Source: Comamonadaceae bacterium (GTDB lineage: Bacteria; Pseudomonadota; Gammaproteobacteria; Burkholderiales; Burkholderiaceae_C). From it: a stretch of DNA of 64,000 bases. Shown piece by piece: positions 1-64,000 of the stretch; positions within the stretch are counted from its first letter, which is position 1, and every line of letters starts with the position of its first letter. The translations under genes were made by a program, and so were the position numbers. The stretch covers positions 1-64,000 of the forward strand of contig CANKBG010000012.1 of NCBI GenBank assembly GCA_947479935.1. The letters run 5' to 3'. The notes beneath the pieces are model-generated. The model saw only the letters and a program-made list of their open reading frames with translations, searched no databases and was not told where the DNA came from.

Positions 1-70
1 CAGAGGCAGTTTTGGTTTCGCTTTCGACACGTTTAACGATCACGCGATCGCCGAGAGGACGTAGTTTCAT
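1..70 (-). CDS. groES: co-chaperonin GroES, N-terminal part (runs off window edge)
   Basis: Reverse complement of 1..70 translates as [23 protein letters not shown], the GroES N-terminus; CIRCE lies upstream. Confidence 0.93.
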
Positions 71-157
71 TGCATCTCCTAAATATGAAACAAGGTTTAA
101 AAACAAAAAGTATTCAAAATTGAATGCTTAAGGGTTCATCGGAGGGCGCTGGTGTTG

Positions 158-184
158 TTAGCACTCATCTCCTGCGAGTGCTAA
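158..184. promoter_or_regulatory. CIRCE element (HrcA operator)
   Basis: TTAGCACTC-ATCTCCTGC-GAGTGCTAA, an exact match to the consensus TTAGCACTC-N9-GAGTGCTAA, upstream of groES. Confidence 0.96.
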
Positions 185-212
185 TCATAAGGGTGTTTGG
201 GAGGATTTCAAG
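184..212 (-). promoter_or_regulatory. predicted groES promoter (TTGAAA-N16-TATGAT; -35 region also reads CTTGAAA as for sigma32)
   Basis: On the minus strand: CTTGAAATCCTCCCAAACACCCTTATGAT directly abutting CIRCE. Confidence 0.6.
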
Positions 213-281
213 TGGGCTATTGAAAAATGAGGATTTCACAATGACAAGTACGGGTGATATGACTTGCCAAACATGAAGCTG

Positions 282-299
282 ATTAAAGAAATTTTTAAT
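282..299. promoter_or_regulatory. imperfect palindrome, candidate operator copy 1 upstream of fic
   Basis: ATTAAAGA-AA-TTTTTAAT; one mismatch from the palindrome at 311..332. Confidence 0.55.
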
Positions 300-310
300 A
301 AGCTTGCACG

Positions 311-332
311 ATATTAAAGAGTTCTTTAATAT
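311..332. promoter_or_regulatory. perfect palindrome, candidate operator copy 2 upstream of fic
   Basis: ATATTAAAGA-GT-TCTTTAATAT, 10-bp perfect arms, 29 nt before the fic ATG. Confidence 0.65.
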
Positions 333-361
333 GACCACTCTCAAGACTCAGAATTTTAAAC

Positions 362-1510
362 ATGCCTCGCATCACGGGTACCTACACCATCGGAACCACC
401 ATAGGTGAGCAGGTGCGGGCGTTCGTTCCAAATGCCTTGCCGCCCAGTGAACCCGTGTTAGATCCGGATATTTGGGCAGGGTTAAATGACGCCGCCGTCA
501 CGGCCCTCCAGCGTTTGTCTGCGGTGGCTGGACTGGTGCCATCAGTGGACTGGCTGATTTACAGCGCCGTTCGTCAAGAAGCTCTATTGACCTCTCAGAT
601 TGAAGGTACGCAGGCCACCTTGGTTGACTTGTTCGATGAAGAAGCGGGTCTGACCATCAGCAACACAGACGATGTTGAGGAAGTGACCAACTACGTGAGA
701 GCGTTTCAGTGGGTGCACTCGCAGTTACGTAGTTCTCAAGGCTTGCCCATCAGTGTGCGCTTGTTAAGCGAGGCGCATCAGCGCTTGTTGGGCGGTGTGC
801 GCGGAGCAGGAAAACAGCCAGGAGAAATTCGCAGGTCACAAAATTGGATTGGAGGGACCCGGCCAGGTAACGCCATTTTTGTGCCACCGCCTGCTGCGCT
901 ATTAAGTTCATTGCTCGATGACTTAGAGCGGTTTATTCATGAGGAAGAATCTGATTTACCAGCCTTGGTACGCGTCGCTTTGGTTCATGCGCAGTTCGAG
1001 ACCATTCACCCCTACCTGGATGGCAATGGGCGGATAGGGCGTCTGTTAATCGCAGCTTTGCTGGAACATTGGCAACTGCTTCCCGAGCCTTTGATGTACC
1101 TAAGTGGTTACCTGAAGCAGCATCAGTCAGAGTACTACCGGCGTTTGTCGGCCATTCGCACCGATGGGGACTGGGAGGGTTGGATCAAGTTTTTTTTAGA
1201 GGCGGTGCAAAACGCTGCAGCAAAGTCAGAACGCGATGTGATGGCCTTGGCAAATTTGGTGGGCAATGACAGGCGACGTTTGTTGGCAAATGCCAAGTCC
1301 AATGCCGTGAGTTATCGCTTGTTTGAGCTGTTGCCCACCATGCCGCGCTTATCGGTTGATCGCGTTTGTACAGTGCTGCAGACTACTTTCCCAACTGCCA
1401 ACATGGCCATTAAGTTACTGGAAGAATTGGGTATCTTGACCGAGGTGACTGGACAGAAGAAAAATCGAACCTTCAGTTATGCCCAGTACATCAAATTGCT
1501 AAGCCAATAA
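362..1510 (+). CDS. Fic family protein with C-terminal winged-helix-like region
   Basis: Fic motif HPYLDGNGRIGR; N-terminal TSQIEG resembles the inhibitory (S/T)xxxE(G/N) motif; C-terminal helical wHTH-like segment. Confidence 0.93.
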   Translation: MPRITGTYTIGTTIGEQVRAFVPNALPPSEPVLDPDIWAGLNDAAVTALQRLSAVAGLVPSVDWLIYSAVRQEALLTSQIEGTQATLVDLFDEEAGLTISNTDDVEEVTNYVRAFQWVHSQLRSSQGLPISVRLLSEAHQRLLGGVRGAGKQPGEIRRSQNWIGGTRPGNAIFVPPPAALLSSLLDDLERFIHEEESDLPALVRVALVHAQFETIHPYLDGNGRIGRLLIAALLEHWQLLPEPLMYLSGYLKQHQSEYYRRLSAIRTDGDWEGWIKFFLEAVQNAAAKSERDVMALANLVGNDRRRLLANAKSNAVSYRLFELLPTMPRLSVDRVCTVLQTTFPTANMAIKLLEELGILTEVTGQKKNRTFSYAQYIKLLSQ

Positions 1511-1526
1511 GAGAACGAAATAGAAC

Positions 1527-2042
1527 ATGTTGCAAACTCTTCAAATGAACGTCAATGGCCAAGCCATCTCTTTGAAAGTACGAAAAGAGAGCACAGCGCT
1601 TCAAACAATTCGCAATCAATTAGGCCTGACCGCCAGCCGATATGGGTGTGGTCAAGAGCAATGCGGGGCATGTCATGTTTTGTTGGATGGCCAATCAAAG
1701 CCAACATGCCAGTTGCCGACCGAGGCCTTAGTGGGACGAAGTATTGCCACACTTGAGTCTGCGAATCATCCTGAGTTGCCCAGCACACCTTTTTTAAAAG
1801 CACTTCAATCTGCATTCATTGCCGAGCAAGCCGCGCAGTGCGGATATTGCACAAGTGGTTTACTCATCAGCGCCACGGCCTTGTTGATGAATGCCAGTGA
1901 CACTGTGTCTGATCACCAAATTCGAGAGGCCTTAGAGCCACACCTTTGCCGCTGCGGCGCTCACAACCGCGTGCTAAAAGCTGTGAGAAAAGCGGCTCTG
2001 CAATGCGGTCTGAAAATTGCCAGCGCAGAGGTGTCTGTATGA
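1527..2042 (+). CDS. (2Fe-2S)-binding subunit of a xanthine dehydrogenase/isoquinoline 1-oxidoreductase-type molybdenum hydroxylase
   Basis: CGQEQCGACHVLLDG and CGYCTSG...LCRCGAHNR cysteine motifs; ATGA overlap with the next gene. Confidence 0.92.
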   Translation: MLQTLQMNVNGQAISLKVRKESTALQTIRNQLGLTASRYGCGQEQCGACHVLLDGQSKPTCQLPTEALVGRSIATLESANHPELPSTPFLKALQSAFIAEQAAQCGYCTSGLLISATALLMNASDTVSDHQIREALEPHLCRCGAHNRVLKAVRKAALQCGLKIASAEVSV

Positions 2043-4249
2043 ATCAGTTGTTGACCCTCTCCGTGAGTTTGAAAACCAATCCTTTATTAGGGCAATGGTT
2101 GCGTTTTGAGTCCAATGGCACAGTCACTGTGTTCACAGGCAAAGCAGAATTAGGCCAAGGCATCTTGCATGCTTTAAAGCTGATAGCGGCACATGAACTT
2201 GAATTACCAGTGTCCAAGGTTCAAACCGAAGCTGCAAACACAAAGCACAGCCCCGACGAAGGCATGACCTCTGGCAGCATGTCCGTCCAAGACTCAGGAT
2301 TGGCCATCAGGCAAGCGTGTGCACACGCTGCAAAGCTTTTAAAGGTAAACGCATGTCAGACTTACGCTGAACTTCATACGCGCATTGACCCCCTGTTACC
2401 CATCGATCTCACGGTGCCCACCAAGTCCACAGCAATGAACTTGATAGATGGTCGTGACGACCTCGAAGCGCTGGTGCATGGCAAACCCATCTATCTCCAC
2501 GACCTCGGAATTAATGTTGATCTGACCCCCATTAAAAACAATTGGGGTCAGAGCAACATTAATTTGGTGCATGGGCGGATGGTGAGGGGGCCTGGCTTGA
2601 GGTGTACGTTGCAAACGGATGGTTGGTTGGACGCTTTAGCGGCATTGCCAGAGGGTGCGCAGGCTTTTCGGGATGGCAGTTTGGTGGGCGTACTCGCGGG
2701 CACAGAAGAATTGGCAGAAAAGGCAGCAAGCAAGTTGCAGCGATTGCTAAAGTGGGATGTAGAGAGCTTGCCTGTTTGCCGCGAGGGTGGTGTGGATTTG
2801 TTTGAAGTTGCACCCGCGATGGACTCGCAGGTGTTTCATGAAGCGGGGCAGGCCATTGAAGGGGGCAAGGACGCCAAGGTTTACGAAGCGGTCTATTTCA
2901 GGCCCGCTTTGCACCATGGATCGATGGGGCCCAGTGTGGCAGTAGCCATGTGGAAATCTGATGAAGCAAACAGTGGCTTGAAAGTGTGGAGTCACACGCA
3001 AGGTATTTTCCCTTTGCGCAAAGATTTGGCTTTGGCGTTTGGCGTTGATGCGAAGCAGATTGAAGTTCAGCACATGCAAGGTGCAGGTTGCTATGGGCAC
3101 AACGGTGCAGACGATGTGGCTTATGACGCGGCGTGGCTGGCCAAACAGGTGCCTGGGCAAAGTGTGCGCGTGCAGTGGTCGCGTGAAGAAGAGATGCAGC
3201 AATCGCCGCTGGCGCCTGCGATGCGTGTCAAATTACAAGCAACGGTTGAAACAACAGGTTCTTCTTCAGCGCAGCAAATTTGTCTAAATCAAGAAATTAA
3301 TTTGGCAGAAGAGAACGAAAGAGCGTCAAGTCGAATTCGTTTCGTAACTTGGCAGCACGATGTGTGGAGCCAAGGCCACAGTTCACGTCCGGGGCGTGCA
3401 GCAACGCCAGCCTTTAAAGACAGTTGGCAAACCCAACAAAAATTTCCAGTGCTAGAACCCATCAATGTGGCTGCCGCAGCGGGCGCTGGCGCAGAGCGTA
3501 ATGCAGTTCCGCCTTATGTCAGCACGCATGTGAAAGTGAATGCGCATCGCTTGTTGGGCTTGCTTTTTAGAACCTCGGCCATGAGAGGTTTAGGCGCGCA
3601 TGCCAATGTGTTTGCCTGCGAAAGCTTCATGGATGAAATCGCTCATGACCAAGGTCTTGACCCGGTGGCATTTCGGTTAAGCAAGTTAGAGGACCCACGT
3701 GCCATCGCTGTGATCAAAACGCTGGCAGACCAAGTCAATTGGTTAGAGCGAAGACAAAGGGTGTCGCAAAAAGAGGGCAGGGGTTTGGGCATTGCCTACG
3801 CAAGATACAAAAGCAAAGGCGCTTATTGCGCCGTGGTGGCAGAAGTAGAAGTGACGCACCAAGTGAGTGTCCGCAAATTATGGGTGGTGGCCGACATTGG
3901 TGAAATCATCCATGCCGAAGGTGCCATCTCGCAATTGGAAGGCGGTGCCATTCAATCGACCAGTTGGGCTTTGAAAGAACAAGCGCACTGGGATTCAGAA
4001 AATATCACCAGCACCGATTGGGATGCCTACCCCATCTTGCGTTTCAGTGAAATACCAGAAGTCATGGTGAAACTTATGTCCGGCAATTCGCTAAATGCTG
4101 AAACACTCAATTCACCATTAGGTGCTGGAGAAGCCACACAAGGCCCGACAACCGCAGCCATTGCCAATGCAGTGTTTCATGCTGTGGGTGTGCGTGTTCG
4201 GCAGTTACCTATGACACCAGACAATTTAGCAAAAGCTGCGCTGGCGTAA
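2039..4249 (+). CDS. molybdopterin-binding large subunit of xanthine/aldehyde dehydrogenase-type hydroxylase (contains palindromic repeat 2509..2564)
   Basis: GKAELGQGILHALKLIAAHEL, SHTQGIF, SAMRGLGAHANVFACESFMDE and PLGAGEATQGP motifs; ATG overlaps the stop of the small subunit. Confidence 0.9.
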   Translation: MNQLLTLSVSLKTNPLLGQWLRFESNGTVTVFTGKAELGQGILHALKLIAAHELELPVSKVQTEAANTKHSPDEGMTSGSMSVQDSGLAIRQACAHAAKLLKVNACQTYAELHTRIDPLLPIDLTVPTKSTAMNLIDGRDDLEALVHGKPIYLHDLGINVDLTPIKNNWGQSNINLVHGRMVRGPGLRCTLQTDGWLDALAALPEGAQAFRDGSLVGVLAGTEELAEKAASKLQRLLKWDVESLPVCREGGVDLFEVAPAMDSQVFHEAGQAIEGGKDAKVYEAVYFRPALHHGSMGPSVAVAMWKSDEANSGLKVWSHTQGIFPLRKDLALAFGVDAKQIEVQHMQGAGCYGHNGADDVAYDAAWLAKQVPGQSVRVQWSREEEMQQSPLAPAMRVKLQATVETTGSSSAQQICLNQEINLAEENERASSRIRFVTWQHDVWSQGHSSRPGRAATPAFKDSWQTQQKFPVLEPINVAAAAGAGAERNAVPPYVSTHVKVNAHRLLGLLFRTSAMRGLGAHANVFACESFMDEIAHDQGLDPVAFRLSKLEDPRAIAVIKTLADQVNWLERRQRVSQKEGRGLGIAYARYKSKGAYCAVVAEVEVTHQVSVRKLWVVADIGEIIHAEGAISQLEGGAIQSTSWALKEQAHWDSENITSTDWDAYPILRFSEIPEVMVKLMSGNSLNAETLNSPLGAGEATQGPTTAAIANAVFHAVGVRVRQLPMTPDNLAKAALA
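2509..2564. repeat. RAYT-type palindromic repeat inserted in frame in the molybdenum hydroxylase gene
   Basis: AATTAATGTTGATCTGACCCCCATT-aaaaac-AATTGGGGTCAGAGCAACATTAATT; 25-nt arms with two mismatches; matches the inverted repeats flanking the transposase at 28831..29529. Confidence 0.88.
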
Positions 4250-4276
4250 GTACGGGTAGCCACCTGTTGAAGTGGC

Positions 4277-4984
4277 CTAGGCCACAGGTAAAAAACCGCC
4301 CTTGGCGCGAAGTGCGGCATGCTCTTGACTAATCAAAATGTCGATCATGGCCTGAGCTTCTGCCATGTAAGAGCTGGTCGACAGTACACCCGCGGTATAC
4401 AGAGTGGCCAGTTCAAATTCGAGGGGCAAGTTGGCCACCACATCAACGCCTACAGTGATCAAAATTTCTGTGACTTGTGTGCAGCCAATGACATGCGGAT
4501 CGTCACACGCGGCCATGGCATTCATGGCGGCATTGCCGTTGGGGTAAGGGCGAAGTTTGCTGGCCATTGTGTCTGCAATGCCCAAGCCTTTGAGGACTTT
4601 CATAAAGTGAATGCCCGCAGTGGACAACTGGGGGTCGGGAAAATAAATGCCAGTAGCTGCCAACAGGGCTGTTTTGAGTTGCTCCGACGTTTCTACTTTG
4701 GGCCAAGACGTGCCACTCTTCACGGCTACGCCCGTTTTGACAAGGCCCAAATGACGCGGGCTACCCGCTAGCACATGCCCCGATGCTGTGAGTTGTTCAA
4801 TGAGCGCTGCTGTCAAAATGACCACATCGCATGGCGCTCCGTCTATGAGTTTTTGCTTCATCAAACCCACCGCACCAAAGTTGCATAAAAGCTGCGTGTC
4901 AGTTGAAGTTTCAATCGAAGCTTTTAAAGCGTTGACCAAGCCTTGAGCGGCCCCGCCGCTGAGTAAATGAATAAAGCGCGACAA
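4277..4984 (-). CDS. ModA-like substrate-binding-domain protein, no obvious signal peptide
   Basis: FIHLLSGGAAQGLVNALK... and DVVILTAALIEQLTASGHV resemble periplasmic molybdate-binding-like proteins. ORF extends to 5032; TTG at 4984 is the likely start, just after the stop of the upstream gene. Confidence 0.65.
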   Translation of the reverse strand: MSRFIHLLSGGAAQGLVNALKASIETSTDTQLLCNFGAVGLMKQKLIDGAPCDVVILTAALIEQLTASGHVLAGSPRHLGLVKTGVAVKSGTSWPKVETSEQLKTALLAATGIYFPDPQLSTAGIHFMKVLKGLGIADTMASKLRPYPNGNAAMNAMAACDDPHVIGCTQVTEILITVGVDVVANLPLEFELATLYTAGVLSTSSYMAEAQAMIDILISQEHAALRAKGGFLPVA

Positions 4985-4989
4985 AACAA

Positions 4990-6039
4990 TTAATCCAATT
5001 TGATGTTGGCTGACTTGATCACACCAGACCATTTGGCAATGTCGTCTTGCAAATATTTGTCAAATGTCACAGGGTTCATGACCAAAGGTGCCGCGCCTTG
5101 TTTGGCCCAAAGTTGTTTCACATCTTGTTGTGAAGCAATTTTGGAAACGGTTTCATTTAACTTGTCGACGATGGCTTTGGGAGTGCCCTTGGGCGCCATG
5201 AGTCCTAACCAAATGGTGGCTTCATAGCCCGCAACACCAGCTTCGTTCAAGGTGGGTACATCGGACAACACATCGGAACGCGCCTTGCCACTGGTCCCTA
5301 CCGCCTTCACTTTGCCAGCCTTAACTTGTTCGGTCATGGTGGTGACCGCATCAAACATCATGTCGACTTGGCCACCCAGTACATCGGTGCGGGCGCCCGA
5401 ACTGCCTTTGTAGGGCACGTGCACCATGTCAATTTTGGCCATGCTTTTGAACAATTCTCCGGCCATGTGATAGGGCGTACCAGGGCCTGACGATGCGTAG
5501 TTCAATTTGCCTGGCTCGGCTTTGGCGACGCGAATGACATCGGCCAACGTGTTCATGCCTTTGGTGGGGTTGACCACCAACACCAAGTCAGAATAGTTGA
5601 TGGGGGCCACACCCACGAAATCTTTCATCAAACCATAAGGCTTGTTGGGAATGAGTGTTTCGTTCACGGTTTGCGTGTTGGACATGAGCAGCAAGGTGTA
5701 ACCATCGGCCGCTGCTTTAGCCGCCAGGTCTGTGCCAATGACTGAACCTGCACCGGGCTTGTTGTCAACGACAAAGCTCTGACCTAAATTCTCCTGCAGG
5801 CGTTGCGCCATGAAACGTGCGTAGTTGTCGGCTGGGCCACCTGTTGCGAAAGGCACAATGATTTTGACGGGACGATTGGGGTAGTTTTGAGCATGCGCTT
5901 GCTGCGATAAAAATATACCGGTGCCTATAAACAGCAGACTTGCCAATGCAATCCCCATGTTGCGACGCAGAGAGGAAGACTTTTGCAAAGCCTGAGAGGC
6001 AGAACGTTTTGTATCAGTCGTTTGACGAAAAGATGTCAT
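4990..6039 (-). CDS. tripartite tricarboxylate transporter substrate-binding protein (Bug/TctC family)
   Basis: YPNRPVKIIVPFATGGPADNYARFMAQRLQENLGQSFVVDNKPGAGSVIGTDLAAKA is a Bug family signature; signal peptide present. Confidence 0.92.
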   Translation of the reverse strand: MTSFRQTTDTKRSASQALQKSSSLRRNMGIALASLLFIGTGIFLSQQAHAQNYPNRPVKIIVPFATGGPADNYARFMAQRLQENLGQSFVVDNKPGAGSVIGTDLAAKAAADGYTLLLMSNTQTVNETLIPNKPYGLMKDFVGVAPINYSDLVLVVNPTKGMNTLADVIRVAKAEPGKLNYASSGPGTPYHMAGELFKSMAKIDMVHVPYKGSSGARTDVLGGQVDMMFDAVTTMTEQVKAGKVKAVGTSGKARSDVLSDVPTLNEAGVAGYEATIWLGLMAPKGTPKAIVDKLNETVSKIASQQDVKQLWAKQGAAPLVMNPVTFDKYLQDDIAKWSGVIKSANIKLD

Positions 6040-6097
6040 GAGAGTCTCCGAAATTTCTAAAATATGATTTGAAGGTGTGAATAAGTTTTTCAGTGGT

Positions 6098-7126
6098 TTA
6101 TTCCACTTTACCAATTTTCTTAACCACGTCGGTCATGCGTTTGGCATCTGCTTGAACGTATTTTTCAAAATCGGGGCTGTCTAAATATTGCACAGGACTA
6201 CCGGTGTTTTGAATGATGTCGCGGGCTTTGGTGTCGAGTGCCGCCGATTTTGCCGCCGCACGCAAGCGCTGTGCAATGGGCTCGGGTGTGCCACTGGGAA
6301 TGAACAACCCTGACCACTGTGCATACTCCGCGTTGAAGCCCAAATCTTTCAAGCTGCTCACGTCGGGCATAGATGCCAATGCGCCGTTGCCCCAGTGACC
6401 CAGCACACGAATTTTGCCTGCTTTCACTTGTTGCAATACCGTGGCGGGGCCTGTCGACATGGCGTCAATTTGCCCGCCCAACATGGCCACCACCGCCGGG
6501 CCTGCACCCGTAAAAGGAATGTGCGTCATTTTGATGCCTGCGGTTTGCGCCAAAATTTCCATGGGCACATGCATGGTGCCGTAGTTGCCGGACGAGCCGT
6601 AATTGATGGCGCCAGGACGTTTGCGTGCATCTTCGACGAAATCTTTGACAGTCTTCCAAGGTGCATCGGCACGCACAGCCAGTACGGTGGGGTCGGCGGT
6701 ATAGCGCGCGATGGGGCGCAGCTCGTTCAACAAAAACATGGGACTGCGCCCTAACAGGATATCGGCTTCAGGAATCACGGTCAGCGACGACAAGGCCAAT
6801 AGAACGGTGTAACCGTCGGGCTTTGACCGCGCCGCCACACCCATGCCAATGCCGCCACCTGCGCCGCCTTTGTTCTCAATGATCACAGGTTGACCCAGTT
6901 CACGGCTCATGGCCTCAGCCACAGGGCGGGCCACGATGTCGGCCAACCCGCCTGGCGGAAAGGGCACGATCATGGTGATGGACTTGGTGGGATAAGGGGC
7001 CGTCTGGGCCCCTGCGTCTGAGTGCATTCCCAAGCTCATGCTCAGACTACTGACCAGCAAAGCAACTGCGCCAAGGGCATGTCGTGGAAGGGTGTTCGTT
7101 GGCTGTTTCCAAGGGAAGAAATTCAT
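6098..7126 (-). CDS. tripartite tricarboxylate transporter substrate-binding protein (Bug/TctC family)
   Basis: YPTKSITMIVPFPPGGLADIVARPVAEAMSRELGQPVIIENKGGAGGGIG signature. Confidence 0.92.
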   Translation of the reverse strand: MNFFPWKQPTNTLPRHALGAVALLVSSLSMSLGMHSDAGAQTAPYPTKSITMIVPFPPGGLADIVARPVAEAMSRELGQPVIIENKGGAGGGIGMGVAARSKPDGYTVLLALSSLTVIPEADILLGRSPMFLLNELRPIARYTADPTVLAVRADAPWKTVKDFVEDARKRPGAINYGSSGNYGTMHVPMEILAQTAGIKMTHIPFTGAGPAVVAMLGGQIDAMSTGPATVLQQVKAGKIRVLGHWGNGALASMPDVSSLKDLGFNAEYAQWSGLFIPSGTPEPIAQRLRAAAKSAALDTKARDIIQNTGSPVQYLDSPDFEKYVQADAKRMTDVVKKIGKVE

Positions 7127-7307
7127 ACGGTCTCCTACTCTGTTTGATGACTCAATGTCTTTTCAATGCACTCTAACACTGCGTTTCATTGTTTGCATGA
7201 ACCTATGTCACAAGGGGGCATCGGGCAGTGAGTTGGCCTCACCCCCAAGAAGGGCGCAAAGCGTCACAATAGTGGCTGATTCAATTTCCACTTCAAGTGT
7301 CCATATC

Positions 7308-8180
7308 ATGCGCATTGCTGCTTTTTTCTACCAAAACCAACCTCATGTAGGTTTGGTGTCCCAAGACTCAAACTCAGTGGCTCCTTTTGACATGCCCTTG
7401 GCAGATCGAGAACTGGGCGCGCTGACACTGATAGACACTTTGTCACGCGGTGAGCCTTTGCCACCCCATGGCGCTGCCATTGCACTCAAAGACGTGCAGC
7501 TTCGCGCGCCGCTGCCTCACCCACGCCGAAATATTTTTTGTGTGGGTAAAAACTACCATGCGCATGCCAAAGAATTTGCGCGCAGTGGCTTTGACAGCAG
7601 CGCCAAAGCCGGTGGTGAAATTCCCGCAGAGCCCATCATCTTTACCAAAGTGCCGGAATGTGTGATTGCCACGGGCGAAGCCATTGAGTTGCCCAAAGTG
7701 TCAACGGCCATTGATTACGAAGCCGAGTTAGCGGTGATCATCGGCAAAGGCGGCAAAGGCATCACCAAAGCCAATGCCATGCAACACGTTTGGGGCTACA
7801 CCATCGTCAACGATGTGACGGCACGCGACTGGCAAAACAAGCACATGCAATGGCACATGGGCAAATCATTTGACACCTTTTGCCCAATGGGTCCATGGTT
7901 GGTCAGTGCCGACGAAATGGATGGCACCAACACCCACGTGCGTTGTTATGTGAACGGTGAAGAGCGACAGAATGCCGCTACACCTGATTTGATTTTTGAC
8001 ATTCCGACGCTCATTGAAACTTTGAGCGCGGGAATTACTTTGTACCCCGGCGACGTCATTGCCACCGGCACACCCGTGGGTGTGGGCATTGGCTTCACAC
8101 CGCCCAAGTATTTAAAGTCGGGCGATGTGGTGCGAGTTGAAATTGACGGGATTGGCGTTTTAGAAAACCCCGTCAAATAA
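7308..8180 (+). CDS. fumarylacetoacetate hydrolase family protein
   Basis: FCVGKNYHAHAKE, DYEAELAVIIGK, GYTIVNDVTARDWQ, PGDVIATGTPVGVG motifs. Confidence 0.93.
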   Translation: MRIAAFFYQNQPHVGLVSQDSNSVAPFDMPLADRELGALTLIDTLSRGEPLPPHGAAIALKDVQLRAPLPHPRRNIFCVGKNYHAHAKEFARSGFDSSAKAGGEIPAEPIIFTKVPECVIATGEAIELPKVSTAIDYEAELAVIIGKGGKGITKANAMQHVWGYTIVNDVTARDWQNKHMQWHMGKSFDTFCPMGPWLVSADEMDGTNTHVRCYVNGEERQNAATPDLIFDIPTLIETLSAGITLYPGDVIATGTPVGVGIGFTPPKYLKSGDVVRVEIDGIGVLENPVK

Positions 8181-9365
8181 TCACTTCAAGCCAGCGGCCG
8201 CACGCAAGGTGGCGGCCAGGTTGGTACGCTCCCAAGTGAAGTCGGGTTCGTCGCGGCCGAAGTGGCCATAAGCTGCTGTTTTGGTGTAAATGGGACGCAG
8301 CAGATCGAGCATTTGAATGATGCCCTTAGGACGCAAGTCAAAGTGCTCGTTTACCAAAGCGGCGATCTTGTCATCAGAGATCACACCAGTGCCTTCAGTG
8401 TTGATGGTGATGTTCATGGGGCGTGCCACACCAATGGCGTAGGCCACTTGAATTTGGCACTTGGTGGCAAGACCAGCAGCCACAATGTTCTTGGCCACAT
8501 AGCGCGCTGCATACGCAGCAGAGCGGTCTACCTTGGAAGGGTCTTTGCCTGAGAAAGCGCCGCCGCCGTGAGGGCAAGCACCACCATAGGTGTCCACAAT
8601 GATTTTGCGACCCGTGAGCCCGCAATCACCTTGAGGGCCGCCAATGACGAAACGGCCAGTCGGGTTGATAAGGTACTTGGTGTCCTTGAGCCACTCTTTG
8701 GGCAACACGGGCTTGATGATTTCTTCAATGATGGCTTCGTTGAAACTGGCCTTCATTTTGGTGGCTGATTCGCTTTGATCAGGGCTGTGTTGTGTTGACA
8801 ACACCACGGTGTCAATGCTGTGGGGCTTGCCATCCACATAGCGCATGGTCACTTGGCTTTTGGCATCGGGGCGCAAGAAAGGCAGGCGGCCATCTTTGCG
8901 CAATTGCGCTTGACGCTCGACCAAACGGTGGGCGTAGTAAATGGGCGCTGGCATGAGGTCAGGGGTTTCGCTGCAGGCATAACCAAACATCAAACCTTGG
9001 TCGCCGGCACCGGTGTTCAAGTGGTCGTCTGAAGCTTGGTTGACACCTTGGGCAATGTCGTTGGATTGCTTGTCGTAGCAAACCATCACGGCACAGCCTT
9101 TGTAGTCAATGCCGTATTCGGTGTTGTCGTAGCCGATGCGCTTGATGGTGTCGCGCGCAACTTGGATGTAATCGACGTGGGCGTTGGTGGTAATTTCACC
9201 AGCCAAAACCACCAAGCCCGTATTGGTCAGCGTTTCGGCGGCCACGCGGCTACGCGGGTCTTGTTCAAAAATAGCATCGAGAATGGCGTCTGAAATTTGA
9301 TCCGCAACTTTGTCGGGGTGGCCTTCGGACACTGATTCTGAGGTGAAAAGATAGTCATTCGCCAT
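8181..9365 (-). CDS. metK: S-adenosylmethionine synthetase
   Basis: [30 protein letters not shown]..., [28 protein letters not shown] motifs. Confidence 0.98.
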
Positions 9366-9561
9366 GAGGGTTCTCCTAAATGTTTGGCATGCATGTTTGT
9401 CTGCGCTGCCAGGAGCTTTGGGCCTCGGCGAACGCTTTAGCAGATTTGTCCGAAGACAAGGCACAATCCAATGCATGTGAAACATGGCCATTGGCGGGTG
9501 CGTGTCGCCCTGCAAGTTGCTCTTTTTAACTCAGCGACCCCTGAAGTTTACCAAACAAAAC

Positions 9562-10404
9562 ATGATTTTTTGGTTTCGATTTTTTTCCCATTGGCCTCTC
9601 TGGGCGTTGCACGCCCTAGGCCAAGTCGTGGGATGGCTAGCGTGGTTGCTGTCGCCTACCTACAGGCGCCGCTTTTTAGCGAACAGCCAAGCGGCTGGTT
9701 TGAGTTTCTGGCAGGTTGCGGGGGCTGTCGGCCAAGCCGGATGCATGTCCACGGAGTTGCCCCGTCTGTGGATGGGAAAAAGTCTGCGTGTGGTGTGGGT
9801 CAAAGGGGCTTATCAAGCTGTGAAAGAGGCTTACGACAGCGGCAATGGGGTCTTGTTTTTAACACCCCACTTAGGTTGTTTTGAAGTGTCTGCGCAGGCC
9901 TTGGCTGAATCCTTTAGCGCCAAGCACGGACCTTTGACGGTGTTGTTCAGGCCCTCTCGCAAAGAGGGCTTGGCCAAGGTCATGGAGGCCTCTAGGGCCC
10001 GGCCGGGTCTTGAAACGGCGCCGACCACTTTGGCGGGTGTACGGCAAATGATCAAAGCGTTGCGTGCGGGGCAAGCTGTAGGGTTGCTCCCCGATCAAGT
10101 GCCACCCGAAGGCATGGGGCAATGGGTCCCTTTCTTTGGCAAGCCTGCCTACACCATGACTTTGGCGGCGCGTTTGGCTCTTCAAACCGGTGCTAAGTTG
10201 GTATTAATTTGGGGTGAGCGTTTGCCTTGGGGGCAAGGCTACGCCGTTCACGCGAGTGACCTTGGGCAAGACATGGCGGGCGATGTAGACGCTGCAGTTT
10301 TGCAAATTAACCAAGCCATGGAGCGCCTCATTTTTCAGCGGCCAGATCAATATTTGTGGGGCTATGCGCGTTACAAGCAACCGCGTCAGGACGCTGTGTC
10401 ATGA
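9562..10404 (+). CDS. lipid A biosynthesis (lauroyl/myristoyl) acyltransferase, LpxL/HtrB-like
   Basis: LFLTPHLGCFEVSAQAL, TVLFRPSRKEGL, LLPDQVPPEGMGQWVPFFGKPAYTMTLAARLA. Confidence 0.9.
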   Translation: MIFWFRFFSHWPLWALHALGQVVGWLAWLLSPTYRRRFLANSQAAGLSFWQVAGAVGQAGCMSTELPRLWMGKSLRVVWVKGAYQAVKEAYDSGNGVLFLTPHLGCFEVSAQALAESFSAKHGPLTVLFRPSRKEGLAKVMEASRARPGLETAPTTLAGVRQMIKALRAGQAVGLLPDQVPPEGMGQWVPFFGKPAYTMTLAARLALQTGAKLVLIWGERLPWGQGYAVHASDLGQDMAGDVDAAVLQINQAMERLIFQRPDQYLWGYARYKQPRQDAVS

Positions 10405-11294
10405 GCGCCCTGTTCATTGGCTTCATGCGCTTGCTGTCGCATCTGCCGCTTCGAGCCATTCGTGTATTAGGTCATACCTTGGGCATTGTGTTGTGGGGCT
10501 TGGTGGGTGGTCGCCGGCGCATTGTTCAGATTAATTTGGCTTTGTGTTTTCCCGAAAAATCTGGCGCAGAAATTCAGCACCTCACACGCCAACACTTTGT
10601 GCAATTTGCACAATCTCTGTTAGACCGCGCTTGGCTATGGCACGCTCCGCTTGAGATCGTGGCGTCGCGCTTGAAATGGGTGGGCTCGCAAATGGCATTT
10701 GACCAATTGGCGAACGAGAGTCCGAAGATTATTTTTGCACCACACTTTGTAGGATTGGACGCCGGCGGCTTGGCACTTACTTTGCGCGCAAGCAAACCGG
10801 TTGCCTTTATTTTTGTGCCGCAACACAACAAAGTGATGGATGCATGGGTCAATGAGGGGCGACAAAGAACGGGGCATGTCAAACCTTACTTCAGGCATGA
10901 AGGTGTGAAACAAATCATGAGTGGTTTGCGTCATGGCGAGATTTTGCATCTTTCGCCCGACATGGATTTTGGTCCTGAAGAGTCCATCTTTGTGCCCTTT
11001 ATGGGTGTGCCTGCCGCCACTCTGCCCTCGCTTTCAAGGTTTGCCCGCTTGGGACGTGCACAAGTGCTGACGCTCATCACGCGCATGACGCCGCAGGGTT
11101 ATGAGATGTCTTTAACGCCAGCGTGGGACGCATTTCCAACGAAAGATGTCGCGGCCGACACAGCGCGCATGAATGCAGAGTTGGCCCGAGCCATTTCGCA
11201 CTCACCCTCCCAGTATTACTGGGTGCACAAGCGCTTTAAAACTCGCCCTGTTGGCGAGGCGTCGGTTTATAAAAACGCCGCCATTTCGCGCTGA
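10401..11294 (+). CDS. second lipid A acyltransferase, LpxL/HtrB-like
   Basis: APHFVGLDAGGLALTL, FVPQHNKVMDAWVNEGR, SPDMDFGPEESIFVPFMGVPAATLPSLSRFA; ATGA overlap with upstream paralogue. Confidence 0.9.
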   Translation: MSALFIGFMRLLSHLPLRAIRVLGHTLGIVLWGLVGGRRRIVQINLALCFPEKSGAEIQHLTRQHFVQFAQSLLDRAWLWHAPLEIVASRLKWVGSQMAFDQLANESPKIIFAPHFVGLDAGGLALTLRASKPVAFIFVPQHNKVMDAWVNEGRQRTGHVKPYFRHEGVKQIMSGLRHGEILHLSPDMDFGPEESIFVPFMGVPAATLPSLSRFARLGRAQVLTLITRMTPQGYEMSLTPAWDAFPTKDVAADTARMNAELARAISHSPSQYYWVHKRFKTRPVGEASVYKNAAISR

Positions 11295-12157
11295 ATGATT
11301 TCGGGATGTTCGTGAACGACCCAATGCGATCCTTCTTCGATAGGAACGTATTGAAGCGCTGGAACGAAGTGTTCAAGCCCCACATTGAGGTGAGGCAATA
11401 ACGCGAAATCTTTCAGACCCCAGAGCAACAAGGTGGGCACATGGATGCGCAACATCGCGTCGGGTAAAACCAATTTTTCAAGCGTACTTTCACCAAGCTT
11501 GCTGGGCTTGAGGGGCGAGGCACGGTAAAAGTTCAGACCCCCTTGAAGGCCATAAGACCAAGCCGTGCGGTATTGGGTTTTCAGTTCTGGGGTGAGCCAA
11601 ACAGGCGTGATACCTTTGTCAAAAAATTCGAATATTTTTTCAAAATGGTTGGCGCTTAACTCGGCGGCCGCTTGCGGTTCACAAAAATAATTCATGTAAT
11701 CGCTGGCAGCAATTTGTTCAGGGTTGGTTTTCAAGTCGCGCAAAAATGTGCCAGGATGTGGCGAGTTGATGATCACCAACTTGTTCATGCATTGCGGTAT
11801 TTGATTGGCCATGTTCCATGCCACACCGCCGCCCCAATCGTGCGCAACCAAGGCTTTCAAGGGTGTCAAACCAGATTCGATTTGAATCAGCGCTGCAATG
11901 TCTTGAATTAAGAATTTGGCGCGGTAAGCAGAAACATCAGTGGGTTGGCTAGATTTTTCATAGCCACGTAAATTAGGCGCAACGCATCGATAGGCCCCAT
12001 TTTCAGGCTTTGAAAAATGCTGCATCAATTCATCCCACACAAACGCCGCTTCAGGAAAACCATGAAGAAACATCAGAACGGGTCGGCCCTTGGTTCCAGC
12101 GGCTCTGCAGCTGAGTTGAATACCGTGAGGTAAATCCTGTTGCCAAGTTTCAATCAT
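11267..12157 (-). CDS. alpha/beta hydrolase (epoxide hydrolase-like)
   Basis: MFLHGFPEAAFVWDELM, RCVAPNLRGYEKSSQP, VAHDWGGGVAWNMA. Confidence 0.88.
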   Translation of the reverse strand: MIETWQQDLPHGIQLSCRAAGTKGRPVLMFLHGFPEAAFVWDELMQHFSKPENGAYRCVAPNLRGYEKSSQPTDVSAYRAKFLIQDIAALIQIESGLTPLKALVAHDWGGGVAWNMANQIPQCMNKLVIINSPHPGTFLRDLKTNPEQIAASDYMNYFCEPQAAAELSANHFEKIFEFFDKGITPVWLTPELKTQYRTAWSYGLQGGLNFYRASPLKPSKLGESTLEKLVLPDAMLRIHVPTLLLWGLKDFALLPHLNVGLEHFVPALQYVPIEEGSHWVVHEHPEIIQREMAAFL

Positions 12158-12872
12158 CGATATGTGTCCAATCCCACATAAGCTGAGCCAAATCCTCTAC
12201 ACCTTGTTTTTTCAAGGCAGAGAACAATTTGGCTTCGCCGCCACCGGCTTGTAATTTAGCAATTGACAGCGCCTTGGCACCTTCAGAACGTGTGAGCTTG
12301 TCAGATTTGGTTAACAAAACCAAAAAATTCAAGCCTTCTTCAACTCTGGGGCGAATCACTTCGAGCAGCACTTCATCCAACTCAGTCATGCCCAAACGGG
12401 GGTCGCACAAAAGAACAATTCCTTTTAGGTTTTCGCGGGTGACCAAATAATTGGCCATGACTTTTTGCCAGCGCAACTTGTCTTGCTTTGGCACCGCGGC
12501 ATAGCCATAGCCGGGTAAATCGGCCAAAACGGCATCCGTCAAACCTTGCTTGCCCAAAGCAAAAAGGTTGATGTGCTGAGTACGGCCCGGTTTTTTGGAG
12601 GCGAAAGCCAGTTGTTTTTGTTGCGTCAGGGTGTTGATACAGGTCGATTTGCCGGCGTTGGAACGGCCGACAAAGGCAATTTCTGGCACATCCAGCGCGG
12701 GCAGATGGAAAAGTTCTGCTGCCGTGGTTAGAAAGCGTGCGGTGTGCATCCAACCCATGGGCGTGATGGCCTTGACCTCTGTGACGGGTGCCAACACGGC
12801 TTTGGCAGGGGTTTTCCTGGCCTTGGCAGGGGCGGCTTGAGGGGCTTTAGCGGGGCTTTTAGGGGTGGCCAT
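12150..12872 (-). CDS. engB: ribosome biogenesis GTP-binding protein YihA/YsxC
   Basis: EIAFVGRSNAGKSTCINTLTQQKQLAFASKKPGRTQHINLF, LADLPGYGYA, LLTKSDKLTRSE. Confidence 0.95.
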   Translation of the reverse strand: MATPKSPAKAPQAAPAKARKTPAKAVLAPVTEVKAITPMGWMHTARFLTTAAELFHLPALDVPEIAFVGRSNAGKSTCINTLTQQKQLAFASKKPGRTQHINLFALGKQGLTDAVLADLPGYGYAAVPKQDKLRWQKVMANYLVTRENLKGIVLLCDPRLGMTELDEVLLEVIRPRVEEGLNFLVLLTKSDKLTRSEGAKALSIAKLQAGGGEAKLFSALKKQGVEDLAQLMWDWTHIDD

Positions 12873-12960
12873 TAGGGTCAAACTTTCGAGGCGTCGGAAA
12901 TGACGCTAGCAGGCATTGTAGAATCCCATGGTTTTGCGCCTACTATTTCGGACGTCGCCC

Positions 12961-13593
12961 ATGAAGTCAATGACTAAATTTTTCTTCGCTGCCCTCACTT
13001 CCATGCTGATGGCTGGTTCTGTTTTTGCCGCTGATGCAGCCCCTAAGGCCGAAAAGCCTGATCTGGCCAAAGGCGGCGCCATTGCAGCCGGCGTGTGCGC
13101 CGCTTGCCACATGGCAGACGGTAACTCCACCACGCCAGTCAACCCCAAGTTGGCGCAACAACACCCTGAATACATCGTGAAGCAACTGCAAGAGTTCAAA
13201 TCTGGCAAGCGCGCCAACGCCGTGATGATGGGATTTGCGTCCCAATTGAGCGATGCTGACATGCGCAATGTGGCCTATTACATGGCCAGTCAAAAAGCCA
13301 AGCCCGGTTTTGCCAAAGACAAAGAAACAGTGGCCTTGGGTGAAAAGATTTACCGCGGTGGCATTGCCGACCGTCAAATTGCAGCCTGTGCTGGTTGCCA
13401 CAGCCCCAACGGCTCGGGCATGCCCGCGCAATACCCCCGTTTGTCCGGCCAACATGCCGACTACACCACCAGCCAATTGACGCAGTTCCGTGAAGGCATT
13501 CGCAAAAACAGCATCCAAATGACGCAAGTGGCTGCCAAACTCAACGATCGTGAAATCAAAGCCGTGTCAGACTACATCGCTGGATTGCGTTAA
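12961..13593 (+). CDS. cytochrome c4-type dihaem cytochrome
   Basis: Signal peptide, two CxxCH motifs (CAACH, CAGCH), duplicated fold. Confidence 0.9.
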   Translation: MKSMTKFFFAALTSMLMAGSVFAADAAPKAEKPDLAKGGAIAAGVCAACHMADGNSTTPVNPKLAQQHPEYIVKQLQEFKSGKRANAVMMGFASQLSDADMRNVAYYMASQKAKPGFAKDKETVALGEKIYRGGIADRQIAACAGCHSPNGSGMPAQYPRLSGQHADYTTSQLTQFREGIRKNSIQMTQVAAKLNDREIKAVSDYIAGLR

Positions 13594-13628
13594 TTCTTGG
13601 CGTGACGGGTCAAACCCGTCTCCCCACC

Positions 13629-13654
13629 ATGGACCCTTGCGGTCCATTTTTTTT
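13629..13654 (+). terminator. rho-independent terminator after cytochrome c4
   Basis: ATGGACC-CTTGC-GGTCCAT followed by a T tract. Confidence 0.85.
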
Positions 13655-13725
13655 ATTTAAACCCTTGTCAAGACGGGGTTAAGTATGAAGTTTTCCAATG
13701 CTCTCATCTTGAAGGGAATTTCGAC

Positions 13726-14730
13726 ATGCTGATACGAACTCACAACGATGGATTGATTCACCCTCTGAGCAGCGAAATTACGTCGCCTGAGGCCTATGCC
13801 ACACGCAGACAACTGCTGCGTCAATGGTCGGCAGGTGCGGCTGCGGCGGGCCTTGCGGGTTGGTCTCAGCGCGAGGCAATTGCACAATCGGCAGCGGTAA
13901 GTCAAGCCGTCAAATTGGCAGCGCTTCCGGCTACTCAATCTAGCGTTCAAGGTGCTATGACGATGGAGAAAGTCACCTCTCAAAAAGATGCCACCACGTA
14001 CAACAACTTTTATGAATTTGGCGTTGACAAATCAGACCCTGCGCGCAATGCACACACTCTCAAAGCCACACCTTGGTCCATCGAAGTGGAGGGCTTGGTT
14101 AAAAAGCCCACCCGCTTTAACTTAGAAGATGTGATGAAGTGGGGCGCTATGCAAGAGCGCATTTACCGCATGAGATGTGTGGAAGGCTGGTCGATGGTCA
14201 TCCCTTGGATTGGCTATTCGATGTCCGATTTAATTAAACGCGTGGAGCCACTGCCGGGTGCCAAATATATTGAATTCATCACACAAGTTGACCCTCAGAC
14301 CATGCCCGGCGTGCGCGGCGGTTATTTGGATTGGCCCTACATAGAGGGCCTTCGAATGGACGAGGCCATGCACCCCTTAACGCTTCTTTCATTTGGCATG
14401 TATGGTGAAGTGTTGCCCAAACAAAACGGTGCGCCTGTGCGTTTGGTGGTACCTTGGAAGTATGGCTTTAAAAGTGGCAAAAGCATTGTCAAAATTCGCT
14501 TTGTCGACAAGCAACCGATGGTGTCGTGGGCGAAGGCTGCCCCGCAAGAATATGGTTTTTATTCCAACGTCAATCCGACGGTGGACCATCCGCGTTGGAG
14601 CCAAGCCAACGAACGCCGAATTGGTGAAGGTGGCTTGTTAGACAAAAAGCGCAAAACTTTGATGTTCAATGGCTACGAGGCACAAGTGGGCTCACTCTAT
14701 TCCGGCATGGACCTTGTCAAGAATTTTTAA
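13726..14730 (+). CDS. msrP: protein-methionine-sulfoxide reductase catalytic subunit MsrP (YedY)
   Basis: [20 protein letters not shown] Tat-like signal; [29 protein letters not shown] molybdopterin-binding core; followed by msrQ. Confidence 0.95.
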
Positions 14731-15347
14731 TGTGGCGTGACGCACTGAGAAAGCCAGCGGCCAAGTGGGCCGTGGTGCTCGTTTCTTTACTGCCTTTTGT
14801 AGGCTTGTGCAGTGCTATTTTTTTAGACACGCTTGGCCCTAATCCGGCGGAGTATTTGATCAGAGCGACAGGCGATTGGACCTTGCGTTTTTTGTGCATC
14901 ACGCTGCTGATCACGCCATTGCGGGCTATTTCAAACATGACGGAATGGCTGCGTTTCAGGCGCAGTTTGGGACTGTTGACTTTCTTTTACGCTTTCACTC
15001 ACGCTATTTGTTATAGCCTGTTTGACATGGGCTGGGAGTGGGGTGAGATTGTTTTGGATATTGCAAAACGTCCGTTCATTGCGGTGGGTTTTACGGGCTT
15101 TTTGCTGCTGAGTTTGTTGGCCGCCACGTCTTTCAATGCCGCCGTGAAAGCACTGGGGATTGTCCGCTGGCGCCAACTGCATCGTGCGGTCTACGGCATT
15201 GCGCTGCTGGCCATTTTGCATTTCTTTTGGATGCGATCGGGTAAACAGAACTTCACAGAAGTTTGGGTCTATGCCGCCCTAGTGGGCTTGTTGTTGGGGT
15301 GGCGTGTTTGGACTCAATTTAAACCAAATGCTCGCCTTGAAAAGTAA
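14730..15347 (+). CDS. msrQ: haem-binding membrane subunit MsrQ (YedZ)
   Basis: Ferric reductase-like TM protein (GDWTLRFLCITLLITPLRAI, RRSLGLLTFFYAFTHAICY, LHRAVYGIALLAILHFFWM), start overlaps msrP stop. Confidence 0.94.
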   Translation: MWRDALRKPAAKWAVVLVSLLPFVGLCSAIFLDTLGPNPAEYLIRATGDWTLRFLCITLLITPLRAISNMTEWLRFRRSLGLLTFFYAFTHAICYSLFDMGWEWGEIVLDIAKRPFIAVGFTGFLLLSLLAATSFNAAVKALGIVRWRQLHRAVYGIALLAILHFFWMRSGKQNFTEVWVYAALVGLLLGWRVWTQFKPNARLEK

Positions 15348-16593
15348 TTTGCGCTGTTTCACGGTCGCGAATGAGGTGCACCTGGTGGCCGTCAATTAAG
15401 ACTTCAGCGGCTCGACCGCGTGTGTTGTAGTTGCTCGACATGCTCATGCAGTAAGCGCCTGCTGATAACACCGCCAAGATGTCGCCTGCTTTTACATTCA
15501 GTTCTCTATCGCGGCCAATCCAGTCGCCACTTTCGCACACGGGGCCCACCACATCCAACAAAGTGGCCGCACCGGTGCGCGGACTGAGTGGCACAATTTG
15601 GTGAAAAGCTTGGTACATGGCAGGACGAGGTAAATCGTTCATGGCGGCATCGATGATGCAAAAGTTTTTTTGCTCGCCAGGTTTGATGTAAACCACTTCG
15701 GACAAACACACGCCAGCATTGCCAACCAAGGAGCGGCCGGGTTCAATCATCAACTGCCGATCGCCAAAACCACGTGCATCGAGTTTGGCTAACAACTGGT
15801 GCCACAACTGATCTGCTGCGGGCGGCGTGTCGCCGTTGTAATTGATGCCAAGACCGCCACCAAAGTCGATGTGATGAATGGGAATGCCAGCCGCTTCAAT
15901 GTCCGTGACCAAATCTAGAATGCGGTCCATGGCGTCCAAGTAAGGCGTGGCCTCTGTAATTTGGGAACCAATGTGGCAGTCAATGCCTACCACATGAAGA
16001 CCCGGCAAGGCAGCAGCACGCTGGTAAGTTTGGAGCGCACTTTCATGTGCCACACCAAATTTATTGCCCTTTAGGCCTGTAGAAATGTAGGGGTGTGTTT
16101 TGGGGTCGACGTTGGGATTGACGCGCAGGCTGACCGGCGCTTTTTTGTGAAGCGACATAGCCACTTCGTTGAGCACTTCGAGTTCGGCGTCACTTTCAAC
16201 ATTGAAACAACCGATGCCAATTTCAAGGGCGTGTTTCATTTCGGCGCGCGTTTTACCCACGCCCGAAAAAATGATTTTGGAGGGATGACCGCCTGCCGCT
16301 AGCACGCGCGCCAACTCACCGCCCGAGACAATGTCAAAGCCACAGCCTGCTTGGGCAAAGACTTGCAAAACAGCCAAATTGGAATTGGCTTTCATGGCAT
16401 AGTGAATCTGCGCTTTGCGGCCAGCAAAGCCCCGTTGGTAAGCTGACAAGGCAGACAGCATCGAGGCCTTGGAGTAAGCAAAAACGGGCGTGCCAAATTG
16501 CGCTGCCACATCCGACAGCTTGACGTTTTCCATGCACAGATTGCTGCCTTGATAAGCAATGTGAGGTTGTCCCGGAAGAATTGTAGCGGTCAT
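15319..16593 (-). CDS. lysA: diaminopimelate decarboxylase
   Basis: YAMKANSNLAVL, IVSGGELARVLAAG, IDFGGGLGINY, EPGRSLVGNAGV, GPVCESGDW motifs. Confidence 0.97.
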   Translation of the reverse strand: MTATILPGQPHIAYQGSNLCMENVKLSDVAAQFGTPVFAYSKASMLSALSAYQRGFAGRKAQIHYAMKANSNLAVLQVFAQAGCGFDIVSGGELARVLAAGGHPSKIIFSGVGKTRAEMKHALEIGIGCFNVESDAELEVLNEVAMSLHKKAPVSLRVNPNVDPKTHPYISTGLKGNKFGVAHESALQTYQRAAALPGLHVVGIDCHIGSQITEATPYLDAMDRILDLVTDIEAAGIPIHHIDFGGGLGINYNGDTPPAADQLWHQLLAKLDARGFGDRQLMIEPGRSLVGNAGVCLSEVVYIKPGEQKNFCIIDAAMNDLPRPAMYQAFHQIVPLSPRTGAATLLDVVGPVCESGDWIGRDRELNVKAGDILAVLSAGAYCMSMSSNYNTRGRAAEVLIDGHQVHLIRDRETAQITFQGEHLV

Positions 16594-16805
16594 GGTGTTT
16601 TGGCCGGTGGCGTTGAAGGGGGTGAGGGGTCTTTGTCGCCGCCCTTTGGGAGGCTGGGTGTTAGAGTTTGAAGCAAGGTGGCACGCTCTGCCGACAAGGG
16701 GTCTTGGGGGTGAACCAAAGGACCCTTTTGGCCGCAAGCTGACAAAGCCACCGCACAAAACCCAAGGGTATGGGCAAGGACTAAAATTCTAAAAACTTTG
16801 AACAT
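16590..16805 (-). CDS. lptM: LptM-type small lipoprotein
   Basis: Lipobox [14 protein letters not shown]; immediately upstream of lysA with ATGA overlap. Confidence 0.85.
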
Positions 16806-16818
16806 GACACGGATTGTA

Positions 16819-17142
16819 ATGACCGACCTCGAATTTCAGGATACCGCAGAACGACTTTTGTCTCGCATAGAGACCGGTTGCGACCGAATCAACGATGAAA
16901 CCGATGCTGACATTGACAATCAGCGCGTGGGCGGCATGATCACGATCACTTTCAGCAACCGCAGCCAGATCATTGTGAACTTGCAAAAACCATTGCATGA
17001 GGTTTGGCTGGCAGCCAAGTCCGGTGGTTATCACTACAAATTCAAAGAGGATCTGTGGCAAGACACCAAAGGGGAGGGCGAATTTTTTGAAAACCTCTCG
17101 CGCTTTGCTTCTGCTCAGTCTGGCGTCGCGCTGTCTTTCTAA
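16819..17142 (+). CDS. cyaY: iron donor protein CyaY (frataxin homologue)
   Basis: [18 protein letters not shown]...[29 protein letters not shown] opens at 16798. Confidence 0.95.
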
Positions 17143-17180
17143 CGAGTTGCTTTTGATTCAGCCCGTTTGAAGCGCAAGCT

Positions 17181-19547
17181 TTAATTTCGGAACAAATCCA
17201 AAATTCGTTTCCGTTCGTCGGGTTCAGGCAATACACCGCCTTTTTCATTGCCCAAGCCTAAGCTGGTGACGCCACCGCCTTTGGCAAACTCATCGAAGTA
17301 CCACTCCCCATTGATGTTCAGTACGCCTTCCGGCGCAATGGCATCCATGACGGGCATGGACTTCAGAGCAGTTTCCATGAAACTAATCCAAACAGGCAGG
17401 CTCAATCCACCCCCTGTTTCACGGTCACCGAGTTTGCGCGGTGTGTCATAGCCAATCCAAACCACAGCGGCTAAGTTGTGATGAAAGCCCGCAAACCAAG
17501 CGTCCATCGAGTCGTTGGTCGTTCCGGTTTTGCCGTAAATGTCGTCTCGCTTCAAGGCAACACGGGCCTTGGCAGCGGTTCCAGAACGTGTGACCTCTTG
17601 CAACAAGCTGGTCATGATGAATGCGTTGCGCTTTGAAATGGCGCGGTTGGCTTCGTCCAGAGGGGTTGCAGGACTGTCAACCAACACTTTGCCTTTGTTA
17701 TCGGTTACCCGGGTGATCATGTGAGGCTGCACACGAAGCCCGCCGTTGGCAAACACCGAATAGCCAGTGGCCATTTGCATGGGGGTGACGGATCCAGCAC
17801 CTAAAGCCATGGTGAGGTAGGCGGGGTGTTTTTCTTCATCAAAGCCAAACTTGGTCACCCACTCTTGCGCATTGCGTGTGCCGACGGCTTGCAAGATGCG
17901 AATGGAAATCATATTTTTTGATTTGGCCAAACCTTTGCGAATCGTCATGGGGCCTTCAAAAGTGCCATCGTAGTTTTTGGGTTCCCAAGGCTGACTGCCC
18001 GTGACGCCGGCATCAAAGAACAGTGGTGCATCGTTCACCACAGTGGCGGGGGTGAAACCTTTTTCCAGAGCCGCTGAGTAAATGAAAGGTTTGAAGCTCG
18101 AGCCGGGTTGACGCCAAGCTTGAATCACGTGATTGAATTTATTTTTGGCAAAGTCAAAGCCGCCCACCAACGCCCTGACCGAGCCGTCTAGCGGGTTGAT
18201 GGCCACGAAGGCGCCTTCCACTTCGGGCAGTTGTGTAATTTCCCAGGTGCCTTTGGGTGTTTGAACCACACGAATGACTGCGCCGCGTTTGATCTTGATG
18301 TTGGGGCCGGCTTTGTCAGAGAGACCTGACTGCGCGGGTTTCAAACCATCGCCGGTAATTTCGAGTTGCTCTGCATTTTGACGAATGGCAATGATCTTCT
18401 TTGGAGAAGCTTCTAGCACCACTGCAGACATGACGTCGCCATTGTCAGGATGATCGTCTAACACCTCATCGATGGCTTCTTCCATTTCTTTGGGCGTGCT
18501 GGGAAGCTCAATGAATTTTTCAGGGCCGCGGTAAATTTGACGGCGTTCAAAATCCATGATGCCTTGGCGCAAGGCTTGGTAGGCTGCATTTTGTTCAGTG
18601 GATTGAAGCGTGGTGTAAACGTTCAGTCCGCGCGTGTAGGTTTCTTGTCCGTATTGTGCAAACATGAGTTGTCGAACAGTTTCAGCCACGTACTCTGCAT
18701 GAATGCGATTTTTGTCAATGCTCGGCCTGATTTTCAAAGGCTCTGCCTTGGCTTCAAGGGCTTGCTTGGCTGTGATAAACCCGGTTTCTTCCATGCGCTC
18801 AATGATGTAGAGTTGGCGCGAACGGGCTCGCTTTGGATTGCTGATGGGGTTGTAAGCGGAGGGCGCTTTGGGCAAGCCTGCCAGCATGGCCGCTTCTGCA
18901 ATGCTAATGTCTTTGAGCGGCTTGCCAAAATAAGTTTCGGCCGCTGTGGCAAATCCATAGGCGCGATTGCCTAAAAAGATTTGATTCATGTAGATCTCAA
19001 GAATTTGATCCTTGGTGAGAAGTCGCTCTAGCTTGAAGGTGAGCAAAATTTCATAAATTTTGCGGGTATAGGTTTTTTCTGTTGACAGGTACACATTGCG
19101 AGCAACTTGCATGGTGATGGTGGATGCACCTTGACTTTTGCGTTTGCTTAAATTGGCAATGCCCGCACGCAACAAACCCAGATAGTCAAGACCGCCGTGT
19201 TGATAAAAACGTGCATCTTCTATGGACAGCACAGCGTCTTTCATAACCTGGGGAATTTCTTTGATGGGCGTGAGGTTGCGGCGCTCTTCGCCAAACTCGC
19301 CCATGAGTAAGCCATCGGCGGTATAAATGCGCAGCGGAAGTTTGGGACGGTATTCTGCCAAATCAGAGGTGTCGGGCAATTGCGGATAAGCCATGACCAT
19401 GGCCACTCCCACCACCATCAAAACAGACAGCAAGCCAGCAAACACCAAGCCTGCAGACCATAGACAAACGCGCAGAGCCCAGTGAAGCCGAGGGGCTTCC
19501 ACCAGGTCGCGTTGTTTGGATGAAGAAGGGTTGGTTTTTTTGGACAT
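17181..19547 (-). CDS. mrcA: penicillin-binding protein 1A
   Basis: Glycosyltransferase region (SIEDARFYQHGGLDYLGLLRA...QGASTITMQVARN) and transpeptidase motifs SSFK, KTGTTN. Confidence 0.96.
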   Translation of the reverse strand: MSKKTNPSSSKQRDLVEAPRLHWALRVCLWSAGLVFAGLLSVLMVVGVAMVMAYPQLPDTSDLAEYRPKLPLRIYTADGLLMGEFGEERRNLTPIKEIPQVMKDAVLSIEDARFYQHGGLDYLGLLRAGIANLSKRKSQGASTITMQVARNVYLSTEKTYTRKIYEILLTFKLERLLTKDQILEIYMNQIFLGNRAYGFATAAETYFGKPLKDISIAEAAMLAGLPKAPSAYNPISNPKRARSRQLYIIERMEETGFITAKQALEAKAEPLKIRPSIDKNRIHAEYVAETVRQLMFAQYGQETYTRGLNVYTTLQSTEQNAAYQALRQGIMDFERRQIYRGPEKFIELPSTPKEMEEAIDEVLDDHPDNGDVMSAVVLEASPKKIIAIRQNAEQLEITGDGLKPAQSGLSDKAGPNIKIKRGAVIRVVQTPKGTWEITQLPEVEGAFVAINPLDGSVRALVGGFDFAKNKFNHVIQAWRQPGSSFKPFIYSAALEKGFTPATVVNDAPLFFDAGVTGSQPWEPKNYDGTFEGPMTIRKGLAKSKNMISIRILQAVGTRNAQEWVTKFGFDEEKHPAYLTMALGAGSVTPMQMATGYSVFANGGLRVQPHMITRVTDNKGKVLVDSPATPLDEANRAISKRNAFIMTSLLQEVTRSGTAAKARVALKRDDIYGKTGTTNDSMDAWFAGFHHNLAAVVWIGYDTPRKLGDRETGGGLSLPVWISFMETALKSMPVMDAIAPEGVLNINGEWYFDEFAKGGGVTSLGLGNEKGGVLPEPDERKRILDLFRN

Positions 19548-19710
19548 GTCTTAAGCGAAACAAATCACAGACCGCATTATAAAAACTGCAGGGCAGATGG
19601 CGGAATTTGAATGTTGCAGTTAGCAAGCGGATTGACAGGAATTGTAGTCTGTTCAGACCGCATGGGCGGGTTCAATCAGTGGATCGGTTGAAGCCCTAGA
19701 AAGTCCGCAT

Positions 19711-20337
19711 TTGCCATCCCTTTTGCCTTTTTTTACCTTCCCACAGTTGAAGGCATCGATTCAAGTCGGTGTTTATCAAATACCTGCGACCAAGACGCTT
19801 GCCCCATCAGAGGAAGGGGCCGAGTCAGGGCTACCAGATCATGGCTGGCGGGTGGTGGCTGCCTATGGCCAACAAACGCTGGCACAAAATGGTCATTGCT
19901 TGGCAGATTTGTGCGCTGAAGTGCTTCAAAACAGTTGTCTCATCTGGCCTTCATTGGGTGCCATTGCCAAGTTAAAACAAAAACCGATCTTCACGGTCCT
20001 GGTGTTGTCAAATCAATATCTCAACACCTTTCGTTTGCCATGCGAGCATGCTTGGGGGCCGCGTGACATTGAAGCTGAATGTTGGTTGGAGGCTTCGGCC
20101 ATTTTGCAATTGCCAATGCCCCGTGTGGCCATGGATTATGAAGTTCGTCTGTCGTCCAATGCCGATGTTTTTGCGCAGCTTATTGCCTTGGACAAGTTGG
20201 TGGTGAATGCGTATGTCGACCAAATGAAGGCTTTAGGTTTGAGCTTGCAGGTTCTTACCAGCCAATCTGAATCAAATTCCTTAAGTCAGTTTGAAGCACC
20301 TTCAGTCAATTCAACTGAGAAAGAATTTGAATGTTGA
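19711..20337 (+). CDS. PilM-like protein, short (C-terminal half apparently absent)
   Basis: First gene of the pilMNOPQ-like cluster divergent from mrcA; ECWLEASAILQLPMPRVAMDYEV resembles the PilM core. TTG start; start uncertain. Confidence 0.6.
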   Translation: MPSLLPFFTFPQLKASIQVGVYQIPATKTLAPSEEGAESGLPDHGWRVVAAYGQQTLAQNGHCLADLCAEVLQNSCLIWPSLGAIAKLKQKPIFTVLVLSNQYLNTFRLPCEHAWGPRDIEAECWLEASAILQLPMPRVAMDYEVRLSSNADVFAQLIALDKLVVNAYVDQMKALGLSLQVLTSQSESNSLSQFEAPSVNSTEKEFEC

Positions 20338-20927
20338 ACTTGTGCCCCTCAAAGCATCTAAAAGCGAGCGGAGCTTCATGGGAGATGGCTGCTGCGCTGG
20401 CGTTAGGACTCCTTGCGGGGGTCTTGGGGGTCTACACGGAGGAGCAAATGGCCAGCAACGTCGGGTTAACAAATCAGTCTCAAAAAGCGCAAGGGTTGGC
20501 GGCTTTGCAACAACCCGTCACAAGCACTTTGGAGGTGGCAGATTCAAAACGTGAACTCAAAGAAGGCGTCGAGCGTTTGAATTTTTTGATTCGCCATGAA
20601 AGTGAGCACGATGATTTGAGCGAGGCTCAAGACTTGTTGCGCAAGCCTCAAATTGGTGGCAATGCATCGATTGTCAAAGTGCAAACCCTGCGCTGGCAAT
20701 CTGGAAGATTGGAATTCGAAGGTGTGGCTTCTTCGCCCGAGGCGCTTCATATGATGCAACAAAAGATGGGCGAATTTTCACGTTGGCAAACAGGACCTTC
20801 GCTGGTTCAAATTTACACAGACCCCTTGGCATTGCCAGGTACTTTCCGGCAGAACGTTGGTTTTAAATTGCAAGGTAGTCTTCAAATCGCTGCTGAAACC
20901 GCGCCTTTACAGGGACGAGGACCATGA
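20331..20927 (+). CDS. PilN-like type IV pilus inner-membrane protein
   Basis: Single N-terminal TM, periplasmic coiled coil, position between pilM and pilO. Confidence 0.65.
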   Translation: MLNLCPSKHLKASGASWEMAAALALGLLAGVLGVYTEEQMASNVGLTNQSQKAQGLAALQQPVTSTLEVADSKRELKEGVERLNFLIRHESEHDDLSEAQDLLRKPQIGGNASIVKVQTLRWQSGRLEFEGVASSPEALHMMQQKMGEFSRWQTGPSLVQIYTDPLALPGTFRQNVGFKLQGSLQIAAETAPLQGRGP

Positions 20928-21925
20928 TTTTTTTGAATGTTCTGAATGTGCGCAACCTGTGGCTGAAAAAAAGTGTTCGCTTGAGCATACGTTGGCTGCC
21001 CAAGCTATTTTTGAAATGGCAAAACCGGACCCTGTTTCATTCATGCATGTCCCGACTCCTAAGGGGCAGTGTCTTGTGTATTCTCTCTGCGTTGATGGTT
21101 TTAGGACTCTGGCGTGAGATCAGTTTCCTAGGGTGGGTGTCAAGTGATCATCAAGCTTCGATTCTCCTTGAGCAGGATGTCAAAGCGCTTATCGCCAAAG
21201 TCCATGTGCGGCAAACAGAAAATAATGCATCGACAACTGAAAGGCGGCACCACTTGAATGAACTAATTGAGGTTCAAGCCGAAATGGATGACCTCATGGT
21301 GGCGTGGCCCAATTCCAATTTTCGAACGGTTTTGCTCAATCACCTGCAGCAACTTTCGCAGCAACACGGATTGGCGGTGATGCAATTGAAATCTGCCAAA
21401 TTACCTGATCACCATGGGTATGAGGCATCTTCCGTTCAGTTCAGTTTGAAGGGGGCTGAGGGGGCTACCTTTTCCTTTTGGCAATCGGTCAACAGACTTT
21501 TGCCAAATGGTGTTTGGACGCACGTCTCTTGGCGAGCGCTGCCCGACGGTTTGTTTGCATTGGAGGGACAAATCAACTTGCTGTGGGATGCTCAAGATGC
21601 CGACACAGACACGGGCGTCGAAATGAAATGGCGTCATCAAGCGGCACAAAATCCTCAAGCCCTGAAATTTCAATCGCATGTCCTGCCGGATCACCCTCAA
21701 GCGCAAATGCGAATGGTCGGATCAGTGGGGTCGTCTCACACTTCAACGCCGGCTGCTTCTTGGGCATTCATTCGCTCTGGCAATCAAATTCATGCCGTTC
21801 AAGCTGGGCAGTATTTAGGGCTTGAAAAGGTCAAAGTTCATTCAACGGATTCAAAAGGACTTTGGCTGGGCGGCGATGAGGGACAAGCACCTTCTCTGAT
21901 GGCATGGGAGTTGATCAAGCCATGA
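20924..21925 (+). CDS. apparent PilO-PilP fusion protein
   Basis: N-terminal TM and coiled coil (PilO-like) followed by MRMVGSV...ASWAFIRSGNQIHAVQAGQYLGLEKVKVHSTDSKGLWL, resembling PilP; directly before pilQ. Confidence 0.65.
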   Translation: MIFLNVLNVRNLWLKKSVRLSIRWLPKLFLKWQNRTLFHSCMSRLLRGSVLCILSALMVLGLWREISFLGWVSSDHQASILLEQDVKALIAKVHVRQTENNASTTERRHHLNELIEVQAEMDDLMVAWPNSNFRTVLLNHLQQLSQQHGLAVMQLKSAKLPDHHGYEASSVQFSLKGAEGATFSFWQSVNRLLPNGVWTHVSWRALPDGLFALEGQINLLWDAQDADTDTGVEMKWRHQAAQNPQALKFQSHVLPDHPQAQMRMVGSVGSSHTSTPAASWAFIRSGNQIHAVQAGQYLGLEKVKVHSTDSKGLWLGGDEGQAPSLMAWELIKP

Positions 21926-23256
21926 CCTGCAAATTCTTTAGGACTTTGGGCTTCATTGCGAGCTGTGTCTTCACACAGGCCATGGCACTGGAAGCCGACG
22001 AAAAGATGAAATGGAACTTTCAAAATATCGAAATCAAGGCACTCTTGCAATCTTTGGCCGAGCTGGGTCAACAAAATCTCATCGTGGCAGAGGGCGTTGT
22101 TGGGCCTGTCAGTTTGCATTTAAAAGACATGACCTGGCGCGAAGCACTTGAAGTGATTGTTCAGTCTAAGGGCTTACTGGCCACTCAAAAGGACGGGGTG
22201 TTGTGGATCACGCCACGCCCTGCAATTTCGGAAAATCTACAGGCCTTGGCGGTGCCGTTGAAATATGCCAAAGCACTCGATGTGGCGCAACGGTTACAGG
22301 CTGGGGGTGCTGCGGGCGGGGGTTCATCGGGACAACGCTGGCTGAGTGCACGCGGCACTGTGATGGCTGAGCCGCGAACCAATCAATTGTTTTTTCTAGA
22401 CACGCCCACCTATTTGAAACAATTGCAAGAAGTCATCAAGTGGCTCGACATTCCAGTTCGTCAGGTGATGATTGAGGCCCGTATTGTGGAAGCTGAGGAG
22501 CAGTTTGGAAAATCTTTGGGCGTGCGTTTGGGGAGTGCATTTGCCTCGCCCTTTGCCAAGCCCCTTCAGGTTGCATTGGCGGGGCAAGGTTTGGCCAGCA
22601 CAGGTGGTGTGCAGCCCAGTTATATGTTGAACTTGCCAGCGGGGCCTGCAGGTCAAACCATTTTCCCAGCCGCCAGTTTTGCGGTGTCACTTTTCAACGC
22701 AGCCGCCAATCAATTTTTGAACCTTGAAATCTCTGCCTTGGAGGCCGATGGCAAAGGGAAAGTGGTCGCCAGTCCGCGCGTGGTCACAGCCGATCAGACC
22801 AAAGCCTTGATAGAGCAGGGCACTGAATTGCCCTACCAAGTCAGCAATGGCAACGGTGCGGCGTCTGTCTCTTTTCGCAAAGCCAATTTGAAACTCGAGG
22901 TCACGCCTCAAATTACCCCAGAAGGGGCCGTGGTGCTCGAACTCGACATCGCCAAGGACAGCGTGGGTCAAATCACGGCTGCCGGGTATGCCATCAACAC
23001 CAAGCACGTCAAAACCCAGGTATTGGTCGATAACGGCGGAACCGTGGTCATTGGTGGGATTTTGGAGTCTGCAGACAAGGACGATGTGGCCCAAGTACCC
23101 TGGCTCAGTGGTATTCCAGGTTTCGGTTGGCTCTTCAAAAATGAACAAACTCTTCAGAGAAAAACTGAAATGTTGATTTTTGTTACCCCTCGAGTTCTGG
23201 CCGAACCCCTGCCGATGGCCGCCTCGAATACACTTAGAGGCTCAATCGTTCCCTGA
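21922..23256 (+). CDS. pilQ: type IV pilus secretin PilQ, short form
   Basis: Secretin core (VMIEARIVEAEEQFGKSLGVRLG..., VVASPRVVTADQTKALIEQGTELPY, NGGTVVIGGI, LIFVTPRVL); only about 444 aa. Confidence 0.92.
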   Translation: MTCKFFRTLGFIASCVFTQAMALEADEKMKWNFQNIEIKALLQSLAELGQQNLIVAEGVVGPVSLHLKDMTWREALEVIVQSKGLLATQKDGVLWITPRPAISENLQALAVPLKYAKALDVAQRLQAGGAAGGGSSGQRWLSARGTVMAEPRTNQLFFLDTPTYLKQLQEVIKWLDIPVRQVMIEARIVEAEEQFGKSLGVRLGSAFASPFAKPLQVALAGQGLASTGGVQPSYMLNLPAGPAGQTIFPAASFAVSLFNAAANQFLNLEISALEADGKGKVVASPRVVTADQTKALIEQGTELPYQVSNGNGAASVSFRKANLKLEVTPQITPEGAVVLELDIAKDSVGQITAAGYAINTKHVKTQVLVDNGGTVVIGGILESADKDDVAQVPWLSGIPGFGWLFKNEQTLQRKTEMLIFVTPRVLAEPLPMAASNTLRGSIVP

Positions 23257-23266
23257 ATTTCTACTC

Positions 23267-23815
23267 GTGCTCATTATTTTTGTTGGCCTCCCGGGATCTG
23301 GCAAAACGACCATCGGCAGACAGATGGGGCGTCGTCTTGGGCTGCCTTTTTTAGATTCAGACAATGTCATCGAGCAACGATTGGGATGTACTATTCGAGA
23401 ATTCTTTGACCGCGAAGGCGAAGAGCGCTTTCGCGACATTGAGCAAAATGTCATCGACGATTTAAGCAAGCACCATCATGGCGTCCTGTCGACGGGCGGT
23501 GGTTCTGTGCTGCGAGAGGTCAATCGTCAAAATTTGCATGCACGCGGCAAGGTGGTTTATTTGCGCTCCACGCCTGAAGAGGTTTTCAGAAGGCTCAAAC
23601 ATGATTTGCAAAGACCCTTGCTGCAGGTCACTGACCCGCAAGAAAAATTGCGCACCTTGTTCAATGCGCGCGACCCTCTTTACCGTGAAGCAGCGCATTA
23701 TGTCTTTGACACTGGCCGCCCCAGTATTCACAAGTTACTCAACAGCATCATTGTCGAGCTGGATCTTTCTGGCTTTGACACCCACATACCTCAACCCCAT
23801 TTGAGTAAGCCATGA
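23267..23815 (+). CDS. aroK: shikimate kinase
   Basis: [47 protein letters not shown] start at 23267 likely; followed by aroB. Confidence 0.95.
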
Positions 23816-24924
23816 ACACGTTATCGACTTCAACTGAAACAGTTCGCATTGATTTGGCAGACCGTAGCTACGACATTGTCATTGGAGAGAACTTGCTCGG
23901 ACAGCACGCCTCTTACACGGACTTGCCCAAAGCATCATCTGCCCTGATTGTGAGCAACACCACCGTTGCGCCCCTCTATGAAGCGGCTTTGAAGCAAGCC
24001 TTGAAAGGCCATTACAAACACATTCACACCGTGCACTTGCCGGATGGTGAGGCGCACAAAGACTGGGTCACTTTGAATTTAATTTTCGACACTTTGCTGG
24101 GCAAGGCATGCGATCGAAAAACTGTTTTGTTTGCATTGGGTGGTGGTGTGGTGGGCGATATGGCCGGCTTTGCTGCAGCCAGTTTTATGCGCGGCGTGCC
24201 ATTTGTGCAAATAGCGACCACCTTGTTGGCCCAAGTCGATTCCTCGGTGGGTGGTAAAACGGCCATCAATCATCCGATGGGAAAAAACATGATTGGGGCT
24301 TTCTATCAGCCTCAGCGCGTGATCTGTGATTTGGCGGTACTCAAAACTTTACCGCCTAGGGAGTTGAGTGCGGGATTGGCTGAAATTATCAAATACGGGC
24401 CTATTTTCGACATGGCATTTTTCGACTGGATTGAAGCCAACATCGAACCCTTGAAAGCTTGCAACGCAATGGCCATGGCGCATGCCGTGAAGCGCAGTTG
24501 TGAAATTAAAGCAGAAGTGGTGGGTCAAGATGAACGTGAAGCAGGCTTGCGTGCTATTCTGAATTTTGGTCATACCTTTGGCCATGCCATTGAAGCGGGG
24601 TTGGGATACGGTAAATGGTTACACGGCGAAGCGGTGGGCTGCGGTATGGTGATGGCGTCACACTTGTCTGAAGCATTGGGCTTGATTGACGCTTCTTTTG
24701 TGACACGTTTCACGCGCTTGTTAGACCGTGCTGGTTTGCCGATCAAGGGCCCTGTGCTGGATGCCAAAGACAATGCTGGTAAATACTTGGCGCTGATGTT
24801 GCACGACAAAAAATCAGTGGCGGGCGACATCCAATTTGTATTGATTGAAGGACCTGGCCGTGCCCGTGTCAGTCAGGCACCCGAGGCCATGGTGCGTGAA
24901 GTCATCGATCGCTGCTGTGCTTGA
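23812..24924 (+). CDS. aroB: 3-dehydroquinate synthase
   Basis: [72 protein letters not shown]. Confidence 0.97.
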
Positions 24925-26056
24925 AATTTACGCGTGTCATGCTGAACTCTCCCGAGGCAGACAGCATGCTGAGTCGCCGGCACCCACGCGCAACGATTTT
25001 CAGCGCGACCGTGATCGCATTGTTCACTCCACGGCTTTTCGCCGTCTCGTTTATAAAACACAAGTCTTTTTAAATCACGAAGGCGATTTGTTTCGAACAC
25101 GCCTGACACATTCTTTGGAGGTGGCTCAGTTGGGCCGCTCCATCGCGCGCTCCTTGGGTTTGAATGAAGACTTGGTCGAGGCTGTGGCCTTGGCACACGA
25201 TTTGGGCCATACACCCTTTGGCCATGCTGGCCAAGATACGCTAAACGAGTGCATGCAAGACCACGGCGGGTTTGAGCACAATTTGCAAAGCTTGCGGGTG
25301 GTCGATCATTTGGAGGAACGCTATCCCGATTTTGATGGTTTGAATCTCACCTTTGAAACCCGTGAAGGCATTTTGAAGCACTGCGCCAAACGCAATGCGC
25401 TCCTGATTGAAGCGCAGGAGCCGGGCGGTGTAGCGCACAGATTTTTAGACGGATCAGAGCCCAGCTTGGAAGCACAACTTTGCAATTTGGCCGATGCCAT
25501 TGCCTACAACGCGCATGACATTGACGATGGCGTCCGATCTGGATTGCTCAAGCTCTCGCAGATGGATGAGGTGCCCTTGTTTGAGCAATACAAAATTTTA
25601 ACTTTGCAGCAGCATCCTTTACTGGCGGAAGCTTCAAAATCGCGTCGCTTGCTTTATGAAACCATTCGCCGTATGTTGAGCGACCAGGTCTACGATGTGA
25701 TTGACACCACGCGCCAAAATTTGCAATTGAAAAATCCTCAAAGTGCGGATGAAGCGCGCTTTGCGGGACCTGTGCTTGCATTTAGTCAGCCCATGGCAGA
25801 GCGTGTGCAGGGGATGAAATCATTTTTGCTCAAGCATTTGTATCGCCATCCTCAAGTGATGGAAACCACCACCCATGCGCAAGTGGTGGTGCGTGAATTG
25901 TTTGAAGCCTATTTAAGCAGCCCGAAAGAAATGTCACCCGACTTTTATGCACGTCAAGAAACACCACGTGCTGTTGCCGACTACATTGCTGGCATGACGG
26001 ATCGGTTTGCGGCGCGTGAACACGAGCGTTTAACGGGCTGTCGCTTGCTGGCATGA
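24917..26056 (+). CDS. dgt: deoxyguanosinetriphosphate triphosphohydrolase-like protein
   Basis: [56 protein letters not shown]; likely GTG start at 24917 (ORF opens at 24845). Confidence 0.92.
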
Positions 26057-27306
26057 ACTTGCCTGTTTCACCCACAGTTGATGCAACACATTCGCTGTCT
26101 GCGGCCTATGTGCTTATTTTTTCAGGCATGGTGGCGGCGTTGCAAATTGGCAAACTTCCGCCTGCGTTGCCCGAATTAAGTCAGGCCTTGGGCTTGAGTC
26201 TCATGCAAGCGGGCTTCTTGTTGTCCTTGGTGCAATTGGCCGGCATGACCTTGGCATTGGCAGTGGGTTTGTCTGCCGATGGCTTTGGCTTGAAGCGAAG
26301 TATGTTGGCAGGTTTGTTGTTATTGGGTTTGGCCAGTGCCATGGGCGCTATGGCTCAAAGTACCACTTCTCTCATGTTCTGGCGAGCCGTTGAAGGCATC
26401 GGTTTTTTAGGGGTCACATTGCCCGCACCAGGACTCATTCGAAAGTTGGTTGATGAGCAACAACTGCGAAAGTTGCTGGGCTATTGGGGGGCTTACATGC
26501 CGGCTGGCACCGCACTGACCTTGCTCTTGGGGCCACTTTGGTTGCCTGAGTTTGGCTGGCGCACTTGGTGGTTGTTGTTTGCTTTTTTATCATGGGCCAT
26601 GGCATTTATTTTGTGGCGCGTCGTTCCTGTTGATCAGAAGAGGTTGATTGAATCGTCTTCACAGGCGGGCTCTGGGTTGTCGCAAAAAGTAGCCTGGCCG
26701 CAGAGATTGCGTGAAACATTGACGGCCCCTGGTCCTTGGTGGGTGGCGCTTTGCTTTGCCATGTATTCAGGTCAATGGTTGGCGGTCGTGGGATTCTTGC
26801 CTTCCATCTACACGCAAGCCGGTTTATCAGGCGCCACTTTGGGTGTTTTGACGGCCCTTGCCGCTGCCGTGAACATGGTTGGCAACATGTCTTCGGGCCG
26901 GCTTTTGCAAAAAGACATTCATCCCAGTGCCTTGATTGCATGGGGGTTCTTAGCCATGGGGGTCGGTGCAATTTTAGCTTTTTCAGAATTAACGCAGGCT
27001 TCGCCTTGGGTTCGTTATGGGGGCGTGTTGTTGTTCTCCTCTTGTGGCGGCCTGATTCCCGGTACCTTGTTTTCATTGGCTGTGCGTTTGGCGCCGCATG
27101 AGCGAAATGTCTCCACCACCGTGGGTTGGATGCAGCAAGGCTCCGCCGCGGGTCAATTCGCGGGTCCTCCTGCTGTGGCTTGGTTGGCCTCGCAAGTGGG
27201 GGGATGGCAATGGACTTGGCTTGCTACAGGCTGGTGTTGTTTGATCGGCTGGGTGTTGTCTATGATGATTGCACGTACTTTGAAATTGCACGCCCCCACG
27301 CCATGA
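26053..27306 (+). CDS. MFS transporter
   Basis: About 12 hydrophobic segments; MFS-like loop LSADGFGLKRSMLAG. Confidence 0.87.
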   Translation: MNLPVSPTVDATHSLSAAYVLIFSGMVAALQIGKLPPALPELSQALGLSLMQAGFLLSLVQLAGMTLALAVGLSADGFGLKRSMLAGLLLLGLASAMGAMAQSTTSLMFWRAVEGIGFLGVTLPAPGLIRKLVDEQQLRKLLGYWGAYMPAGTALTLLLGPLWLPEFGWRTWWLLFAFLSWAMAFILWRVVPVDQKRLIESSSQAGSGLSQKVAWPQRLRETLTAPGPWWVALCFAMYSGQWLAVVGFLPSIYTQAGLSGATLGVLTALAAAVNMVGNMSSGRLLQKDIHPSALIAWGFLAMGVGAILAFSELTQASPWVRYGGVLLFSSCGGLIPGTLFSLAVRLAPHERNVSTTVGWMQQGSAAGQFAGPPAVAWLASQVGGWQWTWLATGWCCLIGWVLSMMIARTLKLHAPTP

Positions 27307-27938
27307 ATCAAGCCTCTTCTTCACCGCCAAATTTGGATGTCAAACTTGTGGAACAAGATGTGGCAGGGGTGATGGTGAAAGACACCGAACGATGGCTAGA
27401 GCGTGCCGTGATTGGTTTGAATTTGTGCCCCTTTGCGAAGTCTGTTCAAGTGAAAGGGCAGGTGCATTACGCAGTCAGTGCCGCCAACCATTTAGAAACA
27501 CTTCGCGCAGATTTAAGCCATGAGTTGGAAGCGTTGGTGTCATTAGAGTCCTCCGTGCGCGACACGACTTTGTTGATCGTTCAAAACTTGTTGCAAGATT
27601 TTCACGATTACAACGACTTTTTGAATGTGGCCGATGATTGTTTGCGCGATTTAAACTTAGAGGGTGAAATTCAAATTGCCAGTTTTCATCCGCACTATCA
27701 ATTTGCGGGAACCACTGAAGACGATATCACTAATTTCACCAACCGATCGCCCTATCCCACTTTGCATTTAATTCGCGAGGCCAGCATTGACCGTGCAGTG
27801 GCTGCGTTTCCAGAAGCGGAAGCTATTTTTGAAGTCAACATGGCCACCATGACCCAGTTGGGGTTGGGCGGATGGCAAGCTTTGGAAGTGGGCGCTTCAT
27901 TGCCCCAGAATGAAACCGATGAAAAAAAATCCAGTTAA
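27303..27938 (+). CDS. DUF1415 family protein
   Basis: DTERWLERAVIGLNLCPFAKSV, IASFHPHYQFAGT..DITNFTNRSPYPTLHLIREASID; ATGA overlap with upstream gene. Confidence 0.85.
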   Translation: MNQASSSPPNLDVKLVEQDVAGVMVKDTERWLERAVIGLNLCPFAKSVQVKGQVHYAVSAANHLETLRADLSHELEALVSLESSVRDTTLLIVQNLLQDFHDYNDFLNVADDCLRDLNLEGEIQIASFHPHYQFAGTTEDDITNFTNRSPYPTLHLIREASIDRAVAAFPEAEAIFEVNMATMTQLGLGGWQALEVGASLPQNETDEKKSS

Positions 27939-28785
27939 TCCAAAACAGTCAGAGGTCAAGCCGCTGGATTTGGATTTGCGTCCAGGCCAATCCATTGAAC
28001 TGCTGAAAGAGTTGCACATCCTCACACGCGAAGGCAAGATCAACCAAGACTCTCGTCGCAAGTTGAAGCAGGTGCTGCACCTGTTTCAGTTCATTGAAAA
28101 AATATTAAAAGAGTTGACCGAGGAAGATCCTGCAAAAGGTTTGACGTTGGCTGACCACGGTGCTGGCAAGTCGTATTTGGGCTTCATTGTTTACGACTTG
28201 TTTTTCAAACAGCTTTCTCAAGGCTGCATTTACGGCATTGAAACCCGCTCAGATTTGGTCGAAGCCTCACGCGCCTTGGCGCAGCGTTTGAACTTTCAGC
28301 GCATGACTTTCTTGAACACATCTGTGTCAGAGTCTTTGCAGTCAGAACTGATGCCATCCGACATAGATGTGGTTACCGCACTTCATGCTTGCGACACCGC
28401 CACCGACGATGCCATTGCGTTTGGACTGATGAAAAAAGCCCGCGCGATGGTCTTGGTGCCCTGTTGCCAGGCCGAAGTAGCCGCCCAGTTGCGTCAAAAC
28501 AAAGCCCTCAACTTGTCTCGCACCCCCTTGGCCGAACTTTGGCGCCATCCCCTGCACACCCGAGAAATAGGCAGCCAACTGACCAACGTGCTGCGCTGCC
28601 TTTACCTCGAGTCCAAAGGCTATACCGTCACCGTCACCGAACTGGTCGGCTGGGAACACAGCATGAAAAACGAACTCATCCTGGCCCGCTTCACAGGCCG
28701 TCCCAAAGCCAATGCCGCCGACCACCTCCAAGCCCTCCTGACCGAATTTGGCCTCACCCAAACCCTTGCATCGCGTTACCCTTAA
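27910..28785 (+). CDS. class I SAM-dependent methyltransferase-like protein
   Basis: LADHGAGKSYLGFIVYDLF, DVVTALHACDTATDDAIAFG, MVLVPCCQAEVA. Stop codon lies inside the left RAYT inverted repeat. Confidence 0.82.
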   Translation: MKPMKKNPVNPKQSEVKPLDLDLRPGQSIELLKELHILTREGKINQDSRRKLKQVLHLFQFIEKILKELTEEDPAKGLTLADHGAGKSYLGFIVYDLFFKQLSQGCIYGIETRSDLVEASRALAQRLNFQRMTFLNTSVSESLQSELMPSDIDVVTALHACDTATDDAIAFGLMKKARAMVLVPCCQAEVAAQLRQNKALNLSRTPLAELWRHPLHTREIGSQLTNVLRCLYLESKGYTVTVTELVGWEHSMKNELILARFTGRPKANAADHLQALLTEFGLTQTLASRYP

Positions 28786-28808
28786 TTGGGGTCAGATCAA
28801 CATTAATT
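28782..28808. repeat. left inverted repeat of RAYT-like element
   Basis: TTAATTGGGGTCAGATCAACATTAATT. Confidence 0.88.
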
Positions 28809-28830
28809 CCTTTCGGGTTAGCATTCGTGA

Positions 28831-29529
28831 ATGGCCCGTCAACCTCGCTTAGCGCTTCCCGGCTACCCGCATCATGTGATTCAGCGGGGGAATAATCGCC
28901 AGCCCATCGTGCAGGACGAGACCGATCGAAAGATGCTTTACAGCCTGTGGCTGGAGGAGTCGCAGCGGCACAAAGTGGCTGTGAACGCCTATGTTTTGCT
29001 CGACAATCACTTTCACATGTTGCTCACGCCGCCCGGCGAAGAGGCGATGTCATTGATGATGCAGTCGGTGGGACGGACGTATGTGCGCTACTTTAACAAG
29101 CGCCACAACAGAAGCGGTACGCTCTGGGAGGGGCGCTACAAATCCTCACTGATTGACTCTGAAGCCTACCTCCTAACCTGCATGTCATACATTGACTTGA
29201 ACCCGGTTAGATCAGGGCTGGCAGAGTCGGCTGAGGACTTTAACTGGTCTAGCTACAAGCACCTGATTGGCCTCAAACTGGACAAATTGGTGACGCCCCA
29301 TGCACTTTATTGGGGATTGGGTAACACGCCCTTTGCACGAGAGGCGGCCTATGCCTCATTTGTAGCGTCTGGCTTGTCTGCTTCCATTCAAAAAGATTTG
29401 ACGGAATCGGCTTTGAAAGGGCGTGTGGTGGGGCGCCCTGAATTTTTAAAGTCCTTAGAAAAGTCCACGCAACGTCAAATCCTGCCTCAAAAGGCCGGCC
29501 GACCGTTCAAAAAACCTCTGAAAAGCTAA
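28831..29529 (+). CDS. REP-associated tyrosine transposase (Y1_Tnp/TnpA_REP family)
   Basis: MARQPRLALPGYPHHVIQRGNNRQPI, HxH motif DNHFHML, YVRYFNKRHNRSGTLWEGRYKSSLIDSE, YIDLNPVRSGL. Confidence 0.95.
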   Translation: MARQPRLALPGYPHHVIQRGNNRQPIVQDETDRKMLYSLWLEESQRHKVAVNAYVLLDNHFHMLLTPPGEEAMSLMMQSVGRTYVRYFNKRHNRSGTLWEGRYKSSLIDSEAYLLTCMSYIDLNPVRSGLAESAEDFNWSSYKHLIGLKLDKLVTPHALYWGLGNTPFAREAAYASFVASGLSASIQKDLTESALKGRVVGRPEFLKSLEKSTQRQILPQKAGRPFKKPLKS

Positions 29530-29574
29530 TTTAGGCCCCAAATGAGCCTTAAAACAGCGATTTTTGGCCTATTT

Positions 29575-29595
29575 TTGATCTGTCCCCAATTAATT
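29575..29595. repeat. additional direct copy of the RAYT repeat core
   Basis: TTGATCTGTCCCCAATTAATT, 20/21 identical to 29623..29643, same orientation, offset 48 nt. Confidence 0.8.
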
Positions 29596-29614
29596 GACTT
29601 TTAAAAATATCCGA

Positions 29615-29641
29615 AATTAATATTGATCTGACCCCAATTAA
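29615..29641. repeat. right inverted repeat of RAYT-like element
   Basis: AATTAATATTGATCTGACCCCAATTAA. Confidence 0.88.
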
Positions 29642-29708
29642 TTTTCTTGGCATTTTTGGTGCGATGCAATATGCTCTCATTCCCGCGAAATATCTCTAGG
29701 AGTGCGCC

Positions 29709-34421
<4,713 letters not shown>

Positions 34422-34449
34422 AGCAAAAAAGAAATAACAAGGATTGATC

Positions 34450-35916
34450 ATGGGAAAAATCACTGGTTTCATGGAATTTGAGCGACTCGAAGAAGGCTAC
34501 AAGCCGGTTGACGAGCGCTTGAAAAATCACAAAGAATTCGTCCTTGTTTTGGACGACGCACAAGCCAAAGTTCAAGGCGCAAGATGCATGGACTGCGGCA
34601 CACCGTTTTGCAACAGCGGGTGCCCTGTTAACAACATCATTCCAGACTTCAACGAATTGGTTTTCCAAGGCGATTGGAAAAATGCCATCGAAGTGCTGCA
34701 CAGTACCAACAACTTCCCAGAATTCACGGGCCGCATTTGTCCCGCGCCTTGTGAAGCTGCATGCACCCTGAATGTGAACGACGATGCTGTGGGCATTAAG
34801 TCCATTGAGCACGCCATCATTGACCGTGCGTGGCAAGAGGGCTGGGTCCAACCCCGTCCTGCTGCGCACAAAACGGGCAAGAAAGTGGCCGTGGTGGGTT
34901 CAGGCCCCGCAGGCATGGCGGCGGCTCAGCAATTGGCACGCGCGGGTCACGATGTGACCTTGTTTGAAAAGAACGATCGCATCGGTGGTTTGTTGCGTTA
35001 TGGCATCCCTGATTTCAAAATGGAAAAGTCACACATCGACCGCCGTGCTGAACAGCTGGTGGCCGAAGGCGTGACCCTGAAGACCTGCGTGATGGTGGGG
35101 CAGCTGCCTGAAGGTTCCAAGGTCACCAACTGGTCGCAAGAAACCATCAGCCCCGAGCAACTCAAGAAAGAGTTCGACGCTGTGTTGCTCACCGGCGGTT
35201 CCGAGCAATCACGCGACTTGGCTGTGCCAGGCCGTGATTTGTCGGGCATTCACTTCGCTATGGAATTCTTGCCACAGCAAAACAAAGTGAACGCCGGCGA
35301 CAAACTCAAAGGCCAACTGCGCGCTGATGGTAAAAACGTCATCGTGATTGGTGGTGGCGACACCGGCAGCGATTGTGTGGGCACGTCCAACCGGCATGGC
35401 GCCAAGAGTGTCACGCAGTTTGAGGTGATGCCGCAACCGCCCGAAGAAGAAAATCGTCCCCTGACATGGCCTTACTGGCCCTTGAAGATGCGCACCAGCT
35501 CCAGCCATGAAGAAGGGTGCTCTCGAGAGTTTGCCATTTCCACCCAAGAGTTCATCGGCGAAAAAGGCAAAGTAACGGGTTTAAAAACCGTGGAAGTTGA
35601 GTTCAAAGACGGTAAATTGGTCAATGTGCCAGGCACCGAAAAAACCTACGAAGCCGATATGGTTTTGCTGGCCATGGGCTTTGTCAACCCCGTCGCAACT
35701 GTGCTGGACGCCTTTGGCGTGGACAAAGACAACCGGGGCAACGCCAAAGCCACGACGGAATTCACGGGGGGCTATGCCACCAATGTGGACAAGGTGTTTG
35801 CCGCTGGCGACATGCGTCGGGGTCAATCCTTGGTGGTTTGGGCCATTCGGGAGGGTCGTCAGGCTGCCCGGTCCATCGATGAATACTTAATGGGAACCAG
35901 CGACTTACCCCGCTAA
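34450..35916 (+). CDS. gltD: glutamate synthase small subunit
   Basis: [72 protein letters not shown]. Confidence 0.98.
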
Positions 35917-35988
35917 AATGTCTGCAGACGGTCTGGCTTGTTCATCTTCAAAGGTTAAAAGCAGCTAGATCCGAACGCCTTACCCTCC

Positions 35989-36020
35989 AAAAGCCGGCGA
36001 ACACCGGCTTTTGTTTTTTT
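35989..36020 (+). terminator. rho-independent terminator after gltBD
   Basis: AAAAGCCGG-CGAACA-CCGGCTTTT-G-TTTTTTT. Confidence 0.9.
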
Positions 36021-36025
36021 CACAC

Positions 36026-36841
36026 ATGACATTACCCATCTCTCCACTGCTGGTTGAATTGAAAAACCTCAGCTTCGGCTATGGGGACCGCGTCATCCTG
36101 AACGATCTATCCTTTGGCATCCCGCGCGGCAAAGTCACAGCCCTGATGGGTGTATCGGGTGGCGGCAAAACCACCGTGCTGCGTCTCATTGGGGGGCAAT
36201 ACACGGCCCAGCAAGGGGCGTTGAATTTTGATGGTCAAGATGTGGGCCAGATGAACACTGAGCAACTCTATGCAGCCCGAAGACGCATGGGCATGTTGTT
36301 TCAATTTGGGGCTTTGTTTACCGACATGAATGTGTTTGACAACGTGGCCTTTCCACTCAGAGAACATACCCAAATGCCCGAGTCCATGGTGCGTGACATT
36401 GTGCTGATGAAGCTCGATGCTGTGGGCTTGCGCGGCGCTAGAAATTTAAAACCCTCTGAAATTTCGGGCGGTATGGGGCGGCGCGTCGCGTTGGCTCGCG
36501 CTATAGCACTCGATCCCGATCTCATGATGTACGACGAACCCTTTGCGGGTTTGGACCCTATTTCATTGGGCACCGCAGCGCGGCTCATCAGACGGTTGAA
36601 TGACAGCTTGGGCATTACCAGTGTGGTGGTTTCGCACGACGTCGATGAAACATTTCAAATTGCCGATCACGTGGTGATACTTGCCAACGGCAAAGTGGCC
36701 GCGCAAGGTACACCCGATGAGTTGCGAAAAACGACGGATCCCCTGATTCACCAGTTTGTGAATGGTCTGAGCGATGGACCCGTGCACTTTCATTACCCAG
36801 CAACTACTGTGGCTGAGGATTTTGGAGGGATTGCACAATGA
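36026..36841 (+). CDS. mlaF: phospholipid ABC transporter ATP-binding protein MlaF
   Basis: Walker A GVSGGGKTT, signature SGGMGRRVALARAIALDPDLMMYDEPFAGLDP; followed by mlaE and mlaD. Confidence 0.94.
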   Translation: MTLPISPLLVELKNLSFGYGDRVILNDLSFGIPRGKVTALMGVSGGGKTTVLRLIGGQYTAQQGALNFDGQDVGQMNTEQLYAARRRMGMLFQFGALFTDMNVFDNVAFPLREHTQMPESMVRDIVLMKLDAVGLRGARNLKPSEISGGMGRRVALARAIALDPDLMMYDEPFAGLDPISLGTAARLIRRLNDSLGITSVVVSHDVDETFQIADHVVILANGKVAAQGTPDELRKTTDPLIHQFVNGLSDGPVHFHYPATTVAEDFGGIAQ

Positions 36842-37620
36842 ACATGTTGCATCCAGCAGAGCTGGGATATGTCGCGCGCAAAACGCTGGCCGATTGGGGC
36901 TATGGCGCGCGTTTGTTTGCCCAACTTGCATGGTTGTCTGGCCCCTGCTTGAAAAGATTTGGCTTGGTCCGCGATCAAGTTCATTTCTTGGGTAATTATT
37001 CCTTGGCCATCATCACAGTCTCGGGCTTGTTCGTGGGTTTTGTTCTGGGTTTGCAAGGTTATTACACCTTGCAACGGTATGGTGCGGCAGATGCCTTGGG
37101 CTTGTTGGTAGCACTCAGCTTGGTTCGCGAACTTGGCCCTGTGGTGGCTGCCCTTTTGTTTGCTGGTCGGGCTGGTGCTTCCATTACCGCTGAAATTGGA
37201 CTGATGCGCGCCGGCGAACAATTGACGGCCTTAGAGATGATGGCGGTCGATCCTAAATTACGCGTATTGGCGCCACGTTTGTGGGGTGGCATCATTGCCT
37301 TGCCTCTTCTCACGGCCGTCTTCAGTGCCGTGGGTATTTTGGGCGGTTATGCCGTGGGTGTGTTGCTCATTGGTGTGGATTCCGGCGCATTTTGGAGTCA
37401 AATGCAAAGTGGCGTCGATGTCTTTAAAGATGTCGGCAATGGCATGTTGAAAAGCGTGGTGTTTGGCATTGCCGTGACGTTCATTGCGTTGTTGCAAGGG
37501 TATGTGGCCCAGCCCACTCCGGAGGGTGTGGCTTCTGCAACCACCCGCAGTGTGGTAATTTCTTCTTTGTCTGTTTTGGGCCTGGACTTCATCCTCACTG
37601 TGATGATGTTCAGTATTTAA
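36838..37620 (+). CDS. mlaE: phospholipid ABC transporter permease MlaE
   Basis: ELGPVVAALLFAGRAGASITAEIGLMRAGEQLTALEMMAVDP, a MlaE family hallmark. Confidence 0.95.
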   Translation: MNMLHPAELGYVARKTLADWGYGARLFAQLAWLSGPCLKRFGLVRDQVHFLGNYSLAIITVSGLFVGFVLGLQGYYTLQRYGAADALGLLVALSLVRELGPVVAALLFAGRAGASITAEIGLMRAGEQLTALEMMAVDPKLRVLAPRLWGGIIALPLLTAVFSAVGILGGYAVGVLLIGVDSGAFWSQMQSGVDVFKDVGNGMLKSVVFGIAVTFIALLQGYVAQPTPEGVASATTRSVVISSLSVLGLDFILTVMMFSI

Positions 37621-37630
37621 GGAGGACGTG

Positions 37631-38113
37631 ATGCAACGTTCAAAAAATGATGTGTGGGTGGGTTTGTTTGTTTTGATTGGCGTGACAGCTGTGCTTTTCT
37701 TGGCGCTCAAATCGGCCAACTTGTTGCAATTTAGCTGGGTCAAGGACTACACCGTCACAGCCAAATTTGACAACATTGGCGGTCTTAAAAAAGGCGCCGC
37801 TGTGAAGAGTGCGGGCGTGGTGGTGGGCCGAGTGGACAACATCCAATTCGATGATGAAAGTTTTCAAGCCAAGGTGAGTTTGGCTTTGCAAAATAAGTAT
37901 GCATTTCCCAAAGACAGTTCATTGAAAATCTTAACCAGTGGCTTGCTGGGGGAGCAGTATGTGGGCATTGTGGCGGGTGCCGACGAGAAAAACTTAGTCG
38001 CAGGCGACAACATTGGATCGACGCAATCTGCTGTGGTTTTAGAGAATTTGATCAGTCAATTTTTGTACAGCAAAGCGGCTGATCCCGCAGCGCCAGCAGC
38101 AGGAAATAAATAA
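37631..38113 (+). CDS. mlaD: MCE-domain substrate-binding protein MlaD
   Basis: NDVWVGLFVLIG..., FDNIGGLKKGAAVKSAGVVVGRVDNIQ, LLGEQYVGI. Confidence 0.94.
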   Translation: MQRSKNDVWVGLFVLIGVTAVLFLALKSANLLQFSWVKDYTVTAKFDNIGGLKKGAAVKSAGVVVGRVDNIQFDDESFQAKVSLALQNKYAFPKDSSLKILTSGLLGEQYVGIVAGADEKNLVAGDNIGSTQSAVVLENLISQFLYSKAADPAAPAAGNK

Positions 38114-38919
38114 TGAATTTGATCTGGCGCTCAAGTCGAACAGGCATTGTTCTGACGGCATTGGCAATTTTGCTATTGCAGGGGTGTGCATCATTAAAAG
38201 GCCCCGACCCCGCCGACCCGTTGGAGCCCTTGAACAGAAAAGTGACCGTGTTCAATGACTTGGCCGACGACGTGGTGCTCAGACCTGTGGCCGTTTTTTA
38301 TGGTGAAGTTTTACCTACCGTGGTTCGCAAAGGCATCAGCAACTTTTTCAGCAATCAAAGTGATGTGATGTCTTTCTTCAATAGTTTGGCGCAGTTGAAA
38401 TTAGAGGCTGCTTCTAAAAATGCCATGCGTGTCGGCATCAACACCACGCTCGGTATTGGCGGTGTCATTGATTGGGCCAGCGAATTTAAAATCGACAAGC
38501 ACAAGGAAGACTTTGGTCAAACCATGGCATTCTGGGGTGTCTCCTCGGGTCCTTACGTCGTGTTGCCTTTTTTTGGGCCTTCCACAGTTCGCGACAGTTT
38601 TGGCATGTATGTAGACGCCAAAACCGATATCAATCAGCAACTCAAGGACATTGGCGCACGCAACACCCTGACCATTTTGCGTCTGACCGACAAGCGTGAG
38701 CGCTATTTAAAACTGTCTGACGCCGTCAAACAGGCCTCCTTGGACCCCTACACTTTCACTCGCGATGCCTATTTGCAAAAGCGCTTGAATGATATTTACG
38801 ACGGTAACCCCCCCATGATGGATGACTTTGACGACTCGGACGAACCCGCCGCCATGGTGGCGCCTAACCAGCCTGGCCCCAAGGCGGTGCAGGACGCCAA
38901 GCCTGTGGCGCCGAAATAA
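38113..38919 (+). CDS. mlaA: outer-membrane lipoprotein MlaA (VacJ)
   Basis: Lipobox LLQGC; DPLEPLNRKVTVFNDLADD; EDFGQTMAFWGVSSGPYVVLPFFGPSTVRDSFG. Confidence 0.94.
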   Translation: MNLIWRSSRTGIVLTALAILLLQGCASLKGPDPADPLEPLNRKVTVFNDLADDVVLRPVAVFYGEVLPTVVRKGISNFFSNQSDVMSFFNSLAQLKLEAASKNAMRVGINTTLGIGGVIDWASEFKIDKHKEDFGQTMAFWGVSSGPYVVLPFFGPSTVRDSFGMYVDAKTDINQQLKDIGARNTLTILRLTDKRERYLKLSDAVKQASLDPYTFTRDAYLQKRLNDIYDGNPPMMDDFDDSDEPAAMVAPNQPGPKAVQDAKPVAPK

Positions 38920-39026
38920 TCCGGGGCCAATAACCTTGACACATTTCTGAAATGAGCTGGGTGCTTTAATCAACTTTTTCGAAGCTGACGCGTTAAAGAG
39001 CAATACGCTCTTTATGATATGGCCCT

Positions 39027-39665
39027 ATGAATCGTACTTTTTTCTCATTCTTTATCCGAATTTTTTTGGCGTTGGGTTTGTCAACAGGTGCTGGCTTTGC
39101 CTTTGCAGCCGACGAAGCGCCTGATGCGTTTGTCAAACGGATTTCAAACGAAACCTTGGACGCGGTTCGCTCAGACAAAAACATCAAGGGCGGCGACATT
39201 AACAAGATCATGCAATTGGTTGACAGCAAATTGATGCAGCATGTCAATTTCAGACGCATGACCGCATTGGCCACAGGACCTGGCTGGCGCAAAGCCACGC
39301 CAGAACAGCAAGACCGTTTGCAAGAAGAGTTCAAGCTCTTGCTCATCCGTACCTACTCTGGCGCCTTGAGTCAAATCAACGATCAGGTGATTGAGGTGAA
39401 GCCATTGCGGGGTGCCACCGATGACAAAAATTTGGTCGTTCAAACCGAAGTCAGGGGGAGGGGTGAGCCCATTCAGCTGGACTATCGCCTTGAAAAAACG
39501 CCGGGTGAGGGTGCTGGTTGGAAAATTTTTGACCTCAATGTTCTGGGCATTTGGCTGGTTGAAAACTACCGCTCCCAGTTTTCCAAAGAAATCAATGCGG
39601 GTGGCATGGATGGCTTGATCAAAAGCTTGTCTGATCGCAACAAATCAAACGCCAAAAAAGCCTAA
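39027..39665 (+). CDS. mlaC: phospholipid-binding protein MlaC
   Basis: HVNFRRMTALATGPGWRKATPEQQDRLQEEFKLLLIRTYSGAL; signal peptide. Confidence 0.93.
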   Translation: MNRTFFSFFIRIFLALGLSTGAGFAFAADEAPDAFVKRISNETLDAVRSDKNIKGGDINKIMQLVDSKLMQHVNFRRMTALATGPGWRKATPEQQDRLQEEFKLLLIRTYSGALSQINDQVIEVKPLRGATDDKNLVVQTEVRGRGEPIQLDYRLEKTPGEGAGWKIFDLNVLGIWLVENYRSQFSKEINAGGMDGLIKSLSDRNKSNAKKA

Positions 39666-39681
39666 CGGCACCTCACTTCTG

Positions 39682-39966
39682 ATGCCAACCGAGCTCTTAA
39701 CCCTTCCCGCTGACTTGCGTCATAGCAATGCGGCGTTTTGCCTGTCGAAGTTGGAAGCACAAATTCGAAACAGCCCCGATGCAGAAGTCGAAATTCAGGC
39801 CGGCAACCTGTCTGATTTCGACTCCTCGGCTTTGGCGGTGCTTTTGGGCTGCCGCCGACAAGCTGAAAGTTTGTCAAAAACCTTGAAATTCAAACATTTC
39901 CCGACCAAATTGCGTGAATTGGCCATGCTTTATGGCGTCTCTGAGCTCTTGGTCGAAAGCGCATAG
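39682..39966 (+). CDS. mlaB: STAS-domain protein MlaB
   Basis: Small STAS-like protein (LSDFDSSALAVLLGCRRQAE) at the MlaB position. Confidence 0.85.
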   Translation: MPTELLTLPADLRHSNAAFCLSKLEAQIRNSPDAEVEIQAGNLSDFDSSALAVLLGCRRQAESLSKTLKFKHFPTKLRELAMLYGVSELLVESA

Positions 39967-39984
39967 CCGTAAAATAGAGGGCTC

Positions 39985-40902
39985 ATGCCCGCCATCTCTT
40001 TTCAATCCATTTCCAAAACATACCCTGCCAAAAATGCTGGCAGCCAGCCTTTCAAGGCGCTCAACGATGTCAGTTTTGACATTGCTGAAGGGGAGTTCTT
40101 TGGCTTGCTGGGGCCAAACGGCGCCGGTAAAACCACACTCATCAGCATTTTGGCTGGTTTAACAAAAGCCACCGAAGGCCGTGTCATGGTGCACGGCCAT
40201 GACGTTCAAAAGGATTACGCCCAAACGCGGCGCATGCTAGGCGTGGTGCCGCAAGAGTTGGTGTTTGATCCATTTTTCTCAGTGCGCGAGGCCTTGCGCT
40301 TTCAGTCCGGCTATTTTGGCGTCAAGAAAAATGACGATTGGATAGACGAGTTGCTGTCGCACTTAGGGCTGTCAGACAAAGCCGATGCCAACATGCGACA
40401 ACTCTCCGGTGGCATGAAGCGCCGAGTGTTGGTGGCGCAAGCTTTGGTGCACAAGCCGCGCGTCATTGTGCTCGATGAGCCCACAGCTGGGGTGGATGTT
40501 GAACTGCGTCAAACTCTCTGGCAATTCATAGCCAAGCTCAATCGCGATGGCCATACCGTTTTGCTCACGACGCATTACCTTGAAGAAGCAGAAGCCTTGT
40601 GCAGCCGTTTGGCCATGCTCAAGCAAGGCCGTGTGTTGGCGCTGGCCAGCACTTCTGAATTGTTAAAGTCTGCCTCAAGCAATGTATTGCGCTTCAAATT
40701 GGATGGTCAATTGCCCACTGAATTGGCCTCTAAAGCGCGCATTACAGGCCGCATTGTGCAATTCCCAGCGCATAACGCGGTAGAGATTGAGACCTACTTA
40801 GCCGCCGTGCGGCAAGCGGGCCTGATTGCGGAAGACGTTGAAATTCGAAAAGCCGATTTAGAAGATGTGTTTTTAGATGTGATGGCTGAGGGCAAATCAT
40901 GA
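39985..40902 (+). CDS. ABC transporter ATP-binding protein (YadG-like)
   Basis: GLLGPNGAGKTTLISILAGL, LSGGMKRRVLVAQALVHKPRVIVLDEPTAGVD. Confidence 0.93.
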   Translation: MPAISFQSISKTYPAKNAGSQPFKALNDVSFDIAEGEFFGLLGPNGAGKTTLISILAGLTKATEGRVMVHGHDVQKDYAQTRRMLGVVPQELVFDPFFSVREALRFQSGYFGVKKNDDWIDELLSHLGLSDKADANMRQLSGGMKRRVLVAQALVHKPRVIVLDEPTAGVDVELRQTLWQFIAKLNRDGHTVLLTTHYLEEAEALCSRLAMLKQGRVLALASTSELLKSASSNVLRFKLDGQLPTELASKARITGRIVQFPAHNAVEIETYLAAVRQAGLIAEDVEIRKADLEDVFLDVMAEGKS

Positions 40903-41654
40903 GCGGTTGGCGCATGTTGTTGTACAAAGAAGTGTTGCGCTTTTGGAAAGTTGCTTTCCAGACCATCGCAGCGCCAGTGCTCACCTCGGTGTTGTACCTG
41001 ATGATTTTTGGCCACGTATTGGAAGACCACGTGAAGGTCTACGACAAAGTAGCTTACACAGCCTTTTTATTGCCCGGTCTCATCATGATGAGTGTTTTGC
41101 AAAATGCGTTTGCCAACAGTTCTTCCAGCTTGGTGCAAAGCAAAATCATGGGCAACATTGTCTTTTTGTTGCTCACCCCTTTGTCGCATTGGCACTGGTT
41201 TGTGGCCTATGTTGGCTCTTCCATGCTGCGTGGTTTGGCGGTTGGATTTGGCGTGTTTGCAGTGACTGTTTGGTTTGCACCACTTCAATACCATTATCCA
41301 ATATGGATTTTGGTGTTTGCTTTTCTAGGTGCTGCATTGCTGGGGACCTTAGGTTTGGTGGCAGGCTTGTGGTCTGAGAAATTTGACCAAATGGCCGCAT
41401 TTCAAAGCTTTGTGATCATGCCCATGACGTTTTTGTCGGGCGTGTTTTATTCCATCCACTCGTTGCCTCCTTTTTGGCAAAGTCTGAGCCATTTGAATCC
41501 TTTCTTTTACATGATTGACGGTTTTAGATACGGGTTCTTTGGCCAGAGCGATCTGTCGCCGTGGATCAGTTTGACGGTGGTCTCTACGGCTTTGTTGGCT
41601 GTGGGTACTTTGGCAATTCAGTTGCTAAAGTCGGGCTACAAAATCAGAGGCTAA
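40899..41654 (+). CDS. ABC-2 type transporter permease (YadH-like)
   Basis: Six-TM ABC-2 permease; ATGA overlap with the ATPase. Confidence 0.92.
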   Translation: MSGWRMLLYKEVLRFWKVAFQTIAAPVLTSVLYLMIFGHVLEDHVKVYDKVAYTAFLLPGLIMMSVLQNAFANSSSSLVQSKIMGNIVFLLLTPLSHWHWFVAYVGSSMLRGLAVGFGVFAVTVWFAPLQYHYPIWILVFAFLGAALLGTLGLVAGLWSEKFDQMAAFQSFVIMPMTFLSGVFYSIHSLPPFWQSLSHLNPFFYMIDGFRYGFFGQSDLSPWISLTVVSTALLAVGTLAIQLLKSGYKIRG

Positions 41655-41680
41655 TTCGAATCACCTGGCACCTTTCCAAA

Positions 41681-41923
41681 ATGACAGCAGAACAAATTCA
41701 AACAATGATTGCCGCAGGCTTGGCTTGTCAACACCTTGAGGTGAGTGGCGATGGCCGCCACTGGCAGGCTGTGGTGGTCTCAACGCAATTTGAAGGCTTG
41801 CGCCTGATTACGCGGCATCAAAAGGTCTACGCCACCTTGGGCAACAAAATGCAAAACGACGAGGTACACGCCTTGTCCATGAAAACTTTCACGCCTGCTG
41901 AATGGGAAAAGACACAAGCTTAA
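41681..41923 (+). CDS. BolA family protein (IbaG-like)
   Basis: MTAEQIQTMIAAGLACQHLEVSGDGRHWQAVVVS..LGNKMQNDEVHALSMKTFTPAEW, upstream of murA. Confidence 0.92.
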   Translation: MTAEQIQTMIAAGLACQHLEVSGDGRHWQAVVVSTQFEGLRLITRHQKVYATLGNKMQNDEVHALSMKTFTPAEWEKTQA

Positions 41924-41971
41924 ACACAAGCTGCCATCTGGCCCAATTTCAGCAACACAACACATTACAAA

Positions 41972-43255
41972 ATGGACAAACTTATCATTCGCGGCGGCCA
42001 TACTTTGAATGGCGAAATTGAAATTTCAGGCGCAAAAAATGCAGCCCTGCCCGAACTTTGTGCCGCCTTGCTAACCCATCAACCCGTGGTTTTGCGCAAC
42101 GTGCCCAAATTGCAAGACGTCAACACCATGCTCAAACTCATCCGCAATATGGGTGTGACTTGCTTGCGTGAAGAAGACGGCACAGTGCGCTTAGATGCTA
42201 GCGCCTTGAACAACCCGGAAGCACCTTACGAAATGGTGAAAACCATGCGCGCTTCAGTGCTGGCCTTAGGCCCCTTGTTGGCTCGATTTGGCAAGGCCCG
42301 AGTTTCTTTGCCAGGCGGATGCGCCATTGGCTCGCGTCCTGTCGATCAACACATCAAAGGCTTGCAGTCCATGGGGGCAAAAATATCGGTTGCCCATGGT
42401 TACATGGAAGCCAGTTTGGCGAATGGCCGAACTCGTTTGAAAGGCGCGCGCATCGCAACCGACATGGTCACCGTCACGGGCACAGAAAATTTTTTGATGG
42501 CGGCGGCTTTGGCTGAAGGTGAAACGATTCTGGAAAATGCGGCGCAAGAACCTGAAATTCCAGACTTGGCTGAAATGCTCATTCGCATGGGCGCCAAAAT
42601 TCAAGGACACGGCACCAGTCGAATTCACATTCAGGGCGTTGAAAAATTAAGTGGTTGTGATCATGCAGTCGTGGCCGATCGAATTGAGGCCGGTACGTTT
42701 TTATGCGCAGTGGCCGCCACCGGTGGCGATGTTGTTTTGAAACACGCGCGAGGCGATCATCTCGATGCCGTCATTGAAAAGCTCCGTGATGCAGGTGCAG
42801 ACATTGAAGTCGGAGAGGGTTTTGTGCGCGTTAAAGCCACGGGACGCTTAAAGGCGCAGAGCTTTAGAACCACCGAATACCCAGGTTTCCCCACCGATAT
42901 GCAGGCGCAGTTCATGGCTTTGAATTGCATTGCGGAAGGCACCAGCAAAGTCACTGAAACCATTTTTGAAAACCGCTTCATGCACGTAAATGAGCTGGTT
43001 CGATTGGGTGCCAATATTCAGATTGACGGTAAAGTGTCCGTGGTTCAAGGCGTCGCTCAGTTGTCGGGTGCAACCGTCATGGCGACTGACTTGAGAGCTT
43101 CAGCCAGCTTGGTCATTGCAGGCTTGGTGGCTGAGGGCGACACCATCGTAGACCGCATCTATCACTTAGACCGAGGCTACGATCGCATGGAAGCGAAGTT
43201 GCGACAGGTGGGCGCGCAAATTGAACGTACAAAGTCATCACAGGAACTGACATGA
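41972..43255 (+). CDS. murA: UDP-N-acetylglucosamine 1-carboxyvinyltransferase
   Basis: [53 protein letters not shown]. Confidence 0.98.
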
Positions 43256-43908
43256 TCACCTTGGCCTTGTCCAAAGGACGAATTTTTGATGAAACCTTGC
43301 CGCTCTTGAAAGCGGCAGGCATTGAGGTGCTGGAAGATCCAGAAACTTCTCGCAAACTCATTCTGCCTACCAACCAAGCAGGTGTGCGCGTGGTGCTTGT
43401 CCGTGCCACCGATGTTCCAACCTATGTCGAATATGGTGGGGCAGATTTAGGTGTCACAGGCAAAGACACCCTCATTGAACATGGTGGCCAGGGCCTTTAT
43501 CAACCCCTGGATTTGCAAATTGCCAAGTGCCGTATGAGTGTGGCGGTTCGTGCTGACTTCGATTACGCGACGGCCGTTCGTTCGGGCTCACGTTTGAAAG
43601 TGGCGACAAAGTACACCAGCATTGCGCGCGAGTTTTTTGCGCAAAAAGGTGTGCACGTTGATCTGATCAAACTCTACGGCAGCATGGAGTTGGCGCCACT
43701 CACAGGTCTGGCCGATGCCATTGTGGACTTGGTGTCCACCGGCAGTACTTTAAAAGCCAATCACCTGATTGAGGTCGAGCGCATCATGGACATCAGTGCA
43801 CGTTTGGTGGTCAATCAAGCCTCGCTCAAGTTGAAGCAAGAGCCCATTCGCGCAATCATTGACGCTTTTTCAGCGGCTGTGGCAGCTGGACAAAAAGCGA
43901 AAATCTAA
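43252..43908 (+). CDS. hisG: ATP phosphoribosyltransferase (short form)
   Basis: [44 protein letters not shown]. Confidence 0.96.
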
Positions 43909-43981
43909 GCCCCGCTTTGAATCCCTGTCTAAACCCCCACCTTCATTGAAGTCGTTCTTTAGAAACAATCAAGATAAAGCC

Positions 43982-45328
43982 ATGACCCCGCTTGTTGCAA
44001 AAGCTCTGCGTTTGAAAACCACGGACTCCGATTTTGAATCGGCGTTTCAAAAGCGCCTGCATTGGTCAGCACAAACCGATGCCGACATTGAGACGCGTGT
44101 GGCCGATATTTTGTTGGATGTCCAAATGAGGGGCGATGCTGCAGTGCTCGAATACACGCATCGCTTTGATGGCCTCAAAGCGCTTGACATGCAACAACTC
44201 GTTCTGACACAAGACGAGCTCAAAGCGGCCTTTGACAGTTTGCCAGCCGTTCAAAAAGAGGCCTTGTTGGCGGCTGCAAAACGGGTGCGCAGTTATCACG
44301 AAGCGCAGAAAAAAGCATCGGGTGAAAGCTGGTCTTACAAAGACGAAGACGGCACCTTGCTGGGTCAAAAAGTCACGCCTCTGGACCGTGTGGGCATTTA
44401 TGTACCGGGCGGCAAAGCGGCATATCCTTCTTCTGTTTTGATGAATGCCATACCTGCGCATGTGGCGGGTGTGGCAGAAATCATCATGGTGGTACCCACC
44501 CCTCAAGGGGTGAAGAATCCTTTGGTGTTGGCGGCCGCCTATGTGGCGGGTGTGTCGCGCGCGTTCACCATTGGCGGTGCACAGGCCGTGGCCGCCTTGG
44601 CTTATGGCACTCAAACTGTGCCAAAGGTCGACAAAATTACGGGGCCCGGCAACGCCTATGTGGCCAGCGCCAAGAAGCGTGTGTTCGGCACAGTAGGCAT
44701 TGACATGATTGCAGGCCCGTCCGAAATTTTGGTGTTGGCCGACGGCACGACGCCACCTGAGTGGGTGGCCATGGATTTGTTTTCGCAAGCCGAGCACGAT
44801 GAGTTGGCACAAAGTATTTTGCTTTGTCCCGATGCCGCCTACATTGAAAAAGTGCAGGCAGCGATTGATTTGTTGCTACCTACTTTGCCGCGCGCAGAGA
44901 TCATTGCCAAGTCCATGAACGATCGCGGCGCGCTCATTGAAACGCGCAGCATGCAAGAAGCTTGCGACATCAGCAATCGAATTGCGCCCGAGCACTTGGA
45001 AGTGTCCAGTCGCAATCCGCATGAGTGGGAGCCTTTGCTGAAACATGCAGGTGCCATTTTCTTGGGCGCATTCACCAGTGAATCTTTGGGCGATTATTGT
45101 GCTGGCCCTAACCATGTGCTGCCCACCAGCGGTACGGCGCGGTTTTCATCGCCCTTGGGTGTTTACGATTTTCAAAAGCGATCTAGCCTCATTGAAGTCA
45201 GTGAGAAGGGCGCCCAAAGCCTTGGCAAAATTGCTGCTGAATTGGCTTACGGCGAAGGCTTGCAAGCCCACGCCCGTGCGGCCGAGTTGCGATTGAACCC
45301 CGTGCCACCCCAACGAGAGACACCATGA
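43982..45328 (+). CDS. hisD: histidinol dehydrogenase
   Basis: [65 protein letters not shown]. Confidence 0.97.
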
Positions 45329-46440
45329 GTGCCCCATCCTCTTCTAGCCAAAGCGTGAATCAAACAGCCAACGCGTGGCAAAAACACATTCGACAAGACG
45401 TGCAGTCGATGCACGCCTATGCCGTTCAAGATTCCAGCGGCATGGTCAAACTCGACGCCATGGAAAACCCATACCGATTGCCGCTTGAACTGCAAACCAA
45501 GTTAGGCCAGCGTTTGGCGGCGGTGGCCTTAAATCGCTATCCAGGTGAGCGCGTGAATGTGTTGCAAAAAGCCTTGTCGGTCCATGCGCACATGCCCGCC
45601 GGTTTTGACATCATGTTGGGCAATGGCTCAGATGAACTCATTTCGCTTATTTCATTGACCTGCAATGTGCCCGGTGCCAGTTTCTTGGCGCCCCTGCCTG
45701 GCTTTGTGATGTATGCCATGAGTGCGCAGTTGCAAGGCGTGAAGTTTCACGGCGTACCTCTGACGGCCAATTTTGAGTTGGACGAAGCTGCCATGTTGTC
45801 CGCTATTGCTGAGCACAAACCGGCCGTGGTTTATTTGGCTTATCCCAACAACCCCACCGGTACGCTGTGGCATGCCGATGTCATTGAACGCATTGTGGTG
45901 GCGCAGGGTCTGCAAGGTGGAATGATTGTGATGGACGAGGCTTATCAGCCTTTTGCCAGTCAAACCTACATGGACAGGATTGCCAAGCATGGCCACGTGT
46001 TGCTCATGCGCACTTTGTCAAAGTTTGGTTTGGCGGGTGTTCGCTTAGGGTACATGGTGGGCCCCAAGGCCCTCATTGCTGAAATTGACAAAGTCCGGCC
46101 ACCCTACAACATCAGTGTTTTGAACTGTGAATGTGCCTTGTTTGCGTTGGAGAATGCGGAAGTTTTTGCGCAGCAGGCAAGCCAAATTCGGCAGGAACGA
46201 GAAAAGCTCAGCATCTCTTTGGCCGCATTGCCTGGCGTTCAAGTCTTCCCAAGCCAGGCCAATATGCTCTTGGTTCGTATGCCAGACGCCACAAAGTGCT
46301 TCGAAGGCATGAAAACGAAAGGCATTTTGGTCAAGAACGTTTCTAAAATGCACTCATTGCTGAACAACTGTTTACGCCTCACGGTTGGTACCCCCGAAGA
46401 AAACGTGCAAATGTTGGCAGCACTCAAGGAATCTTTATGA
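45325..46440 (+). CDS. hisC: histidinol-phosphate aminotransferase
   Basis: [49 protein letters not shown]. Confidence 0.97.
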
Positions 46441-47033
46441 GCACACCCCGCGTCGCAGAAGTCACGCGAAAAACTGCAGAGACTCAAATTCGGGTCAAAG
46501 TCAATTTGGATGGCACTGGCCAGTCCAACCTGTCGACTGGCATTGGTTTTTTTGACCACATGCTCGATCAAATTGCGCGTCACGGCCTTATCGATTTAGA
46601 CATTGAAGCCAAAGGCGATCTGCACATCGACGGCCACCACACCGTGGAAGATGTCGGCATTACCTTGGGCCAAGCAGTTGCCAAAGCAGTGGGTGATAAA
46701 AAAGGTTTGCGCCGATATGGTCACGCTTATGTGCCCCTCGACGAAGCCTTGTCACGCGTGGTCATTGATTTTTCTGGCCGTCCTGGCTTGGTCAATCATG
46801 TGCCTTTTACCAGCGGCATGGTGGGTGGATTTGACACGCAACTCATGCATGAATTTTTCCAAGGCTTCGTCAACCACGCCTTGGTGACCTTGCACATTGA
46901 CAACTTGCGCGGTGACAATGCGCACCACCAAGCCGAAACGGTGTTCAAAGCTTTTGCACGTGCATTGCGTGCTGCACTAGAACTCGATCCCCGTTCTGTG
47001 GGTGTCATTCCTTCGACCAAGGGTTCGCTCTAA
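46437..47033 (+). CDS. hisB: imidazoleglycerol-phosphate dehydratase
   Basis: [53 protein letters not shown]. Confidence 0.98.
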
Positions 47034-47035
47034 GC

Positions 47036-47698
47036 ATGTCTCCCAACTCTGTGGCGGTGGTGGATTACGGCATGGGCAACCTTCGCTCGGTCGCTCAAGC
47101 GGTTATTCATGCGGCACAAGATACGGGCGTGGCCGTGAAAATCACTTCTAGCCCGCAAGATGTTCGAGACGCCACGCGTGTGGTGTTGCCAGGGCAAGGG
47201 GCCATGCCCGACTGCATGCGCGAGCTGCACGATTCGGGTTTGATGGAGGCTGTACTAGATGCCGCGGCCAAAAAACCCTTGTTTGGTGTGTGCGTGGGCA
47301 TGCAAATGTTGCTGGACCACAGCGCTGAGGGAAACACGCCTGGCTTGGGGCTGATTCATGGTCAAGTCATCAAGTTTGATTTGGCAGGTCGCTTGCAAGC
47401 CGACGGCAGTCGATTTAAAGTGCCCCAAATGGGTTGGAATCAGGTTAATTTCAAACGGCACCAGGGTGCTCAGCATCCGGTTTGGGGGAATATCCCCAGT
47501 GGCAGCTATTTCTATTTCGTACACAGTTTTTACGCAAAGCCCGATAATTCAGCTCATGAGGCCGCTGAAACAGACTATGGCGGCCAGTTTGCCTGTGCCA
47601 TTGCCCGAGATAATTTGTTTGCGACGCAATTCCATCCCGAGAAAAGTGCCGACCAAGGTTTGGCGCTTTATCGGAACTTTTTGCATTGGCAACCTTGA
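47036..47698 (+). CDS. hisH: imidazole glycerol phosphate synthase subunit HisH
   Basis: [46 protein letters not shown]. Confidence 0.97.
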
Positions 47699-47753
47699 TT
47701 CACAGATTTTTCAAAACTCATTTTTCTTTCCACTCTAGCGCTATCCCTTCGCC

Positions 47754-48494
47754 ATGATTCTCATACCTGCGATTGATCTCAAAGACGGCCATTGTGTTCG
47801 CCTCAAACAAGGCGACATGGACCAATCCACTACGTTCAGTGAAGACCCTGCTGCCATGGCCCAAAGTTGGCTTGACAAAGGCGCTAGGCGTTTGCACTTG
47901 GTTGATTTAAATGGCGCCTTTGCGGGCAAGCCGCAAAACTTTGCAGCCATCAAGTCCATCCTCAAGGCAGTTGGCGACGATATTCCCGTTCAACTCGGGG
48001 GCGGCATTCGCGATTTGGACACCATTGAAAAATACATCGACGGTGGTTTGCGCTATGTGATCATTGGCACGGCCGCTGTTAAAAATCCTGGATTCCTGCG
48101 CGATGCCTGCAGTGCATTTGGCGGCCACATCATTGTGGGCCTCGATGCCAAAGACGGCAAAGTGGCCACCGATGGTTGGAGCAAACTCACAGGTCACGAA
48201 GTGGTTGACTTGGCCAAGAAGTTTGAGGACTGGGGCGTCGAGTCCATCATTTACACCGACATTGGTCGCGATGGCATGTTGAGCGGCATCAACATCGATG
48301 CCACGGTCAAGCTGGCCCAAGCCCTCACCATTCCCGTCATCGCATCCGGTGGCTTGTCCAACATGGCAGACATTGAAAAACTCTGCGCCGTGGAAGATGA
48401 AGGGGTGGAGGGCGTCATATGCGGACGCGCCATTTACTCAGGTGACCTAGACTTCCAAGCTGCCCAGGCCAGGGCCGATGAACTTAACGGCTGA
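47754..48494 (+). CDS. hisA: phosphoribosylformimino-5-aminoimidazole carboxamide ribotide isomerase
   Basis: [59 protein letters not shown]. Confidence 0.98.
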
Positions 48495-49347
48495 TTCACT
48501 GCAGGGACATGAAGGCTGGCGTTGGCAATTGTCCAACGGCGACAGTGTGTTTGTGGCTCGTCAGGGTGCTCAGGTTTTGTCGTGGTGTGCAGGCGGTGAA
48601 GAACGCTTGTTTTTAAGTCCCAAGGCGGCATGCGATGGCAGTTCGGCCATTCGAGGCGGCATTCCAATTTGCTTTCCCCAATTCAATCAGCGCGGCTCTT
48701 TGCCTAAGCACGGATTTGTCCGAAACATGCCATGGCATTTATTGAAAAATCAAAGTCAGGGCGAAGACAAAGTATTTGAATTTGTCAGCAATGAAAACTC
48801 ACTCCAGCTTTGGCCTGTGAAATTCAGAGCGCTGCTGACAGTGTCTCTTTCAACGACGGGATTGAAAGTGACATTGGCTGTCCAAAATCTTGATACGCAG
48901 TTGCTGACTTTTTCGGGCGCGCTTCACACGTACCTTGCCATTAAAAACGTGTCACACGTTCGGTTGTTGGGGCAGGTGCAGCAACCCGAGTGGGATGCTG
49001 TGAAAGACGCCCATCAAACTTGCTCGGGCGAGTTGCATTTCAATGCTGAGTTTGACCGTGTTTACGATGTAGCCCATGTTGCGTCGGACGAAAACACAAC
49101 AGAGACCTGCACTTGGTTATTGCAAGAAGGTGACCATCATTTGCAAATTGCGCAAAGCAATTCATGGGGGCAAAGTGTGGTTTGGAATCCGGGCGCCGAA
49201 AAATGCGCACAACTGGCCGACATGCCCCAAGACGCCTTCCTAAAAATGCTGTGCGTTGAAGCCGCACGTGTCACATCCACCATTAACGTTCAGCCTGCCC
49301 ATACTTGGGAAGGCTGGCAACAACTTAGGCTTGAAACTCCATGCTAG
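48478..49347 (+). CDS. D-hexose-6-phosphate mutarotase-like (aldose 1-epimerase family)
   Basis: [57 protein letters not shown]; overlaps hisA by 17 nt and hisF by 7 nt. Confidence 0.92.
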
Positions 49348-50120
49348 CCAAACGCATCATTCCTTGTCTTGACGTCACGGGCGGCCGCGTCGTCAAAGGC
49401 GTTAATTTTGTCGAACTCCGCGATGCGGGCGACCCCGTTGAAATTGCAGCACGCTACAACCAGCAAGGTGCCGACGAACTCACCTTTCTGGACATTACCG
49501 CCACCAGCGATGGCCGCGATCTTATTCTCCACATCATTGAAGCGGTGGCGTCTCAAGTCTTTATTCCCCTCACGGTGGGCGGCGGTGTGAGAAGCGTCGA
49601 AGATGTTCGCAGACTGCTCAATGCGGGGGCTGACAAAACCAGTTTCAATTCTGCGGCCATTGCCAACCCTCAAGTGATTCGCGATGCCTCGCAAAAATAT
49701 GGCGCGCAGTGCATTGTGGTGGCCATTGACGCCAAGCGCCGCCAAGGGGATGACATCCAACTGCGCGGCGAGGGCTGGGACGTCTTCAGCCATGGCGGGC
49801 GACAAAACACGGGCCTAGATGCTGTGAAATGGGCCATTCAAATGGCCGAATTTGGCGCAGGTGAAATTTTGCTCACCAGCATGGACCGAGACGGTACCAA
49901 GTCTGGCTTTGACTTGGCCCTCACCAAGGCGGTCAGTGACGCTGTTCAGGTGCCTGTGATTGCATCTGGCGGCGTGGGCAATTTGGATCACTTGGCCGAC
50001 GGCGTGCAACAAGGCGGTGCCGATGCGGTGCTGGCTGCCAGCATTTTCCATTACGGCGAGTACACCGTAAAGCAGGCCAAAGAGCGCATGCGCGAGCGTG
50101 GTATTCCTGTCCGCTTGTAA
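49341..50120 (+). CDS. hisF: imidazole glycerol phosphate synthase subunit HisF
   Basis: [40 protein letters not shown]. Confidence 0.98.
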
Positions 50121-50152
50121 ATAAAAAGCTCAGCTAGTGGTAGATTCAACCC

Positions 50153-50542
50153 ATGGACTGGCTTGATCAAATTAAATGGGATGCGCAGGGACTCGTGCCC
50201 GTCATTGCGCAAGAAGCAAGTACGGGCGATGTGCTAATGTTTGCCTGGATGAACCGCGAGGCTTTGCAAAAGACCGCCGAACTCAGGCGCGCGGTTTATT
50301 TCAGTCGGTCACGCAACAAACTTTGGTTCAAGGGCGAAGAGTCTGGCCATGTTCAAACCGTGCACGACATGCGTCTTGATTGCGACAACGACGTGGTGCT
50401 CCTCAAAGTGACTCAACTCGGTCACGAGCCAGGAATTGCTTGTCACACGGGACGCCACAGTTGTTTCTTTAAGCAGTATGAAAATGGCGATTGGGTCGCC
50501 ACCGAGCCGGTCTTGAAAGACCCCGAATCTATTTACAAGTGA
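50153..50542 (+). CDS. hisI: phosphoribosyl-AMP cyclohydrolase
   Basis: [52 protein letters not shown]. Confidence 0.97.
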
Positions 50543-50560
50543 GCACTCGTTGCCAAGATC

Positions 50561-50929
50561 ATGAGTTCAACCGATGCTTTGGACCGCTTAGCGGCCGTCA
50601 TTGAAAGTCGCAAACCCTCCAATGGTGGCGATCCTGAAAAGAGTTATGTCGCCCGTTTGCTGCAAAAAGGGCCCGATGCCTTTTTGAAAAAAATTGGCGA
50701 AGAAGCCACTGAAACCGTCATGGCGGCCAAAGACATGGATCACGGTGGTGATGCCCACAAATTGGTGGGCGAGGTGGCTGATTTGTGGTTTCACAGCATG
50801 ATTGCGCTGGCGCACTATGGCTTGTCGCCAGCCGATGTGGTGGCTGAACTCAGCCGACGCGAAGGCCTGAGTGGCCTGGAGGAAAAAGCCCTGCGCAAAG
50901 CGGAACAACGTGAAAAATCAGGTGAATGA
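50561..50929 (+). CDS. hisE: phosphoribosyl-ATP diphosphatase
   Basis: [31 protein letters not shown]; follows hisI. Confidence 0.96.
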
Positions 50930-51285
50930 TGCAAGATCCAAACTGCCTCTTCTGCAAAATCATTGCAGGAAAAATCCCATCTAAGAAGGTCTTCGAAGAC
51001 GAGCATGTGTATGCTTTTCATGACATTGCCCCGTGGGCGCCTGTTCATTTCCTCATGGTGCCCAAGCTGCACATCCCGTCCATGGCGCAAATTACCCCTG
51101 AGCATTCCGCCCTAATGGGGCATTTCATGGCCCTTGCGCCTAAACTGGCTTTGGAGCAGGGTTGCCGGCCTTACCCCGATGGGGGCTACAGAATTGCCAC
51201 CAATACGGGCGCTGAGGGTGGCCAGGAGGTTCACCATCTGCATTTTCATGTCATGGGCGGCCCTAGACCTTGGCTCAGGGGTTAA
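50926..51285 (+). CDS. HIT family histidine triad protein
   Basis: [38 protein letters not shown]. Confidence 0.95.
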
Positions 51286-51322
51286 ACGCTTAGAATTGCA
51301 ACTAAATTGTTAGGAGATATTC

Positions 51323-51562
51323 ATGGGTTCATTCTCAATTTGGCACTGGCTTATCGTTTTGTTGATTGTGGTCATGGTGTTTGGCACTAAAAAGCTGAAA
51401 AACATGGGCTCCGATTTGGGCGGTGCCGTCAAAGGTTTCAAAGACGGCATGAAAGATGCCAACGGCAATCCGGTTAACGAAGAAAAGCCGCCAGAACAAG
51501 TCGCAGCTTCGGCCGCGGCTGAAAAAACCACGATCGACGTGGAAGCCAAGACAAAGTCTTGA
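51323..51562 (+). CDS. tatA: Sec-independent translocase subunit TatA
   Basis: [43 protein letters not shown]. Confidence 0.97.
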
Positions 51563-51563
51563 T

Positions 51564-52031
51564 TTGATCGATCTTGGCATTTCCAAAATAGCCCTCATTG
51601 GGGTGGTGGCGCTGATCGTCATCGGCCCAGAGAAGTTGCCGCGCGTGGCGCGCACACTGGGCAATTTTTTTGGCAAAGCCCAGCGTTACGTTGCTGACGT
51701 CAAGGCTGAGGTCAATCGCAGCATGGACTTGGAAGAGCTGAAGAAAATGAAGGAATCGGTGGAGGGTGCAGCGCGTGATGTCGAAGGCTCCGTCCAATCG
51801 ACAGCCGTTGATTTTGAAAAACAGTGGAATGACTCCACTGCGGCGATCACCTCCGAATCAAACCACACGCCTTGGGAACCACCTCCACCCGTTTACAAGC
51901 ACCCTGGTAAAAAATTCAGATTGAAACAAGCAGCAGTGCCTCAGTGGTACAAATCGCGCACAGGCGTGCGCACCAAAACATTGTCGGGCGCAGCCAGAGT
52001 GGCACGCTACCGGCCTACCAGACTAGGTTAA
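51564..52031 (+). CDS. tatB: Sec-independent translocase subunit TatB (TTG start)
   Basis: (M)[49 protein letters not shown]; in-frame TTG at 51564 just after the tatA stop. Confidence 0.92.
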
Positions 52032-52037
52032 TTTTCA

Positions 52038-52823
52038 GTGTCCGATCCTTCCCCCAAGCCCGAAGACGAATTGGCTGGCACTGAGCAGCCCTTTGTGACC
52101 CATTTGATGGAACTGCGTGACCGTTTGGTTCGCGCCATGGCGGCCATTGGCGTGGCCGCTGCGGTTTTGGCCATATTCCCAGGTCCCGCCGAACTTTATG
52201 ATTTGCTAGCGGCACCCTTGGTGACCCACCTACCTGCTGGAACCACGCTCATCGCCACTTCGGTTATTTCGCCTTTCATGGTGCCGCTCAAAATTTTGCT
52301 GATGGCCGCATTTTTAATGGCATTGCCTGTGGTGCTTTATCAAGTCTGGGCGTTTATTGCACCAGGCTTATACACGCATGAAAAAAAATTGGTCATGCCT
52401 TTGGTAATCTCCAGCACCCTCTTGTTCTTCATTGGTGTGGCGTTTTGTTATTTCTTTGTGTTTGGGCAAGTGTTCAAATTCATACAAAGCTTTGCGCCCA
52501 AAAGCATCACGGCTGCGCCTGACATTGAGGCTTACTTGGGCTTTGTGTTGAACATGTTCTTGGCTTTTGGCTTGGCATTTGAAGTGCCCATTGCGGTGAT
52601 CGTGCTAGCCCGCTTAGGCATCGTGACCATTGAAAAACTCAAAGATTTTCGCGGTTACTTTGTGGTGTTGGCGTTTGTCATTGCCGCCATCGTGACGCCG
52701 CCCGATGTGGTGTCGCAATTGGCGCTGGCCATACCCATGTGTTTGCTTTACGAAATTGGTATTTGGGCCGCGCAAATTTTCATCAAGCACACGCAAGCGC
52801 CGAAGGAAGAAGCGGCCCCTTAA
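52038..52823 (+). CDS. tatC: Sec-independent translocase subunit TatC
   Basis: EQPFVTHLMELRDRLVRAM; multiple TM; PPDVVSQLALAIPMCLLYEIGI. Confidence 0.97.
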   Translation: MSDPSPKPEDELAGTEQPFVTHLMELRDRLVRAMAAIGVAAAVLAIFPGPAELYDLLAAPLVTHLPAGTTLIATSVISPFMVPLKILLMAAFLMALPVVLYQVWAFIAPGLYTHEKKLVMPLVISSTLLFFIGVAFCYFFVFGQVFKFIQSFAPKSITAAPDIEAYLGFVLNMFLAFGLAFEVPIAVIVLARLGIVTIEKLKDFRGYFVVLAFVIAAIVTPPDVVSQLALAIPMCLLYEIGIWAAQIFIKHTQAPKEEAAP

Positions 52824-52886
52824 GTCTGCGGGACAGCTGTCACAGCGAATGGGCCCTGACCTTTCATCAGAGGACCTTGTGCGCTT

Positions 52887-54035
52887 TTATGGGCGTGAAG
52901 GCCGAGTGCCTAGTGTGACGTTCACCGCCATTGATTTGCCGTTTCGCTGTAACAAAATTGGCGCAGTTTCACCCGGCTTCAAAGCGGCCACGCGTGACAA
53001 CATTTCGGGCACATCGGCCACCGCTTGTCCTGCCACTTGCATGACTAAATCACCGGGTTGAATGCCCGCTTTGGCGGCAGGACTGTTTTGTAAAACACCA
53101 TTGATTAAGACCCCTTTGGGAAGTTCTCCGCTTGCCTTGTCTTTGGCAATGCCAAAACTTTCTGCCAACTCGGCGTTCAAGGCGCGCGGCTCGACGCCAA
53201 TCCATCCACGTGTCACTTTGCCATCCTTGATGAGAGACGCCATGATCTGCGTAGCCGTTGAGACCGGGACAGCAAAGCCTATGCCCATGTTGCCACCTGA
53301 GCGGGAGTAGATGGCCGTGTTGATGCCCATGAGTAAACCGTTGGCATCGACCAAGGCACCGCCTGAATTGCCAGGATTGATGGCAGCATCGGTTTGAATG
53401 AAATTTTCAAACGTATTGATGCCCAATTGTTTTCGCCCCAAAGCGCTCACAATGCCCGAGGTAACTGTTTGGCCCACACCAAAAGGGTTGCCGATGGCCA
53501 GCACGGCATCGCCCACCTGCAATGTTTCAACTTGCCCCAACACAATGACGGGCAGTTTGGGTAATTCGATTTTGAGCAGTGCAAGATCTGTTTCTGGATC
53601 GGTGCCAATGACCTTGGCTAGGGCGCTTCGACCATCATTCAAGGTCACTTCGATGGCCTGTGCGCCTTCAATCACATGGTGGTTGGTCAGGATATAACCT
53701 TCGGGGCTCACAATCACACCGCTGCCCATGCCGCCACTGGGCGAATCTTCTTCGGGCTCTTCAAAAAAACGAAACCAGGGGTCTGCGCGGCGAGATTTGG
53801 CGCGTGTTTTTTGCTGCACATTGATACTCACCACCGCCGGCGCTGCTTTGAGGGCCGCCAGCCTAAAGCTGCCTCCCGGAACTGCGCCGGAGCCACCTTC
53901 GAGGTTGGCTTGCGTCAAAGACACGGTGCCGTTGCCGCCGCCACGCAACCAACCGGGCTGTAAAGTGGCCACGACAAACCATACCGCCAGCAGCACGGTG
54001 ACTGCTTGAGAAAATACCAGCCAAATTCTTTTCAT
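52887..54035 (-). CDS. HtrA/Deg-type trypsin-like serine protease with one PDZ domain
   Basis: Catalytic triad contexts TNHHVIEG, ETDLALLKI, NPGNSGGALV; one C-terminal PDZ; N-terminal signal anchor. Confidence 0.93.
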   Translation of the reverse strand: MKRIWLVFSQAVTVLLAVWFVVATLQPGWLRGGGNGTVSLTQANLEGGSGAVPGGSFRLAALKAAPAVVSINVQQKTRAKSRRADPWFRFFEEPEEDSPSGGMGSGVIVSPEGYILTNHHVIEGAQAIEVTLNDGRSALAKVIGTDPETDLALLKIELPKLPVIVLGQVETLQVGDAVLAIGNPFGVGQTVTSGIVSALGRKQLGINTFENFIQTDAAINPGNSGGALVDANGLLMGINTAIYSRSGGNMGIGFAVPVSTATQIMASLIKDGKVTRGWIGVEPRALNAELAESFGIAKDKASGELPKGVLINGVLQNSPAAKAGIQPGDLVMQVAGQAVADVPEMLSRVAALKPGETAPILLQRNGKSMAVNVTLGTRPSRP

Positions 54036-54119
54036 ATTTTGTATTGTGTCTTAAGCTGGCCTAGAACGCATTTGCCACCAGATGAATGACAATAGGCCTG
54101 ATCAACAAATGAGACTGAC

Positions 54120-54878
54120 ATGACCGATTTCAAGACGCTCCTTCAGGCGTTTGACCAGCTGTTACAACCCGAGCGTTTCAAGGACTATGGCCCCAATGGC
54201 TTACAGGTTGAAGGCAAGCGCACGGTCCAAAAAATAGTGTCGGGTGTGACGGCCAGCCGTGAATTGATTGACGCCGCCATTGAAGCCGAGGCCGACGCCA
54301 TCTTTGTCCACCATGGTTTGTTTTGGCGCGGCCAAGATGGCCGAGTGGTGGGTTGGATGAAAGAACGATTGCAAAGGCTGTTGGCACACAACATCAACTT
54401 GTACGCTTATCACCTGCCCTTGGACGCACATCCTGAATTGGGCAACAACGCGCAACTAGGAAAAGTGTTGGGCTTGGTGGCCGATACCTGGTGTGGCGAC
54501 CAAAACTTGGTCAGCGTGGGTCAGATGCAAGACGGCAAGCCTTTTGAAAGTGCAGAGGTGCTCGCGTCTCATCTGCAATCAATTTTGGGCCGCACTGTCA
54601 CCTGCGTCTCCTCAGAACATAAGACGATCAAGCGCATCGCATGGTGCAGTGGCGGCGCACAATCTTATTTTGAAGATGCCATTGCCGCGGGTGTTGACGC
54701 CTTCATCACGGGTGAAATTTCAGAACCCCAAGCGCACATCGCCAAAGAGACCGGCGTCGCATTCATGGCTTGTGGTCACCATGCCACAGAGCGCTATGGT
54801 GCGCCGGCAGTGGCTGCGCATGTGGCAGCATCGCTGGGTTTGCATCATGAGTTCATTGACATTCACAATCCCGCCTAA
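54120..54878 (+). CDS. Nif3-like dinuclear metal-centre protein
   Basis: YGPNGLQVEGKRTVQKIVSGVTAS, DAIFVHHGLFWRG, YAYHLPLDAHPELGNNAQL. Confidence 0.93.
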   Translation: MTDFKTLLQAFDQLLQPERFKDYGPNGLQVEGKRTVQKIVSGVTASRELIDAAIEAEADAIFVHHGLFWRGQDGRVVGWMKERLQRLLAHNINLYAYHLPLDAHPELGNNAQLGKVLGLVADTWCGDQNLVSVGQMQDGKPFESAEVLASHLQSILGRTVTCVSSEHKTIKRIAWCSGGAQSYFEDAIAAGVDAFITGEISEPQAHIAKETGVAFMACGHHATERYGAPAVAAHVAASLGLHHEFIDIHNPA

Positions 54879-54932
54879 AGCTGAGATTGCGAACCGCCCA
54901 TTAGTCAACCGAATTTTTTACACGCTTTCCAA

Positions 54933-55994
54933 ATGCCCAAGTCACAAGTCATCGCACTCACACCAGGTGACCCCTGCGGCATTGGCCCTGAAATCATTGC
55001 GCGTACTTTTTTGAACGATGCCTTGAACAGCAAATCCCCGCACGACACACGCCATTGCTTTGTGGCGGGCGACTTTCAAATCATGGCCACAGCGTCCAGC
55101 TTGGTCAACCCAGACGGAGATCAACTCAAGCTTTGCTTGATTCAAAAGCCCGCCGAGGCCTCAGAAGTGCCAGCGGGGGTCATGCCGGTTTTACAAGTTG
55201 CCAACGTCAATGCCTACTTGCCTTGGGGTCAAATCAACGCCGAAGCCGGTCGGTTTGCCGGTGATTGCGTCAAGTGGGCCACTCAAGCAGCTTTAAATAA
55301 GGACATTGCGGCCTTGGTCACCGCGCCGCTTCACAAAGAAGCCTTGTCTGCAGCAGGCGCGCCTTACAACGCTTTTCCGGGGCACACCGAGTTGCTGCAA
55401 TGGGAGGCGGCCCAACAAGCGGGCGTGGCATTGTCCCAAATGCCGGTGCGAATGATGTTGGCCAGTGAAGACTTGCGTACGGTGTTGGTGAGTATTCACG
55501 TTTCGATGAGAGAAGCCCTTGACGCGGTGACCTACACCAATGTCTTGGAAACGCTGAGAATCACCCATCAATCCTTGAGTTTGTTGTTAGGCCGCCCGCC
55601 CCGCATCGGCGTGGCGGGACTCAACCCGCACGCCGGCGAGGGGGGCTTATTTGGCCGCGAAGAAATTGACATCATTCAGCCTGCCATTGCACAAGCGCAA
55701 TCAGAAGGCATTCGAGCGCTAGGGCCCTTTGCCCCGGACACGGTTTACATGCGTGCTCGGCGCAAAGCCGATGGTGCCTCCGAATTTGATGTGGTTTTGG
55801 CCATGTACCACGATCAGGGCTTGATTCCAGTCAAATACATGGGCTTGGAGCAGGGGGTCAATGTGACCTTGGGCTTGCCCTTAGTTAGAACCAGTCCAGA
55901 TCACGGGACGGCTTTTGACATCGCGGGTCAAGGCTGTGCCGACGCCTCCAGCATGCTTGCGGCCATTAAAATGGCACGCCAACTGATTCCCTGA
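54933..55994 (+). CDS. pdxA: 4-hydroxythreonine-4-phosphate dehydrogenase
   Basis: ALTPGDPCGIGPEI, FPGHTELL, GLNPHAGEGGLFGREE, MYHDQGLIPVKY, LPLVRTSPDHGTAFDIAG. Confidence 0.97.
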   Translation: MPKSQVIALTPGDPCGIGPEIIARTFLNDALNSKSPHDTRHCFVAGDFQIMATASSLVNPDGDQLKLCLIQKPAEASEVPAGVMPVLQVANVNAYLPWGQINAEAGRFAGDCVKWATQAALNKDIAALVTAPLHKEALSAAGAPYNAFPGHTELLQWEAAQQAGVALSQMPVRMMLASEDLRTVLVSIHVSMREALDAVTYTNVLETLRITHQSLSLLLGRPPRIGVAGLNPHAGEGGLFGREEIDIIQPAIAQAQSEGIRALGPFAPDTVYMRARRKADGASEFDVVLAMYHDQGLIPVKYMGLEQGVNVTLGLPLVRTSPDHGTAFDIAGQGCADASSMLAAIKMARQLIP

Positions 55995-56077
55995 GTCGGG
56001 GCAGGGGCTAGAAAAAGCCCCTCGCAGTGGGCTACAATCGGCGGTTAACCCTGATACCGATTCGCTAGAGGATTCTC

Positions 56078-56674
56078 ATGAGTGATACCCCAGTCGACAG
56101 CAGCAAAAGGACGTGGCTGATCGCCTCAACCTGTGCTGGCGCCGTAGGCGCAGGCTTCGTCGCCACCCCCTTTGTCAGCACTTTTCAGCCTTCCGAGCGC
56201 GCCAAAGCCGCCGGTGCTGCTGTTGAAGTTGATATTTCCGAAGTCAAACCCGGTGAGAAACTCACGGTGGAATGGCGCGGCAAACCCGTGTGGATCATGC
56301 GCCGCACAACCGATCAAGTTGAAGCCTTGAAGAAGTTGGATGGTCAATTGGCCGACCCAGCCTCTGATCGCCAAGCTTACCCAACCCCCGAATACGCCAA
56401 AAACCCACATCGCTCTATCAAGCCAGAGTTCATGGTGGCCGTTGGTATTTGCACCCACTTGGGTTGCTCGCCTGGCGACAAATTCCAATCTGGCGCACAG
56501 CCTTCTTTGCCAGATGATTGGCAAGGCGGTTTCTTGTGCGCTTGCCACGGCTCTACCTTTGACTTGGCCGGTCGCGTGTTCAAAAACAAGCCCGCACCTG
56601 ACAACTTGGAAGTGCCACCGCACATGTACCTGTCCGACAGCAAATTGCTGATCGGTGAAGACAAGAAGGCTTGA
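56078..56674 (+). CDS. petA: ubiquinol-cytochrome c reductase iron-sulfur subunit
   Basis: Rieske motifs CTHLGC and CACHGS; followed by cytochrome b and c1. Confidence 0.97.
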   Translation: MSDTPVDSSKRTWLIASTCAGAVGAGFVATPFVSTFQPSERAKAAGAAVEVDISEVKPGEKLTVEWRGKPVWIMRRTTDQVEALKKLDGQLADPASDRQAYPTPEYAKNPHRSIKPEFMVAVGICTHLGCSPGDKFQSGAQPSLPDDWQGGFLCACHGSTFDLAGRVFKNKPAPDNLEVPPHMYLSDSKLLIGEDKKA

Positions 56675-56685
56675 GGCACATCACC

Positions 56686-58095
56686 ATGGCTGAATTCAAG
56701 GAAATCTCCCCCAACGCCCCTGCTGGCGAAAAACTCATGAACTGGGTCGACAACCGCTTTCCTGCGACTTCGTTGTTCAAAGCTCACATGAGCGAATATT
56801 ACGCATCCAAAAATTTGAACATTTGGTATGTGTTTGGCGCTTTGTCATTGCTCGTGTTGGTGATCCAAATTGTCACTGGCATTTTCTTGGTGATGCATTA
56901 CAAACCAGATGCCAGTATGGCATTCGCCTCTGTTGAGTACATCATGCGCGATGTGCCTTGGGGCTGGCTCATTCGCTACATGCATTCCACAGGCGCTTCG
57001 GCGTTCTTCATTGTGGTTTACCTGCACATGTTTCGCGGCCTCATGTATGGCAGTTATCGCAAGCCTCGTGAATTGGTCTGGATTTTTGGCTGCGCCATCT
57101 TCTTGTGCCTCATGGCCGAAGCCTTCATGGGTTACTTGTTGCCTTGGGGGCAAATGTCCTATTGGGGCGCTCAAGTGATCGTGAACTTGTTCTCTGCCAT
57201 TCCCTTCATCGGCCCCGATTTGGCTTTGCTCATTCGCGGCGACTTTGTGGTGGGCGATGCCACTCTGAACCGCTTCTTCAGCTTCCACGTCATTGCAGTG
57301 CCATTGGTTCTGTTGGGCTTGGTGGTGGCGCACATTATTGCGTTGCACGAAGTAGGTTCTAACAACCCAGATGGCGTTGAAATCAAGGCGCCCGGCGCGC
57401 CCAAAGATGCCCATGGCCACCCCTTGGATGGCATCCCTTTCCATCCTTACTACACCGTGCATGACATCTTCTCTGTCAGCATCTTTTTGATGGTGTTCAC
57501 GGCCATTGTGTTTTTTGCGCCTGAGTTTGGTGGCTACTTCTTGGAGTACAACAACTTCATCCCAGCCGACCCCCTCAAGACACCTTTGCACATTGCCCCC
57601 GTTTGGTACTTCACGCCTTACTACTCCATGCTTCGCGCTATCACTGGCGAAATGATGTACGTCCTCATTGTTTGTGTTTTGTTGGGTGCCGTGATGGGTG
57701 TCAAAAACAACGCAATGCCAGGCGTGCTTAAAGCGGGTGTCATTGGCGGTGCTGTGGTCATTTCCGCCCTCATGTTCGGTATCGATGCCAAGTTCTGGGG
57801 CGTGGTGGTCATGGGCGGTGCTGTCGTCATCATGTTCTTCTTGCCTTGGCTCGATTACAGCCCTGTTAAATCCATTCGTTATCGTCCCAATTGGCACAAG
57901 TATGTCTACGCTGTGTTCGTGATTGACTTTTTGATCTTGGGCTACTTGGGCGTGCAACCCCCTTCACCTATCGGTGAGCGTGTTTCACAAGTGGGCACAT
58001 TGTTCTATTTCGGCTTCTTCTTGCTCATGCCTTGGTGGAGCAAGTTGGGTACACCCAAGCCAGTGCCTGACCGCGTTACTTTCGTTGCGCACTAA
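56686..58095 (+). CDS. petB: cytochrome b
   Basis: FPATSLFKAHMSEYYASKNLNIWYVFGALSLLVLVIQIVTGIFLVMHY. Confidence 0.97.
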   Translation: MAEFKEISPNAPAGEKLMNWVDNRFPATSLFKAHMSEYYASKNLNIWYVFGALSLLVLVIQIVTGIFLVMHYKPDASMAFASVEYIMRDVPWGWLIRYMHSTGASAFFIVVYLHMFRGLMYGSYRKPRELVWIFGCAIFLCLMAEAFMGYLLPWGQMSYWGAQVIVNLFSAIPFIGPDLALLIRGDFVVGDATLNRFFSFHVIAVPLVLLGLVVAHIIALHEVGSNNPDGVEIKAPGAPKDAHGHPLDGIPFHPYYTVHDIFSVSIFLMVFTAIVFFAPEFGGYFLEYNNFIPADPLKTPLHIAPVWYFTPYYSMLRAITGEMMYVLIVCVLLGAVMGVKNNAMPGVLKAGVIGGAVVISALMFGIDAKFWGVVVMGGAVVIMFFLPWLDYSPVKSIRYRPNWHKYVYAVFVIDFLILGYLGVQPPSPIGERVSQVGTLFYFGFFLLMPWWSKLGTPKPVPDRVTFVAH

Positions 58096-58113
58096 GCCCA
58101 GGAGTATTTGAAA

Positions 58114-58881
58114 ATGAAAACAATTCAAAAATTTGTACTGGGTTTGTGTTTTGCATTTGCTGCTTTCACGGGTGTGCATGCAGCGGGTGGTAACGCCATT
58201 GCTTGGGACAAAGCGCCCGCTCAAACCAACGACTTAGCCTCTTTGCAAAACGGCGCCAAGTTGTTTGTCAACTATTGTCTGAACTGCCACTCTGCCGCCT
58301 TCATGCGTTACAACCGCTTGCAAGACATCGGTTTAACCAACCAGCAAATCAAAGACAACCTCTTGTTTGCCACTGACAAAGTGGGCGACACCATGAAGGT
58401 CAACCTTGATCCTAAGCAAGCCAAAGACTGGTTTGGTGCTGTACCGCCCGACCTTACTTTGGTGGCCCGTTCACGCTCTGGACATGGCGGCACCGGCGGA
58501 GACTACATCTACACCTACCTGCGCACTTACTACCGCGATGAAGCCAAGCCCACGGGATGGAATAATTTGGCTTTCCCCAATGTCGGTATGCCCAACCCCT
58601 TTTGGGAATTGCAAGGCGAGCGCTCGCCAGTGTATGAAGAGCGTCAAGAGCATGGACATACCACGCAAATCTTCACAGGTTGGAAAACAGTCAAGCCTGG
58701 CACTTTGACTCCTTTGCAGTACGACCAAGCCGTGGGTGACTTGGTGAACTACTTGCAATGGATGTCCGAGCCTGTGCAAAATACCCGTGTTCGCATTGGC
58801 GTGTGGGTCTTGATTTTCTTGTCTATCTTCACTTTCATTGCGTGGCGCTTGAATGCCGCATACTGGAAAGACATTAAGTAA
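58114..58881 (+). CDS. petC: cytochrome c1
   Basis: CLNCHSAAFMRYNRLQDIGLT; C-terminal TM anchor; signal peptide. Confidence 0.96.
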   Translation: MKTIQKFVLGLCFAFAAFTGVHAAGGNAIAWDKAPAQTNDLASLQNGAKLFVNYCLNCHSAAFMRYNRLQDIGLTNQQIKDNLLFATDKVGDTMKVNLDPKQAKDWFGAVPPDLTLVARSRSGHGGTGGDYIYTYLRTYYRDEAKPTGWNNLAFPNVGMPNPFWELQGERSPVYEERQEHGHTTQIFTGWKTVKPGTLTPLQYDQAVGDLVNYLQWMSEPVQNTRVRIGVWVLIFLSIFTFIAWRLNAAYWKDIK

Positions 58882-58915
58882 TAACTCGTGATTCGGGCGC
58901 ATGCCCGAATTGATG

Positions 58916-58957
58916 GAGTGGGCAGGCCCGCCAACCCGGTGGCTTCCCACTCTTTTT
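58916..58957 (+). terminator. terminator between petC and sspA
   Basis: GAGTGGG...GCCA...TGGC..CCCACTC then TTTTT; a second hairpin ATTCGGGC-GCAT-GCCCGAAT lies at 58891..58910. Confidence 0.7.
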
Positions 58958-58977
58958 AATTTTTAGGAGCCTTCACC

Positions 58978-59589
58978 ATGATGGTGCTTTACTCAGGAAC
59001 AACCTGCCCTTTCTCTCACCGTTGCCGCTTTGTGCTGTTTGAGAAAGGCATGGATTTTGAAATTCGCGATGTCGATCTGTACAACAAGCCAGAGGACATC
59101 AATGTCATGAACCCCTATGGCCAAGTGCCCATTTTGGTGGAACGTGATTTGATCTTGTACGAATCCAACATCATCAACGAATACATTGATGAGCGTTTCC
59201 CTCATCCCCAACTCATGCCCGGCGACCCAGTTGACCGCGCTCGTGTTCGCTTGTTCTTGCTCAACTTTGAAAAAGAGTTGTTCGTGCATGTGGCCACTTT
59301 AGAAAACCGCACGCTCAAGGGCAACGACAAAGCTTTGGAAAAAGCCCGCTCGCACATTCGCGACCGTTTAACCCAATTGGCCCCTGTGTTTTTGAAGAAC
59401 AAGTTCATGTTGGGTGATAACTTTTCCATGCTCGATGTGGCCATTGCGCCTTTGCTCTGGCGCCTTGACTTTTACGGCATTGACCTCAGCAAAAATGCTG
59501 CGCCTTTGTTGAAATATGCAGAACGCATCTTCTCTCGTCCTGCCTACATTGAAGCGCTCACACCCTCGGAAAAGGTCATGCGCAAATAA
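58978..59589 (+). CDS. sspA: stringent starvation protein A / GST-fold protein
   Basis: LYSGTTCPFSHRCRFVLFEKGMDFEIRDVDLYNKPEDINVMNPYGQVPILVERDLILYESNIINEYIDERFPHPQLMP. Confidence 0.95.
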   Translation: MMVLYSGTTCPFSHRCRFVLFEKGMDFEIRDVDLYNKPEDINVMNPYGQVPILVERDLILYESNIINEYIDERFPHPQLMPGDPVDRARVRLFLLNFEKELFVHVATLENRTLKGNDKALEKARSHIRDRLTQLAPVFLKNKFMLGDNFSMLDVAIAPLLWRLDFYGIDLSKNAAPLLKYAERIFSRPAYIEALTPSEKVMRK

Positions 59590-59632
59590 TGGTTAAAACC
59601 AGCGCAAGAAATATCGAAAGAGGCATCGCAAC

Positions 59633-60091
59633 ATGGCCATGAATGCACTGGAATCACCCTCAACTCGCCCGTATCTCATCCGTGCGATGTACGAGTGGTG
59701 TACAGATCATTCCTTCACACCCTATGTGGCTGTGAAAGTAGATGCTTCAGTGCAAGTGCCCCGTGAGTTTGTGCAGGGCGGTGAAATTGTGCTAAACATC
59801 AGTTTTGATGCCACCAGCTCCCTGCAATTGGGCAACGAGTTCATAGAATTTAAAGCGCGTTTTGGCGGTAAGCCACGCGACATCATGGTGCCCATTCATC
59901 GCGTCATGGCCATCTATGCGCGAGAAAATGGACAGGGCATGTCCTTCCCCGTCTCCGACTCACCCATGAGCAATACGGTAGTAGGCATGGACAAGTTGCT
60001 CAAGGTGTCTGATACCTCTGAAGCGAGCGATGATTCGGAGAAACCTGTGCCTCCCACACCCACCCGCCCAACGCTTACCAGAATCAAATAA
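59633..60091 (+). CDS. sspB: ClpXP protease specificity-enhancing factor SspB
   Basis: STRPYLIRAMYEWCTDHSFTPYVAVKVD; FGGKPRDIMVPIHRVMAIYARENGQGM; follows sspA. Confidence 0.95.
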   Translation: MAMNALESPSTRPYLIRAMYEWCTDHSFTPYVAVKVDASVQVPREFVQGGEIVLNISFDATSSLQLGNEFIEFKARFGGKPRDIMVPIHRVMAIYARENGQGMSFPVSDSPMSNTVVGMDKLLKVSDTSEASDDSEKPVPPTPTRPTLTRIK

Positions 60092-60154
60092 GCGCGCTCA
60101 AAAACAGCCCGCTTTGCTTAAAAACTGCCATTATTGAATTACAATTCAGCCCGT

Positions 60155-60230
60155 GCCGCTTTAGCTCAGTTGGTAGAGCAACCGCCTTGTAAGCGGTAGG
60201 TCGTCAGTTCGAATCCGACAAGCGGCACCA
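60155..60230 (+). tRNA. tRNA-Thr (anticodon TGT), with encoded CCA
   Basis: GCCGCTT/AAGCGGC acceptor stem, D-loop AGCTCAGTTGGTAGAGC, anticodon loop CTTGTAA, T-arm GTTCGAATC, ACCA end. Confidence 0.97.
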
Positions 60231-60235
60231 TTTTA

Positions 60236-60263
60236 AAAACCAGCCCTTGTGTTGGTTTTTTTT
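60236..60263 (+). terminator. terminator after tRNA-Thr
   Basis: AAAACCA-GCCCTTGTGT-TGGTTTT followed by T run. Confidence 0.75.
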
Positions 60264-60276
60264 CGCCTGTCCGTGG

Positions 60277-60585
60277 TCAGCGTGTGTTTTGTAATATTTT
60301 GAGTCGAATCTTTTCGACCGAATGCCCTTGGCTTCTCAAGTGAGCTTCCAGGGCTGGCAACATTTGACGTAATTTGGCAGCTGCCGCGTTGGAGTTGACC
60401 AATAAACACCATTCGGCTCCCTCAATGGGGCCGGCTTGAATGGCCCCTCGCAAAGGTCCAGGAATGAGCGTTTGAAGAGATTTAAGGCGCAAACTTGACT
60501 CGCGAGTGAGCTCCGTCAGGCGTGCCAAACTGGGCGATTCCTGCGCCGCTTCCATGAGTGTCACTGCCTGATTGATTCTTGCCAT
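60277..60585 (-). CDS. DciA/DUF721-like protein
   Basis: Small protein with LKSLQTLIPGPLRGAIQAGPIEGAEWCLLVNSNAAAAKLRQMLPALEAHLRSQGH, next to secA as DUF721 proteins often are. Confidence 0.65.
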   Translation of the reverse strand: MARINQAVTLMEAAQESPSLARLTELTRESSLRLKSLQTLIPGPLRGAIQAGPIEGAEWCLLVNSNAAAAKLRQMLPALEAHLRSQGHSVEKIRLKILQNTR

Positions 60586-60760
60586 ACCTGCATTATGCGA
60601 GAGCCCCGAAGTTCTGCAGGATAAATTCAGAATCTGCCGCCACTCAGCAGTTAAAATGCCACGTTCACTTGCGCCTAGTGCGCATGTACTTTTGAATCCA
60701 CTTTAAGACAGGATTTTCGAGCTTCCGTTGCTTTGAAAGCAGGGGCTGACTCGTGTCAAC

Positions 60761-63499
60761 ATGGCGACCAATTTTCTGACCAAAATTTTCGGCAGTCGTA
60801 ACGACCGCTTGATCAAGCAATACCGCAAAACTGTGGCGGTGATCAATGCGCTTGAAGCTGAATACGAAACGCTGAGTGATGAACAACTGCGCGGTAAGAC
60901 CGATGAGTTTCGAGCGCGTGTGGGCCAAGGTGAAGAGCTGGACAAAATTTTGCCTGAAGCCTTTGCAGTGGTTCGTGAAGGCTCCAAGCGCGTCATGAAA
61001 ATGCGTCATTTCGATGTGCAAATGGTGGGCGGTATTTCCTTGCACAACGGCAAAATTTCTGAAATGGGAACCGGTGAAGGTAAAACACTGACAGCCACCT
61101 TGGCGGTCTACCTCAATGCGCTGTCCAACAAAGGCGTGCACGTGGTTACGGTCAACGACTATTTAGCCAGTCGCGATGCAAAGTGGATGGGCAAGTTGTA
61201 CAACTTCTTAGGTATGAGTGTTGGCATTAATTTGCCCCAACTCTCGCGTGAAGAAAAACAATCGGCTTACAACTCTGACATTACGTACGGCACCAACAAC
61301 GAATTTGGCTTTGATTACCTGCGTGACAACATGGTGTACGAAGCCAAAGACCGTGTGCAGCGCGGCCTCAACTACGCCATTGTGGACGAGGTCGATTCCA
61401 TTTTGATTGACGAAGCGCGCACACCGCTCATCATCAGTGGCCAAGCCGACGATCACACCGCGCAATACCAAGCCATCAACCAAGTGGTGCCCATCCTCAC
61501 TCGGCAAGAAGGTGAAGCAGACCCTCGCACGGGTGAGGGCATTACCAAGCCAGGCGATTTCACGGTCGATGAAAAATCGCATCAAGTCTTCTTGACTGAG
61601 CAAGGTCATGAAAATGCCGAACGTATTTTGGCCAGTGCAGGCCTCATTCCTGAAGGCGCCAGTCTTTACGATCCCGCCAACATTGCGCTGATGCATCACC
61701 TGACGGCTGCTTTGCGCGCCAATCACATTTATCACCGCGACCAACACTATGTGGTGCAAGAAGGTGAAATTGTGATCGTCGACGAATTCACCGGCCGTCT
61801 CATGACAGGTCGACGTTGGAGCGATGGTTTGCATCAAGCCGTTGAGGCCAAAGAAGGCGTGGCCATTCAGGCTGAAAACCAAACCATGGCCTCCATCACC
61901 TTTCAAAACTATTTCCGTTTGTACGGAAAGTTGGGCGGCATGACGGGCACAGCCGACACCGAAGCCTACGAGTTCCAAGAAATTTACGGTTTGGAAACGG
62001 TGGTGGTGCCACCCAATCGCATCAGCCGTCGCCAAGACCAACTCGATCGCGTTTACAAATCGGCGCCAGAAAAATACGACGCTGCCATCACTGACATTCG
62101 CGAATGTCATGACCGTGGCCAGCCAGTGTTGGTCGGTACAACTTCCATTGAAAACTCAGAACTCATTTCTGAGATGTTGACCAAAGCCAAGTTGCCTCAT
62201 CAAGTGTTGAATGCCAAGCAGCATGCGCGCGAAGCCGACATCGTGGCGCAAGCCGGCCGTCCCGGCATGATTACCATTGCCACCAACATGGCCGGACGCG
62301 GCACTGACATTGTGCTGGGTGGCAACATTGAAAAAGACATTCAAGCCGTAGAGGCTGACGAAAGTTTGAACGTCCAAGCGCGCGAAGCGAAGGCGGTCCA
62401 AATGCGCACGGATTGGCTTCAAGTCCACGAGCAAGTAAAGGCCTTGGGCGGTTTGAGAATCATTGCCACAGAACGCCATGAGTCGCGTCGCATTGACAAC
62501 CAGTTGCGCGGTCGCTCTGGCCGTCAAGGCGACCCAGGCTCCTCTCGTTTCTATTTGAGTTTGGACGATCCACTCATGCGCATTTTTGCGGGCGATCGTG
62601 TTCGAGCCATCATGGATCGTTTGAAAATGCCAGAAGGTGAAGCCATTGAAGCAGGCATGGTAACTCGCAGCATTGAAAGTGCACAGCGCAAAGTGGAAGC
62701 CCGCAACTTTGACGTTCGCAAACAGTTGTTGGAATACGACGACGTTTCCAACGATCAACGCAAGGTCATTTACCAACAGCGCAACGACATCTTGGATGCC
62801 ACTGAAATGGACGCGCAAATTACGGGCTTGCGCGAGGGCAGCTTTACCGATTTGGTTCGCCAATATGTGCCCGAAGAAACTGTGGAAGAGCAATGGGACT
62901 TGGTGGGTCTTGAGCGCGTGTTGCTGGATGAGTGGCAAATTGACTTGCCTTTGCGTGAAAAAGTGGCTGCAGCCACTGCCATCACCGACGACGAAATTCT
63001 TTCAATGGTTTTGGAGGCCGCCAATCTGGCGTTCAAAGTCAAGCTCGATGCCATCGGCGTTGAAAACTTTGTGCCATTTGAGCGCGTGGTTCTGCTGCAG
63101 AGCATTGACACTCACTGGCGGGAACACCTCAGCTCTTTAGATTATTTGCGGCAAGGCATTCATCTGCGTGGCTATGCCCAAAAGCAGCCCAAGCAAGAAT
63201 ACAAGCGTGAAGCGTTTGAACTCTTCGGTCAATTGCTCGACTCCGTTAAAAACGAAGTGACGCGTGTTCTCATGAACGTCAAGATTGAATCGACTGCGCA
63301 AATTGAAGAAGCTGCACAGGTGTTGGAAGCGCGTGCTGAAAACATCAATAACATTACCTACACAGCCCCTGACGAAACAGGTGAGCAACAAACACGGTCT
63401 GAGTTTCAAAGCACCTTGATCGCACCGGTGGGTCGCAATGAAGCCTGCCCTTGTGGCAGCGGTAAAAAATACAAGCATTGCCATGGCAAGTTGGCATAA
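60761..63499 (+). CDS. secA: preprotein translocase subunit SecA
   Basis: [57 protein letters not shown]-terminal [14 protein letters not shown]. Confidence 0.98.
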
Positions 63500-63508
63500 G
63501 AGGCTGCT

Positions 63509-64000
63509 ATGACAGTGAATCTCAAGGCCCCCAACCCCGCTGCTATTCTGTCTGTGCCAGGTGTGCGCTTGGGCATTGCCGAGGCGGGGGTGCGCAAAGT
63601 AGGCCGCAAAGACCTCACCCTTATTTTGTTGGACGAAGGGAGCGCGGTGGCGGGTGTGTTCACACAAAACCGTTATTGCGCAGCCCCTGTGCAGGTGTGC
63701 CGCGAGAATTTGAAACAAGTCATCGTTGGGCAAGCCAATACACACATCAGGGCTTTGCTCATCAACACGGGCAATGCCAATGCAGGCACAGGTGCCAAAG
63801 GATTGGTCGATGCAAAGACCACCACTGAGGCCCTTGCTGCATTGCTTAAAGTCAAGCCGCAGCAGGTCTTGCCGTTTTCGACCGGTGTGATCATGGAGAA
63901 TTTGCCGGTGGATCGCATTGTGGCTGGCTTGCCAGCTGCCCTCAGCGATGCACAACCCCAACAATGGGCCAAAGCCGCTGCAGGCATCATGACCACCGAC
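63509..64000 (+). CDS. argJ: glutamate N-acetyltransferase/amino-acid N-acetyltransferase, N-terminal part (runs off window)
   Basis: Translation from 63509: MTVNLKAPNPAAILSVPGVRLGIAEAGVRKVGRKDLTLILLDEGSAVAGVFTQNRYCAAPVQVCRENL. Confidence 0.93.
   Translation, partial: MTVNLKAPNPAAILSVPGVRLGIAEAGVRKVGRKDLTLILLDEGSAVAGVFTQNRYCAAPVQVCRENLKQVIVGQANTHIRALLINTGNANAGTGAKGLVDAKTTTEALAALLKVKPQQVLPFSTGVIMENLPVDRIVAGLPAALSDAQPQQWAKAAAGIMTTD

What the first reader, a model, noticed from the sequence alone, without database searches (positions are those of the whole stretch)
2509..2564. RAYT-type palindrome inserted in frame inside a molybdenum hydroxylase gene
Seen directly: AATTAATGTTGATCTGACCCCCATT-aaaaac-AATTGGGGTCAGAGCAACATTAATT, a 25-nt-arm hairpin with two mismatches, inside the open frame of the large subunit. 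It reads G-I-N-V-D-L-T-P-I-K-N-N-W-G-Q-S-N-I-N-L with no stop, whereas the other two forward frames hit stops in the left arm (TGA, TAA). Members of this family normally go almost directly from the HDL-type segment to the (V/L)HGR segment, so about 15-19 residues look like repeat-encoded insertion (inference). The same sequence flanks the RAYT about 26 kb downstream, suggesting non-autonomous mobilisation into coding DNA that was tolerated, or domesticated, as a protein segment. The mRNA would also carry a very stable hairpin in mid-gene.
Basis: partly seen in the sequence, partly recalled or inferred. Interest (0 to 1): 0.78.

Follow-up and report, generated by a model that had tools for sequence, protein, structure and literature searches.

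The report
Transposase repeat built into an enzyme
A short hairpin-forming repeat from a transposase family landed in frame inside an enzyme gene in the ancestor of a group of freshwater bacteria, has been kept and trimmed as part of the protein ever since, and, like copies in two DNA-repair genes, its DNA has hardly changed even where the genetic code would allow it.

Summary
The palindrome at 2509-2564 is real (25-nt arms, 2 mismatches, 6-nt loop) and in frame in a molybdenum hydroxylase large-subunit gene (2039-4249) of a Limnohabitans-genus genome. Its arm is the terminal repeat of the RAYT at 28831-29529; this genome holds about 60 arm copies. All 11 gene copies of this clade (window plus ten orthologues, 76-89% identity) carry repeat-derived sequence here, in four lengths, always in frame. 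Orthologues at 60% identity, from species lacking this arm family, go from HDLQPE to GLLHGR: the insertion is net 15 codons. The same arms are in frame in uvrA, recB and a putative lipoprotein gene, with the arm's stop codons changed to sense codons. Intragenic REPs, including in uvrA and recB, were reported by Di Nocera et al. 2013 (PMC3733652), so the kind is known. New here: a RAYT terminal repeat rather than a GTAG REP, persistence across many species, and synonymous sites in the arms almost frozen (recB 0-1 changes where 22-24 were expected; uvrA 3 vs 22; this gene 5 vs 18). Third codon positions in the arms change about as rarely as first and second. Something acts on DNA or RNA rather than the peptide; RAYT recognition is a guess.

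The parts
2039..4249 (+). Large (molybdopterin) subunit of a xanthine dehydrogenase / IorB-like molybdenum hydroxylase, 736 aa, carrying the insertion at residues about 157-176
   Evidence: Pfam PF20256 MoCoBD_2 and PF02738 MoCoBD_1 above cut-off; NCBIfam relatives only below cut-off
1527..2042 (+). [2Fe-2S] small subunit of the same enzyme, immediately upstream
   Evidence: PF01799 Fer2_2, PF00111 Fer2
2509..2564 (+). In-frame repeat-derived palindrome, 25-nt arms, 6-nt loop, arms divergent
   Evidence: arm family
2509..2533 (+). Left arm AATTAATGTTGATCTGACCCCCATT (encodes INVDLTPI), kept in all 11 gene copies except L011 (VDLTPI deleted) and partly diverged in L012 and L014
2540..2564 (-). 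Right arm (AATTGGGGTCAGAGCAACATTAATT on the + strand), kept in 5 of 11 copies (window, L010, L011, L012, L013), deleted in L014-L019
28784..28808 (-). Left terminal repeat of the RAYT locus, perfect match to the arm consensus
28831..29529 (+). RAYT (REP-associated tyrosine transposase) with HUH motif (NHFHM)
   Evidence: NF047646 79.0 bits (cut-off 80), PF01797 45.5 bits (cut-off 23); single copy in the genome
29577..29595 (+). Degenerate arm GATCTGTCCCCAATTAATT (GGGGACAGATC on the other strand) between the RAYT and its right terminal repeat; also seen at RAYT loci of G002, G061, G069 and G037
29615..29639 (+). Right terminal repeat of the RAYT locus, 1 mismatch to the consensus

Best explanation
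Residues about 157-176 of this enzyme are encoded by a dimer of RAYT terminal-repeat arms (a REP-like, TIR-type element) that entered the turn before the H-G-R motif (D-x-x-P-G-M-L-H-G-R in relatives) of a molybdenum hydroxylase gene in the ancestor of a Limnohabitans subgroup. It survived because the arm is open in that frame and the turn tolerates extra residues. Since then one arm or the other has been deleted repeatedly, always in multiples of three, so the protein is still under selection for an open frame (shown). The remaining arm sequence evolves like a DNA element and not like codons: synonymous sites are almost fixed (shown). My guess for the cause is that arms stay under nucleotide-level maintenance because the resident RAYT still recognises them (inferred, weak). 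Probabilities: in-frame insertion of a RAYT-associated arm, about 0.95; single ancestral insertion with later trimming, about 0.8; nucleotide-level rather than peptide-level conservation, about 0.85; RAYT recognition as its cause, about 0.35.
For: All 11 gene copies of the clade (76-89% identity) carry the segment in four length forms, all in frame; three orthologues at about 60% lack it. More distant homologues (42-49% identity, Comamonadaceae and Ancylobacter/Xanthobacter) also go directly D-x-x-P-G-M-x-H. The arm family occurs in 25 of 90 genus genomes, including all 11 with the insertion and none of the three insertion-lacking orthologue genomes, and is nearly absent from about 300 other genomes of the family. 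Same arms in frame in uvrA, recB and a putative lipoprotein gene, with stops removed: uvrA AAT TAA TGT TGA becomes AAT TTA TTT GGA, recB CAT TAA becomes CAT TGT, lipoprotein gene TAA and TGA become CAA and TCA. Synonymous changes, observed vs amino-acid-matched expectation: recB 0-1 vs 22-24; left arm here 5 vs 17.6, P = 0.001; uvrA 3 vs 22.1. Changes per codon position 1/2/3: recB arm 0.25/0.25/0.38 against 1.33/0.77/3.74 for the rest; same loss of periodicity in the other two genes. Left-arm-only forms are not one clade (AU p = 5e-6), so trimming recurred.
Against: No species with the gene but an empty site inside the insertion-bearing clade was found, so the exact insertion boundaries and any target duplication are unknown. 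The in-gene pair is divergent while nearly all other pairs are convergent, so it is not a straightforward copy of the common element. RAYT mobilisation is inferred from sequence identity of the ends only. The recurrent identical 24-nt deletion could also reflect recombination of alleles between species. The cause of the synonymous freeze is not identified: the uvrA insertion is patchy and looks exchanged between species, which also lowers divergence, and no binding or activity was tested. An arm at a similar position upstream of uvrA has 3-5 mismatches in some species, so not every arm is preserved.
Confidence: 0.82

Rival explanations
1. The arms inside genes are functional DNA or RNA sites (for the RAYT, a nucleoid or repair protein, or RNA pairing), and purifying selection on the nucleotides keeps them.
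For: Third codon positions change no faster than first and second in three genes. Arms flanking the RAYT are equally slow: 0.04-0.20 changes per nt against 1.69 at RAYT third positions. In-gene departures from the consensus cluster at arm positions 8, 9 and 12, the positions most variable in intergenic copies apart from position 23. In recB an adjacent partial arm decays in several species while the full arm does not.
Against: Six of 11 copies of the present gene lost the right arm without obvious harm; some species lack the uvrA arms; the arm upstream of uvrA decays in some species.
Confidence: 0.4
2. The arms are repeatedly refreshed by exchange with the many genomic copies (gene conversion or RAYT-driven replacement).
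For: About 60 near-identical copies per genome; A/C variation at position 12 occurs both in genomic and in-gene arms.
Against: Gene-specific departures are preserved across species: three shared differences in the uvrA arm and TGT in recB, which refreshing with the majority sequence would erase. The L014 variant AATTCTGCTCTGACCCC has no other copy in that genome.
Confidence: 0.2
3. Independent insertions at the same target site in each species, so that every insertion is young.
For: UvrA of G037 carries that species' own arm type (AATTGGGGTCAGATCCCAATT) in the same linker, so the same linker was hit more than once.
Against: In recB all 20 subgroup species with the gene recovered carry it at one position, strand and frame with the same stop-removing change and no empty site; here all copies share the same junctions.
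Confidence: 0.1
4. The segment is an ordinary variable loop and the resemblance to the repeats is coincidence.
For: Molybdenum hydroxylases vary in loops.
Against: 25-nt arms matching the family at 0-1 mismatch on both sides, z = -8.3 hairpin, and co-occurrence with the repeat family.
Confidence: 0.01

Closest known systems
Intragenic REPs (Di Nocera et al. 2013, PMC3733652)
   Same: Short palindromic repeats within ORFs, mostly dimers or groups encoding 20-30 residues, notably in uvrA and recB; REPs in recB of two Xanthomonas species lie at about the same site
   Different: Those are GTAG- or CGTC-tagged REPs; here the element is the terminal repeat of a RAYT without a GTAG tag. In the passages read, the paper does not describe conservation of an insertion over many species or slow synonymous change
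TIRYT / TIRtron terminal repeats (same paper)
   Same: RAYT-like gene flanked by terminal inverted repeats with a GGGGWSAS motif (here GGGGTCAG), repeats dispersed as singles, dimers and clusters
   Different: The passages read report intragenic insertions for GTAG and CGTC repeats; I saw none for this TIR type
Rickettsia palindromic elements (RPE)
   Same: Palindromic repeat inserted in frame into unrelated protein genes
   Different: Unrelated sequence (CGTC-tagged according to PMC3733652), alphaproteobacterial host, no dedicated transposase described there
MITEs of the IS200/IS605 superfamily
   Same: Other copies in this genome are short non-coding elements with the ends of an autonomous element
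   Different: The in-gene copy is only two arms in divergent order, without the internal sequence; target duplication not seen or testable

Membership tests
TIRYT-associated terminal repeat (TIRtron) | Arm flanks a RAYT-like HUH transposase gene | tested here: met
   28784-28808 and 29615-29639 flank 28831-29529; same arrangement in at least 8 further species
TIRYT-associated terminal repeat (TIRtron) | GGGGWSAS motif in the repeat | tested here: met
   GGGGTCAG in the arm (sequence; definition PMC3733652)
TIRYT-associated terminal repeat (TIRtron) | Dispersed repeat family in dimers or clusters | tested here: met
GTAG REP | GTAG tetranucleotide at one end | tested here: not met
   No GTAG in the arm consensus AATTAATGTTGATCTGACCCCAATT
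RAYT | NCBIfam NF047646 above curated cut-off | tested here: inconclusive
   79.0 bits against a cut-off of 80; Pfam Y1_Tnp above its cut-off
RAYT | Single copy, vertically inherited | tested here: met
   One match in most of 30 genomes; about 25-29 kb from the hydroxylase gene in several species
RAYT | Binds and cleaves the repeat | not testable with these tools
   needs biochemistry
Rickettsia palindromic element | CGTC tag / sequence relationship | tested here: not met
   No CGTC in the arm
Intragenic palindromic repeat (functional class) | In-frame insertion absent from homologues without the repeat family | tested here: met
MITE | Target-site duplication | tested here: inconclusive
   No close empty site exists to define the boundary

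The most novel reading that the evidence does not exclude
Repeat arms lying inside protein-coding genes (recB, uvrA, this hydroxylase and a putative lipoprotein gene) are maintained as working DNA sites of a domesticated RAYT, so that parts of essential repair genes are constrained at the nucleotide level while the encoded peptide is free to vary.
Probability: 0.3. Interest if true: 0.82.

Novelty: new variant of a known kind. Interest (0 to 1): 0.62.

Why it matters
It gives a clear case of a transposase repeat becoming protein sequence and staying through the divergence of many species. The synonymous freeze in three genes makes a concrete question testable: do RAYTs and their repeats have a cellular role that selects on DNA inside genes? 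The recurrence in uvrA and recB, reported by others with unrelated repeat families, suggests these genes are hit or kept preferentially.

Tried and rejected
Structure prediction of the subunit gave a poor model (mean pLDDT 54.5, segment 24-29), so the loop position was not modelled and no fold search was run. The idea that the L014 variant was copied from an abundant subfamily of its own genome was rejected: no other copy there. mRNA hairpin function as the reason for retention was set aside because 7 of 11 copies have lost all or most of one arm. Apparent in-ORF copies in L087 (924), L165, L172 and L180 were rejected as probably upstream of the real start or in doubtful frames; an EamA-type transporter in G010 (L173) carries an arm at its N-terminal end but may start downstream. 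A first control on RAYT flanks mixed strands and was redone on 9 correctly oriented loci. No paper linking Limnohabitans and RAYTs was found in the library.

Full report
WHAT IS THERE. The window belongs to a genome of the freshwater genus Limnohabitans (named relatives; own genome G000, 2.79 Mb, 79 contigs). Bases 2509-2564 form a palindrome with 25-nt arms, two mismatches and a 6-nt loop, the strongest close inverted repeat in the window, folding at -28.6 kcal/mol as RNA with z = -8.3. It lies inside the 736-codon gene 2039-4249, which together with the [2Fe-2S] subunit 1527-2042 makes a xanthine dehydrogenase / IorB-like molybdenum hydroxylase. The frame through the palindrome is the only forward one free of stops.

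WHERE THE SEQUENCE COMES FROM. The arm consensus AATTAATGTTGATCTGACCCCAATT recurs at about 60 places in this genome and flanks the single RAYT gene 26 kb downstream. It occurs in 25 of 90 genomes of the genus and is practically absent from about 300 other genomes of the family. The RAYT is conserved in the genus; species outside the arm-bearing subgroup have a 59-63% identical RAYT with a related end, AATYGGGGTCAGATCCCAATTA. By the definitions of Di Nocera et al. (PMC3733652) this is a terminal repeat of a TIRYT (motif GGGGWSAS), not a GTAG REP.

INSERTION OR ORDINARY LOOP. All 11 gene copies of the clade (window plus ten orthologues at 76-89% identity) have repeat-derived residues here: full form (window, L010, L012, L013), left arm only (L015-L019, 24 nt shorter), a 33-nt shorter form (L014) and one lacking VDLTPI (L011), every difference a multiple of three. 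Three orthologues at 60% identity lack it (HDLQPE-GLLHGR), as do homologues at 42-49%. Net insertion: 15 codons. On a gene tree built without the segment, the left-arm-only forms are not one clade (AU p = 5e-6); the shared junctions of all full forms favour an ancestral full form with repeated loss of the right arm, though allele exchange between species is possible.

NOT ALONE. The same arms are in frame in uvrA, recB and a putative lipoprotein gene of this genome. The arm contains TAA and TGA in the frames used there, and exactly these codons were changed: uvrA AAT TAA TGT TGA to AAT TTA TTT GGA, recB CAT TAA to CAT TGT, lipoprotein gene TAA and TGA to CAA and TCA. The recB arm is present in all 20 arm-bearing species of the subgroup in which the gene was recovered, decayed in one (G061), and absent from control species. 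The uvrA arms are patchy. In G037, a control species, the uvrA linker carries that species' own arm type, an independent hit of the same linker. Di Nocera et al. already reported REPs in uvrA and recB of other bacteria, so the phenomenon is known; this is a further and differently built case.

FROZEN AT SYNONYMOUS SITES. With changes counted by parsimony on gene trees that exclude the arm, conserved-residue codons of the recB arm show 0-1 synonymous changes where 22-24 are expected for the same amino acids, and no other window of that size in the gene falls below 9. In the present gene the left arm shows 5 against 17.6 (P = 0.001) and the right arm 2 against 7 (P = 0.036, weak); in uvrA 3 against 22.1. 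An earlier pairwise measure agrees: the insertion is the lowest 19-codon window of the gene, 0.12 against a median of 0.37. The usual excess of third-position change is gone or much reduced in all three genes (recB arm 0.25/0.25/0.38 changes at positions 1/2/3 against 1.33/0.77/3.74 elsewhere). The arms beside the RAYT are equally slow. Changes that do occur in in-gene arms fall mostly at positions 8, 9 and 12, among the most variable positions of intergenic copies. These tests are approximate: parsimony undercounts, species are related, genes were chosen because arms were recognisable in G000, and the uvrA segment appears to move between species.

INTERPRETATION. That the segment is a RAYT-associated repeat that became protein sequence is well supported. 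That it is conserved as DNA or RNA and not as peptide follows from the codon-position pattern. Why is open. Refreshing from genomic copies is disfavoured because gene-specific differences persist across species; independent insertions are disfavoured for recB and the present gene because position, strand, frame and junctions are shared. Selection on a DNA site, for example one recognised by the RAYT, is my preferred guess but not shown.

LIMITS. Most genomes are draft MAGs; the in-gene census is not exhaustive; no structure of useful quality was obtained; no expression or binding data exist here.

Noticed in passing
158-184: Perfect CIRCE-type inverted repeat TTAGCACTC-N9-GAGTGCTAA at the left edge of the window, probably the HrcA site of a heat-shock operon read leftwards.
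   Followed up: no
L091 (G000:C18:17000-21500), minus strand, about 1060-1230: uvrA carries a convergent pair of the same arms in frame (QLGSEPKKLDSPSSGSPNLFGSDPN) with a tandem duplication of the core; present in 8 of 13 compared arm-bearing species (half in G010), absent in close relatives, suggesting exchange between species.
   Followed up: yes
L096 (G000:C4:54200-57200), about 1530-1570: recB carries an arm in frame (QLGSDQHC) with a partial tandem copy before it; frozen at synonymous sites over about 20 species.
   Followed up: yes
L103 (G000:C25:24500-27500), about 1495-1610: A putative lipoprotein-like gene carries a convergent arm pair in frame (KQLGSEQNK...NQLSSDPNK); shared with G088 and partly G053 only.
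   Followed up: partly
L121 (G037 uvrA), about 1450-1480: A species with a different RAYT terminal repeat has its own arm type (AATTGGGGTCAGATCCCAATT) in the same UvrA linker.
   Followed up: partly
L105-L117, about 85-103 bases before the uvrA start: An arm sits at a conserved distance upstream of uvrA in most arm-bearing species; in G010, G039 and G049, where it is degenerate, an intact pair lies 50-90 bases further upstream.
   Followed up: partly
28783-28788: The gene 27910-28785 upstream of the RAYT ends in the TAA at the edge of the RAYT left terminal repeat (CTTAATTGGGG), so the repeat supplies or abuts its stop codon.
   Followed up: no
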